NCBI RefSeq assembly: GCF_000826645.1
Contig: NZ_JXJP01000013.1
Location: 124,001-188,000 of the forward strand
Source: Psychroserpens mesophilus
GTDB taxonomy: Bacteria > Bacteroidota > Bacteroidia > Flavobacteriales > Flavobacteriaceae
Direction of reading: 5' to 3'
DNA: 64,000 bases
The notes below the pieces were generated by a model. It searched no databases and had not been told where the DNA came from. It worked only from the letters and a program-made list of their open reading frames with translations. Each line of letters starts with the position of its first letter. Positions within the stretch are counted from its first letter, which is position 1. Shown here piece after piece: positions 1-64,000 of this stretch. The translations under genes and the position numbers were made by a program.

Positions 1-1449
1 CAAATTGGTGGACCAAAAGGTGTATCACGATTTATACAACGTGCAGGACGAAGTGGTCATCAACCGGGTCAAACAAGTGTTATTCATTTTCTTCCAACAC
101 ATGCTATAGAACTAATTGAAGCTTCGGCATTAAGAAAAGCGGTAAAAACTAATGTCGTTGAAGACCGAGTACCACATCTCAATAGTTTTGATGTTTTAGT
201 ACAATATTTAGTTACGCTAGCAGTATCTGATGGTTTTTTTCCAGATGAGATATTTCCTGAGGTTAAAAGCACCTTTTGCTTTCAATCAATAACCCGAGAA
301 CAATTTCAGTGGATTCTTAATTTTATTACATTGGGAGGTCAAAGCTTGCAGGCTTATGATGAATATAAACGCGTAGAAATTGAAGCTGATGGGAGATTTA
401 AAGTAAACAGTAGAAAAGTTGCTATGCGTCATCGTCTTCAAATTGGCACTATTGTGAGCGATGCTGTATTATTAGTCAAGTTCTTAAAAGGTGGTTATAT
501 TGGATCGATTGAAGAATCATTTGTATCAAAACTAAAACCTGGTGATATATTCACATTTGCAGGTAAGCAATTAGAATTGTTTAGTATAAGAAATATGCAA
601 GTCTTAGTGAAAAAATCGAAACAGAAGACCTCTAAAATTCCTAGTTGGATGGGAGGTCGAATGAGTTTCTCTTCTGAGATGAGTGATTTGCTGCGTGAAG
701 AGCTTTATCTTGCAAATATGGAAGAATCCAAAAAATCTAAAGAGCTTGAAATTTTAGAACCTATTTTTACAAGACAAAAGCGTGAAAGCATTATTCCTAA
801 TAATAATCAGTTTTTGATCGAAACATTTAAAACTCGTGAAGGTTTCCATGCAGTGTTTTATCCCTTTGAAGGTCGTTTTGTACATGAAGCTATGGGAAGT
901 TTAATTGCCTATCGGGCAAGCTTATTACAACCAATCACATTTACGATAGCTTTTAACGATTATGGTTTTGAATTGCTATCAGACCAACCTATCGATATGC
1001 AAGCGATTTTAGATAATAATTTATTCACTAACGATCATTTAAGAAGCGACCTCGAAAAAAGTATAAATGCTAGCGAAATGGCAAAGCGAAAATTTAGAGA
1101 TATTGCTGTAATTTCTGGACTGGTATTTACAGGGTTTCCAAGTAAATTGGTAAAGAGCAAGCACTTACAATCAAGCGCACAGTTGTTGTTTGGTGTATTT
1201 GAAGATTACGAACCAGACAATTTACTTTATCAGCAGGCTTATAGAGAGACCTTTGAGCATCAATTACAAGAAGGACGTTTGCAATTAGCCATAGAGCGTA
1301 TAAATAATCAGACTGTCATTTGGAAAAATTGCGAGAAACCAACACCATTTTCATTTCCTATTATTACAGATCGACTCAGAGCAAAGTTGTCTTCAGAAAA
1401 ATTAGCAGATAGAATTAAACGAATGACTATTCAGTTAGAGAAATTGTAA
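1..1449 (+). CDS. Ligase-associated DEXH-box DNA helicase (3' part, 5' end outside window)
   Basis: The frame is open from base 1, so the gene starts upstream and only the last 482 residues are present. The fragment opens with helicase motif VI (QRAGRSGHQPG, fragment residues 13-23), which completes the second RecA-like domain of an Lhr-type superfamily 2 helicase. The remainder matches the layout of the Lhr C-terminal region (winged helix plus DEAD/H-associated domain). The next gene, 18 bases downstream, is PdeM. In Bacteroidota the helicase and PdeM normally sit with an ATP-dependent DNA ligase and an exonuclease in the ligase-associated DNA damage response cluster, so those two are expected just upstream. 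The ATP-binding motifs lie outside the window and could not be checked. Confidence 0.87.
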   Translation, partial: QIGGPKGVSRFIQRAGRSGHQPGQTSVIHFLPTHAIELIEASALRKAVKTNVVEDRVPHLNSFDVLVQYLVTLAVSDGFFPDEIFPEVKSTFCFQSITREQFQWILNFITLGGQSLQAYDEYKRVEIEADGRFKVNSRKVAMRHRLQIGTIVSDAVLLVKFLKGGYIGSIEESFVSKLKPGDIFTFAGKQLELFSIRNMQVLVKKSKQKTSKIPSWMGGRMSFSSEMSDLLREELYLANMEESKKSKELEILEPIFTRQKRESIIPNNNQFLIETFKTREGFHAVFYPFEGRFVHEAMGSLIAYRASLLQPITFTIAFNDYGFELLSDQPIDMQAILDNNLFTNDHLRSDLEKSINASEMAKRKFRDIAVISGLVFTGFPSKLVKSKHLQSSAQLLFGVFEDYEPDNLLYQQAYRETFEHQLQEGRLQLAIERINNQTVIWKNCEKPTPFSFPIITDRLRAKLSSEKLADRIKRMTIQLEKL

Positions 1450-1467
1450 TTTGAATTTCCTTACAAC

Positions 1468-2136
1468 ATGAAAACATTAAAGATAAATTGTAATAATCAG
1501 TCATTCATTTTACATCCTTTTGGTGTTGCATTTTGGGAAGATAAAGAGATGCTATTAATTGCAGATGTACATTTGGGTAAGGTGACACATTTTAGAAAAC
1601 ATGGCAGTGCTGTACCACAAGCATCCATATATCATAATTTTGAACAGTTATCAGTAATTACAGATTATTTTAACCCTAAAACAATATGTTTTCTTGGCGA
1701 TTTGTTTCATAGCTACGTTAACAACGAATGGATTTTATTTAAGGACTGGGTTAAGAAGTTTAATCGGGAAATCGTTCTAATCTCAGGAAACCACGATGTC
1801 ATAGCAACGTCTATGTATGAGGAAATCAATGTCATTGTAAAAAAAGAATGGCTTATCAATGGTTTTCTATTAACACATTATCCAGAATCTAGAAATGATT
1901 TATTTAACTTTTCTGGTCATATCCATCCTGGAATCCGACTACAAGGATTGGGAAAACAGTCTTTAAAGGTGAGTTGTTTTTTGAGAAAAAAACATCAAAT
2001 GATCTTCCCTGCTTTCGGAAATTTTACAGGTAAATTTATAATTAAACCTGACCCGACAGATCAAGTATACGTAAATACAAATGAAGAGGTTATAGAAATA
2101 GAACTCAATTCCGCTAGAATGAATTTGAAAGAATAA
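1468..2136 (+). CDS. pdeM: Ligase-associated DNA damage response endonuclease PdeM (metallophosphoesterase)
   Basis: The 222-residue protein has the calcineurin-like metallophosphoesterase signature: DVHLGK (D33, H35), GDLFHS, SGNHDV and, near residue 150, GHIHPG. These residues bind the two catalytic metal ions. Length and motif order fit PdeM, the putative nuclease of the ligase-associated repair cluster. It lies 18 bases behind the Lhr-type helicase on the same strand, so the two are probably co-transcribed. The ATG at 1468 is the only start that keeps the N-terminal strand before the first metal motif. Substrate and nuclease activity are inferred from the family and context. Confidence 0.85.
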   Translation: MKTLKINCNNQSFILHPFGVAFWEDKEMLLIADVHLGKVTHFRKHGSAVPQASIYHNFEQLSVITDYFNPKTICFLGDLFHSYVNNEWILFKDWVKKFNREIVLISGNHDVIATSMYEEINVIVKKEWLINGFLLTHYPESRNDLFNFSGHIHPGIRLQGLGKQSLKVSCFLRKKHQMIFPAFGNFTGKFIIKPDPTDQVYVNTNEEVIEIELNSARMNLKE

Positions 2137-2282
2137 GAGAAATCAATGAAACTCTAGCGTATAATTATCGGCTGTATCACTAAGCTGCTTTTCAATACTA
2201 AATTCAATAAAGTAGAATAAGGTTTCAAGTAGGTATACCATGATCATATTTAGACAATAATATTGTCTTAACCAAACATAAA

Positions 2283-2314
2283 AAAACCTCTAACCTAATA
2301 AGGTTGGAGGTTTT
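2283..2314. terminator. Intrinsic terminator, bidirectional
   Basis: A hairpin of the form AACCTCTAACCT / AGGTTGGAGGTT with an AATA loop, flanked by A4 on the left and T4 on the right; the single mismatch is a G-U pair in RNA. It lies just 3' of the minus-strand tRNA-Leu and between pdeM and the tRNA, so it can end transcription from either side. I see nothing else in 2137-2282. Confidence 0.7.
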
Positions 2315-2318
2315 AAAG

Positions 2319-2400
2319 TACTCAAGGTGGGAATCGAACCCACACTTCCGAAGAAACTGGATTTTGAATCCAGCGCGTCTACCAATTCCGCCACTTGAGC
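2319..2400 (-). tRNA. tRNA-Leu (anticodon CAA)
   Basis: Read on the minus strand, an 82-nt cloverleaf can be folded. The acceptor stem is GCTCAAG against CTTGAGT with a G-U pair at 1:72. The anticodon arm is CTGGA-TTCAAAA-TCCAG with anticodon CAA (+ strand 2364-2366). A variable arm follows, then the T-arm GTGGGTTCGAATCCCAC. The long variable region and G-rich D-loop fit class II leucine tRNA. CCA is not encoded. A TAATTTTG promoter box lies 13 bases upstream and a terminator directly downstream, so this is a single-gene transcript. An open frame of about 72 codons overlaps it (2225-2443) and is an artefact. Confidence 0.93.
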
Positions 2401-2412
2401 AATTTCGGACTG

Positions 2413-2420
2413 CAAAATTA
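2413..2420 (-). promoter_or_regulatory. Bacteroidota -7 promoter box of tRNA-Leu
   Basis: The minus strand reads TAATTTTG, an exact TAnnTTTG match, 13 bases before the tRNA 5' end. A TTG that could be the -33 element lies about 15 bases further upstream, a slightly short spacing. Confidence 0.6.
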
Positions 2421-2486
2421 TAAAATAATTTATTACAATCCATTAAAAATAGTAGCTTTTATGCTTTTTCAGTCCAAATAAATTCC

Positions 2487-2494
2487 TAAATTTG
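2487..2494 (+). promoter_or_regulatory. -7 promoter box of prs
   Basis: TAAATTTG is an exact match to the Bacteroidota TAnnTTTG box, 51 bases before the prs start codon. No clear -33 TTTG was found at the usual distance. Confidence 0.55.
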
Positions 2495-2545
2495 CACCTC
2501 CTTTAGTGAAAAGGGTTTAAGTCATTACCAAACAATCAATTAGAT

Positions 2546-3487
2546 ATGCCTAATTTAGCAACAGAAGCAAAAATTTTTGCTTGTAACCAAAGTAGAGAAC
2601 TTGCAGAGAAAATTGCAGCTACTTTTGGTGTGCCATTAGGTAATGTAATAACGTCAACTTATAGCGATGGTGAATTTCAACCATCGTATGAAGAATCTAT
2701 TCGTGGTACACGTGTATTCATTATAGGTTCTACACATCCTGGACCTGAAAATTTAATGGAAATGCTTTTAATGATTGATGCAGCAAAGCGTGCTTCAGCA
2801 AGACATATTACAGCAGTTCTTCCATATTTCGGTTGGGCAAGACAAGACAGAAAAGATAAACCACGAGTTCCTATTGCAGCCAAATTAGTTGCGAAAATGC
2901 TTGAAGCAGCTGGAGCCACTCGAATTATCACAATGGATTTACACGCAGACCAGATTCAAGGATTTTTTGAAAAACCTGTAGATCATTTGTTTGCTTCAAC
3001 TATATTTTTACCCTACTTAAGACATCTTAATTTAAGTAATTTAACAATTGCTTCTCCTGATATGGGAGGATCTAAAAGAGCTTATGCATATTCTAAAGCT
3101 TTAGAAAGTGATGTTGTGATTTGTTATAAGCAACGTGCTAAAGCTAATGTAATTTCTCACATGGAACTTATTGGTGATGTTACTGGCAAGAATGTAGTAT
3201 TAGTTGATGATATGGTAGATACTGCCGGAACATTAACAAAAGCAGCCGATTTAATGATGGAAAAAGGCGCACTTAGCGTCAGAGCTATTTGCACACACCC
3301 TATATTATCTGGTGATGCTTACACGAAACTTGAAAACTCTAAATTAGAAGAATTAATCGTTACTGATTCAATTCCTTTAAAACAGCAACATTCTAAAATT
3401 AGAGTGTTAAGTTGTGCCGAACTTTTTGCAGATGTGATGCATAACGTGCATTACAACAAATCGATAAGTTCACAATTTATAATGTAA
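2546..3487 (+). CDS. prs: Ribose-phosphate pyrophosphokinase (PRPP synthetase)
   Basis: Makes 5-phosphoribosyl 1-diphosphate from ribose 5-phosphate and ATP, feeding purine, pyrimidine, histidine, tryptophan and NAD synthesis in the cytosol. The 313-residue length is normal. Family motifs are visible: the catalytic flexible loop GWARQDRKDKPR, DLHADQIQGFF near residue 130, and the PRPP-binding loop VDDMVDTAGT near residue 220. A TAAATTTG promoter box precedes it. The next gene is rplY; prs, rplY and pth in series is a common bacterial arrangement. No truncation or unusual residue was noticed. Confidence 0.96.
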   Translation: MPNLATEAKIFACNQSRELAEKIAATFGVPLGNVITSTYSDGEFQPSYEESIRGTRVFIIGSTHPGPENLMEMLLMIDAAKRASARHITAVLPYFGWARQDRKDKPRVPIAAKLVAKMLEAAGATRIITMDLHADQIQGFFEKPVDHLFASTIFLPYLRHLNLSNLTIASPDMGGSKRAYAYSKALESDVVICYKQRAKANVISHMELIGDVTGKNVVLVDDMVDTAGTLTKAADLMMEKGALSVRAICTHPILSGDAYTKLENSKLEELIVTDSIPLKQQHSKIRVLSCAELFADVMHNVHYNKSISSQFIM

Positions 3488-3515
3488 TTAAAAAAAACAA
3501 AAGCAATGAAAACAA

Positions 3516-3532
3516 GTTGATTTTCTATCAAC
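3516..3532 (+). promoter_or_regulatory. Small hairpin in the prs-rplY spacer
   Basis: GTTGAT-TTTCT-ATCAAC, a perfect 6-bp stem with a 5-base loop, lies 43 bases before the rplY start. There is no T-run after it, so it is not a standard terminator. It could be a leader structure of rplY or chance. Confidence 0.25.
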
Positions 3533-3574
3533 GAAGTTTCCATTATACAATTAAGTAATAATAAATAAATAATT

Positions 3575-4240
3575 ATGAAATCAATTACAATCAATGGATC
3601 TCAAAGAGAAAGCGTAGGCAAGAAAGCAACAAAAGCCTTACGTAATGCTGGTCAGGTTCCTTGCGTATTATACGGAGGAGACGAAACAGTGCATTTCTCT
3701 GCAGCTGAATTGGCTTTCTCTAAACTGGTTTATACGCCTAATGCGCATACAGTTGTGATTGCCTTAGACAATGGCACTTCTTATGATGCCGTATTACAAG
3801 ACATTCAATTTCATCCCGTAACGGATAAAATCTTACATGTAGATTTTTACCGTTTATTTGAGGATAAAGAAATTGCGATGGATATTCCAGTACATGTTAT
3901 CGGAACATCAAGAGGTGTTTTAAATGGTGGTGTACTTCGTAAGAACAGACGTAAATTAAGAGTAAAAGCTTTACCTAAAAATTTACCAGATTTCTTAGAA
4001 GCTGATATTACACCATTAAAAATTGGAAATAAATTGTACGTAACTGCTCTTGAAGGAGAAGGATACAAATTATTACACTCAGATAATACTGTAGTCGTTC
4101 AAATTAAGACAGCTAGAACTGCCATTCTTACTGATGATGAGGATGAAGATGAGCTTGAAGAAGGAGCGGAAGCAACTGCAGGTGAAGATGGAGGAGTACC
4201 TTCAACTGAAACTGATGATGCAGCAGCTGTTAAAGAATAA
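3575..4240 (+). CDS. rplY: 50S ribosomal protein L25/general stress protein Ctc
   Basis: A two-domain L25 of the Ctc/TL5 type. Residues 1 to about 90 form the 5S-rRNA-binding L25 domain (YGG near residue 34, HVDFYR near residue 90). Residues about 95-185 form the C-terminal beta domain. A further acidic tail of roughly 35 residues ([11 protein letters not shown]) ends the protein, a common extension in Bacteroidota. It binds 5S rRNA in the large ribosomal subunit. It lies 87 bases downstream of prs and is closed by a strong terminator, so it may be transcribed with prs; no separate promoter box was seen. Confidence 0.94.
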
Positions 4241-4264
4241 ATAACATTTTGATTTATTAAATGT

Positions 4265-4297
4265 AAAAAGCATTCTATTTATTTAGAATGCTTTTTT
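4265..4297 (+). terminator. Intrinsic terminator after rplY
   Basis: A perfect 13-bp stem (AAAAAGCATTCTA against TAGAATGCTTTTT) with a 6-base loop and a following T-run, 24 bases after the rplY stop. Confidence 0.88.
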
Positions 4298-4304
4298 AAT
4301 TTTG
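4297..4304 (+). promoter_or_regulatory. Possible -7 box for pth
   Basis: TAATTTTG matches TAnnTTTG and sits directly after the rplY terminator, 91 bases before the pth start. That would leave an untranslated leader of about 85 bases, and the overlap with the terminator T-run makes chance likely. Confidence 0.3.
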
Positions 4305-4395
4305 AATAAATTATAAATACATCACTATCTGGAAATATATATCTAATCTCTTTAAATGGAATTCGACATCTTTAGATATTGAAGCGACTAATCCT

Positions 4396-4962
4396 ATGAA
4401 AAAATTTCTAATTGTTGGACTTGGTAATATTGGAGAACAATATGCTAATACTAGACATAATATAGGCTTTAAAATTCTGGATGCCTTGGCAGAAAAAGAA
4501 GAACTTAATTTTGAAACTCAAAAATTAGGCGATATAACTACCTATAAATTTAAAGGACGAACATTTATTCTTTTAAAACCAAGCACCTTTATGAATTTAA
4601 GTGGTAAAGCTGTATTGTACTGGTTAACAAAAGAAAAAATTCCATTAGAAAATTTACTAGTTATCACTGATGATCTCAATCTTCCTTTTGGAAGTATCCG
4701 TTTAAAGACTAAAGGAAGTGATGGTGGTCATAATGGTTTAAAGGATATTCAAGATAAACTACAAACTGTCAAGTATAATCGTTTCAGATTTGGTATAAGT
4801 GATGAATATAGCAAAGGAAGACAAGTGGATTATGTTTTAGGGGAATGGACAGAGGAAGAATCTGAAAAACTTAATGAACGATTAGATAAGTCCATTGAAC
4901 TTATCAAATCCTTTGGCACTGCTGGTGTCAATAATACCATGAATGCCTTCAATGGAAAATAA
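4396..4962 (+). CDS. pth: Peptidyl-tRNA hydrolase
   Basis: Recycles tRNA by cleaving peptidyl-tRNA dropped from ribosomes; an essential cytosolic enzyme. The 188-residue protein has the family signature VGLGNIGEQYANTRHN, with N11 and the catalytic histidine H21, then STFMNLSGKAV and the DDLNLPFG segment carrying the conserved aspartate near residue 95, and GSDGGHNGLK. Length is normal. It follows rplY after a terminator and converges with the metalloprotease gene at 5021. Confidence 0.95.
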   Translation: MKKFLIVGLGNIGEQYANTRHNIGFKILDALAEKEELNFETQKLGDITTYKFKGRTFILLKPSTFMNLSGKAVLYWLTKEKIPLENLLVITDDLNLPFGSIRLKTKGSDGGHNGLKDIQDKLQTVKYNRFRFGISDEYSKGRQVDYVLGEWTEEESEKLNERLDKSIELIKSFGTAGVNNTMNAFNGK

Positions 4963-4993
4963 AAAGAGAGATTTTTACACCTCTCTTCTCTTT
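4963..4993 (+). terminator. Weak terminator-like hairpin after pth
   Basis: AGAGAG and CTCTCT pair around a 10-base loop directly after the pth stop and are followed by TCTCTTTT. The stem is short, so this is only a plausible terminator. Confidence 0.45.
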
Positions 4994-5020
4994 TCTATTT
5001 GATAAAGTGACCTGTTAATT

Positions 5021-8000
5021 TTAGTCGATTACTATGCGTTTAGTTACTTTACTTGTTCCATTTTCAACCGTTACAAGATACACTCCAGACTGTGCATTAT
5101 CTAGACTCACTGTTTGATTGAATGACGGCGAACCCGCGTACATGTTATCAAAAATACGTCGTCCTCTAATATCATATACTGATATTTTTACATCTTCTGA
5201 ATTAGAATTCTTAATAACCACATTAAACGTTCCTTCATTCGGATTTGGATAAATCACAAAATCTGAAAGATTTATACTTTGTTCAGAAACTGAAAGCGCA
5301 CCTTCAATACAAAGCTCTAAACTAAACGTCAAAATTTGTCCGCCATCGGCAAATCCGAAATCATCATCGACAGATAACGTCCAATCTCCACCAGACATTT
5401 CACCATATAGCGTAGATAAATCGCCCTCTGGAATAAATGTTCCGGTAAATGGAGAACTTCCATTAGTTATAAGTGTAGCTGCTTCCTGATCAAATGTTGT
5501 ATCAATATAATCATCATCAAAATCTTCACCATTATCTGTTGAAAGTTCTACAGATGTTCCTTGAGGACTGATTAGAAAGATATCCAAATCGTTGTTCCAG
5601 TCATGTTGTATGCTAATCGTAACATTTACATCAGTAATTGGAGCATTATTAGGAACATTTATAACAGATGTATAATTATCTGTTCCGTTTCCTGTAACTA
5701 AGATGTCTATAGGCAAATCTATTGCATCAAAAAATCCACATGAGATTTCAGCAGTCGTAAAACTAAACTCTGAAGATGCTGGTGCAGTATTACATAAATT
5801 AGATGCAGTTACTCGCCAATAATACAATGTACTGGTATTCAAATTACTTGGCACATAGGATGTTGACTGTACAATTCCACTATCTACAATGGTTGCGAAA
5901 TTAATATCGGAAGAAACTTCAACCAAATAATCCTGTGCATTATCACTACCATTCCACGTCAATTCAGGCTCAGTACTTTGGTCTATTGCTCCGTTAGCTG
6001 GTGATGCAAGCACGACTGCATCAACAGTGTCATTATAGACATTCATTACTAAATCTACACTTCTTGAAATAGCACCTGAAGTCCCTACAAATGTCAAAGA
6101 ATAACTTCCTGTAGCAAGACTTCCAGTTCCGTTAATTGTTATGGTTCCCATGGTATCATCAGCCGAAGCAGAATTTGGACTTATCACTGCTGAAGTACCT
6201 GCTGGTAATCCTGAAACTGAAAAATTGGTTGGATCACTGAAACCTAAAAATGTATCATATTCAAAATTGAATACAAGGCTGTTTGGCTGACAAATATCTA
6301 ATTCGCTATTATCTACAGTAATCACAAATTCAGACTCCTGAATGCTAATATTTGATCCATTTACGGCATAAAAAATGTTATTATTTCCTTCAACTATAAC
6401 TCTAGCCATAGATGTATCTCCTCCTGTAATTGGCACAGTAACATCATGTGAACCATCATTTGGCACATCAGACGCCATTATAAAAGGAAACGTTTGACCA
6501 CCATCTACAGACAATAAAATGTTAACCGTTGGTGTATTCACATTTCCTGTATCAGTACCTGCAACATTCCAAGTAATGGTTTGTAAAGATCCTGCATCCC
6601 AAGTTTCATTAGTGGTTTGAGACGTTACTACGAAAGGACCACTTGTATTGTCTACAGTAACAGTCATAAAGTCAAAATCAGACTGAGGTGTCTGACCTAC
6701 TCCACCAGCTTCAGATCGATCTCTGACAATTAAAGCAAAATTCAAATCTCTACCTACAGTAGATACTGTTTCCCAAGAAGTATTATCAACAGTTTCAACA
6801 GGGTTACTCTCAGTTAATTGTCCGTTTAATACACGCTCTAAAATTGGCATATACCTATTTGGTGATGTACTTGGTGGTCTTGATCTCCACACAGCTCCTG
6901 TTGTTTTGGTTGGACCAAAATTGCCCGTATTTGTGACTCCATCATCTATTTGCTCCCAACAGTAAGTTAATACGTCTGAACCATCCGAATCAGTAGCAGT
7001 TCCTCTTAAAACAAAAGCAGTTCCATTAGGAATTGTATAATCACTTCCAGCATCGGCCACTGGCGGATTGTTAGTAATTGCTGTAGTTATTGCACAATTA
7101 TTTGGTGCCGAACCAACATTGTTTAAGATTTGATTAATTGAAGCATAATGAAAATACGGATCACTATGGTCTTGTACATCATCTGGTCCCGTAATTCCAG
7201 CATAACCCATAATAGTAGTTCCACTTCCAGGTTCCATATTGACACCTGTTCCTTCACTAAAGTTAGAATAGGTATGATTAGCTCCCATTTGATGTCCCAT
7301 TTCATGAGGTACATAATCTATATCGAAAAAATCTGCCATAAATGGTCCACCATCATTATCAACAAATGAGTGTGCCGAAAAAGCACTTCCTTTTCCACTT
7401 TCGCAAACACAACCTATACAACCAGCATTACCGTTATTTCCAGCGAAATGCAATAAATGACCAATATCATAATCTGATTCACCTACGGTTGCTGTTAAAT
7501 TTGCTTGCAAATCTCCATTTAGGTTACCACCATAAGGATCTGTACCAGAATATACTAAATCAATAGCTAAATCATCAGCAGTATTAACTAACAAAAAAGT
7601 AATTGCCATATCGACTTCAAACACCTCGTTCACTCTATTTAATGTTGATATCATTTGCGCTAAAGCATCTTCTTGAGGCCCACCATTACCAGCATTACCA
7701 TCATTCCAAAACCCTGTATACTGTGATGTTGTTGAAATAGCTATTCGGAATGTTCTCAAAAATTGATCATTGGCATCTCGTTGCATTGAAGAAGGCGCAG
7801 CAGATCTTGAAAGTACTTCTAAGTCTTCTGTTAAACACTCAAATGTTTCAGAATCATCAACCTTAGCGTTTCTGTTATAGACTAAATATTGACCATTGGA
7901 CACCTTGGTAACTGGCTGAATGTAAAAATTAGCTTTACCTGGTTCAGAAACCATTGCTTTCAACCCTAATGGTGTTACACTAAATCTAACACGAGTTCCA

Positions 8001-8368
8001 GAATTATCAGTTCGTGATCCTAAATATGTCTTGATGTTTGGATACATATTAGCTCCATATTCTGAAGAAAATATTGCTGTTTCAACCACGCGATATGATT
8101 CTAATTCACCTTTAACATTAGGAAATTGAATTACTGTATTTGACTGTCCGTTTGAATCGTTTCGATGAGGAGCATTCAAAAGTTGTTGTTTTAAATTCTC
8201 AATGTTTAATTCAAGAACATTGTAATTTTTTGAATCTAACCCTTGCAATGTAATGTTATCAGTTCCATTTCTAAATTGGGATGGTTCCCATATTCTTTCT
8301 TGTGCAAAAGAGCAAATTGTAGCCAATAAAACGACTAACACAATGGTTAATTGTGGCGATTTTTTCAT
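5021..8368 (-). CDS. Secreted reprolysin-like zinc metalloprotease with P-domain and T9SS sorting domain
   Basis: The 1115-residue precursor has a signal peptide (residues 1-22, ending SFAQ). The catalytic zinc site HEMGHQMGANH is at 355-365 (H355, E356, H359, H365), with a Met-turn-like TTIMGYA about 30 residues later. Then come beta-sandwich segments, a fibronectin-III-like stretch (ending WRVTASN), a proprotein-convertase P-like domain with SPQGTSVEL, and a C-terminal type A T9SS sorting domain (FVIYPNPNEGTF to the end). It should be exported by Sec, then secreted or surface-anchored by type IX secretion. The zinc motif suits the metzincin/reprolysin-like group. The tail is homologous to that of the next gene upstream (8463-10523). 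The exact peptide substrate is unknown. Confidence 0.88.
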   Translation of the reverse strand: MKKSPQLTIVLVVLLATICSFAQERIWEPSQFRNGTDNITLQGLDSKNYNVLELNIENLKQQLLNAPHRNDSNGQSNTVIQFPNVKGELESYRVVETAIFSSEYGANMYPNIKTYLGSRTDNSGTRVRFSVTPLGLKAMVSEPGKANFYIQPVTKVSNGQYLVYNRNAKVDDSETFECLTEDLEVLSRSAAPSSMQRDANDQFLRTFRIAISTTSQYTGFWNDGNAGNGGPQEDALAQMISTLNRVNEVFEVDMAITFLLVNTADDLAIDLVYSGTDPYGGNLNGDLQANLTATVGESDYDIGHLLHFAGNNGNAGCIGCVCESGKGSAFSAHSFVDNDGGPFMADFFDIDYVPHEMGHQMGANHTYSNFSEGTGVNMEPGSGTTIMGYAGITGPDDVQDHSDPYFHYASINQILNNVGSAPNNCAITTAITNNPPVADAGSDYTIPNGTAFVLRGTATDSDGSDVLTYCWEQIDDGVTNTGNFGPTKTTGAVWRSRPPSTSPNRYMPILERVLNGQLTESNPVETVDNTSWETVSTVGRDLNFALIVRDRSEAGGVGQTPQSDFDFMTVTVDNTSGPFVVTSQTTNETWDAGSLQTITWNVAGTDTGNVNTPTVNILLSVDGGQTFPFIMASDVPNDGSHDVTVPITGGDTSMARVIVEGNNNIFYAVNGSNISIQESEFVITVDNSELDICQPNSLVFNFEYDTFLGFSDPTNFSVSGLPAGTSAVISPNSASADDTMGTITINGTGSLATGSYSLTFVGTSGAISRSVDLVMNVYNDTVDAVVLASPANGAIDQSTEPELTWNGSDNAQDYLVEVSSDINFATIVDSGIVQSTSYVPSNLNTSTLYYWRVTASNLCNTAPASSEFSFTTAEISCGFFDAIDLPIDILVTGNGTDNYTSVINVPNNAPITDVNVTISIQHDWNNDLDIFLISPQGTSVELSTDNGEDFDDDYIDTTFDQEAATLITNGSSPFTGTFIPEGDLSTLYGEMSGGDWTLSVDDDFGFADGGQILTFSLELCIEGALSVSEQSINLSDFVIYPNPNEGTFNVVIKNSNSEDVKISVYDIRGRRIFDNMYAGSPSFNQTVSLDNAQSGVYLVTVENGTSKVTKRIVID

Positions 8369-8410
8369 AGTAATTTTTTTAAATTTCTTAAAGATAAAAT
8401 AAATAGAAAT

Positions 8411-8440
8411 AAAAAAGGAGACAAAATTGTCTCCTTTTTT
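8411..8440 (-). terminator. Intrinsic terminator after the M43-type protease
   Basis: A nearly perfect 30-base palindrome: A6GGAGACAA pairs with TTGTCTCCT6. The A/T runs on both sides make it usable in both directions. It separates the two metalloprotease genes, so the 5021-8368 gene probably has its own promoter in 8369-8410; a one-mismatch TATCTTTA box is visible there on the minus strand. Confidence 0.85.
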
Positions 8441-8462
8441 AAAAATATAATTGGTTTAAAGT

Positions 8463-10523
8463 TTACTCTACAATTATACGTTTCGTTACTTCTTTGTTTC
8501 CATCATTAACAGTCACTAAATACATTCCAGCTTGAACACTGTTAAGACTTACTGTTTCAGTAAATTCACCTGTATTAGTAAATGAGTTATTAAATATTCG
8601 TCTTCCTCTAATATCAAATATATCTACTTTGATATCGTTTCCAGAATTAGAATTCAATTTGATGGTAAACTCTCCATTGTTCGGATTAGGGAAAATTGCA
8701 AAACTGTTTAAATCAAATTCGTTGATACTTAATTGATCTTCCAAACAAAGTTCGATTTCAAAATTAGTCCAGTTACCTCCATCTAAATTAAATAGGTCAA
8801 CAACTTCGAGCGTCCATGTACCTGCAGACATTTCACCATAAATTAGAGATAAATCTTCTTCAGGGATATAAGATCCAGAGAAAATGTTTCCAGGAGGTGT
8901 AGCACCAACGATAGAAGTTGCTGCTTCCTGATCGAAAACTAAACTTTGAAATTCTCCAGCACCATCAACTCCTTCGTTACCTATTAAAACAACAGATGTT
9001 CCTTGAGGACTTGTAAGTGTTGCTTGAATATCACGAATCCAAGTATGGTCTATTCCTAAAGTAACATTAATATCATCAACAGGTAAGTCTTCAGTAATTG
9101 TAATTGTAGAAGTATATGCATTTCCTGCACCACTTGCAGAGATAGCTACCGGTAAATTGTTTCCGGTGTACGTATCACAAACGACAACTGTACAGTTGTT
9201 ATCTAAAGTCACATCAACACTTTCAGTAACTGAAGCTGATGTACCTGTAACAGTTATGGTGTAAGTACCCTGAGCTGTTGCACCAAGATTACCTATTGTC
9301 ATTGTAAAATCACCATCTGTTGCCAACGATGAAGGCGTAAAGTTAACAGATGCACCTGCTGGTACTCCAGAAGCTGAGAAAGTGGTTGTTTCATTAAATC
9401 CAGATATGGTTGCAAAGCCAAAAGTAAAATCTACAGACGTATCTGTATTCGGACAAGTATATTCGATAGCACTATCTGCTCCGAGAACAAATCCAGGATC
9501 TGCAGGATCACAAACATTTGGCTTAAACTGAGGTGCTAAAACACCCGATATGTAAGCATCAACATTATTCATTTGTCCTGGCGTAAACATATACATACAT
9601 GCATCATTTACATAATCCATGTAGTTCATTGTTAATCTTCTTTCTGGTGCAGTACAAGCAAATGGTGTAGGATTACTAGGGCAACCGTAAGTACTATTAG
9701 CAACTTTAGGTGTATCTGCAATACCATCACCATCTGGTTGAGCACAATTTCCTCCTCCATCTGCAATAAATGTATGATTTAAGCCATAAAAATGACCCAA
9801 TTCGTGAGTTGTTGTTCTTCCTTGATTGTAAGGTGCACCTGGTACTATTCCTGAAGTAGGACATCCAGAGCCAGATCCAAAAGCATTAGTATTTAAAATA
9901 ACAGCGCCTCCATTGGCAACACTCCCTCCTAAAGGAGAATAGCCTAATAATTGTCCAATTGGTTTAACGACAAAATTCATATACCCTTGAAAATTAGCAT
10001 CAAATTCTGGAAATCCTGAACCGTTTGCGAAATTATAACCAATAGTAACAGCAGGCTCACCTTCAACGAGTTGAGGTACAGCAGCTGGATGATTTGATGT
10101 TGCCAAACAAAATGTAATGTTAGCAGCTCCAGGGTTTAAGCCAGGGAAATACTGACCTGATTGAGTATTCCAAATAGAAAGATCTGCATTAGTCGCTGTA
10201 TAATCAGCATTTAAAATATCAATTTGGTTTTGTGCTAAAGCTTCTAAACAAGCTCTGTCTGCTGGATTTCCTGTCGTAAAATGCACAGCAACTGGAATTT
10301 GTATTGTAGCGCCTCCTCTTGCATTGAAATCCGTACTTAAACGTCTAGCCACTTCGGCTTTGAATTTTTTCTGATTTTCTTCATATTCTTTCGCAAAAAC
10401 TGGGTCTTTTAGCATTTCTTCCATATACTCCATCATTCCACAGGTACGATCTTGGGAATAACTAGTTACGGCAAGCAAAAGTGCTAGAACTGTAAATATT
10501 GATTTTAAAGTAAAGTTCTTCAT
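8463..10523 (-). CDS. Secreted M43 (pappalysin-like) zinc metalloprotease with T9SS sorting domain
   Basis: The 686-residue precursor starts with a signal peptide (residues 1-24, ending TSYSQ). The zinc site is HELGHFYGLNH at 240-250 (H240, E241, H244, H250). The downstream NYMDYVNDAC...FTPGQ segment is the Met-turn region typical of family M43. It is followed by a beta-sandwich segment, a P-like domain with SPQGTSVVL, and a type A T9SS sorting domain beginning FAIFPNPNNGEF. It is predicted to act outside the cell. The roughly 200 C-terminal residues align by eye with the neighbouring protease at 5021-8368, while the catalytic halves belong to different metzincin families. This suggests duplication and domain exchange. 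Confidence 0.88.
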   Translation of the reverse strand: MKNFTLKSIFTVLALLLAVTSYSQDRTCGMMEYMEEMLKDPVFAKEYEENQKKFKAEVARRLSTDFNARGGATIQIPVAVHFTTGNPADRACLEALAQNQIDILNADYTATNADLSIWNTQSGQYFPGLNPGAANITFCLATSNHPAAVPQLVEGEPAVTIGYNFANGSGFPEFDANFQGYMNFVVKPIGQLLGYSPLGGSVANGGAVILNTNAFGSGSGCPTSGIVPGAPYNQGRTTTHELGHFYGLNHTFIADGGGNCAQPDGDGIADTPKVANSTYGCPSNPTPFACTAPERRLTMNYMDYVNDACMYMFTPGQMNNVDAYISGVLAPQFKPNVCDPADPGFVLGADSAIEYTCPNTDTSVDFTFGFATISGFNETTTFSASGVPAGASVNFTPSSLATDGDFTMTIGNLGATAQGTYTITVTGTSASVTESVDVTLDNNCTVVVCDTYTGNNLPVAISASGAGNAYTSTITITEDLPVDDINVTLGIDHTWIRDIQATLTSPQGTSVVLIGNEGVDGAGEFQSLVFDQEAATSIVGATPPGNIFSGSYIPEEDLSLIYGEMSAGTWTLEVVDLFNLDGGNWTNFEIELCLEDQLSINEFDLNSFAIFPNPNNGEFTIKLNSNSGNDIKVDIFDIRGRRIFNNSFTNTGEFTETVSLNSVQAGMYLVTVNDGNKEVTKRIIVE

Positions 10524-10553
10524 GTGTAATTATAATTAGTTAAAAATGTTATT

Positions 10554-10582
10554 TGTCACTATCATTTATGCAAATAGTGACA
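10554..10582. promoter_or_regulatory. Inverted repeat in the M43 protease leader
   Basis: TGTCACTAT (10554-10562) and ATAGTGACA (10574-10582) are perfect 9-bp inverted arms around an 11-base spacer. The repeat lies between the -7 box at 10584 and the start codon at 10523, overlapping the expected transcription start. It could be an operator or an RNA hairpin in the leader. Confidence 0.45.
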
Positions 10583-10583
10583 C

Positions 10584-10591
10584 CAAATCTA
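10584..10591 (-). promoter_or_regulatory. -7 promoter box of the M43 protease
   Basis: The minus strand reads TAGATTTG, an exact TAnnTTTG match 61 bases before the start codon. Apart from this box and the inverted repeat beside it, the divergent spacer 10524-10805 shows nothing I can name. Confidence 0.45.
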
Positions 10592-10805
10592 ATGAAATCA
10601 TATCATTTTTTTATATTTTTTTAAACAAAAATTCAGGTTTTAACAGTTATCTCTACGTTTTTCTTTAATTTCTAGATTTCATACGCAATATGTTACCCTT
10701 CAGAATGTTGCTTAATTTTATAAAAATTGAAATCGCTATATGCTTCAACTAATATTTCATTGGTTTTAGGTTTATAGTTATTTTTACCAAAAATTATTTA
10801 CAAAT

Positions 10806-11735
10806 TTGAAACTTTACGACAATCAAAAATCATATTCAAAATTGCCCTCTGTAATTACCATAGGCACCTTTGATGGTGTTCATATTGGCCACCAAAAAAT
10901 TATTGAGCGTTTAGTTAAAGTTGGTGAGAAAAAATCTCTCGAATCGGTTGTTTTAACCTTTTTTCCTCATCCAAGAATGGTGCTTCAAAAAGACGCAAAC
11001 ATTAAACTTCTGAATACTATCGACGAACGGAAAGAATTGCTTTCAAAATTAAATTTAAAAGCATTGGTCGTCAAAACCTTCACTGAAGATTTTGCTAATT
11101 TGTCTGCAAGAGCGTATGTAAAATCAATTTTAGTAGATGAACTAAATGCAAAACATATTATTATTGGCTACGATCATCATTTTGGTAAAAACAGAAGCGC
11201 TAACATTAATGATTTAAAAACCTTCGGAAAGGAATTTGGATTTGAAGTTGAAGAAATTTCTGCTCAAGACATTAAAGATGTTTCGGTAAGTTCAACGAAG
11301 ATTAGAAATGCCATTGCAAATGGAAATTTACTTACTGCCAACTTATATTTGGGTTCGCCTTATTTCATAACAGGTACCGTAATTAAAGGAAGAGGGCTTG
11401 GAAAACAAATTCAGTTTCCAACGGCTAACATTCATATAAAAGAAGCTTATAAACTCATCCCTAAACATGGTGTTTACGTTGTAAAATCAAGTATTAATAA
11501 CTCAACCGTTTATGGCATGATGAATATTGGTACAAACCCAACTGTTAACGGCATAAAACAGTCTATTGAAATTCATTTTTTTAATCTGAATCAAGATTTG
11601 TATGGTGAGCATCTCAAAATCCATATTTTGAATCGTTTAAGAGATGAACATAAATTCGGATCACTAGAATTACTTCAGGAACAATTAAAATTGGATCAAA
11701 AACAAGCGCTAAACTATATAACTGACCATGAATAA
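10806..11735 (+). CDS. ribF: Bifunctional riboflavin kinase/FMN adenylyltransferase
   Basis: Converts riboflavin to FMN and then FAD. The N-terminal nucleotidyltransferase domain shows TFDGVHIGHQ (residues 21-30, H26 and H29) and a later SSTKIR motif. The C-terminal riboflavin kinase domain starts near residue 185 with GRGLGKQIQFPTANI, followed by GMMNIGTNPT. The 309-residue length is normal. The start is a TTG, chosen because the family N-terminus aligns with it and there is no nearby in-frame ATG. The stop overlaps the next gene (HTTM protein) by 8 bases, indicating translational coupling. Confidence 0.94.
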   Translation: MKLYDNQKSYSKLPSVITIGTFDGVHIGHQKIIERLVKVGEKKSLESVVLTFFPHPRMVLQKDANIKLLNTIDERKELLSKLNLKALVVKTFTEDFANLSARAYVKSILVDELNAKHIIIGYDHHFGKNRSANINDLKTFGKEFGFEVEEISAQDIKDVSVSSTKIRNAIANGNLLTANLYLGSPYFITGTVIKGRGLGKQIQFPTANIHIKEAYKLIPKHGVYVVKSSINNSTVYGMMNIGTNPTVNGIKQSIEIHFFNLNQDLYGEHLKIHILNRLRDEHKFGSLELLQEQLKLDQKQALNYITDHE

Positions 11736-13050
11736 ATTGTTATTCAAACATATTGACAATAGTGCATTAGTGGTTTTTAGAATGTTTTTCGGTGCACTAA
11801 TTTTTTTAGAAAGTTTTGGTGCTATCGCAACTGGATGGATTACGCGTACCTTAGTTGAGCCTAAATTTACATTTAGTTTTATCGGCTTTGAATGGCTTCA
11901 ACCTCTTCCAGGACCATGGATGTACATGTACTATGCAGTAATGGGAATTTTTGGAATTTTCGTAATGATTGGCTACAAGTACCGATTAAGTATGTTGAGT
12001 TTCACTATACTTTGGGCTGGTGTATATTTTATGCAAAAATCGTCGTATAACAATCATTATTACTTTTTAATGATTTTAAGTGCCTGCATGATTCTTATGC
12101 CTGCTCATCAATACGCTTCAGTTGATGCTAAACGCAATCCAGACATAAAAAGAACTTCAATGCCTAACTGGTGTAGGTTGTATTTTTTTCTACAATTATT
12201 CATTCTATATACATATGCTTCAATAGCAAAACTATATCCAGATTGGCTTGATCTTACGGTTCCTAAACTTCTTATGGAAAGTAAACAACATTATGTTTTG
12301 GTAGGTGACCTCCTTCAATACAAAGTTGTACATTACTTTGTGGCTTATGGTGGGATTTTGTTTGACGGACTCATAATTCCGTTGTTATTGTGGAAACGGA
12401 CTCGTAAGATTGCATTTTTTGCCTCTATCTTTTTTCACCTGTTTAATTCTTTCATTTTTCAGGTTGGTATTTTTCCATACTTATCATTAGCCTTTAGTTT
12501 GTTCTTTTTTGAACCAAAATACATGCAACAGTTATTCCTTAAAAGAAAACCGTTTTATAGCACAAATGAAGTTAGAATACCAAAATATGCTCCTATTTTT
12601 AAAACTGCGTTTGTGATGTATTTTATCGTACAAATTGCACTGCCTCTAAGACATCATTTTATTGAAGATAATGTGCTTTGGACTGAAGAAGGTCACAGAA
12701 TGTCATGGCGAATGATGCTTCGCACTAAACATGCTACCACGATGTATACGGTTGTTGATAAGGCTACAAACAATTCTACGCTTATCGATTTTGACGATTA
12801 TCTTACCAAAAAACAACGTAAACCTGCAAGCTCAAAACCTGATGTCATTTGGCAATTTGCGCAGCGTATTAAAGAAGATTACGCTAAAAAAGGTATGGAT
12901 GTTGAAGTCTATGTAAGGGCATTTGTAAGCGTTAATGGAAGACCAAAAAAACAACTCATCGATCCTGAAGTTGACTTAGCAAGTGTCAAATGGAATCCTT
13001 TTAAACATCAGGAGTGGATTTTACCTTCAAAACTAGACGAGAATAACTGA
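11728..13050 (+). CDS. HTTM-domain membrane protein (vitamin K-dependent gamma-carboxylase-like)
   Basis: The 440-residue integral membrane protein has several hydrophobic segments in the first about 330 residues, then a soluble C-terminal part. The N-terminal region (DNSALVVFRMFFGALIFLES) and the segment LYFFLQLFILYTYASIAKLY resemble the HTTM domain, found in vitamin K-dependent gamma-carboxylases and many bacterial proteins of unknown function. It overlaps ribF by 8 bases and precedes serS by 35 bases, an order I recall from other Flavobacteriaceae. Carboxylase activity should not be assumed; bacterial members are mostly uncharacterised. Confidence 0.8.
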   Translation: MNKLLFKHIDNSALVVFRMFFGALIFLESFGAIATGWITRTLVEPKFTFSFIGFEWLQPLPGPWMYMYYAVMGIFGIFVMIGYKYRLSMLSFTILWAGVYFMQKSSYNNHYYFLMILSACMILMPAHQYASVDAKRNPDIKRTSMPNWCRLYFFLQLFILYTYASIAKLYPDWLDLTVPKLLMESKQHYVLVGDLLQYKVVHYFVAYGGILFDGLIIPLLLWKRTRKIAFFASIFFHLFNSFIFQVGIFPYLSLAFSLFFFEPKYMQQLFLKRKPFYSTNEVRIPKYAPIFKTAFVMYFIVQIALPLRHHFIEDNVLWTEEGHRMSWRMMLRTKHATTMYTVVDKATNNSTLIDFDDYLTKKQRKPASSKPDVIWQFAQRIKEDYAKKGMDVEVYVRAFVSVNGRPKKQLIDPEVDLASVKWNPFKHQEWILPSKLDENN

Positions 13051-13058
13051 CAATTCAT

Positions 13059-13066
13059 TAAATTTG
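13059..13066 (+). promoter_or_regulatory. -7 promoter box of serS
   Basis: TAAATTTG, an exact TAnnTTTG match 20 bases before the serS ATG, just after the HTTM stop codon. It would give serS its own start with a leader of about 12 bases. Confidence 0.55.
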
Positions 13067-13085
13067 CAGCTTAAATTTTTGACTC

Positions 13086-14354
13086 ATGTTACAAGTTGCT
13101 TTTATTAGAGAACATAAAGAAGATATCATAAAACGGTTGGCAAAACGAAATATGGATGCCACCGAAATGATTGACAATGTGATTGGTTTAGATGAAGACC
13201 GACGAGCTTTACAAACGCAATTAGATAATACTTTAGCAGAATCTAATAGTCTTTCTAAAGAAATTGGCAACTTGTTTAAATCTGGAAAAGCTGCTGAAGC
13301 TAATGTTTTAAAGGAAAAGACAACACAGCTGAAAGAAGATTCAAAAACCTTGAGCGAACAGCTTAACGCCAAATCTGATGCGCTTAACAATTTACTTTAT
13401 AAAATCCCAAATGTTCCTAATTCAATTGTACCATCAGGAGATACAGATGAAGATAACGAAGAGGTTTTTCGAGAAGGAGATATTCCGGTGTTGCATAGCG
13501 AAGCTTTACCACATTGGGAACTAGCAAAAAAATACGACATCATTGATTTTGAACTTGGCAATAAAATCACAGGAGCAGGCTTTCCGGTTTACAAAGGAAA
13601 AGGCGCAAGATTACAGCGCGCATTAATTGCATACTTTTTAGACAAAAATACAGCTGCTGGTTATACTGAATATCAATTGCCACATTTGGTGAATGAAGCT
13701 TCAGGATTTGGTACTGGACAATTGCCTGATAAAGAAGGTCAGATGTATCATGTTACTGAAGACAATCTGTACTTGATACCTACTGCTGAAGTTCCAGCGA
13801 CCAATTTATTTAGAGATAATTTACTTGCTGAAAGCGAGATGCCAATTTCAATTACTGGTTATACACCATGTTTTAGAAGAGAAGCAGGAAGCTATGGAGC
13901 ACATGTAAGAGGATTAAACCGATTACATCAATTTGACAAAGTTGAAATCTTACGTGTTGAGCATCCTAATCGTTCGTATGATGCATTGACTGAAATGGTA
14001 GAGCATGTAAAAACTATTCTGCAAGAACTTAAGTTGCCTTATCGTATTTTGCGTTTGTGTGGAGGTGATTTAGGATTTACATCTGCGTTAACCTATGATT
14101 TTGAAGTGTTCTCTACGGCTCAAGATCGTTGGTTAGAAATTTCTTCAGTATCAAATTTTGAAACCTTCCAGGCCAACAGATTAAAACTCCGCTTTAAAAA
14201 TAGCGAAGGAAAAACTGAACTTTGCCATACACTTAACGGTAGCTCACTGGCTTTACCTAGAGTTTTAGCAGGTATTTTAGAGAACTATCAAACGGAAGAT
14301 GGCATCCAGATTCCTGAAGTTTTGATCCCATATACAGGTTTCGATAAAATTTAG
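13086..14354 (+). CDS. serS: Serine-tRNA ligase
   Basis: Charges tRNA-Ser with serine. The 422-residue class II synthetase begins with the long N-terminal helical arm that grips the tRNA variable arm (residues about 1-105, rich in Glu, Lys and Leu). The catalytic core follows, with TAEVPATNLF, motif 2 FRREAGSYG and motif 3 GSSLALPRVLAGILE. Length is normal and nothing is missing. It is probably transcribed from the TAAATTTG box just upstream and ends at an AT-rich hairpin. Confidence 0.96.
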   Translation: MLQVAFIREHKEDIIKRLAKRNMDATEMIDNVIGLDEDRRALQTQLDNTLAESNSLSKEIGNLFKSGKAAEANVLKEKTTQLKEDSKTLSEQLNAKSDALNNLLYKIPNVPNSIVPSGDTDEDNEEVFREGDIPVLHSEALPHWELAKKYDIIDFELGNKITGAGFPVYKGKGARLQRALIAYFLDKNTAAGYTEYQLPHLVNEASGFGTGQLPDKEGQMYHVTEDNLYLIPTAEVPATNLFRDNLLAESEMPISITGYTPCFRREAGSYGAHVRGLNRLHQFDKVEILRVEHPNRSYDALTEMVEHVKTILQELKLPYRILRLCGGDLGFTSALTYDFEVFSTAQDRWLEISSVSNFETFQANRLKLRFKNSEGKTELCHTLNGSSLALPRVLAGILENYQTEDGIQIPEVLIPYTGFDKI

Positions 14355-14393
14355 TATTGTAAGAATATTCTTATCTAACATCGTTTAAATGCT

Positions 14394-14422
14394 AAAAAAA
14401 GACGTTATTCAACGATTTTTTT
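14394..14422 (+). terminator. AT-rich terminator-like hairpin after serS
   Basis: A7 and T7 flank a CGTT-ATTC-AACG core with a small asymmetric bulge, about 40 bases past the serS stop. The T-run supports an intrinsic terminator although the GC core is short. Confidence 0.5.
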
Positions 14423-14491
14423 GGGTTTTCCTTTGTTTTTTCAATAATAATAAAGAAGTTAGTCATCCAAACAACCAATAACCTACTTATT

Positions 14492-14560
14492 ATGAAAAAT
14501 ATCAAACGCATCGTACTTCTGGTATCGTTAATTGTTATGGCAAGTAAAGTTTTACTATAA
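14492..14560 (+). CDS. Possible 22-residue hydrophobic micro-protein
   Basis: A small frame lies in the serS-TPR spacer, encoding MKNIKRIVLLVSLIVMASKV followed by LL. It has a lysine/arginine N-terminus and a continuous hydrophobic stretch, like a single transmembrane helix or a truncated signal peptide. It follows the serS terminator-like hairpin, and a strong terminator lies about 100 bases downstream, so a short separate transcript is plausible. No promoter box was found. It could equally be a non-coding RNA or the remnant of a lost secreted-protein gene. Confidence 0.3.
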   Translation: MKNIKRIVLLVSLIVMASKVLL

Positions 14561-14661
14561 TAATCGTATTACATTTTATATAATCCCAATAAAAGTAGCC
14601 ACAGCAGAATAATTGAATCATTTTTTAATTAGTGATTAATAGCACATTTATTTTGATTGGT

Positions 14662-14693
14662 AATGCCTAAACCTATGTTTAGGCATTTTTTTT
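14662..14693 (+). terminator. Strong intrinsic terminator in the serS-TPR spacer
   Basis: An 11-bp perfect stem AATGCCTAAAC / GTTTAGGCATT with a CTAT loop is followed by six more T. It is too far from serS (about 310 bases) to be its first terminator, suggesting a short transcript in between. The rest of 14355-14751 shows only the serS hairpin and the micro-ORF. Confidence 0.85.
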
Positions 14694-14751
14694 ATAAAAA
14701 CATTCACAATATGTAAGCACAGCATAAGTTATATTTACATAAATTAGTGGC

Positions 14752-16530
14752 ATGAAGCAATTTCTACTTATCGTCTTACTTATTAGTTTTTCATTTGGGT
14801 TTTCCCAAAATGAACAACTGGCAGATGACTATTTCAAACGTGGAGAGTTTGAAAAAGCGCTAATCACTTACCAAAAACTTTACGAAAAAAATAAAGGCAA
14901 TTATAAATACATCTATAAACTTGTTGAAACCTACCAGCAACTTGAACGCTATGATGATGCTCAAATTCTTTTATTAGAACGTATTTCAAAAAGTAACAAT
15001 CCATCATTATTGGTGGAATTAGGCTACAATTATCAATTAAAAGGTAATACAGACATTTCAGAAACCTATTATACAGATGCTATAATTGCCATCGACGAAA
15101 ACCCAGCATTTACGTATAGTGTGGCAAAACAATTTCAAGACCACAGTCTTTTAGAAAAAGCCATTATCGTTTATAAAAAGGGAATGATTCTCAATCCAAA
15201 TCAAAATTACAATGTACAGCTTGCACGTATTTATGGCGAACTTGGAAATGTTGAAGAAATGTTCTCCAACTACATCGATTATATCGAAACAAAACCAACA
15301 TTTCTAAACAATGGTAAACGAGCCTTTAGCGATTTTATTTCTGAAAACAGTGACAATGAAAATAACATCTCACTAAGAAAAATACTCCTGAAAAAAATTC
15401 AGGCACAACCTGATGAAATGTGGTATGATATGTTGAGCTGGTTGTACATTCAGGAAAAAGCTTATAACAAAGCGTTTGTTCAGGAGAAAGCCTTATACAA
15501 AAGAAATCCTGAAAGCTTATCTCGAATAACAGAATTAGCACTCACAGCTATTAATGAGAAAGATTACGACACAGCCAATTCAATTTTTAATTACATATTA
15601 GAAAATTCTCAGGACATAGAAACTAAACTTACAGCTCATCAATACCTTTTAGATATTGAAATCACCAATGCCAGTAAAAAAGACCTAAAGGATATTCAAA
15701 ACAAATATCTGGAACTTTTTAAACAGTATGGAATGTATGAACAAACCATTGCGCTTCAAATTGCTTATGGTGATTTTTTAGCATTTAACCTTCATGAGCC
15801 AAAAGAAGCCAGTGCATTTCTCAAGAATAGCCTTGAATTAGAATTGTCCTTATTTCAGGAAGCTACAGTAAAACTAAAATTAGGCGACATTTTAGTGTTT
15901 CAGGAAAAATTTAATGAAGCTCTTATTTATTATTCTCAAATTCAGGCGAACCTTAAAAACAGTACCATTTCACAGCAAGCCAGATATAAGGTAGCTAAAA
16001 CAAGTTATTACAAAGGTGATTTTGAATGGGCTGAATCGCAACTTAAAATTTTAAAATCATCAACATCGCAATTGATTGCTAACGATGCCTTAGACTTGAA
16101 GCTTTTAATTTCAGATAATATTCAGGAAGACTCACTACATACAGCATTGCGTCTCTACTCTAAAGCCGATTTGTTAGCGTTTCAGAATAAAAATGAAGAA
16201 GCCATTACTTTATTAGGTAAAATTTTAACGGAACACAAAGGTGAAACTATTGAAGATCAGGCTCTGTTTATGCAAGCCAAATTATTCGAAAAGACAAAAC
16301 AATACGATAAAGCTGTTGCAAATTACGAATACATTATTGCCAATTACAGAGATGAAATTTTAGCTGATGACGCTTACTTCTATTTAGCTGAATTGTACCA
16401 AACCCAACTTGGTGAACCGGAAAAAGCAAAACCGCTTTACGAAAACATAATTTTCAAGCATGAAGACAGCATCTATTTTATTGAAGCCAGAAAACGGTTT
16501 AGAATGTTACGAGGCGATGCGATTAATTAG
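14752..16530 (+). CDS. Exported tetratricopeptide-repeat protein
   Basis: The 592-residue protein has a signal peptide (MKQFLLIVLLISFSFGFSQ), so it is exported to the periplasm or outer membrane. The mature part is almost entirely helical TPR units: an N-terminal block (ADDYFKRGEFEKALITYQKL onward) and a C-terminal block (KAVANYEYIIANYRDEILAD). No catalytic domain was seen. TPR proteins act as scaffolds for protein complexes; the partner is unknown. It stands alone behind a terminator. Directly after its TAG stop begins an exact heptamer tandem array. Confidence 0.75.
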   Translation: MKQFLLIVLLISFSFGFSQNEQLADDYFKRGEFEKALITYQKLYEKNKGNYKYIYKLVETYQQLERYDDAQILLLERISKSNNPSLLVELGYNYQLKGNTDISETYYTDAIIAIDENPAFTYSVAKQFQDHSLLEKAIIVYKKGMILNPNQNYNVQLARIYGELGNVEEMFSNYIDYIETKPTFLNNGKRAFSDFISENSDNENNISLRKILLKKIQAQPDEMWYDMLSWLYIQEKAYNKAFVQEKALYKRNPESLSRITELALTAINEKDYDTANSIFNYILENSQDIETKLTAHQYLLDIEITNASKKDLKDIQNKYLELFKQYGMYEQTIALQIAYGDFLAFNLHEPKEASAFLKNSLELELSLFQEATVKLKLGDILVFQEKFNEALIYYSQIQANLKNSTISQQARYKVAKTSYYKGDFEWAESQLKILKSSTSQLIANDALDLKLLISDNIQEDSLHTALRLYSKADLLAFQNKNEEAITLLGKILTEHKGETIEDQALFMQAKLFEKTKQYDKAVANYEYIIANYRDEILADDAYFYLAELYQTQLGEPEKAKPLYENIIFKHEDSIYFIEARKRFRMLRGDAIN

Positions 16531-16607
16531 TTGTTAGTTGTTAGTTGTTAGTTGTTAGTTGTTAGTTGTTAGTTGTTAGTTGTTAGTTGTTAGTTGTTAG
16601 TTGTTAG
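16531..16607. repeat. Exact tandem array (TTGTTAG)x11
   Basis: Eleven uninterrupted copies of the 7-base unit TTGTTAG (77 bases) start immediately after the TAG stop of the TPR gene. The units are identical, which points to recent slippage. A loose complement of the unit (AACAACTAAACAAACAACTAA) lies about 1 kb away near 17650. It is a simple-sequence repeat and not a CRISPR, because there are no spacers. Confidence 0.95.
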
Positions 16608-16666
16608 AATATATTTTTTATGATGTAATTAAGAATTCTATATCTATTTATTAAAAATATCTTGAT

Positions 16667-16742
16667 GTCATTCCGAACGTTACTGAGATCAAAATATATT
16701 TTGGTTGAAAGTACATTGCGAAGCAAATGAGGAGGAATCTCA
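16667..16742 (+). repeat. GTCAT...ATCTC interspersed palindromic repeat, copy 1 (degenerate)
   Basis: Begins GTCATTCCGAACG and ends GAAGCAAATGAGGAGGAATCTC-like (final bases GGAATCTC). The two ends are typical of the repeat family seen elsewhere in the window (20490, 21541, 30790, 34651, 58696). It fills most of the spacer before the GNAT gene. Confidence 0.6.
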
Positions 16743-16786
16743 ACTATTTAAATACCAATTTCCGATTGAATTAAATTCCATTTAAA

Positions 16787-17299
16787 ATGATCATCGCCGA
16801 AACCAACCGACTCCTGCTCTCAAAAATAACCGTTGACGATGCGCCATTCCTATTACAATTAATGAATACGCCTGACTGGATCAAATACATTGGTGACCGA
16901 AATATTAAAACCGTAGAACAGGCTGCAACCTATATTCAAAACAACCAGCTCAAATGTTATGAAACACATGGTTTTGGGTATTATAAAATTCAGGTGAAAG
17001 CCGAAAACCTAAAAACCATTGGCACTAGTGGTTTACTAAAACGCGACAATTTAGATCATGTAGATATCGGATTTTCATTTATTCCTGAGTATCATGGTAA
17101 AGGTTATGGTTTTGAAGCGGCTTCAGAAATTATAAACCTTGCCAAACACAAATTCAACATAAAAACACTTTGTGCTATAACGCTTCCAATAAACCAACCT
17201 TCCATTCATCTATTGGAAAAATTAGGCTTATCTTACCAAAAAACAGTAAAACCCTTTGAAGACGACGAAGAACTTCTGTTATTTGCAAAGAATTTATAA
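16787..17299 (+). CDS. GNAT-family N-acetyltransferase (RimJ/RimL-like)
   Basis: The 170-residue protein starts TNRLLLSKITVDDAPFLLQL, the usual opening of the RimJ/RimL subgroup. It has the acetyl-CoA-binding segment as FIPEYHGKGYGFEAASEI, followed by LPINQPSIHLLEKLGL near the end. It is probably a cytosolic enzyme acetylating an amine on a protein or small molecule; the substrate cannot be read from the sequence. It is followed after 9 bases by the DUF4286 gene on the same strand. Confidence 0.85.
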   Translation: MIIAETNRLLLSKITVDDAPFLLQLMNTPDWIKYIGDRNIKTVEQAATYIQNNQLKCYETHGFGYYKIQVKAENLKTIGTSGLLKRDNLDHVDIGFSFIPEYHGKGYGFEAASEIINLAKHKFNIKTLCAITLPINQPSIHLLEKLGLSYQKTVKPFEDDEELLLFAKNL

Positions 17300-17308
17300 T
17301 TAATACAC

Positions 17309-17632
17309 ATGTACATATATAATGTAACTGTCAATATTGACGACAGTGTTCATGACGAATGGCTACTATGGATTAAAGACCATATTCCCCAGGTTTTAGC
17401 TACTGGAAAGTTTGAAAAAGCAACTTTAACCAAAGTTCTGGTTGAAGAAGATATGGGAGGACAAACCTATTCTATTCAATATCGTTCGTACTCCAGAGAA
17501 GCACTTGATGCGTATTATAAAGACGATGCCGATAAACTTAGAACGGAAGGCTTGAAAAAATTTGCCGATAAAATGTTGGCGTTTAGAACCGAACTTCAAA
17601 TCGTGGATGAATATTCAGTAAAATTTAAGTAA
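17309..17632 (+). CDS. DUF4286 family protein
   Basis: The 107-residue protein of unknown function (MYIYNVTVNID...) has the compact alpha/beta pattern and conserved WLLWIKDHIPQV and YSIQYR segments of DUF4286, a small family common in Bacteroidota. No signal peptide or membrane segment is present. It lies 9 bases behind the GNAT gene and 44 bases before rsmA, so it may be in one transcript with rsmA, a neighbour I recall for it in related genomes. Confidence 0.75.
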   Translation: MYIYNVTVNIDDSVHDEWLLWIKDHIPQVLATGKFEKATLTKVLVEEDMGGQTYSIQYRSYSREALDAYYKDDADKLRTEGLKKFADKMLAFRTELQIVDEYSVKFK

Positions 17633-17676
17633 CATAGAATTTAGTAGTAACAACTAAACAAACAACTAATCACTAT

Positions 17677-18453
17677 ATGTCTGTCAGAGCAAAAAAACAT
17701 TTAGGTCAACACTTTTTAACCGACGAGACCATTGCCGAACGCATTGCCAATACGCTTAGTTTTAATGGCTATAAGCATGTTCTGGAAATCGGACCAGGAA
17801 TGGGTGTGCTCACTAAATATTTGCTAAAAAAAGACATTACGACTCATGTCATAGAAATTGACACAGAATCGGTTGCGTATTTGAAAGCGAATTACCTCAA
17901 TTTGGCAAATCGCGTGTATGAAAAGGACTTTTTAAAGTACGATTTAAAAAATGTTTTTCAGGAAGAACCTTTCGCTGTTATTGGTAATTTCCCATATAAT
18001 ATTTCAACACAAATCGTCTTTAAAACCTTAGAAATGCGTGAGCAAATTCCTGAATTTTCCGGAATGTTTCAAAAAGAAGTCGCCGAACGCATTTGTTCAA
18101 AAGAAGGCAGTAAAGTGTATGGGATTCTTTCCGTTCTAACTCAGGCATTTTATGATGCTGAGTATTTATTTACGGTTCCTCCAACCGTATTTAATCCACC
18201 TCCAAAGGTAGATTCTGGTGTTTTACTTTTAAAGCGAAAAGAAAATGTCAACTTAAATTGTGATGAAAAGCTATTTTTCAGAGTGGTAAAAACGGCCTTT
18301 CAACAGCGTAGAAAAACACTTCGTAACAGTTTAAAAACATTCAATCTTTCAGATAATTTAAAAGCAAATGTTATATTTGACAAACGTCCTGAACAACTCA
18401 GTGTAGCATCCTTTATAGAATTAACGCAACTGATTGAAAACGATAATAATTAG
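17677..18453 (+). CDS. rsmA: 16S rRNA (adenine(1518)-N(6)/adenine(1519)-N(6))-dimethyltransferase
   Basis: Dimethylates two adjacent adenines in the 3' hairpin of 16S rRNA during small-subunit assembly. The 258-residue protein begins with [12 protein letters not shown], then the SAM-binding motif [10 protein letters not shown], and has the catalytic motif as GNFPYNIST (NFPYN in place of the enterobacterial NLPY, a normal variant in this phylum). The C-terminal rRNA-binding part contains [12 protein letters not shown]. Length is normal. mgtE follows 64 bases downstream, a pairing frequent in Bacteroidota. Confidence 0.96.
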
Positions 18454-18517
18454 AAGATGACTTCGAGTACTCTTTTAATTCTGAATCTTAAAAATACACC
18501 GAGAAGCATAACATCAC

Positions 18518-19891
18518 ATGGTAGAAGAAAAAGAAAATAGTCAATTTGAACTTACCGATGAACTCGTTGAACGAGTAGAACTTCTAGTCGCTGGAAAAAG
18601 TGATAAAGAATTAAAACTACTTTTAAATGAGTTTCACTATGCTGATGTTGCTGAAATATTAGATGAGTTAAACCTTGAAGATGCGGTATATGTCATTAAA
18701 TTATTAGATTCTGAAACCACTTCAGACATTCTTACTGAACTTGATGAAGATACCAGAGAAAAAATTCTTGAAAATCTTTCAGCTAAAGAAATTGCTGAAG
18801 AAATTGAAGAGCTTGATACAGATGATGCTGCCGATATTATTGCCGAATTATCTGAAGAACGTCAGGCTGAAGTCATCTCTCAAATTGAAGATGACGAACA
18901 TAGAGACGAAATTACCGAACTTTTAGCCTACGATGAAGATACAGCTGGTAGCCTTATGGCAAAAGAATTGGTAAAAGTTTATGAAACATGGACCGTTGCT
19001 GGTTGTTTACGTCGTATTAGAGGTCAGGCAAAAGATGTCACCAGAGTGCATTCTATATACGTTGTTGACAAAAAAGAAAAGCTTATTGGTCGCTTATCGC
19101 TTAAAGATTTAATCGTTGCCAAAAGCGAACAAAAAATAGCCGAAATTTCTAACAGTAATGTCGACTATGTCTTTGTAGATGATGATGTCGAAGATGTTGC
19201 TAGAGTGATGTCTAAATACGATTTAGAAGCTATTCCAGTAGTTGATACGAACCAAACGTTACTAGGTCGAATTACCATTGACGATATTGTTGATGTCTTA
19301 AAGGAAGAAGCCGATAAAGATTATCAAATGGCAGCAGGTATTACTGGAGATGTTGAAGCCGATGACAGCATTTTAGAACTCACAAGAGCACGATTACCTT
19401 GGTTGTTTTTAGGACTTGTTGGTGGTGTTGGTGCCTTTTTAATTATGGAAGGTTTTGAAGAAGCTTTTAAAGGTGAGGCTTTTATTTTATTCTTTTTTAC
19501 ACCATTAATTGCCGCAATGGCTGGAAATGTTGGTGTACAATCCAGTGCGATTATTGTTCAGGGTTTGGCAAACGACGATGTGAAAGGAAGTGTCAACAAA
19601 CGACTCATAAAAGAAATGCTACTCGCTGCTTTAAACGGAACCATTTTAGCCTTATTCCTGTTCTTTTTTGTCTGGGCAACCAAAGGAAGTTTTATCACTG
19701 CTTTAGCCATTTCAGTGTCGCTAATTGCAGTCATTATCGTCGCAGGTTTAATCGGAACATTTGTGCCTTTATTCTTAGATAAAAGAGGCATCGATCCAGC
19801 CATCGCTACAGGACCGTTTATCACAACAAGCAACGATATTTTCGGAATTTTAATCTACTTCTGGATTGCCCGATTAATTTTAGGTATTTAA
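18518..19891 (+). CDS. mgtE: Magnesium transporter MgtE
   Basis: A Mg2+ channel/transporter of the inner membrane. In the 457-residue protein, the N-terminal helical MgtE_N domain (residues about 20-130, many Leu-Glu-Asp repeats) is followed by two CBS domains (about 135-255, DVTRVHSIYVVD and LEAIPVVD). These form the Mg2+-sensing gate. Five hydrophobic segments follow (from LPWLFLGLVGGVGAFLIMEG to the end), including AAMAGNVGVQSSAI, which lines the pore in characterised members. Length and order are standard. Confidence 0.95.
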   Translation: MVEEKENSQFELTDELVERVELLVAGKSDKELKLLLNEFHYADVAEILDELNLEDAVYVIKLLDSETTSDILTELDEDTREKILENLSAKEIAEEIEELDTDDAADIIAELSEERQAEVISQIEDDEHRDEITELLAYDEDTAGSLMAKELVKVYETWTVAGCLRRIRGQAKDVTRVHSIYVVDKKEKLIGRLSLKDLIVAKSEQKIAEISNSNVDYVFVDDDVEDVARVMSKYDLEAIPVVDTNQTLLGRITIDDIVDVLKEEADKDYQMAAGITGDVEADDSILELTRARLPWLFLGLVGGVGAFLIMEGFEEAFKGEAFILFFFTPLIAAMAGNVGVQSSAIIVQGLANDDVKGSVNKRLIKEMLLAALNGTILALFLFFFVWATKGSFITALAISVSLIAVIIVAGLIGTFVPLFLDKRGIDPAIATGPFITTSNDIFGILIYFWIARLILGI

Positions 19892-19894
19892 TTT

Positions 19895-19976
19895 TTTGGG
19901 CGTTACCTAAAGGTCGTGCTCTCGCCAGTCGCTCTCTTCGAGGAGCTCCAACAATTGCTCCATCACTAACGCAAAT
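19895..19976 (+). repeat. GGGCGTTACC...CTAACGCAAAT interspersed repeat, copy A
   Basis: Starts TTTGGGCGTTACC and ends CATCACTAACGCAAAT. The same two ends occur, in the opposite orientation, at 43653-43757; both copies also share GTGCTCTCG...AGTCGCT-like internal sequence. Both are intergenic. This is a dispersed repeat with conserved ends and a variable middle. Confidence 0.75.
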
Positions 19977-20031
19977 TCCAATTCGTATGATGAACTTAGC
20001 TCAGCAGTTCATATTTTCTTACATTTAAGGT

Positions 20032-20397
20032 ATGAAAGCGATAAACATTAAAGAAAAGCATAAACTATTCTCCAAACAATGGCATCCGCATCGCATTGCC
20101 ACAGTAGATAACATGCAGGTGATCTTAGCCAAAATTAAAGGTGAATTTGTATGGCATAGTCACGATGATGAAGACGAATTGTTTCAGGTTTTAAAAGGCA
20201 CATTATACATGCAATTTAGAGACCGAACAGAGATTGTAAAAGAAGGTGAAATCATTGTGGTTCCTAAAGGTGTTGAACATAATCCGAGTACAAAAAATGA
20301 TGAAGAAGTGCATCTTTTATTATTCGAAAAGTTAAGTACAGCTCATACAGGAAACGTAAAAGCCGAACGCACCCAAACCGAATATCCTGACATTTAA
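20032..20397 (+). CDS. Cupin-domain protein
   Basis: The 121-residue single-domain cupin has the first metal motif as HSHDDEDELFQVLKG (H, H and E ligands) and the second as VPKGVEHNPS (H ligand), inside the beta-barrel pattern of mannose-6-phosphate isomerase-like cupins. No signal peptide. The substrate is unknown; small stand-alone cupins include isomerases, dioxygenases and binding proteins. It lies between the copy A repeat and another repeat, so operon membership is doubtful. Confidence 0.82.
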   Translation: MKAINIKEKHKLFSKQWHPHRIATVDNMQVILAKIKGEFVWHSHDDEDELFQVLKGTLYMQFRDRTEIVKEGEIIVVPKGVEHNPSTKNDEEVHLLLFEKLSTAHTGNVKAERTQTEYPDI

Positions 20398-20489
20398 AAA
20401 TGAGTAATCTGTTATCGAGCGCAACAGTAAACCGAAACTTAAATAAAAGCTTAGTTGATGTACTTCATCTCTAAGACAAATGTAAATTC

Positions 20490-20517
20490 GTCATGCTGAA
20501 CTTGTTTCAGCATCTCA
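20490..20517 (+). repeat. GTCAT...ATCTC palindromic repeat, copy 2 (single hairpin)
   Basis: The sequence runs GTCATGCTGAA-CTTG-TTTCAGCATCTC, a hairpin whose stem is ATGCTGAA against TTCAGCAT. Compared with the copy inside mfd (30827-30853), one stem base pair is changed on both sides (T-A to G-C), a compensatory change. Translated, it gives the spurious MLNLFQHLI N-terminus in front of the dehydrogenase. Confidence 0.8.
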
Positions 20518-20573
20518 TTATTTTTACTTTTACACATCAAACCATAAGAGTCCTACATCAGCAGGAAACACGA

Positions 20574-21530
20574 ATGAACATACTCCATTTAGATACCAAC
20601 CATCCTTTGCTTATAGAGCAACTTAATGCCTTAGGATTTACTAACGACGAGGATTATACGTCTTCTAAAGAAGCTATTGCCAATATCATTCACCAATACG
20701 ATGGTTTCATCATTCGTAGCCGATTTAAAATTGATAAGCAATTTCTTGATGCAGCTACAAATCTAAAATTTATTGGTCGCGTTGGTGCAGGATTAGAAAA
20801 CATCGATTGCGAATATGCAGAACAAAAAGGCATCAAACTCATTGCTGCTCCAGAAGGCAATCGTAATGCTGTAGGCGAACATAGTTTAGCCATGTTATTG
20901 TCGCTCTTTAATAAACTCAATAAAGCAGATCGAGAAGTCAGAAATGGCACATGGAATCGTGAAGATAATCGTGGATTGGAACTCGATGGAAAAACTGTTG
21001 GACTTATTGGCTATGGTAATATGGGAAAAGCTTTTGCTAAAAAACTACGAGGTTTTGATGTCGAGGTGTTGTGTTATGATATCAAAGCAGATGTTGGAGA
21101 TGAAAACGCCAAACAAGTGACTTTAGAAGAACTGCAATTAAAAGCAAACGTCCTTAGTCTTCATACACCTGAAACACCATCAACTATTGGTATGATCAAC
21201 TCTGAATTTATAAATGCATTTCAAAATTCGTTTTGGTTAATCAATACAGCTCGAGGAAAAAGTGTCGTCACCGAAGATTTAGTTTCAGCTTTACAATCTG
21301 GTAAAATCTTAGGTGCTGGTTTAGATGTTCTAGAATATGAAAAATCGTCGTTTGAAAATCTGTTTAAAGCTTCTGTCACATCAAGCGCAGTCGAGATGCC
21401 AAACGCTTTTAAATATCTCATTTCAGCAGATAATGTATTACTAACGCCTCATGTTGCTGGCTGGACTATTGAGAGCAAAGAAAAATTAGCACAAACTATC
21501 GTCGATAAAATTAAAGCTCATTTTACATAA
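20574..21530 (+). CDS. D-isomer-specific 2-hydroxyacid dehydrogenase (SerA-like) with a repeat-derived insert
   Basis: An NAD-dependent dehydrogenase, 318 residues from the chosen ATG at 20574. The frame extends upstream to 20493, but those 27 codons (MLNLFQHLI...) are translated repeat sequence. NAD-binding motif GYGNMG is near residues 146-151, the arginine motif LINTARGKSVV follows, and the catalytic histidine is in LLTPHVAGW (H293). A phosphoglycerate dehydrogenase role is possible but unproven. Residues 267-275 (SVTSSAVEM) are encoded by a copy of the dispersed repeat also found inside mfd. The insert lies between the GLDVLE segment and the catalytic histidine. Confidence 0.87.
   Translation: MNILHLDTNHPLLIEQLNALGFTNDEDYTSSKEAIANIIHQYDGFIIRSRFKIDKQFLDAATNLKFIGRVGAGLENIDCEYAEQKGIKLIAAPEGNRNAVGEHSLAMLLSLFNKLNKADREVRNGTWNREDNRGLELDGKTVGLIGYGNMGKAFAKKLRGFDVEVLCYDIKADVGDENAKQVTLEELQLKANVLSLHTPETPSTIGMINSEFINAFQNSFWLINTARGKSVVTEDLVSALQSGKILGAGLDVLEYEKSSFENLFKASVTSSAVEMPNAFKYLISADNVLLTPHVAGWTIESKEKLAQTIVDKIKAHFT
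21371..21398 (+). repeat. Repeat half-element inside the dehydrogenase gene, copy 3
   Basis: This 28-base stretch, starting TTCTGTCACATC and ending GCAGTCGAGATG, is identical to mfd 30790-30817 except for one base (AAGCGCAG here, GAGCGCAG there). Both are read in the same phase, giving SVTSSAVEM. The two genes are otherwise unrelated. Confidence 0.88.
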
Positions 21531-21540
21531 ATTCAATTGA

Positions 21541-21614
21541 TCATTCAGAACGAAACGAAGAATCTCATTGCTAAATAAAGAAGATTCGTCAGTCGTTCCT
21601 CCTTCTGAATGACA
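21541..21614. repeat. GTCAT...ATCTC palindromic repeat, copy 4
   Basis: TCATTCAGAACG...GAATCTC on the left is mirrored by GATTCGTC...TTCTGAATGACA on the right, so the outer ends TCATTCAGAA and TTCTGAATGA are inverted repeats. It occupies most of the spacer after the dehydrogenase and could act as an RNA hairpin or terminator. Confidence 0.75.
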
Positions 21615-21642
21615 TACTACTATTTTTATTTAAATTTAAAGA

Positions 21643-22053
21643 GTGAAAAAAACCATTCTCATTTTCGGATTGTTAATTCTGGCATTGCTACTCCTGTTTC
21701 AGTTTAGTAAATATGCTGTTATTTCTGGCGATTTAGATTCTGAGTTTGCCATAGCCATTATTGCAGTTGTATTCTTTTTTGTAGGTGTGTATTTGAATAA
21801 AAAAAGTCTTCAAAAACAACAGACAGCTTCCGAAGTTATCAATCACCAAAAGATTAAAGATCTCGATATTAGCAAACGTGAATACGAAGTGCTTGTTGGT
21901 ATTTCCGAAGGGCTTTCAAATAAAGAAATTGGTGAGAAGCTTTTTGTTTCAGAAAGCACCATAAAGACACATGTGTCCAACCTGCTTTCAAAACTTAATG
22001 CTAAACGTCGTACTCAGGCTTTACAAATTGCAAAAGACCTCAATATTATTTAA
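21643..22053 (+). CDS. Membrane-anchored LuxR-type transcriptional regulator
   Basis: The 136-residue protein starts at GTG. Two hydrophobic segments (residues about 5-25 and 32-52) form a membrane hairpin, then a linker, and the C-terminal 65 residues are a LuxR/FixJ DNA-binding domain (LSNKEIGEKLFVSESTIKTH). There is no receiver domain, so the DNA-binding domain is tethered to the inner membrane without an obvious sensor. It is followed by four small same-strand genes (VOC, DUF4199, DUF1801, VOC) and by a perfect inverted repeat at 22069-22098 that could be its binding site. Target genes are inferred only. Confidence 0.85.
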   Translation: MKKTILIFGLLILALLLLFQFSKYAVISGDLDSEFAIAIIAVVFFFVGVYLNKKSLQKQQTASEVINHQKIKDLDISKREYEVLVGISEGLSNKEIGEKLFVSESTIKTHVSNLLSKLNAKRRTQALQIAKDLNII

Positions 22054-22068
22054 AAATGCTACTTTTAA

Positions 22069-22098
22069 ACTAAAGTATGAGTGGTTTGGTACTTTAGT
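22069..22098. promoter_or_regulatory. Inverted repeat between the LuxR-type gene and the VOC gene
   Basis: ACTAAAGTA (22069-22077) and TACTTTAGT (22090-22098) are perfect 9-bp arms separated by 12 bases. They lie 27-56 bases upstream of the TAGTTTTG box that precedes the VOC gene, a suitable place for an activator site. A hairpin after the LuxR stop is the alternative, but there is no adjoining T-run. Confidence 0.45.
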
Positions 22099-22124
22099 AT
22101 GACCTATTTTTCTTAGACTTCTCA

Positions 22125-22132
22125 TAGTTTTG
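22125..22132 (+). promoter_or_regulatory. -7 promoter box of the VOC-DUF4199-DUF1801-VOC genes
   Basis: TAGTTTTG fits TAnnTTTG, 30 bases before the first VOC start codon. Confidence 0.5.
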
Positions 22133-22161
22133 TGATAGAATTAATTTAAAAATCAACCCTT

Positions 22162-22533
22162 ATGAAATTAGGTGCATTTTCGGTGAGTTTGAGTGTAAAA
22201 GACATTCATGCTTCAAAAACATTTTATGAAACTTTAGGCTTTTCAGTATTTGCTGGTGACCTGAAACGCAATTATCTAATCATGAAAAATGGCGATTCCA
22301 TTATCGGACTTTTCCAAGGTATGTTTGAGCAAAATATTTTGACTTTCAATCCAGGTTGGGATCAAAATGCAAATACATTGGATTCGTATGACGATGTGAG
22401 AACCATTCAAAAGCACCTCAAGTCGAATTCAGTAAAATTGGAAAAAGAAACAGACGAAAGCACATCTGGTCCTGCAAGTATTGTGTTCTACGATCCTGAT
22501 GGCAATACCATTCTTATTGACCAACATATATAA
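22162..22533 (+). CDS. VOC-family (glyoxalase/bleomycin resistance-like) protein
   Basis: The 123-residue protein has the paired beta-alpha-beta layout of vicinal oxygen chelate proteins: an N-terminal [21 protein letters not shown] motif and a C-terminal [14 protein letters not shown] motif with a likely metal-ligand region. Members include isomerases, dioxygenases and resistance proteins; the substrate here is unknown. It is the first gene behind the TAGTTTTG box and the inverted repeat, followed by DUF4199 after 32 bases. Confidence 0.85.
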
Positions 22534-22565
22534 TTCGTAAATACTAATTCTAAAAACATCATATC

Positions 22566-23027
22566 ATGAAACAAACAGTACTTAAGTATGGTCTTTACGG
22601 ACTACTAGCCGGATTTATAATTTTTACGATTCACTTAACCGTTGGAATAGATAACTTCGACTATGCAACCAATGAAATTCTTGGTTATGTATCCATTTTC
22701 TTATCGCTTTCATTCATTTATTTTGGAATAAAACATTATAGAGATCACATTAACGATGGTGTGGTTTCATTAGGAAAAGCCATTTTAATTGGGCTTCTAA
22801 TTTCAATATTGGTTGGGATAGGGATCGCAATTGCAGATTTCATCTATACAAAATTCATAAATCCTTCTTTTTTTAGCGACTATGAAAAAGCCTTGATAGA
22901 ACAAGGAAAAGCCGATGAAATCTTCGAAATGACAAGTGCAACAGCTGCATTATTTATGCTTGTACTAGTCACTATTATCGGATTTATCATATCTTTAATT
23001 TCAGCATTAATCCTTCAACGAAAATAA
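22566..23027 (+). CDS. DUF4199 membrane protein
   Basis: The 153-residue protein has four hydrophobic segments (about residues 9-25, 38-57, 69-92 and 128-150) and a charged loop between the third and fourth, matching DUF4199, an uncharacterised inner-membrane family of Bacteroidota. Nothing catalytic is visible. It lies in a tight run of same-strand genes (32 bases after the VOC gene and 11 before DUF1801), so co-transcription is likely. Confidence 0.78.
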   Translation: MKQTVLKYGLYGLLAGFIIFTIHLTVGIDNFDYATNEILGYVSIFLSLSFIYFGIKHYRDHINDGVVSLGKAILIGLLISILVGIGIAIADFIYTKFINPSFFSDYEKALIEQGKADEIFEMTSATAALFMLVLVTIIGFIISLISALILQRK

Positions 23028-23038
23028 AATTAAATAGG

Positions 23039-23497
23039 ATGCAGTATAAAGCAACAACTCCAGAAGATTACATCAAACAAGTTCCTGAAGAACGTCAGGA
23101 CGCTCTCAAAAAACTTCGAAAAGTGATCCATGACAATTTACCAAAAGGTTTTGAAGAAGGCATTCAATATGGTATGATTGGCTACTATGTCCCACATTCG
23201 ATATATCCAGATGGTTACCATTGTGATCCCAAAATACCTTTGCCGTTTATGAGTTTTGCCTCACAAAAAAATTCAGTAAACCTTTATCATAGCGGAATCT
23301 ACGCAATTCCTAAAATACATGATTGGTTTGTAAATGAATACCCTAAACACAGCTCACGTAAATTAGACATGGGGAAAAGTTGTATTAGATTTAAAAAAGT
23401 GGATGAAATCCCTTTCGATTTGATTGCTGACCTCTGTAAAAAATTAACACCTGAAGAGTGGATTGATGTTTATGAAACTGCACTAAAGAAGAAATAA
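23039..23497 (+). CDS. DUF1801 domain protein
   Basis: The 152-residue cytosolic protein begins ATTPEDYIKQVPEERQDALK and continues KVIHDNLPKGFEEGIQYGMIGY, the characteristic opening of DUF1801 (YdhG-like, iron-chaperone/YjbR-type fold). The C-terminus KSCIRFKKVDEIPFDLIADL also fits. Function is unknown. Only one base separates its stop from the next ATG (VOC), so the two are probably translationally coupled. Confidence 0.8.
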   Translation: MQYKATTPEDYIKQVPEERQDALKKLRKVIHDNLPKGFEEGIQYGMIGYYVPHSIYPDGYHCDPKIPLPFMSFASQKNSVNLYHSGIYAIPKIHDWFVNEYPKHSSRKLDMGKSCIRFKKVDEIPFDLIADLCKKLTPEEWIDVYETALKKK

Positions 23498-23498
23498 A

Positions 23499-23885
23499 AT
23501 GAAAAAAAGAGTTACAGGAATTGGCGGATTGTTTTTTAAAAGCAAAGACCCAAAAGCCTCAAAAGACTGGTATAGAAAACATTTAGGTTTTAATACAGAT
23601 GATTATGGATGCACATTTTGGTGGAAAGATCAACAAGGAAATGATTGCTCGACTCAATGGAGTCCGTTTCCAGAAGACACGAAGTATTATGAGCCTTCAA
23701 AAAAGGACTTTATGTTTAATTATCGTGTCGAAAATCTTCACGAATTAATCAAGGTGTTAAAAGAGGAAGGTGTTACAGTTGTTGGAGAAATTGAAGAATA
23801 TGACTACGGTAAATTTGGCTGGATCTTAGATAATGATGGTAATAAAATAGAACTCTGGGAACCTATAGATAAGGCCTTTATGTAA
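23499..23885 (+). CDS. VOC-family protein (second copy in cluster)
   Basis: The 128-residue protein has the glyoxalase-like fold: GIGGLFFKSKDPKASKDWYR at the N-terminus and WILDNDGNKIELWEP near the end, including the EPxx glutamate that is often a metal ligand. It differs clearly from the first VOC protein of this cluster, so it is not a recent duplicate. Substrate unknown. Last gene of the apparent operon. Confidence 0.85.
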   Translation: MKKRVTGIGGLFFKSKDPKASKDWYRKHLGFNTDDYGCTFWWKDQQGNDCSTQWSPFPEDTKYYEPSKKDFMFNYRVENLHELIKVLKEEGVTVVGEIEEYDYGKFGWILDNDGNKIELWEPIDKAFM

Positions 23886-23963
23886 CATTTGGTGAAGATT
23901 ATAGACTAATATCTTGTACATATTTATTAAATTTATAACCTAACCAATAAAATCATATATACG

Positions 23964-24464
23964 ATGTCTGACGATAACAAGAATTTAAGTGACGACCTTA
24001 ACGATATGTTAGGAGATGCTAAAGAAGGCGCAAAAAAAGCGGCTGATAAGGCAAGTGAAAAAGCAAGTGAACTTGCAAATGATGCTAAAGAATTAGCAAG
24101 CGAAGCTAAAGAAAAAGCTTCGGAATTTGCTGGTGAAGCAAAAAATACAGCTAAGGAATTTTCAGATGGTGCTAAAGACGCTTTTAATAAAGCTTCTGGT
24201 GATAACAAAAAGATATTAGCAGGAATTTTAGGAATCATCCTCGGCGGCTTAGGTGTTCATAAATTTATTTTAGGCTATAATAAAGAAGGTGGAATACTGC
24301 TTGGAATTTGGATTCTTGGTGCCGTTTTATCTTGTGTTGGTATCGGACTCCTACTTATTTGGATTCCTGGAGTTATAGGATTAATAGAAGGTATTATTTA
24401 CTTAACTAAATCTGATGAAGAATTTTACAACACCTATCAGGTTGGTAAAAAACCTTGGTTCTAA
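23964..24464 (+). CDS. TM2-domain protein with LEA-like N-terminal repeats
   Basis: Residues 1-75 are low-complexity Lys/Ala/Glu repeats (KASEKASELANDAKELASEA) predicted to form an amphipathic helix like late-embryogenesis-abundant proteins. Residues about 85-150 are a TM2 domain: two transmembrane helices with GGLGVHKFILGYNKEGG between the leading segment and the first helix. It is likely an inner-membrane protein with a cytosolic helical region; function is unknown. It stands alone and ends at a strong terminator shared with the convergent olsF-like gene. Confidence 0.8.
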   Translation: MSDDNKNLSDDLNDMLGDAKEGAKKAADKASEKASELANDAKELASEAKEKASEFAGEAKNTAKEFSDGAKDAFNKASGDNKKILAGILGIILGGLGVHKFILGYNKEGGILLGIWILGAVLSCVGIGLLLIWIPGVIGLIEGIIYLTKSDEEFYNTYQVGKKPWF

Positions 24465-24476
24465 AAAATACTATAA

Positions 24477-24509
24477 AAAAAAACCAGAACATTCAGTTCT
24501 GGTTTTTTT
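24477..24509. terminator. Bidirectional terminator between TM2 and the acyltransferase gene
   Basis: A long A-run then CCAGAAC, loop ATTCA, GTTCTGG and T7: a 14-bp perfect stem between two convergent genes. Confidence 0.88.
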
Positions 24510-24544
24510 ATATCTTATATTATCGTACTATCGCGATTAATTAA

Positions 24545-26383
24545 CTAAACGTCTTCATTTCCACCATTTGAAAATTTGCGTTCCAACTCAGCTTGAAACT
24601 CTTCCATAACTGGTTTAACTGTACTTTCGGGTAAGTCGGCAATTTTAATATACATTAAGCCATCAACGGAGTTATTAAACAATGGATCTACATTAAAAGC
24701 TACCAATCGTGCATTTTGCTTGATGTATTTTTTTAGTAATACAGGCAAACGCAATGCTCCTGGTTCGACCTCATCAATGATCTTATCAAACTTATTCAAG
24801 TCAGCTTCCGTTTCATCAAATACAAAATCCTTATCAGCATCTTTAAGTTTTACCTTAAATTCCTTCTTTGGGTGCACATATTGGGCAACATATGGATCAT
24901 AATAGTGCGACTTCATAAATTCAATCATCAGTGACTTTGAAAAGTTTGAAAACTGATTACTAATACTCACGCCTCCGATAAGGTATTTATGCTCTGGATA
25001 ACGTAGTGTGGTATGCACAATGCCTTTCCAAAGTAAAAATAGAGGCATTGGTTTTTGTTGGTAATCTTTGATAATGAAAGCACGTCCCATTTCAATAGAC
25101 TGACTCATCATTTTATACAATTCTGGCTCAAAACGGAACAAATCCTGAAGATAAAATCCGTCAATACCATACTTAGCAAAAATTTGAGCACCTAATCCCA
25201 TTCGGTAAGCTCCAGCGAGTTGATTAGTATCAGTATCCCATAAAAACATATGGTGATAATACGTATCAAAACTATCGAGATCTATCGCTTCATTAGTACC
25301 TTCTCCAATAGCTCTAAAGGTAATTTCACGTAAGCGTCCAATTTCGTGTAAAATATTAGGAATATGATTTGCACTACACAAATACACTTCATAATTTTTA
25401 CTTTCAAGCAATCTGAAATCGCCTTTACGTAAGGCTTCAACTTCTGAAATCATTTTATCCTGACTCACACCTCCAACAATTCGCTTTGGAGGTTTTGGTG
25501 GATTTTTTAATGTATTTGAAAGATTATCTAATATTTTTGGTTTGTCTTCAAAAGCATTAGACAACATGTAGGTTTTACGTCGTATAAACTCTGAAAAACC
25601 AGCAAGTGTATCATGCTCCTTTTGGTCACTTACCGAAATTGGTCGCCCTATTCTCACCTTAATAACACGATGTTTCTGAGTCAAAAGTTCCGAAGGTAAT
25701 TTTGCGGTTCTGAACGTATCACTAATTTTAGAAAGCTTATAAAACAACTTACTATTCTTTGCATGAAAATAAATAGGCACCACTGGAACTTCGGCCTTTT
25801 TTATAAGCTTTATTGCCGCTTCTTCCCATGGTTTATCAACTACGAGTTTGCCATCTCTGTAGGTTGACACTTCTCCTGCAGGAAAAATTCCTAAAGGATG
25901 ACCTTCTCTCAAATGTAATATGGCATTTTTAAAACCTGCAATGCTCGACTTCACATCCTTTCGGTCTTCAAAAGGATTTACTGGCATGATATAAGGTTTT
26001 AAAGGTTCTATTCTATGCAATAAAAAATTAGCGATAATTTTAAAGTCTTTGCGCTGTTCTATCATTAATTTCAATAATAAAATCCCATCAATTCCTCCTA
26101 ATGGATGATTTGAAACCGTTATATAGGCACCATCTTTAGGTAAGCGCTTTAAATCTTCTTCTGGAATTTCAAATTTAATTTGAAAATCACTTAATATGCC
26201 ATCTAAAAATGCACCATCGCTTAAATGCTTATTGCGTTTATAGATTTTATTCAGCGTAGATATTTTAAGAAGTTTCATCAATAGCCAGCCAATAAAGGTT
26301 CCTATAAAACCATATTTGTCTACATTAATGGCTTTTGCAACTTCTTTTGCGGTAACTAATCCTATATCTGGTGGCTTGGTCAT
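24545..26383 (-). CDS. Two-domain acyltransferase, OlsF-like (PlsC domain plus OlsB-type GNAT domain)
   Basis: In the 612-residue protein, the N-terminal half is a lysophospholipid acyltransferase domain with SNHPLGGIDG (H93, D99; one residue longer than the usual H-x4-D spacing, as in hemolysin-like members), FPAGEVST and VPVVPIYFHAKN. The C-terminal half (about 320-612) is an OlsB/hemolysin-type N-acyltransferase domain (IPNILHEIGRLREITFRAIG, LAGAYRMGLG). The same order is found in OlsF, the bifunctional ornithine-lipid synthase described in Serratia and Flavobacterium johnsoniae. It would make aminolipids at the inner membrane; glycine or another amino acid is possible instead of ornithine. 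It lies 22 bases behind the aspartate kinase gene. Confidence 0.75.
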   Translation of the reverse strand: MTKPPDIGLVTAKEVAKAINVDKYGFIGTFIGWLLMKLLKISTLNKIYKRNKHLSDGAFLDGILSDFQIKFEIPEEDLKRLPKDGAYITVSNHPLGGIDGILLLKLMIEQRKDFKIIANFLLHRIEPLKPYIMPVNPFEDRKDVKSSIAGFKNAILHLREGHPLGIFPAGEVSTYRDGKLVVDKPWEEAAIKLIKKAEVPVVPIYFHAKNSKLFYKLSKISDTFRTAKLPSELLTQKHRVIKVRIGRPISVSDQKEHDTLAGFSEFIRRKTYMLSNAFEDKPKILDNLSNTLKNPPKPPKRIVGGVSQDKMISEVEALRKGDFRLLESKNYEVYLCSANHIPNILHEIGRLREITFRAIGEGTNEAIDLDSFDTYYHHMFLWDTDTNQLAGAYRMGLGAQIFAKYGIDGFYLQDLFRFEPELYKMMSQSIEMGRAFIIKDYQQKPMPLFLLWKGIVHTTLRYPEHKYLIGGVSISNQFSNFSKSLMIEFMKSHYYDPYVAQYVHPKKEFKVKLKDADKDFVFDETEADLNKFDKIIDEVEPGALRLPVLLKKYIKQNARLVAFNVDPLFNNSVDGLMYIKIADLPESTVKPVMEEFQAELERKFSNGGNEDV

Positions 26384-26405
26384 GACTGTAAATGTACTAA
26401 AATGT

Positions 26406-27656
26406 TTATTTAGTTACGATTTGAATTGTTTCTTGTGTTAATTGTTTTAATAACAGGGTTTTATCCGTTTCAATCGATACTATTGCCTGCTCATTATAAT
26501 GTCTAACAGTATAAAGACTCACATTTTCGTAACATGTTACTTTAAATTTTGCTTTTAAATGCTGAAGTAATTGTTCGAGGTTATTGTAAGTATTCTCAAA
26601 ACATACTGAAAAACTAATAGCAGAGTTTTGAATGACATCAACTTTCATTTTATAATAATGTAACAACTTAAAAATTTCACTGATGTTTTCTTCGACGATA
26701 TAACTAAAATTTAAAGAAGACAAGGATACCAAAACCTGATTCTTTTTTACGATATAACAAGGAATATTAGGTGCTATACCTATTCCTTTGGCAACTTTTG
26801 TTCCCTTATCTTTTGGATTCAAAAACGATTTTACAAATAACGGAATTTCCTTCTGTTGTAAAGGTTGTAATGTTTTTGGATGAATAACTGATGCACCATA
26901 AAATGCTAACTCTATGGCTTCTCTATATGAAATATCATGAAGGAGTTGAGCATTTTCAAAATAACGAGGATCAGCATTTAAAACGCCTGGTACATCTTTC
27001 CAGATAGTAACACTCTGAGCATTCAAGCAATAGGCAAAGATTGCAGCAGTATAATCACTGCCTTCTCGTCCTAAAGTAGTTGTAAAATTATTAGCATCAC
27101 TACCTAAAAATCCCTGAGTAATGTTTAAGGATCCTTTATCAAAATGTGTTTTAATAGCTTGTTGCGTTTCTTCCCAGTTAACATTTGCTCTTCTATAGTA
27201 ACTGTCTGTTTTGATATAACTTCTAACGTCTATCCAATTGTTATGTATTCCAATAACATTTAGATATTCACTAATAATTGTAGTAGAAACTAATTCACCA
27301 AAACCAATCGTTTGATCGTATACAAAATTATAATCAGGCGATTTATTCCGACTTAAAAAAAGGTCTAAATCTTCAAAAATAGTAGTGACTTTTTTAAATA
27401 TTGGATGCTGCGTGTTTTCGAAAAGATCTAATAGAATCTCGTTGTGATATTTTTTTACATCTTGAATAGAACTTTGTAATTCACCTTTATTTTCAAAATA
27501 GTTTTTAACAACAACTTCAAGTGCGTTGGTTGTTTTTCCCATAGCAGAAACAATAACTAATGTATTTTCAAAACCAACCTGATTTAAAACAGAAGCTAAA
27601 TTTTTTACTCCATTAGCATCTTTTACCGAAGCTCCACCAAATTTGAATACTTGCAT
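26406..27656 (-). CDS. lysC: Aspartate kinase
   Basis: Phosphorylates aspartate, the first step to lysine, threonine, methionine and diaminopimelate. The 416-residue monofunctional enzyme starts with VFKFGGASVKD, has SAMGKTTNAL, TTLGREGSDYTAAI and VIHPKTLQPLQ, and ends with ACT-type regulatory segments (from about residue 300). The ACT part is rather divergent, so feedback control may differ. It lies one base after the GNAT gene and 22 bases before the olsF-like gene, forming a three-gene operon. Confidence 0.9.
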   Translation of the reverse strand: MQVFKFGGASVKDANGVKNLASVLNQVGFENTLVIVSAMGKTTNALEVVVKNYFENKGELQSSIQDVKKYHNEILLDLFENTQHPIFKKVTTIFEDLDLFLSRNKSPDYNFVYDQTIGFGELVSTTIISEYLNVIGIHNNWIDVRSYIKTDSYYRRANVNWEETQQAIKTHFDKGSLNITQGFLGSDANNFTTTLGREGSDYTAAIFAYCLNAQSVTIWKDVPGVLNADPRYFENAQLLHDISYREAIELAFYGASVIHPKTLQPLQQKEIPLFVKSFLNPKDKGTKVAKGIGIAPNIPCYIVKKNQVLVSLSSLNFSYIVEENISEIFKLLHYYKMKVDVIQNSAISFSVCFENTYNNLEQLLQHLKAKFKVTCYENVSLYTVRHYNEQAIVSIETDKTLLLKQLTQETIQIVTK

Positions 27657-27657
27657 A

Positions 27658-28137
27658 CTATTTGTTTGATAAATAATTTTTAATTCCTTCTTCGTTTAAC
27701 TGAACAACATTCCAGTCTCGCATCACATTAGCACCTTTCTTCTCATAAAAGGCAATAGCAGGTTCATTCCAATCTAATACTTCCCAACTTACACGCTTAG
27801 CGCCTAATTCTTCTGCATACACAACAACTTTATCTAAAAGCATTGTTCCCAAACCATGTCCTCTTTTGTTCTGGCTTACAATCAAATCTTCAAGATGTAA
27901 AACAAGACCATTCCATGTTGAAAAACGTGGATATACCAAAGCTATACCTTCAATTTTATCATCAATTTCAGCTACAAAACAATGAAATTTTGGATTAGTA
28001 CCAAATCCAAACAGCTTCAAGTCCTCAGCAGTTATTTTAACCGCATTGGGCTCTTTTTCAAAAATCGCAAGCTCAGTGATAAGCTCATGAACTCTTGGCA
28101 TATCATTTTTTGTTGCCATTCTGATGCGAAACTTCAT
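27658..28137 (-). CDS. GNAT-family N-acetyltransferase
   Basis: The 159-residue acetyltransferase opens with FRIRMATKNDMPRVHELITE and has the acetyl-CoA loop as VSQNKRGHGLGTMLLDK, then VLDWNEPAIAFYEKKGA. It resembles the spermidine/diamine acetyltransferase-like subgroup (SAT1/thialysine acetyltransferase). That assignment is a family impression only. First gene of the GNAT-lysC-olsF-like operon, divergent from fbp. A one-mismatch promoter box (TATCTTTA) is seen upstream. Confidence 0.85.
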   Translation of the reverse strand: MKFRIRMATKNDMPRVHELITELAIFEKEPNAVKITAEDLKLFGFGTNPKFHCFVAEIDDKIEGIALVYPRFSTWNGLVLHLEDLIVSQNKRGHGLGTMLLDKVVVYAEELGAKRVSWEVLDWNEPAIAFYEKKGANVMRDWNVVQLNEEGIKNYLSNK

Positions 28138-28260
28138 TTTTAAAATAATTTGGGTAAAGATAGTTTAAAAGTTAAGTTTAATAAAACATTAAAAGCATAG
28201 CGATAACGTTGTAGTTTGTTAAAAAATACGATATTTGTATAAACTAATCATTCGGAATAA

Positions 28261-29265
28261 ATGTCTCAAAAAAATCAAACCCTTGGTGAATTCATCATCG
28301 AAAACCAATCTGCATTTAAATACACTTCAGGAGAACTTTCTCGACTCATAAATTCAATTCGACTAGCGGCTAAGGTTGTTAATCACGAGGTAAACAAAGC
28401 AGGTTTGGTTGATATCATTGGTGCTGCAGGTGATACGAATATACAAGGCGAAGATCAACAAAAGCTGGATGTTTATGCAAACAATAAGTTTATCCAAACC
28501 ATGACCAAACGTAATATTGTTTGTGGTATTGCCAGTGAAGAAGAGGACGATTTTATCTCAATTAACAGTCAGGATGAAAACCATCAAAACAAATATGTCG
28601 TTTTAATTGATCCATTAGATGGCTCTTCTAATATTGATGTTAATGTTTCCGTTGGTACCATTTTCTCTATTTACAGACGTATTACTCCTGTTGGAACTCC
28701 TGTTACTATTGACGATTTTCTTCAGAAAGGACATCAACAAGTGGCTGCTGGATATATCATTTACGGGACGTCAACAATGCTTGTTTATACAACAGGAAGT
28801 GGTGTAAACGGATTCACCTTAAACCCAGCTATTGGGTCTTTCTATTTATCACATCCAGACATGCAATTTCCTGTAGACGGCAAGATTTATTCAGTTAATG
28901 AGGGTAACTACATTCACTTTCCACAAGGCATAAAGAACTACATCAAGTACTGCCAACAAGAAGAAGGTGACAGACCATATACAAGCCGATACATTGGATC
29001 TTTAGTATCAGATTTTCATAGAAATATGATCAAAGGAGGTATTTACATGTATCCTAAGAGTTCTACAAATTCTAATGGTAAATTGCGATTACTGTATGAA
29101 TGTAATCCAATGGCATTTCTTGCTGAACAAGCAAGTGGTAAAGCCAGTGACGGATTTACGAGAATTATGGACATACAACCTACCGAACTACACCAACGGG
29201 TACCATTCATCTGTGGCAGTAAAAACATGGTAGAAAAAGCTGAAGAATTTATGAGAAACGCATAA
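28261..29265 (+). CDS. fbp: Fructose-1,6-bisphosphatase class I
   Basis: Hydrolyses fructose 1,6-bisphosphate to fructose 6-phosphate, the committed step of gluconeogenesis. The 334-residue protein carries EEEDD, the metal-binding [11 protein letters not shown] motif and [11 protein letters not shown]; the C-terminus includes [20 protein letters not shown]. Length is normal for class I. It is transcribed divergently from the GNAT-lysC operon; a one-mismatch promoter box (GATATTTG) lies about 30 bases upstream. It ends at an intrinsic terminator. Confidence 0.95.
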
Positions 29266-29267
29266 AA

Positions 29268-29292
29268 AAAGCAGCCTGTTTCAGACTGCTTT
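29268..29292. terminator. Terminator between fbp and the TerB-like gene
   Basis: AAAGCAG-C-CTG, loop TTT, CAG-A-CTGCTTT: ten pairs with one C/A mismatch, with A and T runs on both sides, between convergent genes. Confidence 0.65.
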
Positions 29293-29315
29293 ATTCGCTT
29301 ACAATGAAGACTCTT

Positions 29316-29747
29316 TTATTGATTCATTTTCTTCATTTTATCTATAAATTCATCAAGGTCAACTTCATAATGAACTAAAGTTAAAGCCTTGTCTGTAATA
29401 TATTTTACATTATCCTGATTAAATCCTAAACCTACCGCTAATTTCTCTAATAATCCAGCTTGATCTGGTCCTTCAATATGATCTGCCCAAACCATACGTG
29501 CTAAATCGTAAAGGCGTTCTAATCGCATATCATAAGACAATGGTGGATTAATGGGATGACTCTTGTAATCTTTTAAAATTTCTTTATAATCGGCTTCTGT
29601 AATACCTAATCGTGTAGCCAAACGATCTAAAAATGCTTTTTCTGCATCATTAATTACTCCATCACTCATTGCAACTCTTACGATTGCTGCAAAATGATCT
29701 TCATTACGTTTTTTAAATCCGCTTTCGAATAATTCTGAAAATGACAT
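29316..29747 (-). CDS. TerB-family (tellurite resistance-like) protein
   Basis: The 143-residue helical protein has the TerB fold signature: HFAAIVRVAMSDGVINDAEKAFLDRLATRLG, with the acidic D-G-x-I-x-x-x-E pattern that binds metal in characterised TerB. There is no signal peptide. Despite the family name, single TerB-like genes are widespread and need not confer tellurite resistance. It is divergent from mfd with promoter boxes back to back. Confidence 0.8.
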   Translation of the reverse strand: MSFSELFESGFKKRNEDHFAAIVRVAMSDGVINDAEKAFLDRLATRLGITEADYKEILKDYKSHPINPPLSYDMRLERLYDLARMVWADHIEGPDQAGLLEKLAVGLGFNQDNVKYITDKALTLVHYEVDLDEFIDKMKKMNQ

Positions 29748-29769
29748 ATCCTTTAATTTTTAAGTGGCA

Positions 29770-29800
29770 CAAAGATAGTTTTATTAATACATTTTAACAA
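29770..29800 (-). promoter_or_regulatory. Promoter of the TerB-like gene (-7 and -33 elements)
   Basis: The minus strand reads TTG, 20 bases, then TATCTTTG (29770-29777), a full match to the Bacteroidota housekeeping promoter, 23 bases before the start codon. Confidence 0.65.
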
Positions 29801-29821
29801 TATGCTAAAGCACAAATATTT

Positions 29822-29829
29822 TATATTTG
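29822..29829 (+). promoter_or_regulatory. -7 promoter box of mfd
   Basis: TATATTTG matches TAnnTTTG, 17 bases before the TTG start of mfd and about 45 bases from the divergent TerB promoter. Confidence 0.55.
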
Positions 29830-29845
29830 CACAAAATAAAATGTC

Positions 29846-32800
29846 TTGAGTAAATCCATTCTCTCGCAAACGTATGCACAGGCTTTGCAAATGCAAAATC
29901 TGCAGTCTGCTATAGCTCAAACTGGAGCAAAATTACATGTTAAAGGTTTAATTGGTTCTTCATTGTCATTGGTCATTAGCGAAGTCTTTAAAGCTTCTGA
30001 GCTTCCATTTTTACTAGTGTTTAACGATAAAGAAGAAGCTGCTTTTTATCTCAACGACTTAGAAGTATTACTCAATGATAAGGATGTCTTGTTTTATCCA
30101 GGTAGTTATCGTAGACCCTATCAAATAGAAGAAACCGATAATGCTAATGTATTATTAAGAGCAGAAGTTTTAAACAGAATAAATTCCAGAAAAAAACCAG
30201 CTATCATTGTCACGTATCCTGATGCGCTTTTTGAAAAAGTAGTGACGCGTCGCGAGCTTGAGAAGAACACCTTAAAAGTTGCTGTTGGTGACGAATTGTC
30301 TCTGGATTTTGTAAATGAAGTACTTTTTGAATACAAATTTAAACGCGTTGATTTTGTTACCGAACCTGGAGAATTTTCAGTTCGTGGTGGCATTGTAGAT
30401 GTCTTTTCATTTTCTCATGATGAACCTTATCGCATTGAGTTTTTTGGAGATGAAGTCGATAGCATTAGAACCTTTGATGTTGAAACACAACTCTCAACTG
30501 AGCAAATCAAAAAAATAGGCATCATCCCTAATGTAGCTAATAAGTTTTTAGAGGAAAACAGACAGAGTTTTCTAAACTATATTGCTCAAAAAACAGTCGT
30601 ATTTTCAAAGAACTCAGATTTACTTTTTTCAAGAATAGATGACTTTTTCGGAAAGGCTGAAGAGGCTTTCAAAAATCTATCTTCAGAATTAAAACATTCG
30701 GCACCTGAAGAATTGTTCTGTAATGCAAAATTACTGAAACAACAACTTCTTGATTTTAGTTTGGTTGAATTTGGAACAACAGCTAATTTTTCTGTCACAT
30801 CGAGCGCAGTCGAGATGTCTCATGATGAGATTCTGAAACAAGTTCAGAATGACAATGTAATCCAATTCAATACCTCACCTCAACCGTCTTTTAATAAACA
30901 ATTCAACTTATTAATTGAAGATTTAAATACCAATCATGACAAAGGTTATACCAATTATATCGCATGTGTAAGTGAGCAACAAGCCAAACGATTTCACGAT
31001 ATTTTTGAAGATGTCGAAGAAGATGTTCATTATAAAACGATTGTATTGTCTCTATATCAAGGATTCATTGACCACGATCAAAAAATAACGTGTTATACCG
31101 ATCATCAAATCTTTGAGCGTTACCATAAATTCCATCTTAAAAATGGCTATGCCAAAAAGCAAGCTATTACATTAAAAGAACTTACTAATTTAGATATTGG
31201 AGATTATGTCACGCATATTGATCATGGGATTGGAAAATTTGGCGGACTCCAAAAAATTGATGTAGAAGGCAAGAAACAAGAAGCTATTAAATTGGTGTAT
31301 GGCGAACGTGATGTCCTGTATTTAAGCATTCATTCACTTCATAAAATCACGAAGTTTAACGGAAAAGATGGTAAGCCTCCAAAAGTGTATAAGCTTGGAA
31401 GCAAAGCCTGGAAAACGCTTAAACAGAAAACAAAATCCAGAGTAAAAGAAATTGCATTCAACCTCATTAAGGTGTATGCAAAACGCAAACTCGAAAAAGG
31501 CTATCAATACAAACCAGATAGTTACCTACAACACGAGCTTGAAGCGTCTTTTCTCTACGAAGATACTCCAGATCAAATTACCTCTACTGCAGATATAAAA
31601 GCAGACATGGAAAGTGAGCGACCAATGGATCGTCTCGTTTGTGGTGACGTAGGTTTTGGTAAAACGGAAGTCGCCATTCGTGCTGCATTTAAAGCCGTAG
31701 ATAACGGAAAACAGGTTGCCATTTTGGTTCCAACAACCATTTTGGCTTATCAACATCACAGAACCATAACTGAACGTCTTAAAGATTTTCCGGTTACTGT
31801 AGATTACCTCAACCGTTTCAGAACTGCCAAAGAAAAGCGTGAAACGCTTGAGAAACTCGAAAAAGGACACGTAGATATTATCATTGGAACACATCAACTG
31901 GTCAATAAAAATGTAAAATTTAAAGATTTAGGGTTACTTATTGTTGACGAAGAACAAAAATTTGGTGTGGCTGTAAAAGAGAAACTCAAAACACTCAAAG
32001 ATAATGTCGATGTCTTAACACTTACAGCAACACCTATTCCGAGAACGCTACAGTTTAGCCTAATGGCTGCTCGTGATTTATCAGTAATTACTACGGCACC
32101 TCCAAATCGTTATCCTATTGAAAGTCATGTGATTCGTTTTAATGAAGAGACCATTAGAGATGCTGTAACTTATGAGATTCAGCGTGGCGGACAAATTTTC
32201 TTTATTCATAACCGAATTGAAAATATTAAAGAAGTGGCTGGTATGATTCAGCGTCTCGTACCTGATGCAAAAATTGGAATTGGTCACGGACAACTTGATG
32301 GTAAAAAACTTGAGCAATTAATGCTGGCTTTTATGAATGGTGAGTTTGATGTTTTAGTAAGTACAACTATTGTTGAAAGCGGATTAGATGTACCAAATGC
32401 AAACACCATTTTCATTAATAATGCGAATAATTTCGGATTGAGTGATTTACACCAAATGCGTGGTCGCGTTGGTAGAAGCAACAAAAAAGCGTTCTGTTAT
32501 TTCATTACGCCTGAATATTCAGCAATGACAAACGATGCTCGAAAACGAATTACGGCTTTAGAACAATTTACGGAGCTCGGAAGTGGTTTCAACATCGCTA
32601 TGAAAGATTTGGAAATTCGTGGTGCAGGTGATTTACTAGGAGGTGAACAAAGTGGATTCATCAATGATATTGGGTTTGATACCTATCAGAAAATTTTAAA
32701 TGAAGCTATTGAAGAGCTTAAAGAAAACGAGTTCAAAGACTTATATCAGGACGAAGGTAAAGAGAAAGATTACGTCAAAGATATTACCATCGATACTGAT

Positions 32801-33238
32801 TTTGAATTGTTATTTCCAGATGATTATGTCAATAATATTACTGAACGCTTAAATCTTTATACAAAACTCAATACGCTTAAAACCGAAGAAGAACTGAAAA
32901 CATTTGAAAATGAAATCATTGACCGTTTTGGAGAGCTACCAGTTCAGGTTATCGATTTATTTAATAGTGTTCGCGTCAAATGGATTGCAACTAAAATAGG
33001 TCTGGAAAAAATTATCATGAAAAAAGGTCGCTTTGTTGGGTATTTCATTAACGATCAGCAAAGTGCATTTTATCAAAGTGATAACTTTACTAGAGTATTG
33101 CAATATGTGCAAACCAGACCAAAAGATTGTAAAATGAAAGAAAAACAAACCAGAAATGGATTGCGTTTGCTTTTAACTTTTGATCACATCAAATCGGTTA
33201 AACAAGCTTTGGCTGTTTTAGAATCTATTGTCAATTAA
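29846..33238 (+). CDS. mfd: Transcription-repair coupling factor
   Basis: Removes RNA polymerase stalled at lesions and recruits UvrA. In the 1130-residue protein, the N-terminal UvrB-like module contains YPGSYRRPYQIEETDNANVL. The RNA-polymerase-interacting (CarD-like) domain shows DIGDYVTHIDHGIGKF, and the RecG-like translocase follows (Walker A GDVGFGKTEVA, then VDEEQKFG, TATPIPRTLQ and QMRGRVGRSN). The C-terminal domain is present. The start is a TTG; the ATG five bases earlier is in another frame and stops at once. Residues 316-336 (SVTSSAVEM...QVQND) are translated from a dispersed palindromic repeat, inserted in the linker between the UvrB-like and CarD-like parts. Confidence 0.94.
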   Translation: MSKSILSQTYAQALQMQNLQSAIAQTGAKLHVKGLIGSSLSLVISEVFKASELPFLLVFNDKEEAAFYLNDLEVLLNDKDVLFYPGSYRRPYQIEETDNANVLLRAEVLNRINSRKKPAIIVTYPDALFEKVVTRRELEKNTLKVAVGDELSLDFVNEVLFEYKFKRVDFVTEPGEFSVRGGIVDVFSFSHDEPYRIEFFGDEVDSIRTFDVETQLSTEQIKKIGIIPNVANKFLEENRQSFLNYIAQKTVVFSKNSDLLFSRIDDFFGKAEEAFKNLSSELKHSAPEELFCNAKLLKQQLLDFSLVEFGTTANFSVTSSAVEMSHDEILKQVQNDNVIQFNTSPQPSFNKQFNLLIEDLNTNHDKGYTNYIACVSEQQAKRFHDIFEDVEEDVHYKTIVLSLYQGFIDHDQKITCYTDHQIFERYHKFHLKNGYAKKQAITLKELTNLDIGDYVTHIDHGIGKFGGLQKIDVEGKKQEAIKLVYGERDVLYLSIHSLHKITKFNGKDGKPPKVYKLGSKAWKTLKQKTKSRVKEIAFNLIKVYAKRKLEKGYQYKPDSYLQHELEASFLYEDTPDQITSTADIKADMESERPMDRLVCGDVGFGKTEVAIRAAFKAVDNGKQVAILVPTTILAYQHHRTITERLKDFPVTVDYLNRFRTAKEKRETLEKLEKGHVDIIIGTHQLVNKNVKFKDLGLLIVDEEQKFGVAVKEKLKTLKDNVDVLTLTATPIPRTLQFSLMAARDLSVITTAPPNRYPIESHVIRFNEETIRDAVTYEIQRGGQIFFIHNRIENIKEVAGMIQRLVPDAKIGIGHGQLDGKKLEQLMLAFMNGEFDVLVSTTIVESGLDVPNANTIFINNANNFGLSDLHQMRGRVGRSNKKAFCYFITPEYSAMTNDARKRITALEQFTELGSGFNIAMKDLEIRGAGDLLGGEQSGFINDIGFDTYQKILNEAIEELKENEFKDLYQDEGKEKDYVKDITIDTDFELLFPDDYVNNITERLNLYTKLNTLKTEEELKTFENEIIDRFGELPVQVIDLFNSVRVKWIATKIGLEKIIMKKGRFVGYFINDQQSAFYQSDNFTRVLQYVQTRPKDCKMKEKQTRNGLRLLLTFDHIKSVKQALAVLESIVN
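30790..30853 (+). repeat. Palindromic repeat inserted in frame in mfd, copy 5 (complete)
   Basis: It has two halves. The first, 30790-30817, starts TTCTGTCACATCG and ends GTCGAGATG; it is shared with the dehydrogenase gene. The second, 30827-30853, starts GAGATTCTGAA and ends TTCAGAATGAC; it is the inverse of the hairpin at 20490-20517, with one compensatory pair change. The 64-base block keeps the frame and is free of stops, giving SVTSSAVEM then SHDEILKQVQND. Confidence 0.9.
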
Positions 33239-33307
33239 AAGTATTAATTATGGTTTGGTTCAATATTTGAAGCCAAATAATTTAACAACAATAACTAATT
33301 CGAACTC

Positions 33308-34618
33308 ATGAAATATTTATGTTTTGCCTTGTTTTTAATTCCTTTGAACCTGTTTTGTCAACATAGTATCAGTGGGACATTTTCTCCAGCAACAGATTAC
33401 ACCTATGCTTTTTTATATCATGCGACTCCTACAGGTTCAGACTATGTTGATAGAGCTAAAATTGACGAAGAAGGACATTTTGCTATTTCTTTAGATTCTT
33501 CACTAACTGCTGGAATGTATAAAATTGTATATGCACTTCCACCAGAAGACCACAATTTTGATCTTATTTATAATGGCAAAGAAAATGTTTCAATATCGTT
33601 TAGTACTGAAAAAGGTCTGGAGTTTACTGATAGTAATGAAAATAAGTTATGGTCATCCTATACCAATAGTATGGATATGATAAACAGAACCATTAGCAAC
33701 TACTACACCCAAGAAAGCAAAGATGAAAATGCATTTCATGATATTTTCAAAACTCTAAAAGATACGCAAATTGCTTTTGAAGAAGCTTCAAAAGGAACCA
33801 TGGCAGCCACTTTTATAAAAGCAAATACACCTTATATTCCTGAGTCTTACGAAGATGTGTCCATCTATTCTGCAAACTTAAAACGCACTTTTCTATCTCA
33901 CGTCGATTTTAAGGATTATCTGCTTCAAAGTTCAGACTTTTTAATTGATCGTGTTTTGGCTTATATCTTCGGAATGTCAACAAACACGACTAACGAGACT
34001 TACAAAACAGACATAGATCATGTGGTACATCGAATTGGTGAAGAAAATGCCGAAATCAAAACTATGCTTCTGGAAATGGTATGGAGTCGTTTTAAAAATA
34101 TGGAGAATACGGAAGTTGCAAATTATATTTCAGACAGCTATTTAATGGCTTTGAGTAAGTCTGGAAATTATTTAACCTTAACTGAAAATCTCGAAGTGTA
34201 TCAAAATAATCAAATTGGAAAAACAGCTCAGAATTTTGATATATCGATTACTGAAAAAGAAACCACAACGACAACAACACTTCACAATTTGAACATGGCT
34301 GAGCAATACTTAATTATATTCTGGAGCAGTACTTGCGGACACTGTCTTGACGAGTTACCAAAAGTAAAAACCATGTTGTCATCAAAACCAAACATAAAGG
34401 TCATTGCTATAGGACTTGAAGACGATGCTGAAGGCTGGAATGAAGCTATTAAAGCCTATCCAGATTTTATACATGTATTAGGTTTAGGGAAGTGGGATAA
34501 TCCTATTTCAAATACTTATGGTGTGGAAGCAACTCCAACTTATGTGCTGCTAAATAAAGACAAAATCATTACTCAAAAACCAGTTGATTTAGAAGCTTTG
34601 GAAAAGGTTTTAGAGTAG
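33308..34618 (+). CDS. Exported TlpA-like thioredoxin-fold protein
   Basis: The 436-residue protein has a signal peptide (MKYLCFALFLIPLNLFCQ). A long N-terminal part (about 20-300) is without recognised domain and may correspond to the variable N-terminal region common in Bacteroidota TlpA proteins. The C-terminal thioredoxin domain has WSSTCGHCLDE with active-site C343 and C346 and the cis-proline region VEATPTYVLL. It is probably a periplasmic thiol-disulfide oxidoreductase; the partner is unknown. The gene follows mfd by 69 bases. Confidence 0.83.
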   Translation: MKYLCFALFLIPLNLFCQHSISGTFSPATDYTYAFLYHATPTGSDYVDRAKIDEEGHFAISLDSSLTAGMYKIVYALPPEDHNFDLIYNGKENVSISFSTEKGLEFTDSNENKLWSSYTNSMDMINRTISNYYTQESKDENAFHDIFKTLKDTQIAFEEASKGTMAATFIKANTPYIPESYEDVSIYSANLKRTFLSHVDFKDYLLQSSDFLIDRVLAYIFGMSTNTTNETYKTDIDHVVHRIGEENAEIKTMLLEMVWSRFKNMENTEVANYISDSYLMALSKSGNYLTLTENLEVYQNNQIGKTAQNFDISITEKETTTTTTLHNLNMAEQYLIIFWSSTCGHCLDELPKVKTMLSSKPNIKVIAIGLEDDAEGWNEAIKAYPDFIHVLGLGKWDNPISNTYGVEATPTYVLLNKDKIITQKPVDLEALEKVLE

Positions 34619-34650
34619 GTTTCAAACGACTGTTATCTCAACTCTGTATT

Positions 34651-34736
34651 GTCATCTCGACCAAAGTGGAGAAATCTTTTTATATACACTAGTTTAGTTT
34701 TACTGAACCATACAGATTCCCTACATAATCGAAATA
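34651..34736 (+). repeat. GTCAT...ATCTC palindromic repeat, copy 6 (degenerate)
   Basis: Begins GTCATCTCGACC-AAAG-TGGAGAAATCT, the 'GTCATCTCGACC' variant of the repeat family, and the right side AGATTCCC...ATCGAAAT is a decayed partner. Intergenic, after the TlpA-like gene. Confidence 0.5.
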
Positions 34737-34745
34737 GCATAAAAC

Positions 34746-34775
34746 AAAAAAGCACAACGTTATGTTGCGCTTTTT
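34746..34775. terminator. Terminator between the TlpA-like and kbp-like genes
   Basis: AAAAAAGC-A-CAAC, loop GTTAT, GTTG-C-GCTTTTT: a stem with one mismatch flanked by A and T runs, between convergent genes. Confidence 0.8.
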
Positions 34776-34793
34776 GAATGCTCTAAAAATTAT

Positions 34794-35303
34794 TTAATCC
34801 AAGTGCGGAATACGTAATACTTGTCCAGGATAAATTTTATCAGGATCAGTCAACATTGGTTTATTAGCTTCAAAAATTAAAGGATACTTCATAGCATTTC
34901 CATAATAATTCTTTGCTATTTTCCCTAAAGTATCACCACTTACAACCGTATGAAACTGTGCTTCTGGCTCTGGGTTTTCAACCGTCATTTGATCATCAAC
35001 AGTTGCAATACCTGCTGTATTTCCTACAACTAATACAACCTTTTCTTTAGTTGCCTGATTGTAAGCCATTCCAGAAATTCGAGCCATATCATCATCAACA
35101 AACACCTTTAAATCTTCTACTTGTAATTGTAAATCGTTAATTGTCTCTTCTAAGTTTCGTGCTGCTGCTTCCTCAGTTCTTAATTCTTCTGCTGCTGCTT
35201 TTGCATTTGCCTTTGCTCTTGCTTCTGCGGCTTCTTCTTCAGTCGTTTTTCCTATTCCAAAAACTTTAGCGCCTGCATTTTTAATAAATGAAAATAATCC
35301 CAT
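34794..35303 (-). CDS. BON and LysM domain protein (Kbp/YgaU-like)
   Basis: The 169-residue cytosolic-type protein has no signal peptide. An N-terminal Ala/Glu-rich helix is followed by a BON domain (about 45-105, VEDLKVFVDDDMARISGMA...VVLVVGNTAGI) and a C-terminal LysM domain (about 118-167, HTVVSGDTLGKIAKNYYG...YPGQVLRIP). This domain order is that of E. coli Kbp (YgaU), a potassium-binding protein. Lack of an export signal fits Kbp rather than a cell-wall LysM protein. Potassium binding here is inferred. It stands alone between two terminators. Confidence 0.83.
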   Translation of the reverse strand: MGLFSFIKNAGAKVFGIGKTTEEEAAEARAKANAKAAAEELRTEEAAARNLEETINDLQLQVEDLKVFVDDDMARISGMAYNQATKEKVVLVVGNTAGIATVDDQMTVENPEPEAQFHTVVSGDTLGKIAKNYYGNAMKYPLIFEANKPMLTDPDKIYPGQVLRIPHLD

Positions 35304-35409
35304 AATATAATTTTGTTTTAAGTGTTAGTAATTATTGTAGGTTCAAGATAAAAAATATCTATGATATCTAGTAGTTTGACACCTTATATTTTAAAAAGTC
35401 ACGTCAAAA

Positions 35410-35447
35410 GAAAACGTCCAGCTCAAATGAATGAGGTGGACGTTTCT
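35410..35447 (-). terminator. Hairpin after the duplicated-domain lipoprotein gene
   Basis: AAACGTCCA pairs with TGGACGTTT and an inner CTCA pairs with TGAG. It is a strong stem 25 bases past the lipoprotein stop; on the minus strand it is followed by a short T-rich stretch, so termination is likely though not textbook. The rest of 35304-35471 shows nothing I recognise. Confidence 0.6.
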
Positions 35448-35471
35448 GGAAACTAAATAACCAACCAAAAT

Positions 35472-36422
35472 TTAGCTCCTTGTATTTACCCTAGGGTTAT
35501 CTTTTTTAGCAGTCTTCTGCTTACGTTTCTTAAGTTTTTTTGTTCCTTCAATTTTTCTTCCTTCAGCATCAGTCTCGCGTAAAAATTGTATATATCCTCT
35601 TCCCGTAAACTGATATACTGTATCTGAACTTGGATGATACAATTCTATCCTTTGGTCATTAATAACGCTCAATTCGAAGAATTCATTGTCGAAAAAATCA
35701 TAATCTAATGTTAATGTTTTTAGGTACATATTATTGCTAATATTTCCAACGCCATAAACACCAGTATAATCCCAATAAATATTATTAGGGTTACCGATAT
35801 TGACATCTTGAGAACTTCTAAATTCAGAATCATTTCCACCAGCTAAAAACTGTAAATAGTTTTCATTATCAAATTCGTTTAACATTCCCATTTGACTCGT
35901 ATAAGTTTTCTCCCAAGCTTCATATTCTTGTAGGAAATAATGAATGTTATCATAAAACACAAAGTCATAATCAAAATTACTTCTCTGGTAACCATTTAAG
36001 AAATAAGAGGTGTCATTAAATGGATTGTACAATTCGATAGTATTGTTGTCAATTTGATAGACATCAAATGTTTCATAACCATCAATATCGTGATACACAT
36101 CTAAAATCATGTTGTAAGCATCGTAGGTTCCAACATCAATACCTAAACCGCTACCTTGACTTCCAAAGCCGACTAAATTATTATTTGCATACACCAGTCC
36201 GTTTCGAAACGATAATGTAAATGCGATTTGCAAGAAAGGTGTTTCGCCAGGTCCTAAAGTTTGATTAATATCTACATACCAAAGTTCATAAGAACCCAAT
36301 AATTGATTTAGAGAAATACCCGGTTGATTGTTAAAATCGTCAACAATTACCTCTTCGACATAGCATGATGTTAAAAGTGTAGCACTCAAAACAAAGCCTA
36401 AAAATAGTTTTATAGTCTTCAT
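35472..36422 (-). CDS. Lipoprotein with duplicated domain, unknown function
   Basis: The 316-residue protein has a lipoprotein signal: hydrophobic stretch then LLTSC, with the lipidated cysteine at residue 20. The mature part contains two related segments: YQIDNNTIELYNPFNDTSYFLNGY near residue 115 and SVINDQRIELYHPSSDTVYQF near residue 257, each ending a beta-rich unit. This suggests an internal duplication of a lipocalin-like or immunoglobulin-like module. The last 30 residues are very basic (KLKKRKQKTAKK), unusual for a lipoprotein. It is probably anchored in the outer or inner membrane facing the periplasm. Family not recognised. Confidence 0.7.
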   Translation of the reverse strand: MKTIKLFLGFVLSATLLTSCYVEEVIVDDFNNQPGISLNQLLGSYELWYVDINQTLGPGETPFLQIAFTLSFRNGLVYANNNLVGFGSQGSGLGIDVGTYDAYNMILDVYHDIDGYETFDVYQIDNNTIELYNPFNDTSYFLNGYQRSNFDYDFVFYDNIHYFLQEYEAWEKTYTSQMGMLNEFDNENYLQFLAGGNDSEFRSSQDVNIGNPNNIYWDYTGVYGVGNISNNMYLKTLTLDYDFFDNEFFELSVINDQRIELYHPSSDTVYQFTGRGYIQFLRETDAEGRKIEGTKKLKKRKQKTAKKDNPRVNTRS

Positions 36423-36567
36423 AATCCTTTGTTTTTTGGGTTATTGTATTGTGTAATCCAAAACGCGTGCCAAAATTCAAAAAATCAAATTGGCTACTTA
36501 GCTCTTCAAATAAATTTAAATGGAAGTTTACAAAATCATAGTCATTAAAGCTTCACTAAATTTTATG

Positions 36568-36575
36568 TATTTTTG
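36568..36575 (+). promoter_or_regulatory. -7 promoter box of gpsA
   Basis: TATTTTTG fits TAnnTTTG, 28 bases before the gpsA start. No -33 element was identified. Confidence 0.45.
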
Positions 36576-36602
36576 AATATCTAAAACATTGATGATCCAT
36601 TT

Positions 36603-37604
36603 ATGAATCAACCCTTAAAATATGCTGTTTTTGGAGCTGGAAGCTGGGCTACAGCTATCGTAAAAATGCTTTGCGAAAATTTAGACCAAGTTGGTTGGTA
36701 TATGAGAAGTGTATATACAAAAGAACATTTGCTTAAAGAACAGCATAACCCTAGTTACTTAAGTTCTGTAGAATTTAAGATTGAACAACTTAAATTGAGT
36801 AATGACATTAATGAAATTGCGAACTGGGCAGATGTATTGATTTTTGTGATTCCATCTGCATTTATGCATTCAGAATTGGAAAAACTCACCGTAGATATTT
36901 CAAAAAAAACAATAGTTTCTGCAGTAAAAGGTATAATGCCTGAATCTGGCTTATTGGTTGGAGAACATTTTCATGATATTTATAATATTCCTTTCGAAAA
37001 TATTGCTGTTATTGCTGGACCTTGCCATGCTGAAGAAGTTGCACTAGAGCGTTTATCCTATTTAACCATCTCTTGTGCTGATGCTAAAAAAGCGCAAGCG
37101 ATTGCTGATGTATTGTCAAGTGATTATATTAAAACTAAAATTAGCGATGATATTATTGGCACTGAATATGCAGTTATGCTGAAAAATATTTATGCTATTG
37201 CTGCTGGAATTGCCCACGGATTGGGCTATGGAGACAATTTTCAAAGTGTTTTAATGAGTAATGCCATACGTGAAATGAAACGTTTTATAAAAAAAATGCA
37301 CAAGATGAAACGCAACATCAATAACTCTGCTTACTTAGGAGATTTACTAGTTACAGGTTACTCGACGTTTTCCCGAAATCGTATGTTTGGTAATATGATT
37401 GGTAAAGGCTACACCGTTAAATCTGCTCAAATGGAAATGAGTATGGTTGCTGAGGGCTATTACGCGACCAAAAGTGCACACGAACTCAATATTAAAAACA
37501 AGAAAAAAACACAATTACCCATAATTAATGCTGTTTATGAAATTCTTTATGAAAATAAAGACCCTAAAAAAGTATTTAAAAAACTAACGGATAAGCTGGA
37601 TTAA
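36603..37604 (+). CDS. gpsA: Glycerol-3-phosphate dehydrogenase [NAD(P)+]
   Basis: Reduces dihydroxyacetone phosphate to sn-glycerol 3-phosphate for phospholipid synthesis. The 333-residue protein has the dinucleotide-binding FGAGSWATAIVKML at the N-terminus (GxGxxA), then VSAVKGI, IAGPCHAEEV, the lysine-containing EYAVMLKNIYAIAAGIAHGLGYGDN and GDLLVTGYSTFSRN. Length is normal. It is the only gene for this step in the window and stands between a lipoprotein gene and an FkbM methyltransferase. Confidence 0.93.
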   Translation: MNQPLKYAVFGAGSWATAIVKMLCENLDQVGWYMRSVYTKEHLLKEQHNPSYLSSVEFKIEQLKLSNDINEIANWADVLIFVIPSAFMHSELEKLTVDISKKTIVSAVKGIMPESGLLVGEHFHDIYNIPFENIAVIAGPCHAEEVALERLSYLTISCADAKKAQAIADVLSSDYIKTKISDDIIGTEYAVMLKNIYAIAAGIAHGLGYGDNFQSVLMSNAIREMKRFIKKMHKMKRNINNSAYLGDLLVTGYSTFSRNRMFGNMIGKGYTVKSAQMEMSMVAEGYYATKSAHELNIKNKKKTQLPIINAVYEILYENKDPKKVFKKLTDKLD

Positions 37605-37679
37605 ACTCATCTTGCCTTGTATGTTTAAACATTTAAAATCAATTTCGTGATTTAGTTCATAGTTCTAAAAAAGCTCTTT

Positions 37680-38492
37680 ATGATTAAAGCTATCAAAAAA
37701 ATGATTCCGAAAAAAATTAAAACATTTTTACGGCCACACAAAGTTTTATTACTTCCTAAAAAACAAGAGCCTTTTGGAAAATCAACAGAAGTGTTAGGTG
37801 GAATGATAGCTTATAATAAACATGGTGGCTATTTTACACCTTTATCTTCTCAAAAAAATCCTGCAGTTCAAAAAATATTTAGTGCAAAAGTATTTGAACC
37901 AGAAACTGTAAAATTTATGATAAAAAATTGCGGAAAAGGCGATATTATTCATGCAGGCACTTTTTTTGGAGATTTTCTTCCTGGCATATCAAATGCGCTA
38001 GCTGAAGGATCAAAAGTATGGGCTTTTGAACCCAATGTTGAGAATTTTAGATGTGCTCAAATTACCTGTTTAATTAATAATTTAAAAAACGTTAATCTTC
38101 ATAATGCTGGATTAGGTGCTCATAAGACTACGGTTAAAATGTTAGTTGAATCAGAAACTGGTATTGGTCTGGGCGGAATGAGTAAAATTATCCATGAACC
38201 TAAAAAAGGGAGAACTATTGATGTTGAAATTAATTTGATTGATGAGGTCATCCCTCAAGACAGGTCTATTTCTATAATTCAATTAGATGTTGAAGGCTAT
38301 GAGAAGGAAGCGCTATCAGGTGCTCTCGAAACCATTAATCGTTGTAAGCCAATTATCATACTTGAAGACAACAATAAAGTTATTGAAACGAGCTGGTTTG
38401 CCGATAACATTTTAAATATGGGATATGAAATAACAGGAGAATTGCATAAAAACACTTTGTTGACTATTAAGAATATTCATAGCATTAAATGA
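37680..38492 (+). CDS. FkbM-family methyltransferase
   Basis: The 270-residue protein has a class I methyltransferase fold: DIIHAGTFFGDFLPGISNAL (SAM-binding loop), KVWAFEPNVENF (acidic residue binding SAM ribose) and IIQLDVEGYEKEALSGA, the FkbM signature. FkbM proteins O-methylate sugars or polyketides; here a surface glycan is a guess only, as no polysaccharide genes are nearby. It begins 75 bases after gpsA on the same strand. No signal peptide. Confidence 0.85.
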   Translation: MIKAIKKMIPKKIKTFLRPHKVLLLPKKQEPFGKSTEVLGGMIAYNKHGGYFTPLSSQKNPAVQKIFSAKVFEPETVKFMIKNCGKGDIIHAGTFFGDFLPGISNALAEGSKVWAFEPNVENFRCAQITCLINNLKNVNLHNAGLGAHKTTVKMLVESETGIGLGGMSKIIHEPKKGRTIDVEINLIDEVIPQDRSISIIQLDVEGYEKEALSGALETINRCKPIIILEDNNKVIETSWFADNILNMGYEITGELHKNTLLTIKNIHSIK

Positions 38493-38549
38493 TACATACA
38501 TCGCATTTGAGTGCCCTAAAGTGACAGATCAATGGGATTAGTTATGCCT

Positions 38550-39596
38550 CTAATTTTTGATAAATCGCATAGGTTTTGATTGATTAAGAACTAGAAAATA
38601 AACACCCGATTGCAACTCAATGACCTCTATTATATTTTCAAAATTAGTTAAATTTCCCTCTAAAATTAACTTGCCTGAAATGTCAGTAATAGAATACTTT
38701 ATTGGATTTTTGATTCCGTTTATGGTTAACTTATCGTTCGTTGGATTTGGATGTATTCGTAAATTATCATTATCAAACTCATTCACAGATAATATATTTC
38801 CAGAACGAATAACCCTATTTGGATTTTCTTCAATAATATAAAGATAATTATCATCGACCTCAATATCTAACGGCTTGTTTAATCCTGTCAAAACATCAAT
38901 TACTGATGGGTTACTTACTGAAAAATCAATGGCTGATATTTTCCCTGCATCTTGTTCAACGATATATAATGTAGTTCCATACATTCTCAATCCGAAAGGT
39001 TTCTGAAAACCTGTCATGAACTGAGTAGGAGTAATACTTTGTTCAGTAGGATTAATAACATCTAGTGTATTTGTGCTATAATTTGCAATATACAAAGTGG
39101 TGTCATTTAAAAACGCAATCCCAAATGGTGTAAATCCTGAAGTAGCAGCAGCGACCAGATCTGTTGAAACATTACCTTCATTTATAGTCAATTTACCTAC
39201 ATAACTACTGGTATTATTTGACCAAAACAACTCATCACCTCGCCACAACATAAAATTTGGTCTATTTATAGGTTCTGAAACTAACTGTACTGTGTAATTG
39301 GGGTCGTTAAGATTAATTTTTGAAATTCTATATCCATCAAACTCGGCAATATACAATTCATTATCCTTAACAGTCAAACCATTGGGATTGTCTAAACCTG
39401 AAGCTAAAAGCTGAGATGTAGGATTTGTTTCTAAAAGATCTATTTTAAAAACATTGTCATCGTCAGTATAATATAAGTCTGTTCCGTTTAGGGTTATTCT
39501 ACCTGGATCAACCAGACCAGTTGCTAGCTCAACTATTTGCGATGAACTTTTTAAAGAAAAGAATAAAAGTAAAAGGACTAGAATAATTTTTTTCAT
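38550..39596 (-). CDS. Secreted beta-propeller protein with T9SS sorting domain
   Basis: The 348-residue precursor has a signal peptide (MKKIILVLLLLFFSLKSSSQ), then about six short beta-propeller repeats of the NHL/SMP-30 type (NGTDLYYTDDDNVFKIDL, KDNELYIAEFDGYRISKINL, GTTLYIVEQDAGKISAIDF), and a C-terminal type A T9SS sorting domain beginning LRIHPNPTNDKLTI. It should be exported and either released or anchored to the cell surface. No enzyme motif is apparent; ligand or protein binding is likely. Single gene, convergent with the FkbM gene. Confidence 0.83.
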   Translation of the reverse strand: MKKIILVLLLLFFSLKSSSQIVELATGLVDPGRITLNGTDLYYTDDDNVFKIDLLETNPTSQLLASGLDNPNGLTVKDNELYIAEFDGYRISKINLNDPNYTVQLVSEPINRPNFMLWRGDELFWSNNTSSYVGKLTINEGNVSTDLVAAATSGFTPFGIAFLNDTTLYIANYSTNTLDVINPTEQSITPTQFMTGFQKPFGLRMYGTTLYIVEQDAGKISAIDFSVSNPSVIDVLTGLNKPLDIEVDDNYLYIIEENPNRVIRSGNILSVNEFDNDNLRIHPNPTNDKLTINGIKNPIKYSITDISGKLILEGNLTNFENIIEVIELQSGVYFLVLNQSKPMRFIKN

Positions 39597-39690
39597 GATT
39601 TCAGAATTTTCTATCTACTCATCGATAAAAAAACTAAACATCATCAGGTTATTATAAACATACTCTAAATGTATACGTCAAATCATTAAT

Positions 39691-40086
39691 TTATTTCACC
39701 AAAACTCCCTTTAATTGCATCAAAGGAAGCGTTTGTAATGCCTTTGTATTAATGGTATTCTTTCGAAACAAATAGGTCTTATCAAACATTTGATTGCCCT
39801 CAAAAAATGTAACTTTAAACTCATTATTAAGTTCTAAAACAGCGTTCTGCATAAACTCTATTTTAGCATAACTCCTTGCTGGTAACAATGCTATGGTATG
39901 GCGCATAACTGGTGTCATCTTTTCTTCGGAAAACCCTTTAGACACGATTAAAACTGTATCTAAATCGACATCTTTATTATTAATAATATAGGCATTCCAA
40001 TCGTCAGTTTTATATTCCGGATGTTGCTCTTGAACCACAGCTACTAACACATCCTGTACCTTTGGAATTTCAATATCTTTTCTCAT
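39691..40086 (-). CDS. Conserved hypothetical protein
   Basis: The 131-residue protein has no signal peptide or membrane segment. It has an acidic, mixed alpha/beta composition with motifs such as EIPKVQDVLVAVVQEQ, DDWNAYIINN and TYLFRKNTI. I do not recognise a named domain. It has its own TATTTTTG promoter box and sits opposite the S9 peptidase gene. It seems to be a real gene because of the box, the typical codon use and the absence of overlap. Confidence 0.65.
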   Translation of the reverse strand: MRKDIEIPKVQDVLVAVVQEQHPEYKTDDWNAYIINNKDVDLDTVLIVSKGFSEEKMTPVMRHTIALLPARSYAKIEFMQNAVLELNNEFKVTFFEGNQMFDKTYLFRKNTINTKALQTLPLMQLKGVLVK

Positions 40087-40125
40087 CTAATTTCGTGATT
40101 ACTTCGAAATACTATAATTTAGATG

Positions 40126-40133
40126 CAAAAATA
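40126..40133 (-). promoter_or_regulatory. -7 promoter box of the 39691-40086 gene
   Basis: The minus strand reads TATTTTTG, an exact TAnnTTTG match 40 bases before the start codon. Confidence 0.5.
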
Positions 40134-40160
40134 ATTCTTTAAATACGATCCCCTTAATTC

Positions 40161-42518
40161 ATGAAACATCTTTTTTTAATTTTTACGCTTTTTTGTTTGA
40201 GTTTCTCAAATTCCCAAACCAAAAATCAATCTCAACTTAGTATAGATAATATCATGCAAGGTGAAGGCTTTGTAGGCTATTTGCCAACTGATGTAAGTTG
40301 GGCTGATGACAGCAAACATATTTATTTTAGTTGGAATCCAGATAATGATACCCTTCGTTCGACGTATCGCGTTCATATTAATACTCAAAAAATCGAGAAA
40401 TTATCATTTGAAGATTTAAAAGTAAAGACTAATTCTGGTGTCTATTCAAAAGATTATACTCAAAAAGTTTATGAAAAAAATGGTGACCTATTTTTATTAA
40501 ACACCATTACCTTTGACAATAAACGTCTCACTCATACCAATAATCGTGAAACTAATCCGCAGTTCTCTGCAGATGAAAAGTCTATAATATTTCAACAAGA
40601 TAACAATCTATTTCAATGGCATATTTCAGATAATACTCTGAAACAACTTACCGACTTCAAATCTGGACATAAACAATCAGAATCTAAACTCAATGCAAAA
40701 GACCAATGGCTAGAAGACGATCAACTAAAATATTTTAACATTTTAGACAAGCGTAAAAACGAAAATGATGCCGAATCTTACAGACAAGAACAAAGGAGAT
40801 TCGATAGTCCTGAACCTATATATTTAGGTGATAAAAACTTATATGGATTAGACATTTCTCCAGATTTAAAATATGTAATCTACCGTGTCTATAAGTCGCC
40901 TAATGATAAAAATACGATTGTTCCAGATTTTGTGACGCAAAGTGGTTATACAAAAGATTTGAATGCACGACCAAAAGTTGGAGGTGAACAATATACTTAC
41001 GAATCATGGATTTTAAATCTAGAAACGAACAATCACTATCAAATGGATACAAATACTATTGAAGGCATCAAAGATAAGCCTGCGTATTTAAAAGACTACG
41101 CAGAAAATCTTTCAGAATTTAAGGACACTTACGAAAATGCGAGAGAAGTTATTATTAGTAATCCCATTTTTTCTGAGGATGGCAAAGCCATCGTAAATAT
41201 CACATCTCAAGATCACAAAGACCGTTGGATTATGTTGTTAAATCTGAAAGATGGGAGTTTAAAACAACTGGACCGACAACATGATGATGCCTGGATAGGA
41301 GGGCCTGGAATTGGTTGGTTTTCGAGTCCTGAAATGGGATGGATAGACAATAACACCATTTGGTTTAAATCTGAAAAAACAGGTTATGCTCACCTATATA
41401 GTGCTAATATCACTAATGGCAACATTAAAGCATTAACTCAAGGTAGCTTCGAAATTCGAGAAACGAGCTTATCAAAGAATAGAAAAACCTTCTTTATCAT
41501 CAGCAACAAGGTAAGTCCGCATGAGCACCATTTTTATCATTTACCATCAAAAGGAGGTAAAATGACTCAAATTACAACGCGAAAAGGAGGTCATGAAGTC
41601 ACGGTTTCACCAGATGAGAAACAACTAGCTATTCGCTATTCTTATTCCAATAAACCTTGGGAGTTATTTGTTATGCCTAACAAAGCTGGAGCAAAAATGA
41701 TTCAGTTAACCGAATCAACAACTGATGAATTTAAGTCGTACAACTGGATAGATTCTGAGATTATTAATTTTACTGCTAGAGATGGCGCAGAGGTTCCGGC
41801 TACATTGTATACACCTGATTCAGACAAAAAAAATGGTGCAGCAATAATCTTTGTGCATGGTGCAGGCTACAAACAAAATGTTCATCATTGGTGGGCAGAT
41901 TATTACAGAGAATATATGTTTCATAATTTTTTAGCTGATAATGGCTATACGGTTTTGGCCATAGATTTTAGAGCAAGTGAAGGCTATGGACGTGATTGGC
42001 GAACTGCCATCTATCGTCATATGGGCGGAAAAGATTTAGAAGACCAGATTGATGGCGCAAAATATCTGATAGACGACCATGATATTGCTAAAGATCGATT
42101 AGGAATTTATGGAGGTTCCTATGGTGGTTTTATTACGTTGATGGCCATGTTCAACTCACCTGAAACCTTTAAAAGTGGTGCAGCTCTGCGCTCTGTAACC
42201 GATTGGGCACATTACAATCATGGTTATACCTCTCCAATTTTAAACACACCCGTTGAAGATCCTATAGCCTACAAACAGAGTTCACCATTATATTTTGCTG
42301 AAGGTTTAAAGGGGCATTTATTGATGTTACATGGTATGATTGATACCAATGTACATTTTCAGGATGTGGTGCGCTTATCGCAACGTTTAATAGAATTGAA
42401 AAAAGAAAACTGGGAATTGGCCGTATTTCCATTAGAGGGTCATGGCTTTCGAGAAAGTTCCAGTTGGAGCGATGAATACCGAAGAATTTATAAATTGTTT
42501 CAAGAAACACTTAACTAA
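40161..42518 (+). CDS. Exported S9-family (DPP IV-like) prolyl peptidase
   Basis: The 785-residue serine peptidase has a signal peptide (MKHLFLIFTLFCLSFSNSQ), so it acts in the periplasm or at the surface. The N-terminal beta-propeller (about 25-560) gates access; the C-terminal alpha/beta-hydrolase contains the triad S653 (GIYGGSYGGF), D728 (HGMIDTNVHFQD) and H761 (EGHGF). The Ser-Asp-His order is that of family S9. Cleavage after proline is typical of the family but specificity is not proved. It ends at a strong bidirectional terminator facing pheS. Confidence 0.93.
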   Translation: MKHLFLIFTLFCLSFSNSQTKNQSQLSIDNIMQGEGFVGYLPTDVSWADDSKHIYFSWNPDNDTLRSTYRVHINTQKIEKLSFEDLKVKTNSGVYSKDYTQKVYEKNGDLFLLNTITFDNKRLTHTNNRETNPQFSADEKSIIFQQDNNLFQWHISDNTLKQLTDFKSGHKQSESKLNAKDQWLEDDQLKYFNILDKRKNENDAESYRQEQRRFDSPEPIYLGDKNLYGLDISPDLKYVIYRVYKSPNDKNTIVPDFVTQSGYTKDLNARPKVGGEQYTYESWILNLETNNHYQMDTNTIEGIKDKPAYLKDYAENLSEFKDTYENAREVIISNPIFSEDGKAIVNITSQDHKDRWIMLLNLKDGSLKQLDRQHDDAWIGGPGIGWFSSPEMGWIDNNTIWFKSEKTGYAHLYSANITNGNIKALTQGSFEIRETSLSKNRKTFFIISNKVSPHEHHFYHLPSKGGKMTQITTRKGGHEVTVSPDEKQLAIRYSYSNKPWELFVMPNKAGAKMIQLTESTTDEFKSYNWIDSEIINFTARDGAEVPATLYTPDSDKKNGAAIIFVHGAGYKQNVHHWWADYYREYMFHNFLADNGYTVLAIDFRASEGYGRDWRTAIYRHMGGKDLEDQIDGAKYLIDDHDIAKDRLGIYGGSYGGFITLMAMFNSPETFKSGAALRSVTDWAHYNHGYTSPILNTPVEDPIAYKQSSPLYFAEGLKGHLLMLHGMIDTNVHFQDVVRLSQRLIELKKENWELAVFPLEGHGFRESSSWSDEYRRIYKLFQETLN

Positions 42519-42519
42519 T

Positions 42520-42555
42520 AAAAAAGGCGTTAATTTTTTAATTAACGCCTTTTTT
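42520..42555. terminator. Bidirectional terminator between the S9 peptidase and pheS
   Basis: A 15-bp perfect stem, A6GGCGTTAAT against ATTAACGCCT6, with a 6-base loop, between convergent genes. Confidence 0.92.
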
Positions 42556-42571
42556 AAAGTTTATATGTGAT

Positions 42572-43591
42572 TTATAAAGCACTCTTAAATTGCTCTAAGA
42601 AACGCACGTCGTTTTCACTTAGCAAACGAATATCGCTGATTTGATGCAACAATAGTGCGATACGATCGATTCCCATACCAAAAGCAAAACCTGAATAGGT
42701 TTTAGAATCGATACCACAGTTTTCTAAAACATTGGGATCTACCATACCACAACCCATAATTTCTAGCCAACCTGTTCCTTTAGTCATTTTATAATCGGTT
42801 TCTGTTTCTAAACCCCAATACACATCAACTTCGGCACTTGGCTCAGTAAATGGAAAATAGGATGGACGCAATCTGATTTTAGATTTACCAAACATTTCGG
42901 TAGTGAAGTATTGCAAGGTTTGCTTTAAGTCGGCAAAACTCACATCTTTATCAATATACAAGCCTTCTACCTGATGAAAAAAGCAGTGTGAACGTGCTGA
43001 AATTGCTTCATTACGAAACACACGACCAGGAGAAATGGTACGAATTGGAGGTTTATTATTTTCCATATAACGCACCTGAACAGAACTTGTATGCGTACGC
43101 AACAGCACATCTGGATTTGTTTGAATAAAGAAGGTGTCTTGCATATCACGAGCTGGATGATATTCTGGTAAGTTTAAGGCCGTGAAATTATGCCAATCGT
43201 CTTCAATTTCGGGACCTTCACTCACGTTGAATCCAATACGAGAAAAGATATCTATAATTTGATTTTTCACGATAGATATCGGGTGACGAGCACCAATTTC
43301 GATGGGTTCTCCAGGACGTGATAAATCACCATAAATTCCTGTAGTTTCCTCTTTGCTTTCTAACTCTTCTTTTAAGGCATTTACTTTGTCTTCAGCTGTT
43401 TTTTTGAGCTGATTGATGGTTTGTCCAAATTCTTTCTTTTGTTCCTTTGCGACATTTTTAAACTCAGCGAAATAATCGTTAAGCAATCCCTTTTTGCCTA
43501 AATATTTGATTCGGAATGCCTCAACCTCTTCTTTAGATTGTGCTTTAAATGCTTCGGCTTCTGCTATGAGTTCTTTTATCTTATCTATCAT
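42572..43591 (-). CDS. pheS: Phenylalanine-tRNA ligase alpha subunit
   Basis: The catalytic subunit of the (alpha-beta)2 enzyme charging tRNA-Phe. In the 339-residue protein, the N-terminal coiled-coil (about 1-85) binds tRNA. The class II core follows, with ARHPISIVKNQI, motif 2 (VFRNEAISARSHCFFHQVEG) and motif 3 (GFAFGMGIDRIALL). Length is normal. pheT is not in the window, so the subunits are encoded apart, as usual in this group. A TAAATTTG box is upstream; the interspersed repeat copy B separates it from the next gene. Confidence 0.95.
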   Translation of the reverse strand: MIDKIKELIAEAEAFKAQSKEEVEAFRIKYLGKKGLLNDYFAEFKNVAKEQKKEFGQTINQLKKTAEDKVNALKEELESKEETTGIYGDLSRPGEPIEIGARHPISIVKNQIIDIFSRIGFNVSEGPEIEDDWHNFTALNLPEYHPARDMQDTFFIQTNPDVLLRTHTSSVQVRYMENNKPPIRTISPGRVFRNEAISARSHCFFHQVEGLYIDKDVSFADLKQTLQYFTTEMFGKSKIRLRPSYFPFTEPSAEVDVYWGLETETDYKMTKGTGWLEIMGCGMVDPNVLENCGIDSKTYSGFAFGMGIDRIALLLHQISDIRLLSENDVRFLEQFKSAL

Positions 43592-43630
43592 GCCTGTGCT
43601 GAATTTAGTTCAGTAACTTAAAATGAATGG

Positions 43631-43638
43631 CAAATTTA
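43631..43638 (-). promoter_or_regulatory. -7 promoter box of pheS
   Basis: The minus strand reads TAAATTTG, an exact match to TAnnTTTG, 40 bases before the pheS start. Confidence 0.5.
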
Positions 43639-43652
43639 TGAATTTTATCGAG

Positions 43653-43757
43653 ATTTGCGTTAGTGATGGAGGCATTTGTTGAAGCTCTCCTCCTAAGTTT
43701 TTAGAACTTTGGTGGAAGCGACTGCCGAGAGCACGACCACGTGTGGTAACGCCCAAA
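43653..43757 (-). repeat. GGGCGTTACC...CTAACGCAAAT interspersed repeat, copy B
   Basis: On the minus strand it starts TTTGGGCGTTACC and ends CATCACTAACGCAAAT, like copy A at 19895-19976. The middle is longer (105 against 82 bases) and differs, apart from GTGCTCTCG-like and AGTCGCTT-like segments. It fills the gap between pheS and the 43760-44116 gene. Confidence 0.75.
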
Positions 43758-43759
43758 TT

Positions 43760-44116
43760 TTAATCTATAAACTTCGTTTCGACAAAATAGTTAACAATAG
43801 CATCTTTCATTAAAACGCTTTGCTCACCTGCTTTTAAAGTGGGCAATTGCGCTTTAATTTTATAATGAGGCCAGCCGTCTTCATCAACAAAATCAAATTC
43901 ATAGTAACCATATGGTGACAACAGTTTACAAATGGCAATGTGCATCAAATCGATCTTGTGATCTTTTTTAAATTTGCGATCAAATTGCCCTAACTCTTGT
44001 ACTCCGATTAAATAGATAATGGCATCTAAATCTAAGGGGTCACCATCTGAAAATTGAGCAGATAATTTTTTAACTACCAAATCCCATCGCTCTTTTAATT
44101 GTTCGTCTCTAGCCAT
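43760..44116 (-). CDS. Conserved hypothetical protein (Bacteroidota)
   Basis: The 118-residue soluble protein has no signal peptide and no membrane segment. Motifs include ERWDLVVKKLSAQF, DLDAIIYLIGVQELGQ and GYYEFDFVDEDGWPHYK. The last ends in a charged aromatic cluster that looks like a binding surface. No named domain recognised. It has its own TAACTTTG box and is divergent from cvpA, with only 125 bases between the two starts. Confidence 0.7.
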   Translation of the reverse strand: MARDEQLKERWDLVVKKLSAQFSDGDPLDLDAIIYLIGVQELGQFDRKFKKDHKIDLMHIAICKLLSPYGYYEFDFVDEDGWPHYKIKAQLPTLKAGEQSVLMKDAIVNYFVETKFID

Positions 44117-44156
44117 AATGTATGCTTAAAAATGGTATTTATAAAATTACAATTTG

Positions 44157-44164
44157 CAAAGTTA
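44157..44164 (-). promoter_or_regulatory. -7 promoter box of the 43760-44116 gene
   Basis: The minus strand reads TAACTTTG (TAnnTTTG), 41 bases before the start codon. Confidence 0.5.
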
Positions 44165-44217
44165 GTAAACTATAAGCTCTTGAAATGCGTTATTAATTTA
44201 AAATGAGAAAATTTATG

Positions 44218-44225
44218 TAGGTTTG
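44218..44225 (+). promoter_or_regulatory. -7 promoter box of cvpA
   Basis: TAGGTTTG (TAnnTTTG) lies 17 bases before the cvpA start codon. Confidence 0.5.
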
Positions 44226-44241
44226 TTAAAACTGAATCCAT

Positions 44242-44772
44242 ATGGCTTTAATTGATATTATTTTAGGTGCACTTTTACTCTTTGGTTTAATTAGAGGTTT
44301 TATGAAAGGGCTTTTTGTTGAAGTTGCGTCTTTAGTAGCTCTTATTGCTGGTGTTTATGGAGCAATACACTTTAGTAATTTTGCTGCTGAATTTTTGGAT
44401 AGCAGTTTAGACTGGGATGAAAAATACATTAATATTGTAGCCTTTGCAATTACGTTTGTAATTATAGTCTTAGTCATTTCACTTGCTGGCAAAGCTTTGA
44501 CAAAACTAGCAAATTTTGCTGCTTTAGGGATATTAAACAAACTCCTTGGTGGAGTTTTTGGCCTTTTGAAGATAGGTTTGATTTTAAGTATTTTGCTCAT
44601 TGTTTTTGGCAATTTGAATAATACTATTCCCTTTGTTGATGATAAAGATTTAGAAGATTCTGTTCTTTACGAACCTGTAAAAGGATTAGCACCAATGATT
44701 TTCCCTGATCTCTTAAACAAAGGGAAAGCCGATGCTGATGACAACTCACAAGAACATTCTGAAGCAGAGTAA
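44242..44772 (+). CDS. cvpA: CvpA family membrane protein
   Basis: The 176-residue inner-membrane protein has four hydrophobic segments (about 3-17, 24-45, 65-85 and 100-122) and the family signature IDIILGALLLFGLIRGFMKGL at the start, followed by FVEVASLVALIAGVYGA. The C-terminal 55 residues are acidic and soluble. CvpA is associated with colicin V export in E. coli, but in most bacteria its role is in envelope homeostasis and remains unclear. Divergent from the hypothetical gene at 43760. Confidence 0.88.
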   Translation: MALIDIILGALLLFGLIRGFMKGLFVEVASLVALIAGVYGAIHFSNFAAEFLDSSLDWDEKYINIVAFAITFVIIVLVISLAGKALTKLANFAALGILNKLLGGVFGLLKIGLILSILLIVFGNLNNTIPFVDDKDLEDSVLYEPVKGLAPMIFPDLLNKGKADADDNSQEHSEAE

Positions 44773-44838
44773 AGATAGCGCTTTACAAAGATCTATTGGC
44801 TAGTTCGTTAGACTTTGAAAACCTATTTTTAATAAAAT

Positions 44839-46701
44839 TTAGTATTCATCCTTTACATTGTCTTTTATCCATTTTAAACAGGATTTGAAATCTTTAAATA
44901 TATGTTCATTAGGAATAAAGTCTGGTATGATATCGATACGTTCCATCATATATCTTGGTTGCTTTAAAAGATTTACAAACAACACTTGAATATTGTTCTT
45001 TTGCAGTTCCAGAAGCATATCTTCCATGGCATACAATCCAGATTGATCCATATATTGCATACGTCCTAATCGTAGAATAACTGTTTTTGCTGTTTTTGGA
45101 ATTTGTAAAGTCAAAGCCTGAAAATCACTTGTTGAGCCAAAAAATAAAGGTCCTTTTATATGTTTAATGAACACTTCCTCTTTTAAGTTAGACGGGAAAT
45201 TCCCCTCGTCATCCCAAGCTTCTTCTTTCAGAGATTTCACATCAGAACGCTCAGCAGTTATATCTCCGATTTTCTTCATAAACATTAATGAGGCTATAAC
45301 CAAACCAATACCTACGGCAAAAATTAAATCCCAAAATGTAGACAGTATTAAAACAACAAGCATAATTAAGACTTCCGAACTTAATTTAATAGGACCAAAC
45401 TTAAGGTCTTTTGGTAAAAATGGAATTGCTTTTAAGCCTTTATAGTCCATAACGCCTATTCCGACAGTGATTAAAATACCTGCTAAAACTGCAGCTGGTA
45501 TTTTTGAAGCTACAGGTCCTAAAGCTAGCATTATTATTAATAGCATAACACCTGCAATCATACCTGAAAGCTTTGTTTTTCCACCAGCATTAATATTCAC
45601 GACGGTTCTAATCGTTGCTCCAGCTCCAGGAATACCACCAAAAACAGAAGCTATACTATTACCAATCCCTTGACCTATAAGCTCTCTATTAGGTTTGTGT
45701 TTAGTCTTCGTCATATTATCTGCCACCACACTTGTAAGTAGAGAATCTATGGCTCCCAGTAAGGCTAAGGCTAAGGCTGTGAAAATATAAGGTGTAATAC
45801 TTCCCAAACTAAAATTTGTGAACATATCTAATCTTGGAATCGGAATACCTCCAGGAATTTCTGAGATTTCCCTGTAGTTTAAGTTAAACCCATACGCAAT
45901 TCCAGACATCACAACTAAAGCGACTAAAGTACTTGGCACAACTTTGGTTATGCGTTTAAATCCGTAAATAATAAATATCGTACCTAAAGCCAAAACAAGT
46001 TCTAGCCATTTGATATTTTTTAAAGCTCTTGGCAATACTTTTATGGCTCCTAAGGTACCTGAAGCCTCCTTTGCTGCTAATGTTTGTGACTCTTTTAAAA
46101 TATCTTCAGAGGTGATTTTGCCTGCACGATTAATTGTTTCTTTAAAATTTTCAAGAACTAAAATTCCTTCTCCAGCTTCTTCTTTTAAAATATTCTCAAG
46201 AATAACTTCTTCAGCTTGTGGTTTAAATTGTTCTACAAATGCAACATCTTCTTTAGGATAATAACCTATTGATGGCAAGATTTGTGTTAATAAAATAATG
46301 ACACCTATTGCCGTCATAAATCCAGAGACCACTGGATACGGAATATATCTTATGTACTTCCCTACACCAACTAAACCAAGTCCAATTTGTATTAAACCTG
46401 CTAATAAAAACACAGTTAAAATAGCTGGCAATGCCTTTTCTACACTACCATCATTGGCAGCTACTATTCCTGCTATTATCACCATACTTACAGCAGTCAT
46501 TGGAGCTGTAGGCCCAGAAATCTGTGTTGCTGTCCCTCCAAATAGTGCAGCGAAAAAACTAATAAAAATTGCACCATATAAGCCTGCTTCCGGACCTAAA
46601 CCTGATGACACACCAAAAGCAAGAGCTAATGGCAAAGCCACTATTCCGGCTGTAATTCCTCCAAAAGCATCGCCTTTAATATTTGAAAAGAAATGTTTCA
46701 T
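44839..46701 (-). CDS. SulP-family anion transporter (first, with long extra loop)
   Basis: The 620-residue SulP protein opens with DAFGGITAGIVALPLALAFG, the family's first transmembrane signature. It has 10 or more hydrophobic segments, SVFGGIPGAGATIRT and a C-terminal STAS domain (about 510-615, VILRLGRMQYMDQSGLYAMEDML). Residues about 155-235 form a long charged loop (LENILKEEAGEG...), much longer than the matching region of the second SulP in this cluster. It is the neighbour of a beta-carbonic anhydrase gene; this suggests bicarbonate as substrate rather than sulfate, by analogy with BicA. It is separated from the carbonic anhydrase by a terminator, so it has its own transcript. Confidence 0.87.
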   Translation of the reverse strand: MKHFFSNIKGDAFGGITAGIVALPLALAFGVSSGLGPEAGLYGAIFISFFAALFGGTATQISGPTAPMTAVSMVIIAGIVAANDGSVEKALPAILTVFLLAGLIQIGLGLVGVGKYIRYIPYPVVSGFMTAIGVIILLTQILPSIGYYPKEDVAFVEQFKPQAEEVILENILKEEAGEGILVLENFKETINRAGKITSEDILKESQTLAAKEASGTLGAIKVLPRALKNIKWLELVLALGTIFIIYGFKRITKVVPSTLVALVVMSGIAYGFNLNYREISEIPGGIPIPRLDMFTNFSLGSITPYIFTALALALLGAIDSLLTSVVADNMTKTKHKPNRELIGQGIGNSIASVFGGIPGAGATIRTVVNINAGGKTKLSGMIAGVMLLIIMLALGPVASKIPAAVLAGILITVGIGVMDYKGLKAIPFLPKDLKFGPIKLSSEVLIMLVVLILSTFWDLIFAVGIGLVIASLMFMKKIGDITAERSDVKSLKEEAWDDEGNFPSNLKEEVFIKHIKGPLFFGSTSDFQALTLQIPKTAKTVILRLGRMQYMDQSGLYAMEDMLLELQKNNIQVLFVNLLKQPRYMMERIDIIPDFIPNEHIFKDFKSCLKWIKDNVKDEY

Positions 46702-46835
46702 ACATTATGATAAGTTGGTTTTTTACTAAATTTAAGATTTTTTGCCGATATATAGAGTTCTTGATTAACTATAACCTTTAATTAACATTATAAAACTCCT
46801 TAAATTTTTTATTCGAATTATTTTATGAAAAACTT

Positions 46836-46865
46836 AAAAAAGCATCACCTTTTGGTAATGCTTTT
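46836..46865 (-). terminator. Terminator after the carbonic anhydrase gene
   Basis: AAAAGCAT-C-ACC, loop TTTT, GGT-A-ATGCTTTT, with an A-run to the left that becomes the T-tract on the minus strand. It ends the SulP2-Usp-CA operon and separates it from the first SulP gene. The rest of 46702-46901 shows nothing I can name. Confidence 0.75.
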
Positions 46866-46901
46866 CAATTCATTATTGTCTTTCATTAGATGCGTGATGC
46901 C

Positions 46902-47531
46902 TTATTCAAAAAACTCAACAGCACCTGTGTTTATATCATACATTGCACCAACAATTTTGATTTCATTATTTTTTTCCATTTCTGAAAGTATCGGGCTTTC
47001 TGCATGTATTCTCGCAATGGTTAATTCGACATTTTTCTTTGAAACTTTATCAACAAAATCTAAATTTTTAGAGGTTCTTAAACTTTCATCTTTAGGTTCA
47101 GCAACTGCATTTACGGCAGGTGTGATTTTCTCTATAAGCTTAGTTAAATTTCCCATTTCTGCATGGTCACATGCGCCTTTAACTGCACCACAACTTGTAT
47201 GACCTAATACTACAATTAATTTTGTGCCAGCAAGCTTACATGCAAACTCCATGCTTCCTAAAATATCTTCGTTAACAAAGTTACCAGCGATTCTTACACT
47301 AAAAATATCGCCTAAACCTTGATCGAAAACCAATTCGGCAGATACTCTTGAATCGATACAACTTAAAATTGTTGCAAAAGGAAATTGCCCATCACTTGTG
47401 TCGTTTACCTGTTCTAAAAGATTTCTATTGGCTTTTAAGTTATCTTGAAATCTTTGATTACCTTCTTTTAAATATTGTAATGACTTTTGAGGTGTCATTG
47501 TTGCTTGAGATTCTCTTGTATGTGCTTTCAT
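46902..47531 (-). CDS. Beta-class carbonic anhydrase
   Basis: Interconverts CO2 and bicarbonate. The 209-residue protein has all the beta-class residues: C58, D60 and R62 in SCIDSRV, and H111 and C114 in LGHTSCGAVKGAC, which with the aspartate/arginine dyad form the zinc site. There is no signal peptide, so it is cytosolic. It is the last gene of an operon with a SulP transporter and a UspA-like protein, pointing to bicarbonate uptake followed by hydration control. The GNF segment (RIAGNFV) replaces the usual RNAGN. Confidence 0.93.
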   Translation of the reverse strand: MKAHTRESQATMTPQKSLQYLKEGNQRFQDNLKANRNLLEQVNDTSDGQFPFATILSCIDSRVSAELVFDQGLGDIFSVRIAGNFVNEDILGSMEFACKLAGTKLIVVLGHTSCGAVKGACDHAEMGNLTKLIEKITPAVNAVAEPKDESLRTSKNLDFVDKVSKKNVELTIARIHAESPILSEMEKNNEIKIVGAMYDINTGAVEFFE

Positions 47532-47574
47532 AATATAGATTTTCTAGTTAATTGTTTGTTTATAATATAGTCAA

Positions 47575-48381
47575 TTACTTTTGTTCAGATAGTAAAAAGG
47601 ACACATTTAATTTTGCAATGACATCATTTAAATTATCTGAAATTGGAATGGATTGTGTTTTCGTTTGAGACTTTACCCTATCTATAAACAACAGGTTGAT
47701 GTTACTTTTAGATAAATAACCCGATAAATTTTTGACTGAATTTTGATTGTGTTCAAAAACGTATTCTGTAACGTCTTGCCCTAAACTGCTTTTTGTATTC
47801 TGAAAATCACTGGTATTTTTAATGATTTTAAATGATTTTAGAGGTTTAGCTGCATGTGTAATTAAATGTTTTGAAAATGCAACATTTAAAGAGCTATCAA
47901 AACTATTTAACACACCGAGTGAAATTTGTTTGTCTGGTGTAACGTTGTTAGCATTATCGACAATCATAATTGCACCATCAAAGTTTTTAATTACAAAATT
48001 AGTCACATTATCACCAATAAAACTGAACGGCTTCGATTTGTTTTTTCCTAAAATAACGACATCAGGTTTATACGATTTAAAAATGCTATTAATCTCATTT
48101 TTTAAATTTCCAAAAACATGACTATAACTGATAGGTATATTATGATCCTTGGAAACTGGTTCAATTAAATTTTGAATCTCAGAATCTGTAGACACATAAG
48201 ACCTGTTCATCGTTCTAATAGCAGATAATTGACTTTCTTGTTCTACAATGTCGGTTGGTTTTTTTACATGAAACAAGTGTATCTCTGCATCAATAATTTT
48301 AGCGAGGCTAACACCATTTTTAAGGGTATTAATAGTAGTGTCCTTCATGTCTGTGAGCACTAATATTTTATATTTACTCAT
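47575..48381 (-). CDS. Universal stress protein (UspA)-like protein
   Basis: The 268-residue protein is a tandem of two Usp-like halves: the first begins YKILVLTDMKDTTINTLKNG and contains KPDVVILGKNKSK. The second half is more degenerate and ends with SNINLLFIDRVKS. Usp proteins bind ATP or other nucleotides, or act as regulatory modules beside transporters. It lies between SulP2 (4 bases) and the carbonic anhydrase (43 bases) and so may modulate transport. The ATP-binding GxxG motif of classical Usp is not obvious. Confidence 0.75.
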   Translation of the reverse strand: MSKYKILVLTDMKDTTINTLKNGVSLAKIIDAEIHLFHVKKPTDIVEQESQLSAIRTMNRSYVSTDSEIQNLIEPVSKDHNIPISYSHVFGNLKNEINSIFKSYKPDVVILGKNKSKPFSFIGDNVTNFVIKNFDGAIMIVDNANNVTPDKQISLGVLNSFDSSLNVAFSKHLITHAAKPLKSFKIIKNTSDFQNTKSSLGQDVTEYVFEHNQNSVKNLSGYLSKSNINLLFIDRVKSQTKTQSIPISDNLNDVIAKLNVSFLLSEQK

Positions 48382-48385
48382 TCTA

Positions 48386-49999
48386 TTAGGCTGTTTTTGG
48401 TCTTAGTTTGAAAAATTCGATAAAACTCTCAGGATTCTCTACGACACCTCGTTCTGAAATAAGTTGAATATCTATGTTTCTCTCTTTAGCTTTAAATGCA
48501 AAATCATCTAATATTTCAATAATATCATTGTCAAGATATCTTGTTTTTCTTACATCTAATTCTAAATTGGTATCTCTAGGCAAACTATCTAATTCCTTTA
48601 AAATAGCTCCTTTATTGAAAAACGTTACTTCTTCCGCCAAGGTCATTTTAATTTTATGCTTACCATTACTTTTATCTTCAATATGCAAAAAGTGAGAATT
48701 TTGGAAACTTTTTATCAAGATGACAACGATACCAACACCTAATCCCATTCCTATTCCTACTAATAAATCTGTAAATACGATACCTAATACAGTAACAAAA
48801 AATGGTATAGACTGTTTCCATCCTAAATCGTACATTTTTTTGAATAAAGACGGTTTTGCTAATTTAAATCCGACAATAAACAAGATTGCTGCAAGTACTG
48901 ATAATGGAATCATGTTTAATAATCTCGGAATTAATATCACTGAAATCAATAATAAAAATCCATGAATAATTGCCGACATTTTACTTCTACCACCAGATTG
49001 AATATTTGCTGAACTTCTAACAATTACCTGAGTAATTGGTAAACCTCCAATCATTCCTGAAATAATGTTACCAGTTCCCTGAGCTAATAATTCTCTATTC
49101 GTTGGTGTTACGTTTTTGTGTGGATCTAATTTATCTGTAGCTTCAACACAAAGTAAAGTTTCTAAACTTGCTACAAGTGCAATAGTAAAAGCTACAATCC
49201 ATACTTCTGGATTAGTTATCGCCGAGAAATTTGGCAAACTAAATTGTCCGAAAAAAGATGCCGCATCTTCAGGAATAGGCACACTTACCAAATGTGATTG
49301 TTCAATTCCTAAAGTTTCATGTGATTGCGTTAGTAGGAAAAAAATGATTCCAACCACTACAGCAACCAATGGTCCTTGAATTAGTTGAAAAATTTTTCCT
49401 TTTTTAGACAACACTTTATCCCACAATAGCAAAATCCCTAATCCAATAGCACCAATTAAAGCTGATCCTGGCGTAATATGATTTAATGCATTGATAATTT
49501 CTGAAAATGTATTCTCTCCATCAACTTGAAAAAAGGCAAAATCGCCTTCTGGATCAGGATCGTATCCAAAGAAGTGTGGGATTTGTTTCAGGATAATGAT
49601 AATCCCAATCCCTGTTAACATTCCTTTAATCACTGAAGACGGAAAATAATATCCAATAATTCCGGCTTTAAGTAAACCAAAAATCAATTGAATGATTCCA
49701 CCTAAAACAACAGCAACTAAAAAATTCTGATAACCACCTAGAGTGCCTATCGCAGTTAATACAATAGCTGCTAAACCTGCAGCTGGACCACTAACTCCAA
49801 TTTTAGAGCCACTCAATCCACCGACTACAATACCTCCTACAATACCTGCTATGAGCCCTGAAAAAAGAGGTGCTCCACTCGCTAGTGCAATACCTAAACA
49901 TAATGGTAATGCTACAAAAAACACGACTATACTAGCTGGTAAGTCGTTCTTAATCGTTTTAAACATATATAAATTCATTTTGTCATTGAATACATCCAA
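48386..49999 (-). CDS. SulP-family anion transporter (second), likely bicarbonate carrier
   Basis: The 537-residue SulP protein has the first-helix signature NDLPASIVVFFVALPLCLGI, multiple hydrophobic segments, GNIISGMIGGLPITQVIVRS, and a STAS-like C-terminus (about 435-530, ELDVRKTRYLDNDIIEILDD). The start could also be M8 or M12, which would remove a short polar lead. It is followed after 4 bases by the Usp-like gene and then by beta-carbonic anhydrase, an order that suggests inorganic-carbon uptake. It shares only distant similarity with the first SulP, so the pair is not a recent duplication. A 100-residue protein gene lies upstream. Confidence 0.88.
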   Translation of the reverse strand: MDVFNDKMNLYMFKTIKNDLPASIVVFFVALPLCLGIALASGAPLFSGLIAGIVGGIVVGGLSGSKIGVSGPAAGLAAIVLTAIGTLGGYQNFLVAVVLGGIIQLIFGLLKAGIIGYYFPSSVIKGMLTGIGIIIILKQIPHFFGYDPDPEGDFAFFQVDGENTFSEIINALNHITPGSALIGAIGLGILLLWDKVLSKKGKIFQLIQGPLVAVVVGIIFFLLTQSHETLGIEQSHLVSVPIPEDAASFFGQFSLPNFSAITNPEVWIVAFTIALVASLETLLCVEATDKLDPHKNVTPTNRELLAQGTGNIISGMIGGLPITQVIVRSSANIQSGGRSKMSAIIHGFLLLISVILIPRLLNMIPLSVLAAILFIVGFKLAKPSLFKKMYDLGWKQSIPFFVTVLGIVFTDLLVGIGMGLGVGIVVILIKSFQNSHFLHIEDKSNGKHKIKMTLAEEVTFFNKGAILKELDSLPRDTNLELDVRKTRYLDNDIIEILDDFAFKAKERNIDIQLISERGVVENPESFIEFFKLRPKTA

Positions 50000-50050
50000 T
50001 GACTAATTTTTAATAATTTTAATGGACAATCAAGTCCGTTTTCTAAAAAA

Positions 50051-50353
50051 TTATAAAATGAATTCGGGAGGTGGAGAAATTAAATTGAGATGTGGCTTAG
50101 GGTATGTTTTAAACCGATACTCTAAACTATTACCTCTATTCGAAAAATACAGTGATTCTAAATTGATAATATTATCTGAAGCAATCACATCCAGTTCAGA
50201 TATTTTTTTGGAAGTATTATTCTCTTCTTCTTCAGTTATGGAATAAAAGTAAGAAATATCAGCAGTATCATCAATAGCTAAAATTACTGTTGGCGCAGAA
50301 ATTAAAAACGCGAACAGAATTAAAAAGAAAGTAGCTGTAATATTTTTGGCCAT
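50051..50353 (-). CDS. Small exported protein of unknown function
   Basis: The 100-residue protein has an N-terminal hydrophobic segment (residues about 6-26, TATFFLILFAFLISAPTVIL) that may be a signal peptide or an anchor. The remaining 75 residues are acidic and polar, ending in PKPHLNLISPPPEFIL. It is preceded by a TATATTTG promoter box and lies 51 bases upstream of SulP2, so it may be the first gene of the inorganic-carbon operon. No family was recognised. An open frame on the other strand overlaps but lacks a promoter. Confidence 0.6.
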   Translation of the reverse strand: MAKNITATFFLILFAFLISAPTVILAIDDTADISYFYSITEEEENNTSKKISELDVIASDNIINLESLYFSNRGNSLEYRFKTYPKPHLNLISPPPEFIL

Positions 50354-50370
50354 AATTTGAATAGAAAAAG

Positions 50371-50378
50371 CAAATATA
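50371..50378 (-). promoter_or_regulatory. -7 promoter box of the small exported protein / SulP2 operon
   Basis: The minus strand reads TATATTTG (TAnnTTTG), 18 bases before the start codon at 50353. Confidence 0.5.
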
Positions 50379-50411
50379 AAATTAGATTTCGATAATATAG
50401 TTAAATAATAT

Positions 50412-51176
50412 TTAAAAAGTCTTTAACATTTTAATGTCATCATCCAATACCCAACCTGTTTTACCATCCGATAATTTAATTTTTTTCCAGTTGCTTACGG
50501 TATCTAGAACCTGAACTTTCGTACCTTCATGAAGCACAAAAGCTTCAGCACTTCTCAAATTTGGTTCACTTTTAATTTTTGTTTCCTGCGCAAAAACTAT
50601 AGCTGGTTGATCCTTTTCAACCAATTTAAATTTATGAAATGCAAATACTAAAGCTACGATGGCTAGTAATAAAGAAACATTACTGGTTACAAAAGCAAAT
50701 CGTTTTTTTGACGTAGAATATGTAAAATAATAAACGATAAATAGGATCACAAAAAACACAACAAATATCACAGCTGCTTTTGCCCAGCCATCAAAACTCA
50801 TAGTGTTTGTCACATTTTTTATCAACTTTGATATACCAACTTCTGGTACGGCATCAATGGCATCAACGGTCATGTTTCTGGCAAAGGCGATGTTATTTTG
50901 AATGTCTTTATCATTAGGCTTTAGTAATAAGGCCTTTTCATAATAAAAGATGCTCGGTGCAATATGATTTAACTTGTAATGTGCATTTGCCATATTGAAA
51001 TACAGTTCTGCCGAATGTTCTCCAGAATCTAAAATCGTCTTGTATTTCACTAAAGCTTCCGTATAATTTGCCTCATTATACAACGCGTTAGCTTCATCAA
51101 AAAGCTGATGATTTTGGGCAAATACTAATGTGCCAAACAGAAAAATCAGTATGTAACTTATGTTTTTCATTTTCAA
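50412..51176 (-). CDS. batE: BatE: TPR and SH3-domain protein of the Bat operon
   Basis: The 254-residue protein has a signal peptide (MKMKNISYILIFLFGTLVFAQ) and two to three TPR units (about 25-105, LFDEANALYNEANYTEALVK and AHYKLNHIAPSIFYYEKALL). Two membrane segments follow (about 135-158 and 166-186), then a C-terminal bacterial SH3 domain (EPNLRSAEAFVLHEGTKVQV...KTGWVLDDD). This is the BatE layout. It is the last gene of the batABCDE series; the Bat proteins help cells tolerate oxidative conditions in Bacteroides, by an unknown mechanism. No terminator was found after it. Confidence 0.85.
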   Translation of the reverse strand: MKMKNISYILIFLFGTLVFAQNHQLFDEANALYNEANYTEALVKYKTILDSGEHSAELYFNMANAHYKLNHIAPSIFYYEKALLLKPNDKDIQNNIAFARNMTVDAIDAVPEVGISKLIKNVTNTMSFDGWAKAAVIFVVFFVILFIVYYFTYSTSKKRFAFVTSNVSLLLAIVALVFAFHKFKLVEKDQPAIVFAQETKIKSEPNLRSAEAFVLHEGTKVQVLDTVSNWKKIKLSDGKTGWVLDDDIKMLKTF

Positions 51177-51218
51177 GATTCTTTTTACTCCGAATATATT
51201 CGGGATACTTTGAATGAC
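51175..51218. repeat. Possible decayed GATTC...GAATGAC repeat in the batD-batE spacer
   Basis: AAGATTC on the left and GAATGAC on the right enclose the palindrome TCCGAATATATTCGG. This matches one half of the palindromic repeat family, but with several changes, so it is uncertain. Confidence 0.35.
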
Positions 51219-51227
51219 ATTTATCTT

Positions 51228-53006
51228 TTATCTAAGTTCTTTATCAATTATTGAAATGGTTTTAGCTGCCTTATCGTAATCCTGTTGCATTTCCACATTG
51301 GTAATTGGCGTATATCTGGCCAACTCACAATGTTCAAGAATATTTATAAACTCTTGAATTGCTTCAGTGTTTACCTGCTTTTTTGTTAATAAGGTTTGTA
51401 TTTTATCTTTGCTGAAGTCACTGGTTTCGATATGCAATTTAGCTTTCAGATAATTATGTAATGCCTTTTCTAAAGCGATATAAAATGCTTCTTTGTGACC
51501 TAATGCTTTTTTAGCTTCACCCAAGTAGCGTTTTGCGAGCTTATCGGCTTTTCTAATTTTATTTCCGAAGACATCTGCATTGCGCTCTTCTTTTTTCTTA
51601 TGATAGACCAATGCCAGAGGAATTGCCAAAAGAGGCAGTAATAATGAGGTCCAGAACGCAGTGCTTTTAAAAAAATAACTAGAATTGACAGGCTTTAAAT
51701 TTGCATCTGTTTTAACAAAGGCAAACTGATCACCATTTGATACCACATTTTGTTTGCTACTATTTACAGAAGCAAAATTATTGTCGGAATTCGACGTATT
51801 TACTGGACCTTCCAGCACGTTAATTACAATCTCACCCGATGACACAGTTTTATAGCTTTCCGTTTTAGGATCGAAGTACGAAAACGAAATGCTTGGAATT
51901 GGATATTTACCTTTATACTGAGGAACTATAGTATAACTATCGGAAATAGAGCCGTTCATTCCACCGAGATTGGTGTTTATATTTTCATTGTGTTCTGGCT
52001 CGTAAACTTCAAGAGAATTTGGTAATTTTAATTTTGGTAACTCAAAGAGTTTTAAATTCCCGTTACCTGTAACCTCCACTCTTGCCTGCAAAGATTCTGA
52101 AGCATTCAACTCGGTTTTAGATGTAATTACATTAAATTTAAAATCACCAACTGCTCCAGAGAAATTCTCAGGTTTTCCGTTTTCTGGTAGTGATTTAACT
52201 TGTATTGTTCTGCTTCCGGCAGAAACACGCTTATTAACCTGTGTCATTAATCGACCTCCAAAAATGTCTCTACGGTTGGTAGGCACTTCAACGGTGACGT
52301 CTAAGGTTAACGGTTCTATTTCGAGCTTTCCAGTTTTTTGTGGATATAACACTGTTTTACGAAGAACAACAAATCTGTAGTTATCATCACCGTTATAACT
52401 ACCATTCTGAACTTTTAAGCCTTTAATATCTATATTTTGACTCCAGAAATCATTATATCTAGGATTGTCAATTTCTCTCCAGTTGCTTACACCTGTGCTT
52501 TGGGACACATAAAGCTTATACACAACCGTAATGGCTTCATTCAAATAAGGATTTGTTTTAGACACTTCGGCAACCAAATGAATATTTTCTGTTGCAACAT
52601 TTTCGGCATTATCAGGATCATTAGGTCGCTTAACTGCGGCAGTAACATTAACCGTAACGACTTGCGTTTTGTAGACTTCCCCTTCAATGTCAATGGTCGC
52701 CTGATTAATTTTAATTTGCCCTTGTTTTTTAGGCGCGAGGAAATAACTATACGTTTTTTTGTAAGAACGTTTACCGTTCAACCAAGACTGACTCACCGAA
52801 GTATTTGGTCCACCAACAACAGTAAACCCATTAAAATCTGGCGGATTGAAATTATCACCATCCGTATTCATTTCGAAGTCGATGCGTAGCCGTTCGTTAA
52901 TTCCAAGTTTAGTCTTACTTACTTTAGCTTCAAAAGTAATCTGAGCAGAAGCTATACTTGTTGTAAGTACTAAGCATAAAATTGATATGTATTTTACTAT
53001 TTTCAT
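51228..53006 (-). CDS. batD: BatD: membrane protein of the Bat operon
   Basis: The 592-residue protein has a signal peptide (MKIVKYISILCLVLTTSIASAQ). A long periplasmic part (about 23-440) consists of repeated beta-sandwich modules (VSKTKLGINERLRIDFEMNT, VITSKTELNASESLQARVEV). One transmembrane helix (about 445-463, FWTSLLLPLLAIPLALVY) and a cytosolic helical tail follow. This is the BatD (oxygen tolerance) family. With BatA and BatB it should form a membrane complex. It lies between batC and batE, in the usual order. Confidence 0.87.
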   Translation of the reverse strand: MKIVKYISILCLVLTTSIASAQITFEAKVSKTKLGINERLRIDFEMNTDGDNFNPPDFNGFTVVGGPNTSVSQSWLNGKRSYKKTYSYFLAPKKQGQIKINQATIDIEGEVYKTQVVTVNVTAAVKRPNDPDNAENVATENIHLVAEVSKTNPYLNEAITVVYKLYVSQSTGVSNWREIDNPRYNDFWSQNIDIKGLKVQNGSYNGDDNYRFVVLRKTVLYPQKTGKLEIEPLTLDVTVEVPTNRRDIFGGRLMTQVNKRVSAGSRTIQVKSLPENGKPENFSGAVGDFKFNVITSKTELNASESLQARVEVTGNGNLKLFELPKLKLPNSLEVYEPEHNENINTNLGGMNGSISDSYTIVPQYKGKYPIPSISFSYFDPKTESYKTVSSGEIVINVLEGPVNTSNSDNNFASVNSSKQNVVSNGDQFAFVKTDANLKPVNSSYFFKSTAFWTSLLLPLLAIPLALVYHKKKEERNADVFGNKIRKADKLAKRYLGEAKKALGHKEAFYIALEKALHNYLKAKLHIETSDFSKDKIQTLLTKKQVNTEAIQEFINILEHCELARYTPITNVEMQQDYDKAAKTISIIDKELR

Positions 53007-53071
53007 TATTTAAAAAGTACTTCGACTGTGTTAAACATCACATTAACAATTCAACTTAAAACCAATTGCTA

Positions 53072-53908
53072 TTACCAGTCTTTTTCTGTTTTAACTTTCA
53101 CTCCTTTTTGTTTTTCGGCGTTGATTTTTTCCTGAACTTTTTGTTCCTGATTATTCATCGCTTCTAATAAATTCTTAATCTGTTGAGGAGACAACTGTCC
53201 TTGTTTAGGCTGAGGTTGACCTTTTTGATCTTTATTTTCACCCTCTTTTCCATCTTTTTTATCTTGATCTTCTTTAGGCTTACCTTGATCATCTTTTTGA
53301 TCATCACCTTCCTTCTTATCTTCGTCGCCCTCGTCTTTTTTATCTTGATTATCTTCTTTTTCTTCGTTTTCGCCTTTATCTTTTTCTTCGTCGTCACCTT
53401 CTTTTTCTTGTTCTTTTTCCTGCTGGTCGTTCTCGTCTTGTTCATCCTGTTGTTGCTCTGCACACTCTTTTGCAATTGCAAAATTATAGCGGGTTTCATC
53501 GTCTGTAGGATCATTTCTCAACGCATTTTTGAAGGCTTCAACAGCTTCTTTGCATTGTTTATTTTGCATCAAAATATTACCAATATTGTGATAAGCCTTG
53601 TGCTTTTCTGCTTTAGAAGTTGCGTTTTCAGCAGCTTGTGTATGTCGAAATAAGGCTTCTTCATATTGCCCTTTTTTATAATAGGAGTTTCCTAAGTTAT
53701 AGGTTCCTGCAGTAGTCGTTGGTTGTTCAGAAATGGCTTTTCTGTATTCCATTTCTGCTGAAATATAATCTTCAGAATCTATTAACTCATTTCCTTCATA
53801 AATATAGTTGTTAGCCTTTTGAAGCTGAAGCGCTTTTTCTTTGTCTTTATCTTGAGCGAAAGACACAGCTGCTACTAAAACCATAAAACCAAGTATTACC
53901 TGTTTCAT
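53072..53908 (-). CDS. batC: BatC: TPR protein with charged low-complexity region
   Basis: 278 residues from the ATG at 53908. An in-frame ATG at 53968 would add 20 residues, but the signal peptide (MKQVILGFMVLVAAVSFAQ) begins at 53908, so this start is preferred. Three to four TPR units follow (EYRKAISEQPTTTAGTYNLG, EEALFRHTQAAENATSKAEK, KNALRNDPTDDETRYNFAIA). A very charged stretch of some 95 residues follows, made of Glu, Asp, Lys and Gln (EKEGDDEEKDKGENEEKEDN), then a short basic helix. The charged region could be a flexible spacer. The gene follows batB after 133 bases, the largest gap inside the Bat genes. Confidence 0.85.
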   Translation of the reverse strand: MKQVILGFMVLVAAVSFAQDKDKEKALQLQKANNYIYEGNELIDSEDYISAEMEYRKAISEQPTTTAGTYNLGNSYYKKGQYEEALFRHTQAAENATSKAEKHKAYHNIGNILMQNKQCKEAVEAFKNALRNDPTDDETRYNFAIAKECAEQQQDEQDENDQQEKEQEKEGDDEEKDKGENEEKEDNQDKKDEGDEDKKEGDDQKDDQGKPKEDQDKKDGKEGENKDQKGQPQPKQGQLSPQQIKNLLEAMNNQEQKVQEKINAEKQKGVKVKTEKDW

Positions 53909-54041
53909 TTTCTGATTTAATTTAAAGCCAAACTTATATGTTAATCTATTGATTTTCATGTTATGCAAACAGCAATATAAAAAACTGTACGACGTGTTAT
54001 AGTTAAAGATTTTATAAAATATTTTAATACTATTTTAAAGG

Positions 54042-55079
54042 TTAGAAATTCTCGTTGAAAAGGTTCAAGCGTTTTAACCAACCTGTTTTTCGTTCTAAAA
54101 ATAAAATATCAATAAACAAGAAAAAGATGGCAAACCCTAAAAACCACTGAAACTGGTCTTTAAAATCGGCAAATTCTTTGGCTTCAAATTCAGTTTTATC
54201 CATTTTGTTAAGAATATTTCTGATAGTATCAACCACTTCAATGGTATTACTCCCATTTATGTAAGAGCCATTCGCTTCTTCTGCAATATCTTTTAAAGTA
54301 TTTTCATTTAATCTGGTAATAACAGTTTCTCCATTATTATCTTTTTTGTAGTTTAATATAATTCCGTTTTTTTTAATTGGAATTGGTCCACCTTTAACAT
54401 CACCAACACCAATCGTAAAAATTCGAATCCCTTCATTACTAGCTTCTTCAGCTACGCTTGCTGCTTCATCTGTATGATCTTCACCATCAGAAATAATAAT
54501 TAAAACACGATTGGTTTGCTCTTCATTATCAAAATAGGTCTTTGATAATTCTATGGCTTCACTGATTGCTGTTCCTTGTGAAGACAACATATCTGTATTC
54601 ATATTCTGCAAGAACATTTTGGCGGAGGCATAATCTGTAGTAATTGGTAACTGTGGAAATGCTTTTCCTGCGTAGGCAATAATTCCAACGCGATCACTTG
54701 CCAGATTATTAATAATTTGCGTGACTAATTGCTTTGATTTTTCCAGTCGGTTAGGTGCAATATCTTCAGCCAACATACTTTTTGATACATCAACAGCAAA
54801 CACAATATCGACACCTTCACGTTTTACCGTTTCGAGTTTGGTTCCGATTTTAGGATTGACCAATGCTATGGTTAAGCATACAAATGCCAGACATAACACA
54901 ATCACCTTTAAAATAGATTTAAATAGGGATTGGTTTGGACTCAAACGCTTTAAAAGCTCTTTATTAGCAAAACGCTTTTGTGCTTTATACTTCCAAATTT
55001 GAAGCACAACAAACAGCAGGATAATTATTGGAATTACCATTAAAACCCAAAACCATATTTTTTCTTCTAATTGAAACAT
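54042..55079 (-). CDS. batB: BatB: von Willebrand factor A-domain membrane protein
   Basis: 345 residues from the ATG at 55079; an in-frame ATG at 55130 would add 17 residues (MYLWQRFAANRIRNTKK), but the family begins FQLEEKIWFWVL as here. Two N-terminal membrane segments are followed by a VWA domain with the MIDAS motif DVSKSM (in IVFAVDVSKSMLAEDIAPNR), and a C-terminal membrane segment (about 315-335). VWA domains bind metal ions and protein partners. batA ends 59 bases upstream. Confidence 0.88.
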   Translation of the reverse strand: MFQLEEKIWFWVLMVIPIIILLFVVLQIWKYKAQKRFANKELLKRLSPNQSLFKSILKVIVLCLAFVCLTIALVNPKIGTKLETVKREGVDIVFAVDVSKSMLAEDIAPNRLEKSKQLVTQIINNLASDRVGIIAYAGKAFPQLPITTDYASAKMFLQNMNTDMLSSQGTAISEAIELSKTYFDNEEQTNRVLIIISDGEDHTDEAASVAEEASNEGIRIFTIGVGDVKGGPIPIKKNGIILNYKKDNNGETVITRLNENTLKDIAEEANGSYINGSNTIEVVDTIRNILNKMDKTEFEAKEFADFKDQFQWFLGFAIFFLFIDILFLERKTGWLKRLNLFNENF

Positions 55080-55137
55080 TTTTTTAGTATTCCGTATTCT
55101 GTTGGCAGCAAAGCGTTGCCACAAATACACTCATTTT

Positions 55138-56142
55138 TTAAACAAAACTTCTAAAGATTGTATATCTCAACAACAATTCTAATAATAAAAGTAAGCCAGC
55201 CAAAATGACTAGTGGCCTATATTTTTCTTCATAATTATAGAACTTAAACTCTTCTATTTCAGTTTTTTCTAGTTTATTGATTTCGCCATAAATCTCTTCA
55301 AGCTTCTTATTATTTGTTGCTCTAAAATATTTACCTCCTGTTACTTCGGCTATTTCTTTTAGCAAGTCTTCATCAATTTCAACCTGTACACGTCCGTATT
55401 GAAAAGATCCGTTAGGCTTAATTGCAATTGGAGATAGAGCCATTCCGTTTGTTCCTAAGCCAATTGTATAGGTTTTGATGCCATATTCAACAGCCAATTC
55501 ACTAGCAATTTTAGGATCAATGAATCCTGAATTGTTTACACCATCTGTCAATAAAATAATGACTTTACTTTTAGCTTTACTATCTTTTAATCTATTTACA
55601 GAAGTTGCTAAACCCATTCCAATAGCTGTTCCTCCTTCAATAATAGTATTGTATTTGATATCTCTAAGCGAACGTAACACAATGGCTTTATCGCTTGTGA
55701 TTGGTGTTTTGGTATAGCTTTCTCCTGCATACTCAACCAATCCGATTCTGTCATTTGGTCGGCCTTGAATAAATTGACCAGCAACTTTTTTTAGAGCTTC
55801 TAATCTGTTTGGTAATAAATCTTTAGCCAGCATACTAGCAGATACATCAATTGCCATAACGATATCAATACCTCTGGTTGTTTTCGTTTTTGAAGAGACA
55901 TCAACTGTTCTCGGTCTCGCCAAAGCTGTAATTAGCAATGCTAAAGCCAGCAATCTTAATACAAACAATAGTGGTTTCAAGTTTGTCAACCAGGATTTGG
56001 CAACCTTAAAGCCTTTTATACTGGATATTTTTAGTTCTGCTGTTTGTTTTTTCATTGTAAACAAATACCAAACTATTGCCATTGGAAGTAATAATAGCAA
56101 CCAGAACATTTCTTTATTTAAAAACTCGATACCTTCTAACAT
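55138..56142 (-). CDS. batA: BatA: von Willebrand factor A-domain membrane protein
   Basis: The 334-residue protein has an N-terminal membrane segment (about 11-30), a second (about 57-77), a VWA domain with the MIDAS residues D99, S101 and S103 in VMAIDVSASML, and a C-terminal membrane segment (about 305-327). It should sit in the inner membrane with the VWA domain in the periplasm. Its ATG overlaps the stop of the upstream BatD-like gene by one base (TAATG), so the two are translationally coupled. Confidence 0.9.
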   Translation of the reverse strand: MLEGIEFLNKEMFWLLLLLPMAIVWYLFTMKKQTAELKISSIKGFKVAKSWLTNLKPLLFVLRLLALALLITALARPRTVDVSSKTKTTRGIDIVMAIDVSASMLAKDLLPNRLEALKKVAGQFIQGRPNDRIGLVEYAGESYTKTPITSDKAIVLRSLRDIKYNTIIEGGTAIGMGLATSVNRLKDSKAKSKVIILLTDGVNNSGFIDPKIASELAVEYGIKTYTIGLGTNGMALSPIAIKPNGSFQYGRVQVEIDEDLLKEIAEVTGGKYFRATNNKKLEEIYGEINKLEKTEIEEFKFYNYEEKYRPLVILAGLLLLLELLLRYTIFRSFV

Positions 56143-57806
56143 TACTCCTCTGCTTTTTTAAGTTCAATTGAATTTAAAATACGTTCTACCGTTTCTTCAG
56201 CATAGACATCATCATCTGTCCAAGTAATCATAATTTGCTGCATAATCTTTTCGCCTTCTGCTACAAAATGAATGATAGCATAATGGCCATCTACAAAGTT
56301 TTCTGAATTCAATATTGGAAACCTGGCCGTCCCATAAGTTTTTAGCCCTTCAGCAGCATTTGGTGTAATAAATTGTTCTCTTTTTACCGTAATATCTTTA
56401 ATACCTTTGGCTTCAAGTTGTCTGATTGCTCCTTCTGGTGCCTGTTTTAAGTCTATAGGATTGTCTTCTCCAGCCTCAGCTACTGTTGTTGTGCTTACAA
56501 TTACACTAAAGAAATCGAGAACGCTTCCGTAGCCAAAGGCCGTAATTTTAACTCTGTCGTTTAACTCTTCGGGAACAGGAGTATCTAAACGTTTCAGCAC
56601 CTTAGGTGTACTAATTGATATAGGAGGAATCCCATACTCACTTCTCACCCAGTTGCCTTCTAAAAGTTCTTTACTTTCATGACCAATAAGTGTGTCTTTT
56701 ACGTAGGCAAATCCGTATTTAATACCAAAGCCTATAACTGTTGCAATAATTAAAAACACAGAAATAAAAACCGTCAGTAATACCTTTCTACGTTTCTTTT
56801 TATGTGCTTGTTCTTCCTTATATTGCTGGTTTAGTAATTTTTCTTCTTCAGTAGGTTCTGGTAAAGCTTCTTTGACGTGATCAATTTCAATGTCAATTGT
56901 ATTTCTATCTAATTTAGCGAGTTCAATATCTGGAGCTGACTTGGCAAATTTCACCAAATCGGCACGTTTTAAAATGGTTTCAAGGTTTCTAATGTCTTCT
57001 GTGCTTAACTCAATTTGATTGGCATCTTTAAGAAGGTTTAATCTTGAAATTAATTCGTCAGTAGTACTTTCAAGAGCTTTATCATATACCTTTTCATCCA
57101 GATATTTTCTGATAATAAATGTCAATTCGGAATAATAATCTTTCAGTTCAGCATTCTGCAAATACGTACTTTCATCAAGCTTTTTTAAGGCCAATTTGGC
57201 TCTGTCATAAGGCGGAAGCAACGCAATTTTAGCGTCTTCAGATAAAGGTTTCTTTCTCCAGATAAACCAATACAACAAAAAGGCTACAAGAAGAACAGCT
57301 AAAAGAATCCCTAAAATGATAAGCCATCGATTGCTACTACTTTTTTCAACTTTTATAAATGGCTTAATATCGTAAAGCCCTTGTTTTGTAGTGTCAACTT
57401 CAATGTTTGAAACCTCAACACGTAATGAATCTGTAAAAAACGTTTTAGAACCAATGATGATTTTTTGTTTCGGAATGGTATAGGAACCAGAATCAAACTG
57501 TGTTAATCCGTATCGCTTTATTAATTGATATTTAGCATTATTTTTTGTGGTATCTACCTTATAGGATTCAATCATTTCTAAGGGCGAAAATGTTTGTCCT
57601 TCAGGAAATACAACCAGATCTGTAGTATCGGCTTCAACCTCAACTTTAAATGTGATTTGCTGACCAATTTTAATTTTAGTAGAATCTATTGACGAGGTGA
57701 CTTGCGCTGCTAAGTAAAAAGGCACAAGTAAAAAGGCAATAGCAAATAACCTAAGCATTGAAACTTTGGTATTTTTTTCGACTTTATATGTTTTTATCCT
57801 TTTCAC
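56142..57806 (-). CDS. BatD-like membrane protein between DUF58 and batA
   Basis: The 554-residue protein has a signal-type segment (residues 17-35, MLRLFAIAFLLVPFYLAAQ) after a 16-residue basic lead; translation may begin at M17 (57758) instead. A beta-rich domain (about 36-140) resembles the first BatD module (KIKIGQQITFKVEVEADTTD). A transmembrane helix at about 163-184 and a helical cytosolic region follow. A second membrane segment near 345-365 leads to a soluble domain of about 180 residues that I do not recognise. It is not one of the five named Bat proteins but is common in Flavobacteriaceae at this place. It probably works with MoxR, DUF58 and BatA/B. Confidence 0.72.
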   Translation of the reverse strand: MKRIKTYKVEKNTKVSMLRLFAIAFLLVPFYLAAQVTSSIDSTKIKIGQQITFKVEVEADTTDLVVFPEGQTFSPLEMIESYKVDTTKNNAKYQLIKRYGLTQFDSGSYTIPKQKIIIGSKTFFTDSLRVEVSNIEVDTTKQGLYDIKPFIKVEKSSSNRWLIILGILLAVLLVAFLLYWFIWRKKPLSEDAKIALLPPYDRAKLALKKLDESTYLQNAELKDYYSELTFIIRKYLDEKVYDKALESTTDELISRLNLLKDANQIELSTEDIRNLETILKRADLVKFAKSAPDIELAKLDRNTIDIEIDHVKEALPEPTEEEKLLNQQYKEEQAHKKKRRKVLLTVFISVFLIIATVIGFGIKYGFAYVKDTLIGHESKELLEGNWVRSEYGIPPISISTPKVLKRLDTPVPEELNDRVKITAFGYGSVLDFFSVIVSTTTVAEAGEDNPIDLKQAPEGAIRQLEAKGIKDITVKREQFITPNAAEGLKTYGTARFPILNSENFVDGHYAIIHFVAEGEKIMQQIMITWTDDDVYAEETVERILNSIELKKAEE

Positions 57807-57820
57807 TTTATACTTAAATA

Positions 57821-58684
57821 TTATCTTCTTTTAAAATAACCTAACAGCTTTTTAACGTAGCTTTCATCAACGCGACAATCAATCGTTCCTGCACCAGATT
57901 TCGTAAATGTGTTTTTATAGAAATCTACTTTTTCATAGTAATAGGCACTGTAATTTGTTCTGACTTTTTTTGAACTCGTATTTACCAGAATAAGTTCTCC
58001 ACTTTCTTCATCCTGCATTTGAACCATTCCTAAATTTGGAATGCTTTCTTCATGTTTATCGTATATTCTAATACCAGTAATATCATGCTTGTTAGCAGCA
58101 ATTTTAAGTGTTTGCGAATAATCATCTGCAATAAAATCGCTAAGTACAAAAACAATCGCTTTCTTTTTCATCACGTTAGATAAAAACTTCAACGCTTCAG
58201 AAATGTTAGTCCGTTTACTTTTAGGCTCAAATTCAATAAGCTCACGAATAATTCGCAAAACATGAGAACGTCCTTTTTTTGGCGGAATGTAAAGTTCTAT
58301 CTCATCTGAGAATAGAATTAATCCGATTTTATCATTATTCTGGGTTGCTGAAAAGGCTAGTGTTGCCGCAATTTCGGTCGCAATTTCATTTTTAAACTGA
58401 TCAACTGTACCAAACAATTTTGATCCAGAAATATCGACCATGAGCATCATTGTAAGCTCGCGTTCTTCTTCAAACACTTTTACATAAGGCTCATTATAGC
58501 GAGCCGTTACATTCCAGTCAATATTTCTAACATCATCGCCAAACTGGTACTGTCTTACTTCGGAAAACGTCATACCACGACCTTTGAAAGTCGAATGGTA
58601 TTCGCCTCCAAAAATATGATCAGACAATCGTCTTGTCTTGATCTCAATCTTTCGTACTTTTTTTAGTAATTCCTTAGTATCCAT
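57821..58684 (-). CDS. DUF58 domain protein
   Basis: The 287-residue protein of the DUF58 family contains the GRGMTFSEVRQYQFGDDVRNIDWNVTAR block that defines it, followed by a VWA-like half with the MIDAS-type motif MLMVDISGSKLFG. DUF58 proteins occur next to MoxR ATPases and are predicted to be metal-binding partners that MoxR remodels. It lies 15 bases upstream of the BatD-like gene and 96 bases after moxR, with a palindromic repeat between. Confidence 0.9.
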   Translation of the reverse strand: MDTKELLKKVRKIEIKTRRLSDHIFGGEYHSTFKGRGMTFSEVRQYQFGDDVRNIDWNVTARYNEPYVKVFEEERELTMMLMVDISGSKLFGTVDQFKNEIATEIAATLAFSATQNNDKIGLILFSDEIELYIPPKKGRSHVLRIIRELIEFEPKSKRTNISEALKFLSNVMKKKAIVFVLSDFIADDYSQTLKIAANKHDITGIRIYDKHEESIPNLGMVQMQDEESGELILVNTSSKKVRTNYSAYYYEKVDFYKNTFTKSGAGTIDCRVDESYVKKLLGYFKRR

Positions 58685-58695
58685 TGTTTTGTTTT

Positions 58696-58777
58696 GTCAT
58701 TCCGCACTCGATGCGGAATCTTTCTGATAAAATTTCCGACAAATAATAATGAGATTCCTGCTTTCGCAGGAATGACA
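58696..58777. repeat. GTCAT...ATCTC palindromic repeat, copy 7 (complete, two hairpins)
   Basis: The left hairpin is ATTCCGCA-CTCGA-TGCGGAAT inside GTC...C. The right hairpin is ATTCCTGC-TTTC-GCAGGAAT. The outer ends GTCATTCC and GGAATGAC are also inverted. It lies inside the Bat operon between the moxR stop (58781) and the DUF58 start (58684). Confidence 0.85.
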
Positions 58778-58780
58778 ACA

Positions 58781-59782
58781 CTATGGTACTTCGATTTCGT
58801 TTACAATCTTATTGATGATATCTTCAGACGTGATGTTTTCAGCTTCCGCTTCGTAAGTAATTCCGATTCTGTGACGCAATACATCGTGAACAATTGCTCG
58901 TACATCTTCAGGAATCACATAACCACGACGCTTTATAAATGCATAACATTTTGCAGCTGTTGCCAAATTGATGCTACCACGAGGAGATGCTCCAAAAGAA
59001 ATTAATGGTTTTAAATCTGCCAGTCTATATTTTTCAGGATAACGGGTTGCAAAGATGATATCGAGAATATACTTTTCAATTTTCTCATCCATATACACGT
59101 CTCTAACAGCTTTTTGAGCATTGAGAATTTGAGCAACAGACACAACTGGATTTACCTTATCCCAACTTCCTTTGAGATTCGCTCTCATAATGAGTTGCTC
59201 TTCGTCTTGTTTCGGGTAATCAATCACCGTTTTAAGCATAAAACGATCGACTTGAGCTTCAGGCAACGGATAGGTTCCTTCTTGTTCCACTGGGTTTTGA
59301 GTTGCCATTACCAGAAATGGTTTATCTAAAATAAAGGTCTCATCACCAATAGTGACTTGCTTTTCCTGCATAGCTTCTAATAAAGCCGATTGCACTTTTG
59401 CAGGTGCTCTGTTAATTTCATCTGCAAGGACAAAATTAGCGAAGATAGGTCCTTTCTTGATAGAGAAATCGTTGAGTTTCATGTTATATATAAGTGTTCC
59501 TACAACATCTGCAGGCAGTAAATCTGGAGTAAACTGAATTCTGCTAAAGCTACCATCTACAGCTTGAGACAAGGTATTAATAGCTAACGTTTTTGCCAAT
59601 CCAGGAACACCTTCAAGTAAAATATGGCCTTGACCTAATAAACCAATAAGCAATCGCTCGACCATGTGTCTCTGGCCAACAATCACTTTGTTCATTTCCA
59701 TGATTAACAAATCAACAAAGGCACTTTCTTTTTCAATTTTCTCATTAATCGATTTAATATCGATTGTACCAGTTTCTTCCAT
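58781..59782 (-). CDS. MoxR-family AAA+ ATPase
   Basis: The 333-residue AAA+ chaperone of the MoxR type has Walker A GVPGLAKT (residues 58-65), Walker B LADEINRAP (D121, E122) and a sensor-like motif in MATQNPVEQEGTYPLPEAQVDRF. MoxR proteins insert metal cofactors or remodel VWA-domain complexes. It is the first gene of the operon that continues through DUF58, the BatD-like gene and batA-E. No clear TAnnTTTG promoter was found before it. Confidence 0.92.
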   Translation of the reverse strand: MEETGTIDIKSINEKIEKESAFVDLLIMEMNKVIVGQRHMVERLLIGLLGQGHILLEGVPGLAKTLAINTLSQAVDGSFSRIQFTPDLLPADVVGTLIYNMKLNDFSIKKGPIFANFVLADEINRAPAKVQSALLEAMQEKQVTIGDETFILDKPFLVMATQNPVEQEGTYPLPEAQVDRFMLKTVIDYPKQDEEQLIMRANLKGSWDKVNPVVSVAQILNAQKAVRDVYMDEKIEKYILDIIFATRYPEKYRLADLKPLISFGASPRGSINLATAAKCYAFIKRRGYVIPEDVRAIVHDVLRHRIGITYEAEAENITSEDIINKIVNEIEVP

Positions 59783-59881
59783 TATCTATATATTTTAAAA
59801 AGAATATTTATATCAATCTTATTTAGTACCGCAAATTGTTAAAATTTTTCTTCGTTTGCTGTTAAGAATTGGTTAAAAAAT

Positions 59882-59910
59882 AAAGAGCAGTGCTCATAGC
59901 ACTGCTCTTT
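59882..59910 (-). terminator. Terminator after the DUF4382 lipoprotein gene
   Basis: A 13-bp perfect stem AAAGAGCAGTGCT / AGCACTGCTCTTT with a 3-base loop; the A-run to the left is the T-tract on the minus strand. It also insulates moxR from this gene. Confidence 0.9.
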
Positions 59911-59934
59911 GTAAGTATATAAAATTCAAACTGT

Positions 59935-60516
59935 TTAAAACAGATTGTATAATCGCATTAATGTACTTGTTTTTGGATTTAACTTAACTTCATTCCCTGA
60001 AGAAAAACGAACAGAATCATCAATATTCATCTCTACAGTAAACTCATAGAGTTTGTTTTCAACTAATTGTTTTTCAAGCACATTTACGGAAGCGTATCCA
60101 TATTCTGACTCCACATCAACAACATATTCTAAATTATTCTTTACTACAGAATTGTTGTCACCGAAAACTATTTTAATATTATAGATAAATTCTGCAGGCA
60201 CTTGTTCAAAATCAACTAAAGTTAAAACATGATTCCCAGAAAAACGGGTTAAATCATGAACACCTGTATTCATTGTATTTAAACTTATCCACGCATTTGG
60301 ATCTGTTTCGTCTTCTAAAACTCGTAATTGAACTTCTAAAATTTCAAGATTAAGTTGGCTCAACTGTGTATCTGTTCCAACTAGTTTTACATTAACTAAA
60401 CTGTTGTCTAAAGGCGTAGATTCTTCTTCTTTGCTACAGCTAGTCAATAATACGATAGCTAATAAACTAATTAAAAAGGTTTTAGTGTTGTAGGAAAATG
60501 TCATGATTTGGGTCAT
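59935..60516 (-). CDS. DUF4382-type lipoprotein
   Basis: The 193-residue lipoprotein has a hydrophobic segment ending in the lipobox LLTSC (cysteine at residue 27). Translation may start at M5 (60504) instead. The mature part resembles DUF4382, a beta-sandwich found in Bacteroidota lipoproteins: VKLVGTDTQLSQLNLEILEV and SLNTMNTGVHDLTRFSGNHV. It is likely membrane-anchored, facing the periplasm or surface. Function unknown. Divergent from the aldo/keto reductase gene and closed by a strong terminator. Confidence 0.75.
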   Translation of the reverse strand: MTQIMTFSYNTKTFLISLLAIVLLTSCSKEEESTPLDNSLVNVKLVGTDTQLSQLNLEILEVQLRVLEDETDPNAWISLNTMNTGVHDLTRFSGNHVLTLVDFEQVPAEFIYNIKIVFGDNNSVVKNNLEYVVDVESEYGYASVNVLEKQLVENKLYEFTVEMNIDDSVRFSSGNEVKLNPKTSTLMRLYNLF

Positions 60517-60608
60517 TTAATTATTACAAAACAATGATACCTCATTACCTAAGATTTGACTATTTTTATACATGAATTGCAGAAAAATCCATATAAACTG
60601 AAAAAAAA

Positions 60609-61472
60609 GTGAAATATTCTCGATTAATTGCAGGCACCATGACTTGGGGAAGTTGGGGAAAGCAGCTCGCACAAAAAGAAATGGTCTCATTAATGCATCA
60701 TTGTCTTGAAAATTCAATTACAACTTTCGATCATGCCGATATTTATGGTGGTTACACTACTGAAGCCGACTTCGGAAAGGCTTTTGCTGAAAGCAACATC
60801 AAACGAGAAAACATTCAACTGATCTCAAAGTGTGGTATTCAATACCTAAGTGATAACAGACAAAATACAGTTAAGCATTACGATTACAGTAAAGACTATA
60901 TCATATGGTCTGCTGAAACCTCTTTAAAACACTTAAAAACAGATTATTTAGACCTCTTTTTACTCCATAGACCTAGTCCGTTAATGCATCCTGATGAGAT
61001 TTCAGAAGCAATCAGCACTTTAAAAGAACAAGGGAAAATAAAAGACTTCGGTGTATCCAACTTTACACCTTCGCAAGTTGAACTGGTTTCTAGTGCTGTT
61101 GAAGTTACGGTGAATCAAATTGAATTTTCACTCACCCAACATTCTGCGATGCACAATGGCTCATTAGATCAGATGTTATTGAAAGGTATCATACCAATGG
61201 CATGGTCGCCTTTAGGCAGTGTGTTTAGAGAAGATAATGAACAAACCAGACGTATCCATAAACAACTAGGTGAACTTCTGAATGTTTATAATGTCACTGA
61301 AGACCAGTTATTATTAGCATGGATTTTAAAACATCCAGCCAATATCCATCCTGTGATTGGCACAACAAACAAAAACAGGATTACTGACTCTAAAAAAGCA
61401 GAACATATTGACCTCAAACTTGAAGATTGGTTTAAAATACTCGTAGCTTCTCAAGGTCATAAAGTTCCATAA
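60609..61472 (+). CDS. Aldo/keto reductase
   Basis: The 287-residue NADPH-dependent oxidoreductase starts at GTG (KYSRLIAGTMTWGSWG). Family residues are present: FDHADIYGGY (D and Y of the catalytic tetrad), LISKCG (K), LLHRPSPL (H) and a cofactor loop HPVIGTTNKNRI. It belongs to the AKR class resembling the YdhF/YajO group; the substrate is unknown. It is followed 13 bases later by an SDR gene. Confidence 0.9.
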   Translation: MKYSRLIAGTMTWGSWGKQLAQKEMVSLMHHCLENSITTFDHADIYGGYTTEADFGKAFAESNIKRENIQLISKCGIQYLSDNRQNTVKHYDYSKDYIIWSAETSLKHLKTDYLDLFLLHRPSPLMHPDEISEAISTLKEQGKIKDFGVSNFTPSQVELVSSAVEVTVNQIEFSLTQHSAMHNGSLDQMLLKGIIPMAWSPLGSVFREDNEQTRRIHKQLGELLNVYNVTEDQLLLAWILKHPANIHPVIGTTNKNRITDSKKAEHIDLKLEDWFKILVASQGHKVP

Positions 61473-61485
61473 ACGAAAATAATAT

Positions 61486-62238
61486 ATGAATAAAACAGCC
61501 TTAATCACAGGAGCTACAAGCGGCATTGGTAGAGCAACTGCACATGAATTTGCAAAACATGGTATTAATTTAGTCCTCTGCGGAAGACGTCAAGAACGAC
61601 TGGATACTATTGAAAAAGCCTTAAGTAAACAAACAGATGTTCACACCCTTAATTTTGATGTGAGAGACAAAGAAGCAACTCAAAATGCGATATCGTCTTT
61701 ACCTGATGCTTTTAAAATCATCGACATCTTAATCAATAATGCAGGAAATGCTCATGGCTTAGACCCAATTCAAACGGGAGATTTAGACGATTGGGATGCT
61801 ATGATGGATATCAATGTGAAAGGTTTGCTCTATGTGAGTAAAGCCGTTATTCCTCAAATGACTGAACGCAAATCTGGACATATCATCAACATTGGTTCGT
61901 CTGCTGGAAAAGAAGTGTATCCGAAAGGTAATGTTTATTGTGGAAGCAAACATGCTGTTCTGGCAATTACTGAAGGTATGCGAATTGATTTGAATCCTTT
62001 CGGAATCAAAGTGACAGCTATTAATCCTGGTTTGGTTGAAACCGAATTTTCTAAAGTTCGATTTAAAGGTGATGCAGCTGCAGATTCTGTTTATAAAGGA
62101 TATAAAGCTTTACAAGCTGAAGATATTGCTGAAGTAATTCAGTTTGCTGTGTCGAGACCTGCTCATGTAAATATTGCTGATGTGTTGATGTTTTGTACAG
62201 CTCAGGCGAATTCAACAATCGTGAATAAGAATGTATGA
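61486..62238 (+). CDS. Short-chain dehydrogenase/reductase
   Basis: The 250-residue classical SDR has TGATSGIG (TGxxxGxG cofactor motif) at residues 8-15, NNAGNA, and the catalytic serine in INIGSSAGKEV followed by the Y-x-x-x-K pair in YCGSKHAV. It resembles YdfG-type 3-hydroxyacid dehydrogenases. Its last four bases overlap the next gene (ATGA), and the aldo/keto reductase is 13 bases upstream, so the three form an operon. Confidence 0.92.
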   Translation: MNKTALITGATSGIGRATAHEFAKHGINLVLCGRRQERLDTIEKALSKQTDVHTLNFDVRDKEATQNAISSLPDAFKIIDILINNAGNAHGLDPIQTGDLDDWDAMMDINVKGLLYVSKAVIPQMTERKSGHIINIGSSAGKEVYPKGNVYCGSKHAVLAITEGMRIDLNPFGIKVTAINPGLVETEFSKVRFKGDAAADSVYKGYKALQAEDIAEVIQFAVSRPAHVNIADVLMFCTAQANSTIVNKNV

Positions 62239-62864
62239 TACAATGGCTTTATAATGAATGGAATACTTTAGCTTCAAAATATTCTGAAGACGAAGAGCTC
62301 ATTTCAACTTACTGGAATGAGATTAAAACACATTATAATTCGAAATCTAGACATTATCATAACTTATCTCATATTTATAATATGCTACTTCAAATTGAAG
62401 TTCTTAAAAGTTCAATTATAAATTACGACCTCTGTAGATTTACTATTTGGTATCATGATATCATTTATAAATCTACCAAAAAAAACAATGAATTAAAAAG
62501 TGCAGAATTTGCCAAGAATCGTTTAAAACCACTCGATTTAGATGAAAAAAGCATTGAGATTGTACAAAAACTAATAAAATCGACACAAAAACATGAATTA
62601 GTTTTAAGAGAAAACGATGATAATGCTTATGTTCTAGATTTGGACTTATCCATTTTGGGTTCTAATTGGGATACTTACAAAAAGTACACTGATAATATAA
62701 GGAAAGAATATGCAATATATCCTGATTTCATGTACAGTCCTGGAAGGAAGAAAGTTCTAGCTCATTTTCTTAATAGAGACACCTTATATTTTACTGATTA
62801 TTTCAGAAATAAATACGAAAATCAAGCTAGAGAAAATTTAAAAAGAGAATTTGAATTGCTTTAA
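62235..62864 (+). CDS. HD-domain-like metal-dependent phosphohydrolase
   Basis: The 209-residue protein matches the predicted metal-dependent HD superfamily phosphohydrolases (COG4339 type): SRHYHNLSHIYNML supplies a histidine cluster, FTIWYHDIIYK the central HD pair, and LDLDLSILGSNWDTY the C-terminal acidic motif. Substrate unknown. Its ATG overlaps the stop of the SDR gene by 4 bases, pointing to translational coupling. Confidence 0.82.
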   Translation: MIQWLYNEWNTLASKYSEDEELISTYWNEIKTHYNSKSRHYHNLSHIYNMLLQIEVLKSSIINYDLCRFTIWYHDIIYKSTKKNNELKSAEFAKNRLKPLDLDEKSIEIVQKLIKSTQKHELVLRENDDNAYVLDLDLSILGSNWDTYKKYTDNIRKEYAIYPDFMYSPGRKKVLAHFLNRDTLYFTDYFRNKYENQARENLKREFELL

Positions 62865-62893
62865 GAAAATATTCAATTATTTAGAATACACTA

Positions 62894-64000
62894 ATGATCA
62901 ATAAACGTCTTTTAATTAAAAACTTACTAGCTCATAACGATGAGAACAGTTTTTATGATAAAAAACGAAAGATTGATATCACGCACAAAGAAGGTAAAGC
63001 AAAGTTTTTAAAACACATCTGTGCACTTTCAAATAGCAATCCAAAAAACAACTCGTATATCGTCATTGGTGTTGAAGATGAAGACAACAAAATCGTAGGT
63101 GTTAACTTTTTTGATGACAGCAAAATTCAGAATCTCATCAATGCCTATTTAACGCATCCTCCAATTGTTCAATATGAGAACATTCCATTTCCACACTTAC
63201 CAGACAATAAAGTTGTAGGTCTTGTGACCATCAGACCTATTGATAAAATTACGTCGCTTCGAAAAAATATCTGGAAATATTATGGAGGCTCTGTATTTTT
63301 TAGAGATGGAAGTATGAGCATGCCCAAAGTGTTCGATATTGAGATTAAAGATGTCAATTCCAAAATTGTTTCTGAAATTGAATCGCATGCTCAAAATAAC
63401 ATTCAATATACGCTTGATGGCGTTTTTGATTTTTTAAATAAGCGAAAAGATTTTAATCCGCAATACAAAGTCTTTAAAGAATATTTTGTGTTGTGCTGGT
63501 CTGGTCAGAAAAAAACAGTTAAAGATAAGATCTATTATTCCAGAGTCGATATTGAATTGATTAACGAACAGGTACGTTTATTTTTTTCTACACTTGATGA
63601 AGTATCTATAGTCTTTAATGAGAATTCATTTCAAATTGTAGAATATGTGAGTCTCGGACTTCAAAACTCATTTAAATATTATGAATTAGAAGAAACCATT
63701 ATTCGTTTTGAAGACAATGCACATTATAACATAGAAACCAAACTTTTATTTAAGCCTCCTCAATTTGATAAAAAAGTGTTGCATCATATTTATAATTCTA
63801 ACAACGCTTTAGTTGAAAAACTTCAGAAAGGGCTTTCTTTAACAAAAAATGACTTGTTAGATTTGAGGAATCTTCCTGCAACCTATCTCATTTGTTATCT
63901 CAATTTATTTCACGATGCGATTGATAAATTAAATGAAGCAAAACCCTTCTTAAAAAAGCATAGTGAAGCCATTTACAATTCTTATCAAGAAGTAACTCGT
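62894..64000 (+). CDS. AlbA/Schlafen-like ATP-binding domain protein (3' end outside window)
   Basis: The frame is open from the ATG at 62894 to the last base: 369 codons, so the gene is truncated by the window edge. The N-terminal about 130 residues resemble an AlbA_2/Schlafen-type ATP-binding domain (FLKHICALSNSNPKNNSYIV, IGVEDEDNKIVGV, KITSLRKNIWKYYGGSVFFR). The rest, rich in Phe, Tyr and Asn, is not recognised. Such proteins occur as stand-alone regulators or nucleic-acid-binding factors. It begins 29 bases after the HD gene, so it may be the last gene of the AKR-SDR-HD operon. Confidence 0.65.
   Translation, partial: MINKRLLIKNLLAHNDENSFYDKKRKIDITHKEGKAKFLKHICALSNSNPKNNSYIVIGVEDEDNKIVGVNFFDDSKIQNLINAYLTHPPIVQYENIPFPHLPDNKVVGLVTIRPIDKITSLRKNIWKYYGGSVFFRDGSMSMPKVFDIEIKDVNSKIVSEIESHAQNNIQYTLDGVFDFLNKRKDFNPQYKVFKEYFVLCWSGQKKTVKDKIYYSRVDIELINEQVRLFFSTLDEVSIVFNENSFQIVEYVSLGLQNSFKYYELEETIIRFEDNAHYNIETKLLFKPPQFDKKVLHHIYNSNNALVEKLQKGLSLTKNDLLDLRNLPATYLICYLNLFHDAIDKLNEAKPFLKKHSEAIYNSYQEVTR

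Follow-up and report, generated by a model that had tools for sequence, protein, structure and literature searches.

In-frame palindromic repeats at a hinge of the transcription-repair coupling factor Mfd in Flavobacteriaceae

REP/BIME elements of the E. coli type, which come with RAYT transposases, are mostly intergenic; each is a short hairpin with a tag, and two of them often form a pair in opposite orientations. Palindromic elements of a second kind, the Rickettsia palindromic elements (RPEs), reportedly go back to Ogata et al. (2000, 2002). Excerpts of two papers describe RPEs as palindromic mobile DNA lying in frame in conserved proteins and presumed to be tolerated, report that an RPE-bearing guanylate kinase is active with altered substrate affinity, and give the main RPEs as 105-146 bp long with 12-bp terminal repeats (PMC10969869, PMC2229807). 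In its accessible sections, a 2013 paper covers REPs inside genes, CGTC-type REPs in Bacteroidetes and RAYT transposases, identifies RPE-4 and RPE-6 as repeats of the CGTC type, and reports different REPs near one recB site in two Xanthomonas species (PMC3733652). The RepRanger survey of 2025 lists REPs in two Flavobacterium species; as excerpted, it makes rare overlap with coding regions part of its definition of REPs, a trait that the in-gene copies described below do not share, and its main text has no mention of intragenic, within-gene or in-frame REPs (PMC12306157).

The first-pass annotation of the locus studied here took in-frame repeat insertion to be established for RPEs and knew of no description of it for this flavobacterial repeat family. 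For the Flavobacteriaceae and Mfd we likewise found none in the accessible parts of these sources, but in-gene REPs and Bacteroidetes CGTC REPs are both present in PMC3733652. The accessible main text of the latter, its supplementary list of intragenic REPs aside, names neither flavobacteria, Mfd or transcription-repair coupling nor six other Bacteroidetes genera, and a literature search with most subscription journals outside its reach returned no report of in-frame palindromes in Flavobacteriaceae or Mfd. In-frame palindromes are already known, and the recurrent Mfd site and the frame bias of the coding copies look new.

The window, i.e. the whole 64,000-nt stretch of DNA analysed, belongs to the 3.68-Mb genome of Psychroserpens mesophilus, a draft in 72 contigs. 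It encodes an Mfd protein with Pfam matches to UvrB_inter, CarD_TRCF_RID, DEAD, Helicase_C and TRCF. The closest named Mfd is that of an uncultured Psychroserpens, identical over the compared stretch to the Mfd of one genus member. The features of the locus are as follows.

29846..33238, plus strand: mfd (transcription-repair coupling factor), the host gene; TTG start, 1130 aa
30791..30853, plus strand: codons of Mfd residues 316-336 (S316-D336), SVTSSAVEMSHDEILKQVQND, at the D1b-D3 junction
30793..30854, plus strand: composite element TGTCA...TGACA of 62 nt, made of repeat A and then an inverted repeat B, tags outward, in frame
30794..30819, plus strand: repeat A, a GTCA tag and a hairpin, encoding VTSSAVEM
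30827..30853, minus strand: repeat B, a GTCA tag and a hairpin with a 5-nt loop; the opposite strand reads EILKQVQND

The observation made in the first-pass annotation, that residues 316-336 of Mfd are encoded by a repeat-derived block, is confirmed, and the codon positions agree with it. The block itself is real, with ends one to three bases away from the 30790-30853 initially given. A single ORF (29846-33238) runs across it, the frame staying open and free of stops as had been claimed, and the same holds at the insert site in all 183 Mfd loci that we collected. The coding change was not of 63 bases, however: the distance between fixed anchors is 132 nt versus 75 nt in empty relatives, a net gain of 57 nt, so that a few linker bases were replaced or lost. 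The Mfd protein is presumably made with the insert. Rfam gave no match in 29000-33500.

The insert aligns between residues 337 and 359 of E. coli Mfd, which we take, from the E. coli domain limits, to be the D1b-D3 junction between the UvrB homology module and D3. It had been placed in a linker between the UvrB-like module and the CarD-like domain; the former neighbour is right, but D3 separates the insert from the CarD-like domain, whose Pfam match begins at residue 449. In a full-length structural model that is poor (52 sequences, mean pLDDT 57.5) and was used for local pLDDT contrast only, residues 316-335 have pLDDT values below 50. A shallow fragment model (59 of the 77 available fragments, mean pLDDT 76.6) gave 53-65 for the insert blocks versus 82-97 in blocks 11-80 and 111-190, and a PDB fold search with the fragment returned E. 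coli Mfd at the top, weakly. According to the accessible text of PMC7385628, D3 of E. coli Mfd moves by ~47 Å upon DNA binding and has flexible linkers to D1b and D4.

Both halves of the block had been said to recur in the window, which is borne out by three A matches, one of them with 3 mismatches, and two B matches, against none in 100 shuffles. The copies outside mfd are the following.

20490..20516, plus strand: repeat B just upstream of the likely dehydrogenase start, not counted as coding
20574..21530, plus strand: D-2-hydroxyacid dehydrogenase gene (Pfam 2-Hacid_dh_C and 2-Hacid_dh) with an in-frame repeat A
21375..21400, plus strand: repeat A near the end of the dehydrogenase gene, 1 mismatch, again reading VTSSAVEM
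34651..34676, plus strand: degenerate A-like copy between listed ORFs, its 3 mismatches exceeding the 2-mismatch limit of the genome scan

Scanning the whole genome with up to 2 mismatches for A and 3 for B yielded 58 and 37 copies, respectively (95 in total), and the reversed patterns used as controls yielded 0 and 0. A genome search for the entire block, proposed in the first-pass annotation as a check, thus found its halves in abundance and the block itself at Mfd only: among at least 44 matches (40 of 55 candidates scored), none scored beyond Mfd exceeds 37 bases, which indicates that the dimer as a unit is seen in Mfd only. The dispersed units are the halves, not the whole dimer. Thirteen neighbour pairs within 130 bp were found among the A and B copies, ten of them in opposite orientation. 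Elsewhere in the window, positions 16527-16607 hold some 11-12 tandem TTAGTTG units at and after the end of an ORF ending at 16530, and GTCATTCCGAAC at 16667-16678, which closes a listed inverted-repeat arm, is possibly another B-type repeat.

The case for hairpins lies in covariation among copies and not in folding energy: taken alone, the 84-base strand does not fold better than shuffled sequences (z -0.98), 28 of 200 of which did as well. In repeat A, four of the five outer stem pairs covary: pairs 4-23 and 5-22 are Watson-Crick in 55 of the 58 copies each (shuffle means 19.9 and 14.7, maxima 33 and 27), pair 6-21 in 53 (39.1, maximum 48) and pair 7-20 in 54 (28.0, maximum 41); pair 3-24 shows zero covariation in the 58 copies. 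Pair 5-21 of repeat B is Watson-Crick in 29 of 37 copies (shuffle mean 10.3, maximum 19). At the variable pairs, in-gene copies are paired about as well as the rest, with 41/44 cells against 176/188 for A and 30/36 against 67/75 for B. The B stem comprises 8 bp, from pair 3-23 to pair 10-16, each Watson-Crick in 28-36 of the 37 copies, and encloses a 5-nt loop; its first pair is A-T in 28 copies and its second T-A in 32. The first pair of the A stem is A-T in 40 of the 58 copies, the second varies freely with covariation, and G-A mismatches break the stem. As for the tags, TGTC is conserved in A (T at -1 in 54 copies, G in 57, T in 58 and C in 56), and the base preceding GTC in B is C in 15 copies, T in 12, A in 7 and G in 3.

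These units resemble the CGTC superfamily of REPs as portrayed in the available portion of PMC3733652: a CGTC or TGTC tag, an 8-9 bp stem starting from A-T, a 4-5 nt loop, pairing in opposite orientations, and some units in genes, including repair genes. Repeat B agrees in its terminal CGTC/TGTC (27 of 37 copies), stem length and loop length, and the orientation of neighbouring A and B copies agrees as well. Repeat A has the tag, but unlike the CGTC REPs it has no second A-T pair and contains a tandem G-A mismatch; as its stem does not have A-T at both of the first two positions, we call it related to the superfamily rather than a member. The short tagged hairpins, often in opposite-orientation pairs, are also reminiscent of E. 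coli REP/BIME, but the tag is (C/T)GTCA, not GTAG, and no Y1 transposase was found in the genome itself. With RPEs they share the in-frame insertion into conserved protein genes (23 of the 95 copies, in 19 genes); they differ from the main RPE type in size and terminal repeats, the units being ~30 nt, the dimer 62 nt and the tags GTCA/TGAC. By analogy, the Mfd element would work like an RPE without being of the main RPE type.

RAYT was considered as a mover and set aside. The Y1 transposase signature PF01797 is absent from the own genome, a draft in 72 contigs, and occurs in 4 of 21 genus genomes, with none of our six repeat patterns within ~1.5 kb. DUF559, encountered below, is not a candidate either, as the own genome has none. 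The repeats may be moved by an enzyme absent from this genome or unrecognised in it.

Thirty of the 95 copies fall in ORFs of at least 130 aa. Excluding seven that lie before the likely start leaves 23 copies in 19 genes, 17 of which have a Pfam match and two do not. The hosts include Mfd, the D-2-hydroxyacid dehydrogenase, leucyl-tRNA synthetase, RNase R, 2-oxoacid dehydrogenase E1 and E2, PrmC and TrpF, as well as 3-hydroxyacyl-CoA dehydrogenase, methionine synthase, a methylmalonyl-CoA mutase fusion, mevalonate decarboxylase and AcrB-type pumps. A special link to DNA repair genes, stressed in the accessible part of PMC3733652, is unsupported here, Mfd being the sole recognised repair gene among the 19. 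Most of the 23 copies share polar reading frames. Every one of the 11 coding A copies has the same orientation as its gene (p 0.001), and 10 of the 11 are in the VTSSAVE frame (p 1e-4). Eight of the 12 coding B copies read EILKQVQND and four RHSELVSES, and none uses the hydrophobic VILNLFQNL frame although it is open. The frame bias leans on the choice of start codons, since the seven excluded copies include two B in the hydrophobic frame (C1:490308, C5:144490) and three A on the opposite strand; with all 30 ORF copies counted, A is on the same strand in 13 of 16. Two coding copies with 3 mismatches each (C1:430346, C5:58763) may be chance matches.

Two of these host sites were compared across the genus. 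In the dehydrogenase, whose likely start at 20574 agrees with homologue matches beginning at query residue 3, the A motif is present in 4 of 22 readable genus genomes, including that of the window, and another insert in one more; the insert is missing in most relatives. For leucyl-tRNA synthetase, the editing-domain site could be read in 22 genus genomes (not in G017): 7 of them have repeats of type A, B or F there, and 3 have a DUF559 domain. The count excludes G010, whose short linker gives a weak F match. DUF559 (PF04480) thus stands in frame in leucyl-tRNA synthetase of three genus genomes, at the repeat site of other members, and in a fourth genome it stands in methionine synthase, between two B12-binding domains. 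The DUF559-bearing loci are L252 139-3588, L253 1-3639, L254 1423-3831 and L279 1-3126 (minus strand). In L252, visual inspection shows inverted CCCATCCTA..TCCTTCCC-like repeats on either side of the domain. DUF559 looks like a mobile ORF inserting in frame.

That the Mfd block is inserted rather than ancestral, as interpreted at first, is well supported by the comparison of Mfd sequences. All 23 genus genomes have an orthologue, with a linker of 11 residues in 16 of them, 13-15 in three and 28-39 in four. The A-B dimer occurs only in the window genome and in G011, and the Mfd tree groups these two as sisters with support 97. In G011, whose genome is 88% complete with 8% contamination, the dimer carries point changes and an additional in-frame insert within repeat A. 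The linker of G002 is an A-A dimer and that of G014 another type of insert; G012 has an empty linker, and a stop inside its match. The same 21 residues, whose presence in distant genera had been named as counter-evidence, are absent from all 173 different Mfds except that of the window. The first half alone is found in two distant loci, L107 (an uncultured Winogradskyella MAG, SVTSSAVEM) and L125 (an uncultured Aquimarina, SVTSSGVEM); their second halves differ and the relatives around their branches are mostly empty, suggesting separate insertion events. Searching ten genomes with the window block gave 0-34 matches, with 34 in G001 despite its empty Mfd and 0 in G010; G011 and G324 are also rich in matches.

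The sequences themselves show the insertion, its source in multi-copy repeats, the conserved pairing of the hairpins, the open reading in frame, the recurrence on the Mfd tree described below and a frame bias. The most economical account is that the block, a dimer of two short REP-type palindromic repeats, entered mfd, most parsimoniously before the window genome and G011 diverged, and is now read as part of Mfd. More generally, REP-like repeats would insert broadly, and the copies located in genes would be those surviving selection, i.e. those offering an open frame, a polar peptide and a site in a flexible linker. We put the probability of this account as a whole, the Mfd insertion together with broad insertion and selection for in-frame, polar copies in linkers, at roughly 0.85; the filter would be purifying selection. 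The D1b-D3 hinge offers all three conditions, so that unrelated repeat families have settled there repeatedly across the Flavobacteriaceae, sometimes nested in one another.

To look at the family, we assembled 183 Mfd loci, 173 of them different: 23 from the genus, 80 named and 80 from a family sample. The named set was chosen by similarity, with one of six search peptides derived from the insert, and the family sample comprises the best 80 genomes outside the genus among the matches listed (299 genomes searched), so both sets are biased towards relatives. Linkers were labelled by motif, peptide and eye, which gave 55 filled Mfds of 173 (4/23 genus, 21/76 named and 30/74 family-sample unique rows), 8 of the 55 having no assigned repeat family, and 118 empty ones; by length alone (at least 21 residues), 37 of 173 are filled. 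On a single-gene FastTree phylogeny built without the linker, with type labels partly assigned by eye, we counted 31 filled/empty changes, 46 changes by type and 26 by length, or 23, 38 and 18 after collapsing branches with support below 95, gain and loss being counted together. An alternative labelling with 51 filled rows gave 34 changes.

A repeat motif lies within the linker in 43 of the 173 rows; in four of these the linker has 14-19 residues and the D match is weak. A and B motifs number 27 in the linker versus 2 elsewhere in mfd, the linker representing 1.5% of the bases (nominal binomial 3e-47, the rows being related). With all six patterns, the linker holds 68 matches and the rest of the gene 33, of which the loose C pattern accounts for 23, but patterns C-F were recognised in linkers or known beforehand, so that only A and B, both also window-derived, come near to being uncircular. 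The other ten non-linker matches include five at Mfd reference residue 29 and three at residue 391. Both positions are length-variable (e.g. L203, L204, L213; L062, L149) and carry the repeat A core in reverse. Pattern D is, by inspection, the A core reversed, which leaves at least four repeat cores at the hinge (A/D, B, C and F, the last in two rows only), E occurring solely nested; nested repeats are found in L010, L160, L173 and L224. The C-type insert was searched in 16 genomes and matched in all 13 that carry C-type Mfd inserts, with 0, 0 and 1 match in the controls. In at least 10 of these 13, a further copy lies elsewhere in the genome; in G241 and G168 the mfd copy is the only one. Where tested, the hinge repeats are thus drawn from each genome's own stock. 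Such refilling of one site by several families across a bacterial family distinguishes the hinge from CGTC REPs, for which we found no such case in the available part of PMC3733652, and the excerpts of PMC10969869 and PMC2229807 likewise yielded no report of a single host site refilled by unrelated families across genera.

Recurrence at one site could reflect landing rather than survival if the machinery favoured a DNA motif or structure in mfd. The A copies in L009, L107, L125 and L023 all start after TCT and in the same frame, as this would predict. However, we found no clear target motif outside the element across the 58 A and 37 B genome copies, the T at -1 of A (54/58) belonging to the tag, and the repeats at the site belong to families with different cores, so that several enzymes would have to share one target. 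We consider such a preference rather unlikely.

It is also improbable that a single ancient insertion was followed by loss, decay and overwriting through gene conversion, with few true insertions. Monomer-type A1 linkers are indeed largely grouped in one region of the tree (18 rows, 12 changes), and L076, of type C, is otherwise near-identical to L180, of type A1, as replacement would give. Against this, the filled L125 stands among eight empty Aquimarina-clade rows (L128-L131, L133, L135-L137), other isolated filled species stand beside empty relatives (L023 beside L022, L148/L155, L176/L212), and very many losses back to a linker of 11-12 residues would be needed.

Longer hinges might instead have been selected because they alter the D3 swing, the Mfd inserts being kept for their benefit. 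The site is indeed a hinge that takes part in the loading movements of Mfd, going by the accessible text of PMC7385628 and PMC7864632, and the 55 filled Mfds are in line with this idea. The 118 empty ones, and the varied length and sequence of the inserts, argue against it, as do the 18 other genes of the own genome that hold copies, so that Mfd is not singled out; such domestication thus appears doubtful. Finally, an assembly or sequencing artefact, or skipping of the block at the RNA or ribosome level, is hardly credible, as the dimer is present, with point changes and a nested insert, in the separately assembled sister genome and all 183 Mfd loci are open across the site, and we found no point in its favour.

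Broad insertion followed by selection therefore stays our preferred reading. A bolder extension, which we regard as speculative and unlikely as it stands, would make the Mfd hinge a family-wide standing acceptor site where repeat families turn over faster than genera diverge and where length tunes loading, with leucyl-tRNA synthetase and other hosts behaving likewise, even towards DUF559. If so, part of the hinge variation would be kept and would tune the loading of Mfd onto stalled RNA polymerase. In the parts of the literature available here, the discussion of in-frame palindromic insertions covers Rickettsia, Wolbachia, enterobacteria and Neisseria, along with scattered REP-bearing species. 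An environmental bacterial family now offers a repeated natural experiment, in which one hinge of a repair motor has received many repeat fillings, many of them with empty relatives alongside, and which lets one measure the tolerance of proteins to added residues, the role of selfish DNA as a source of linkers, and the filtering of reading frames.
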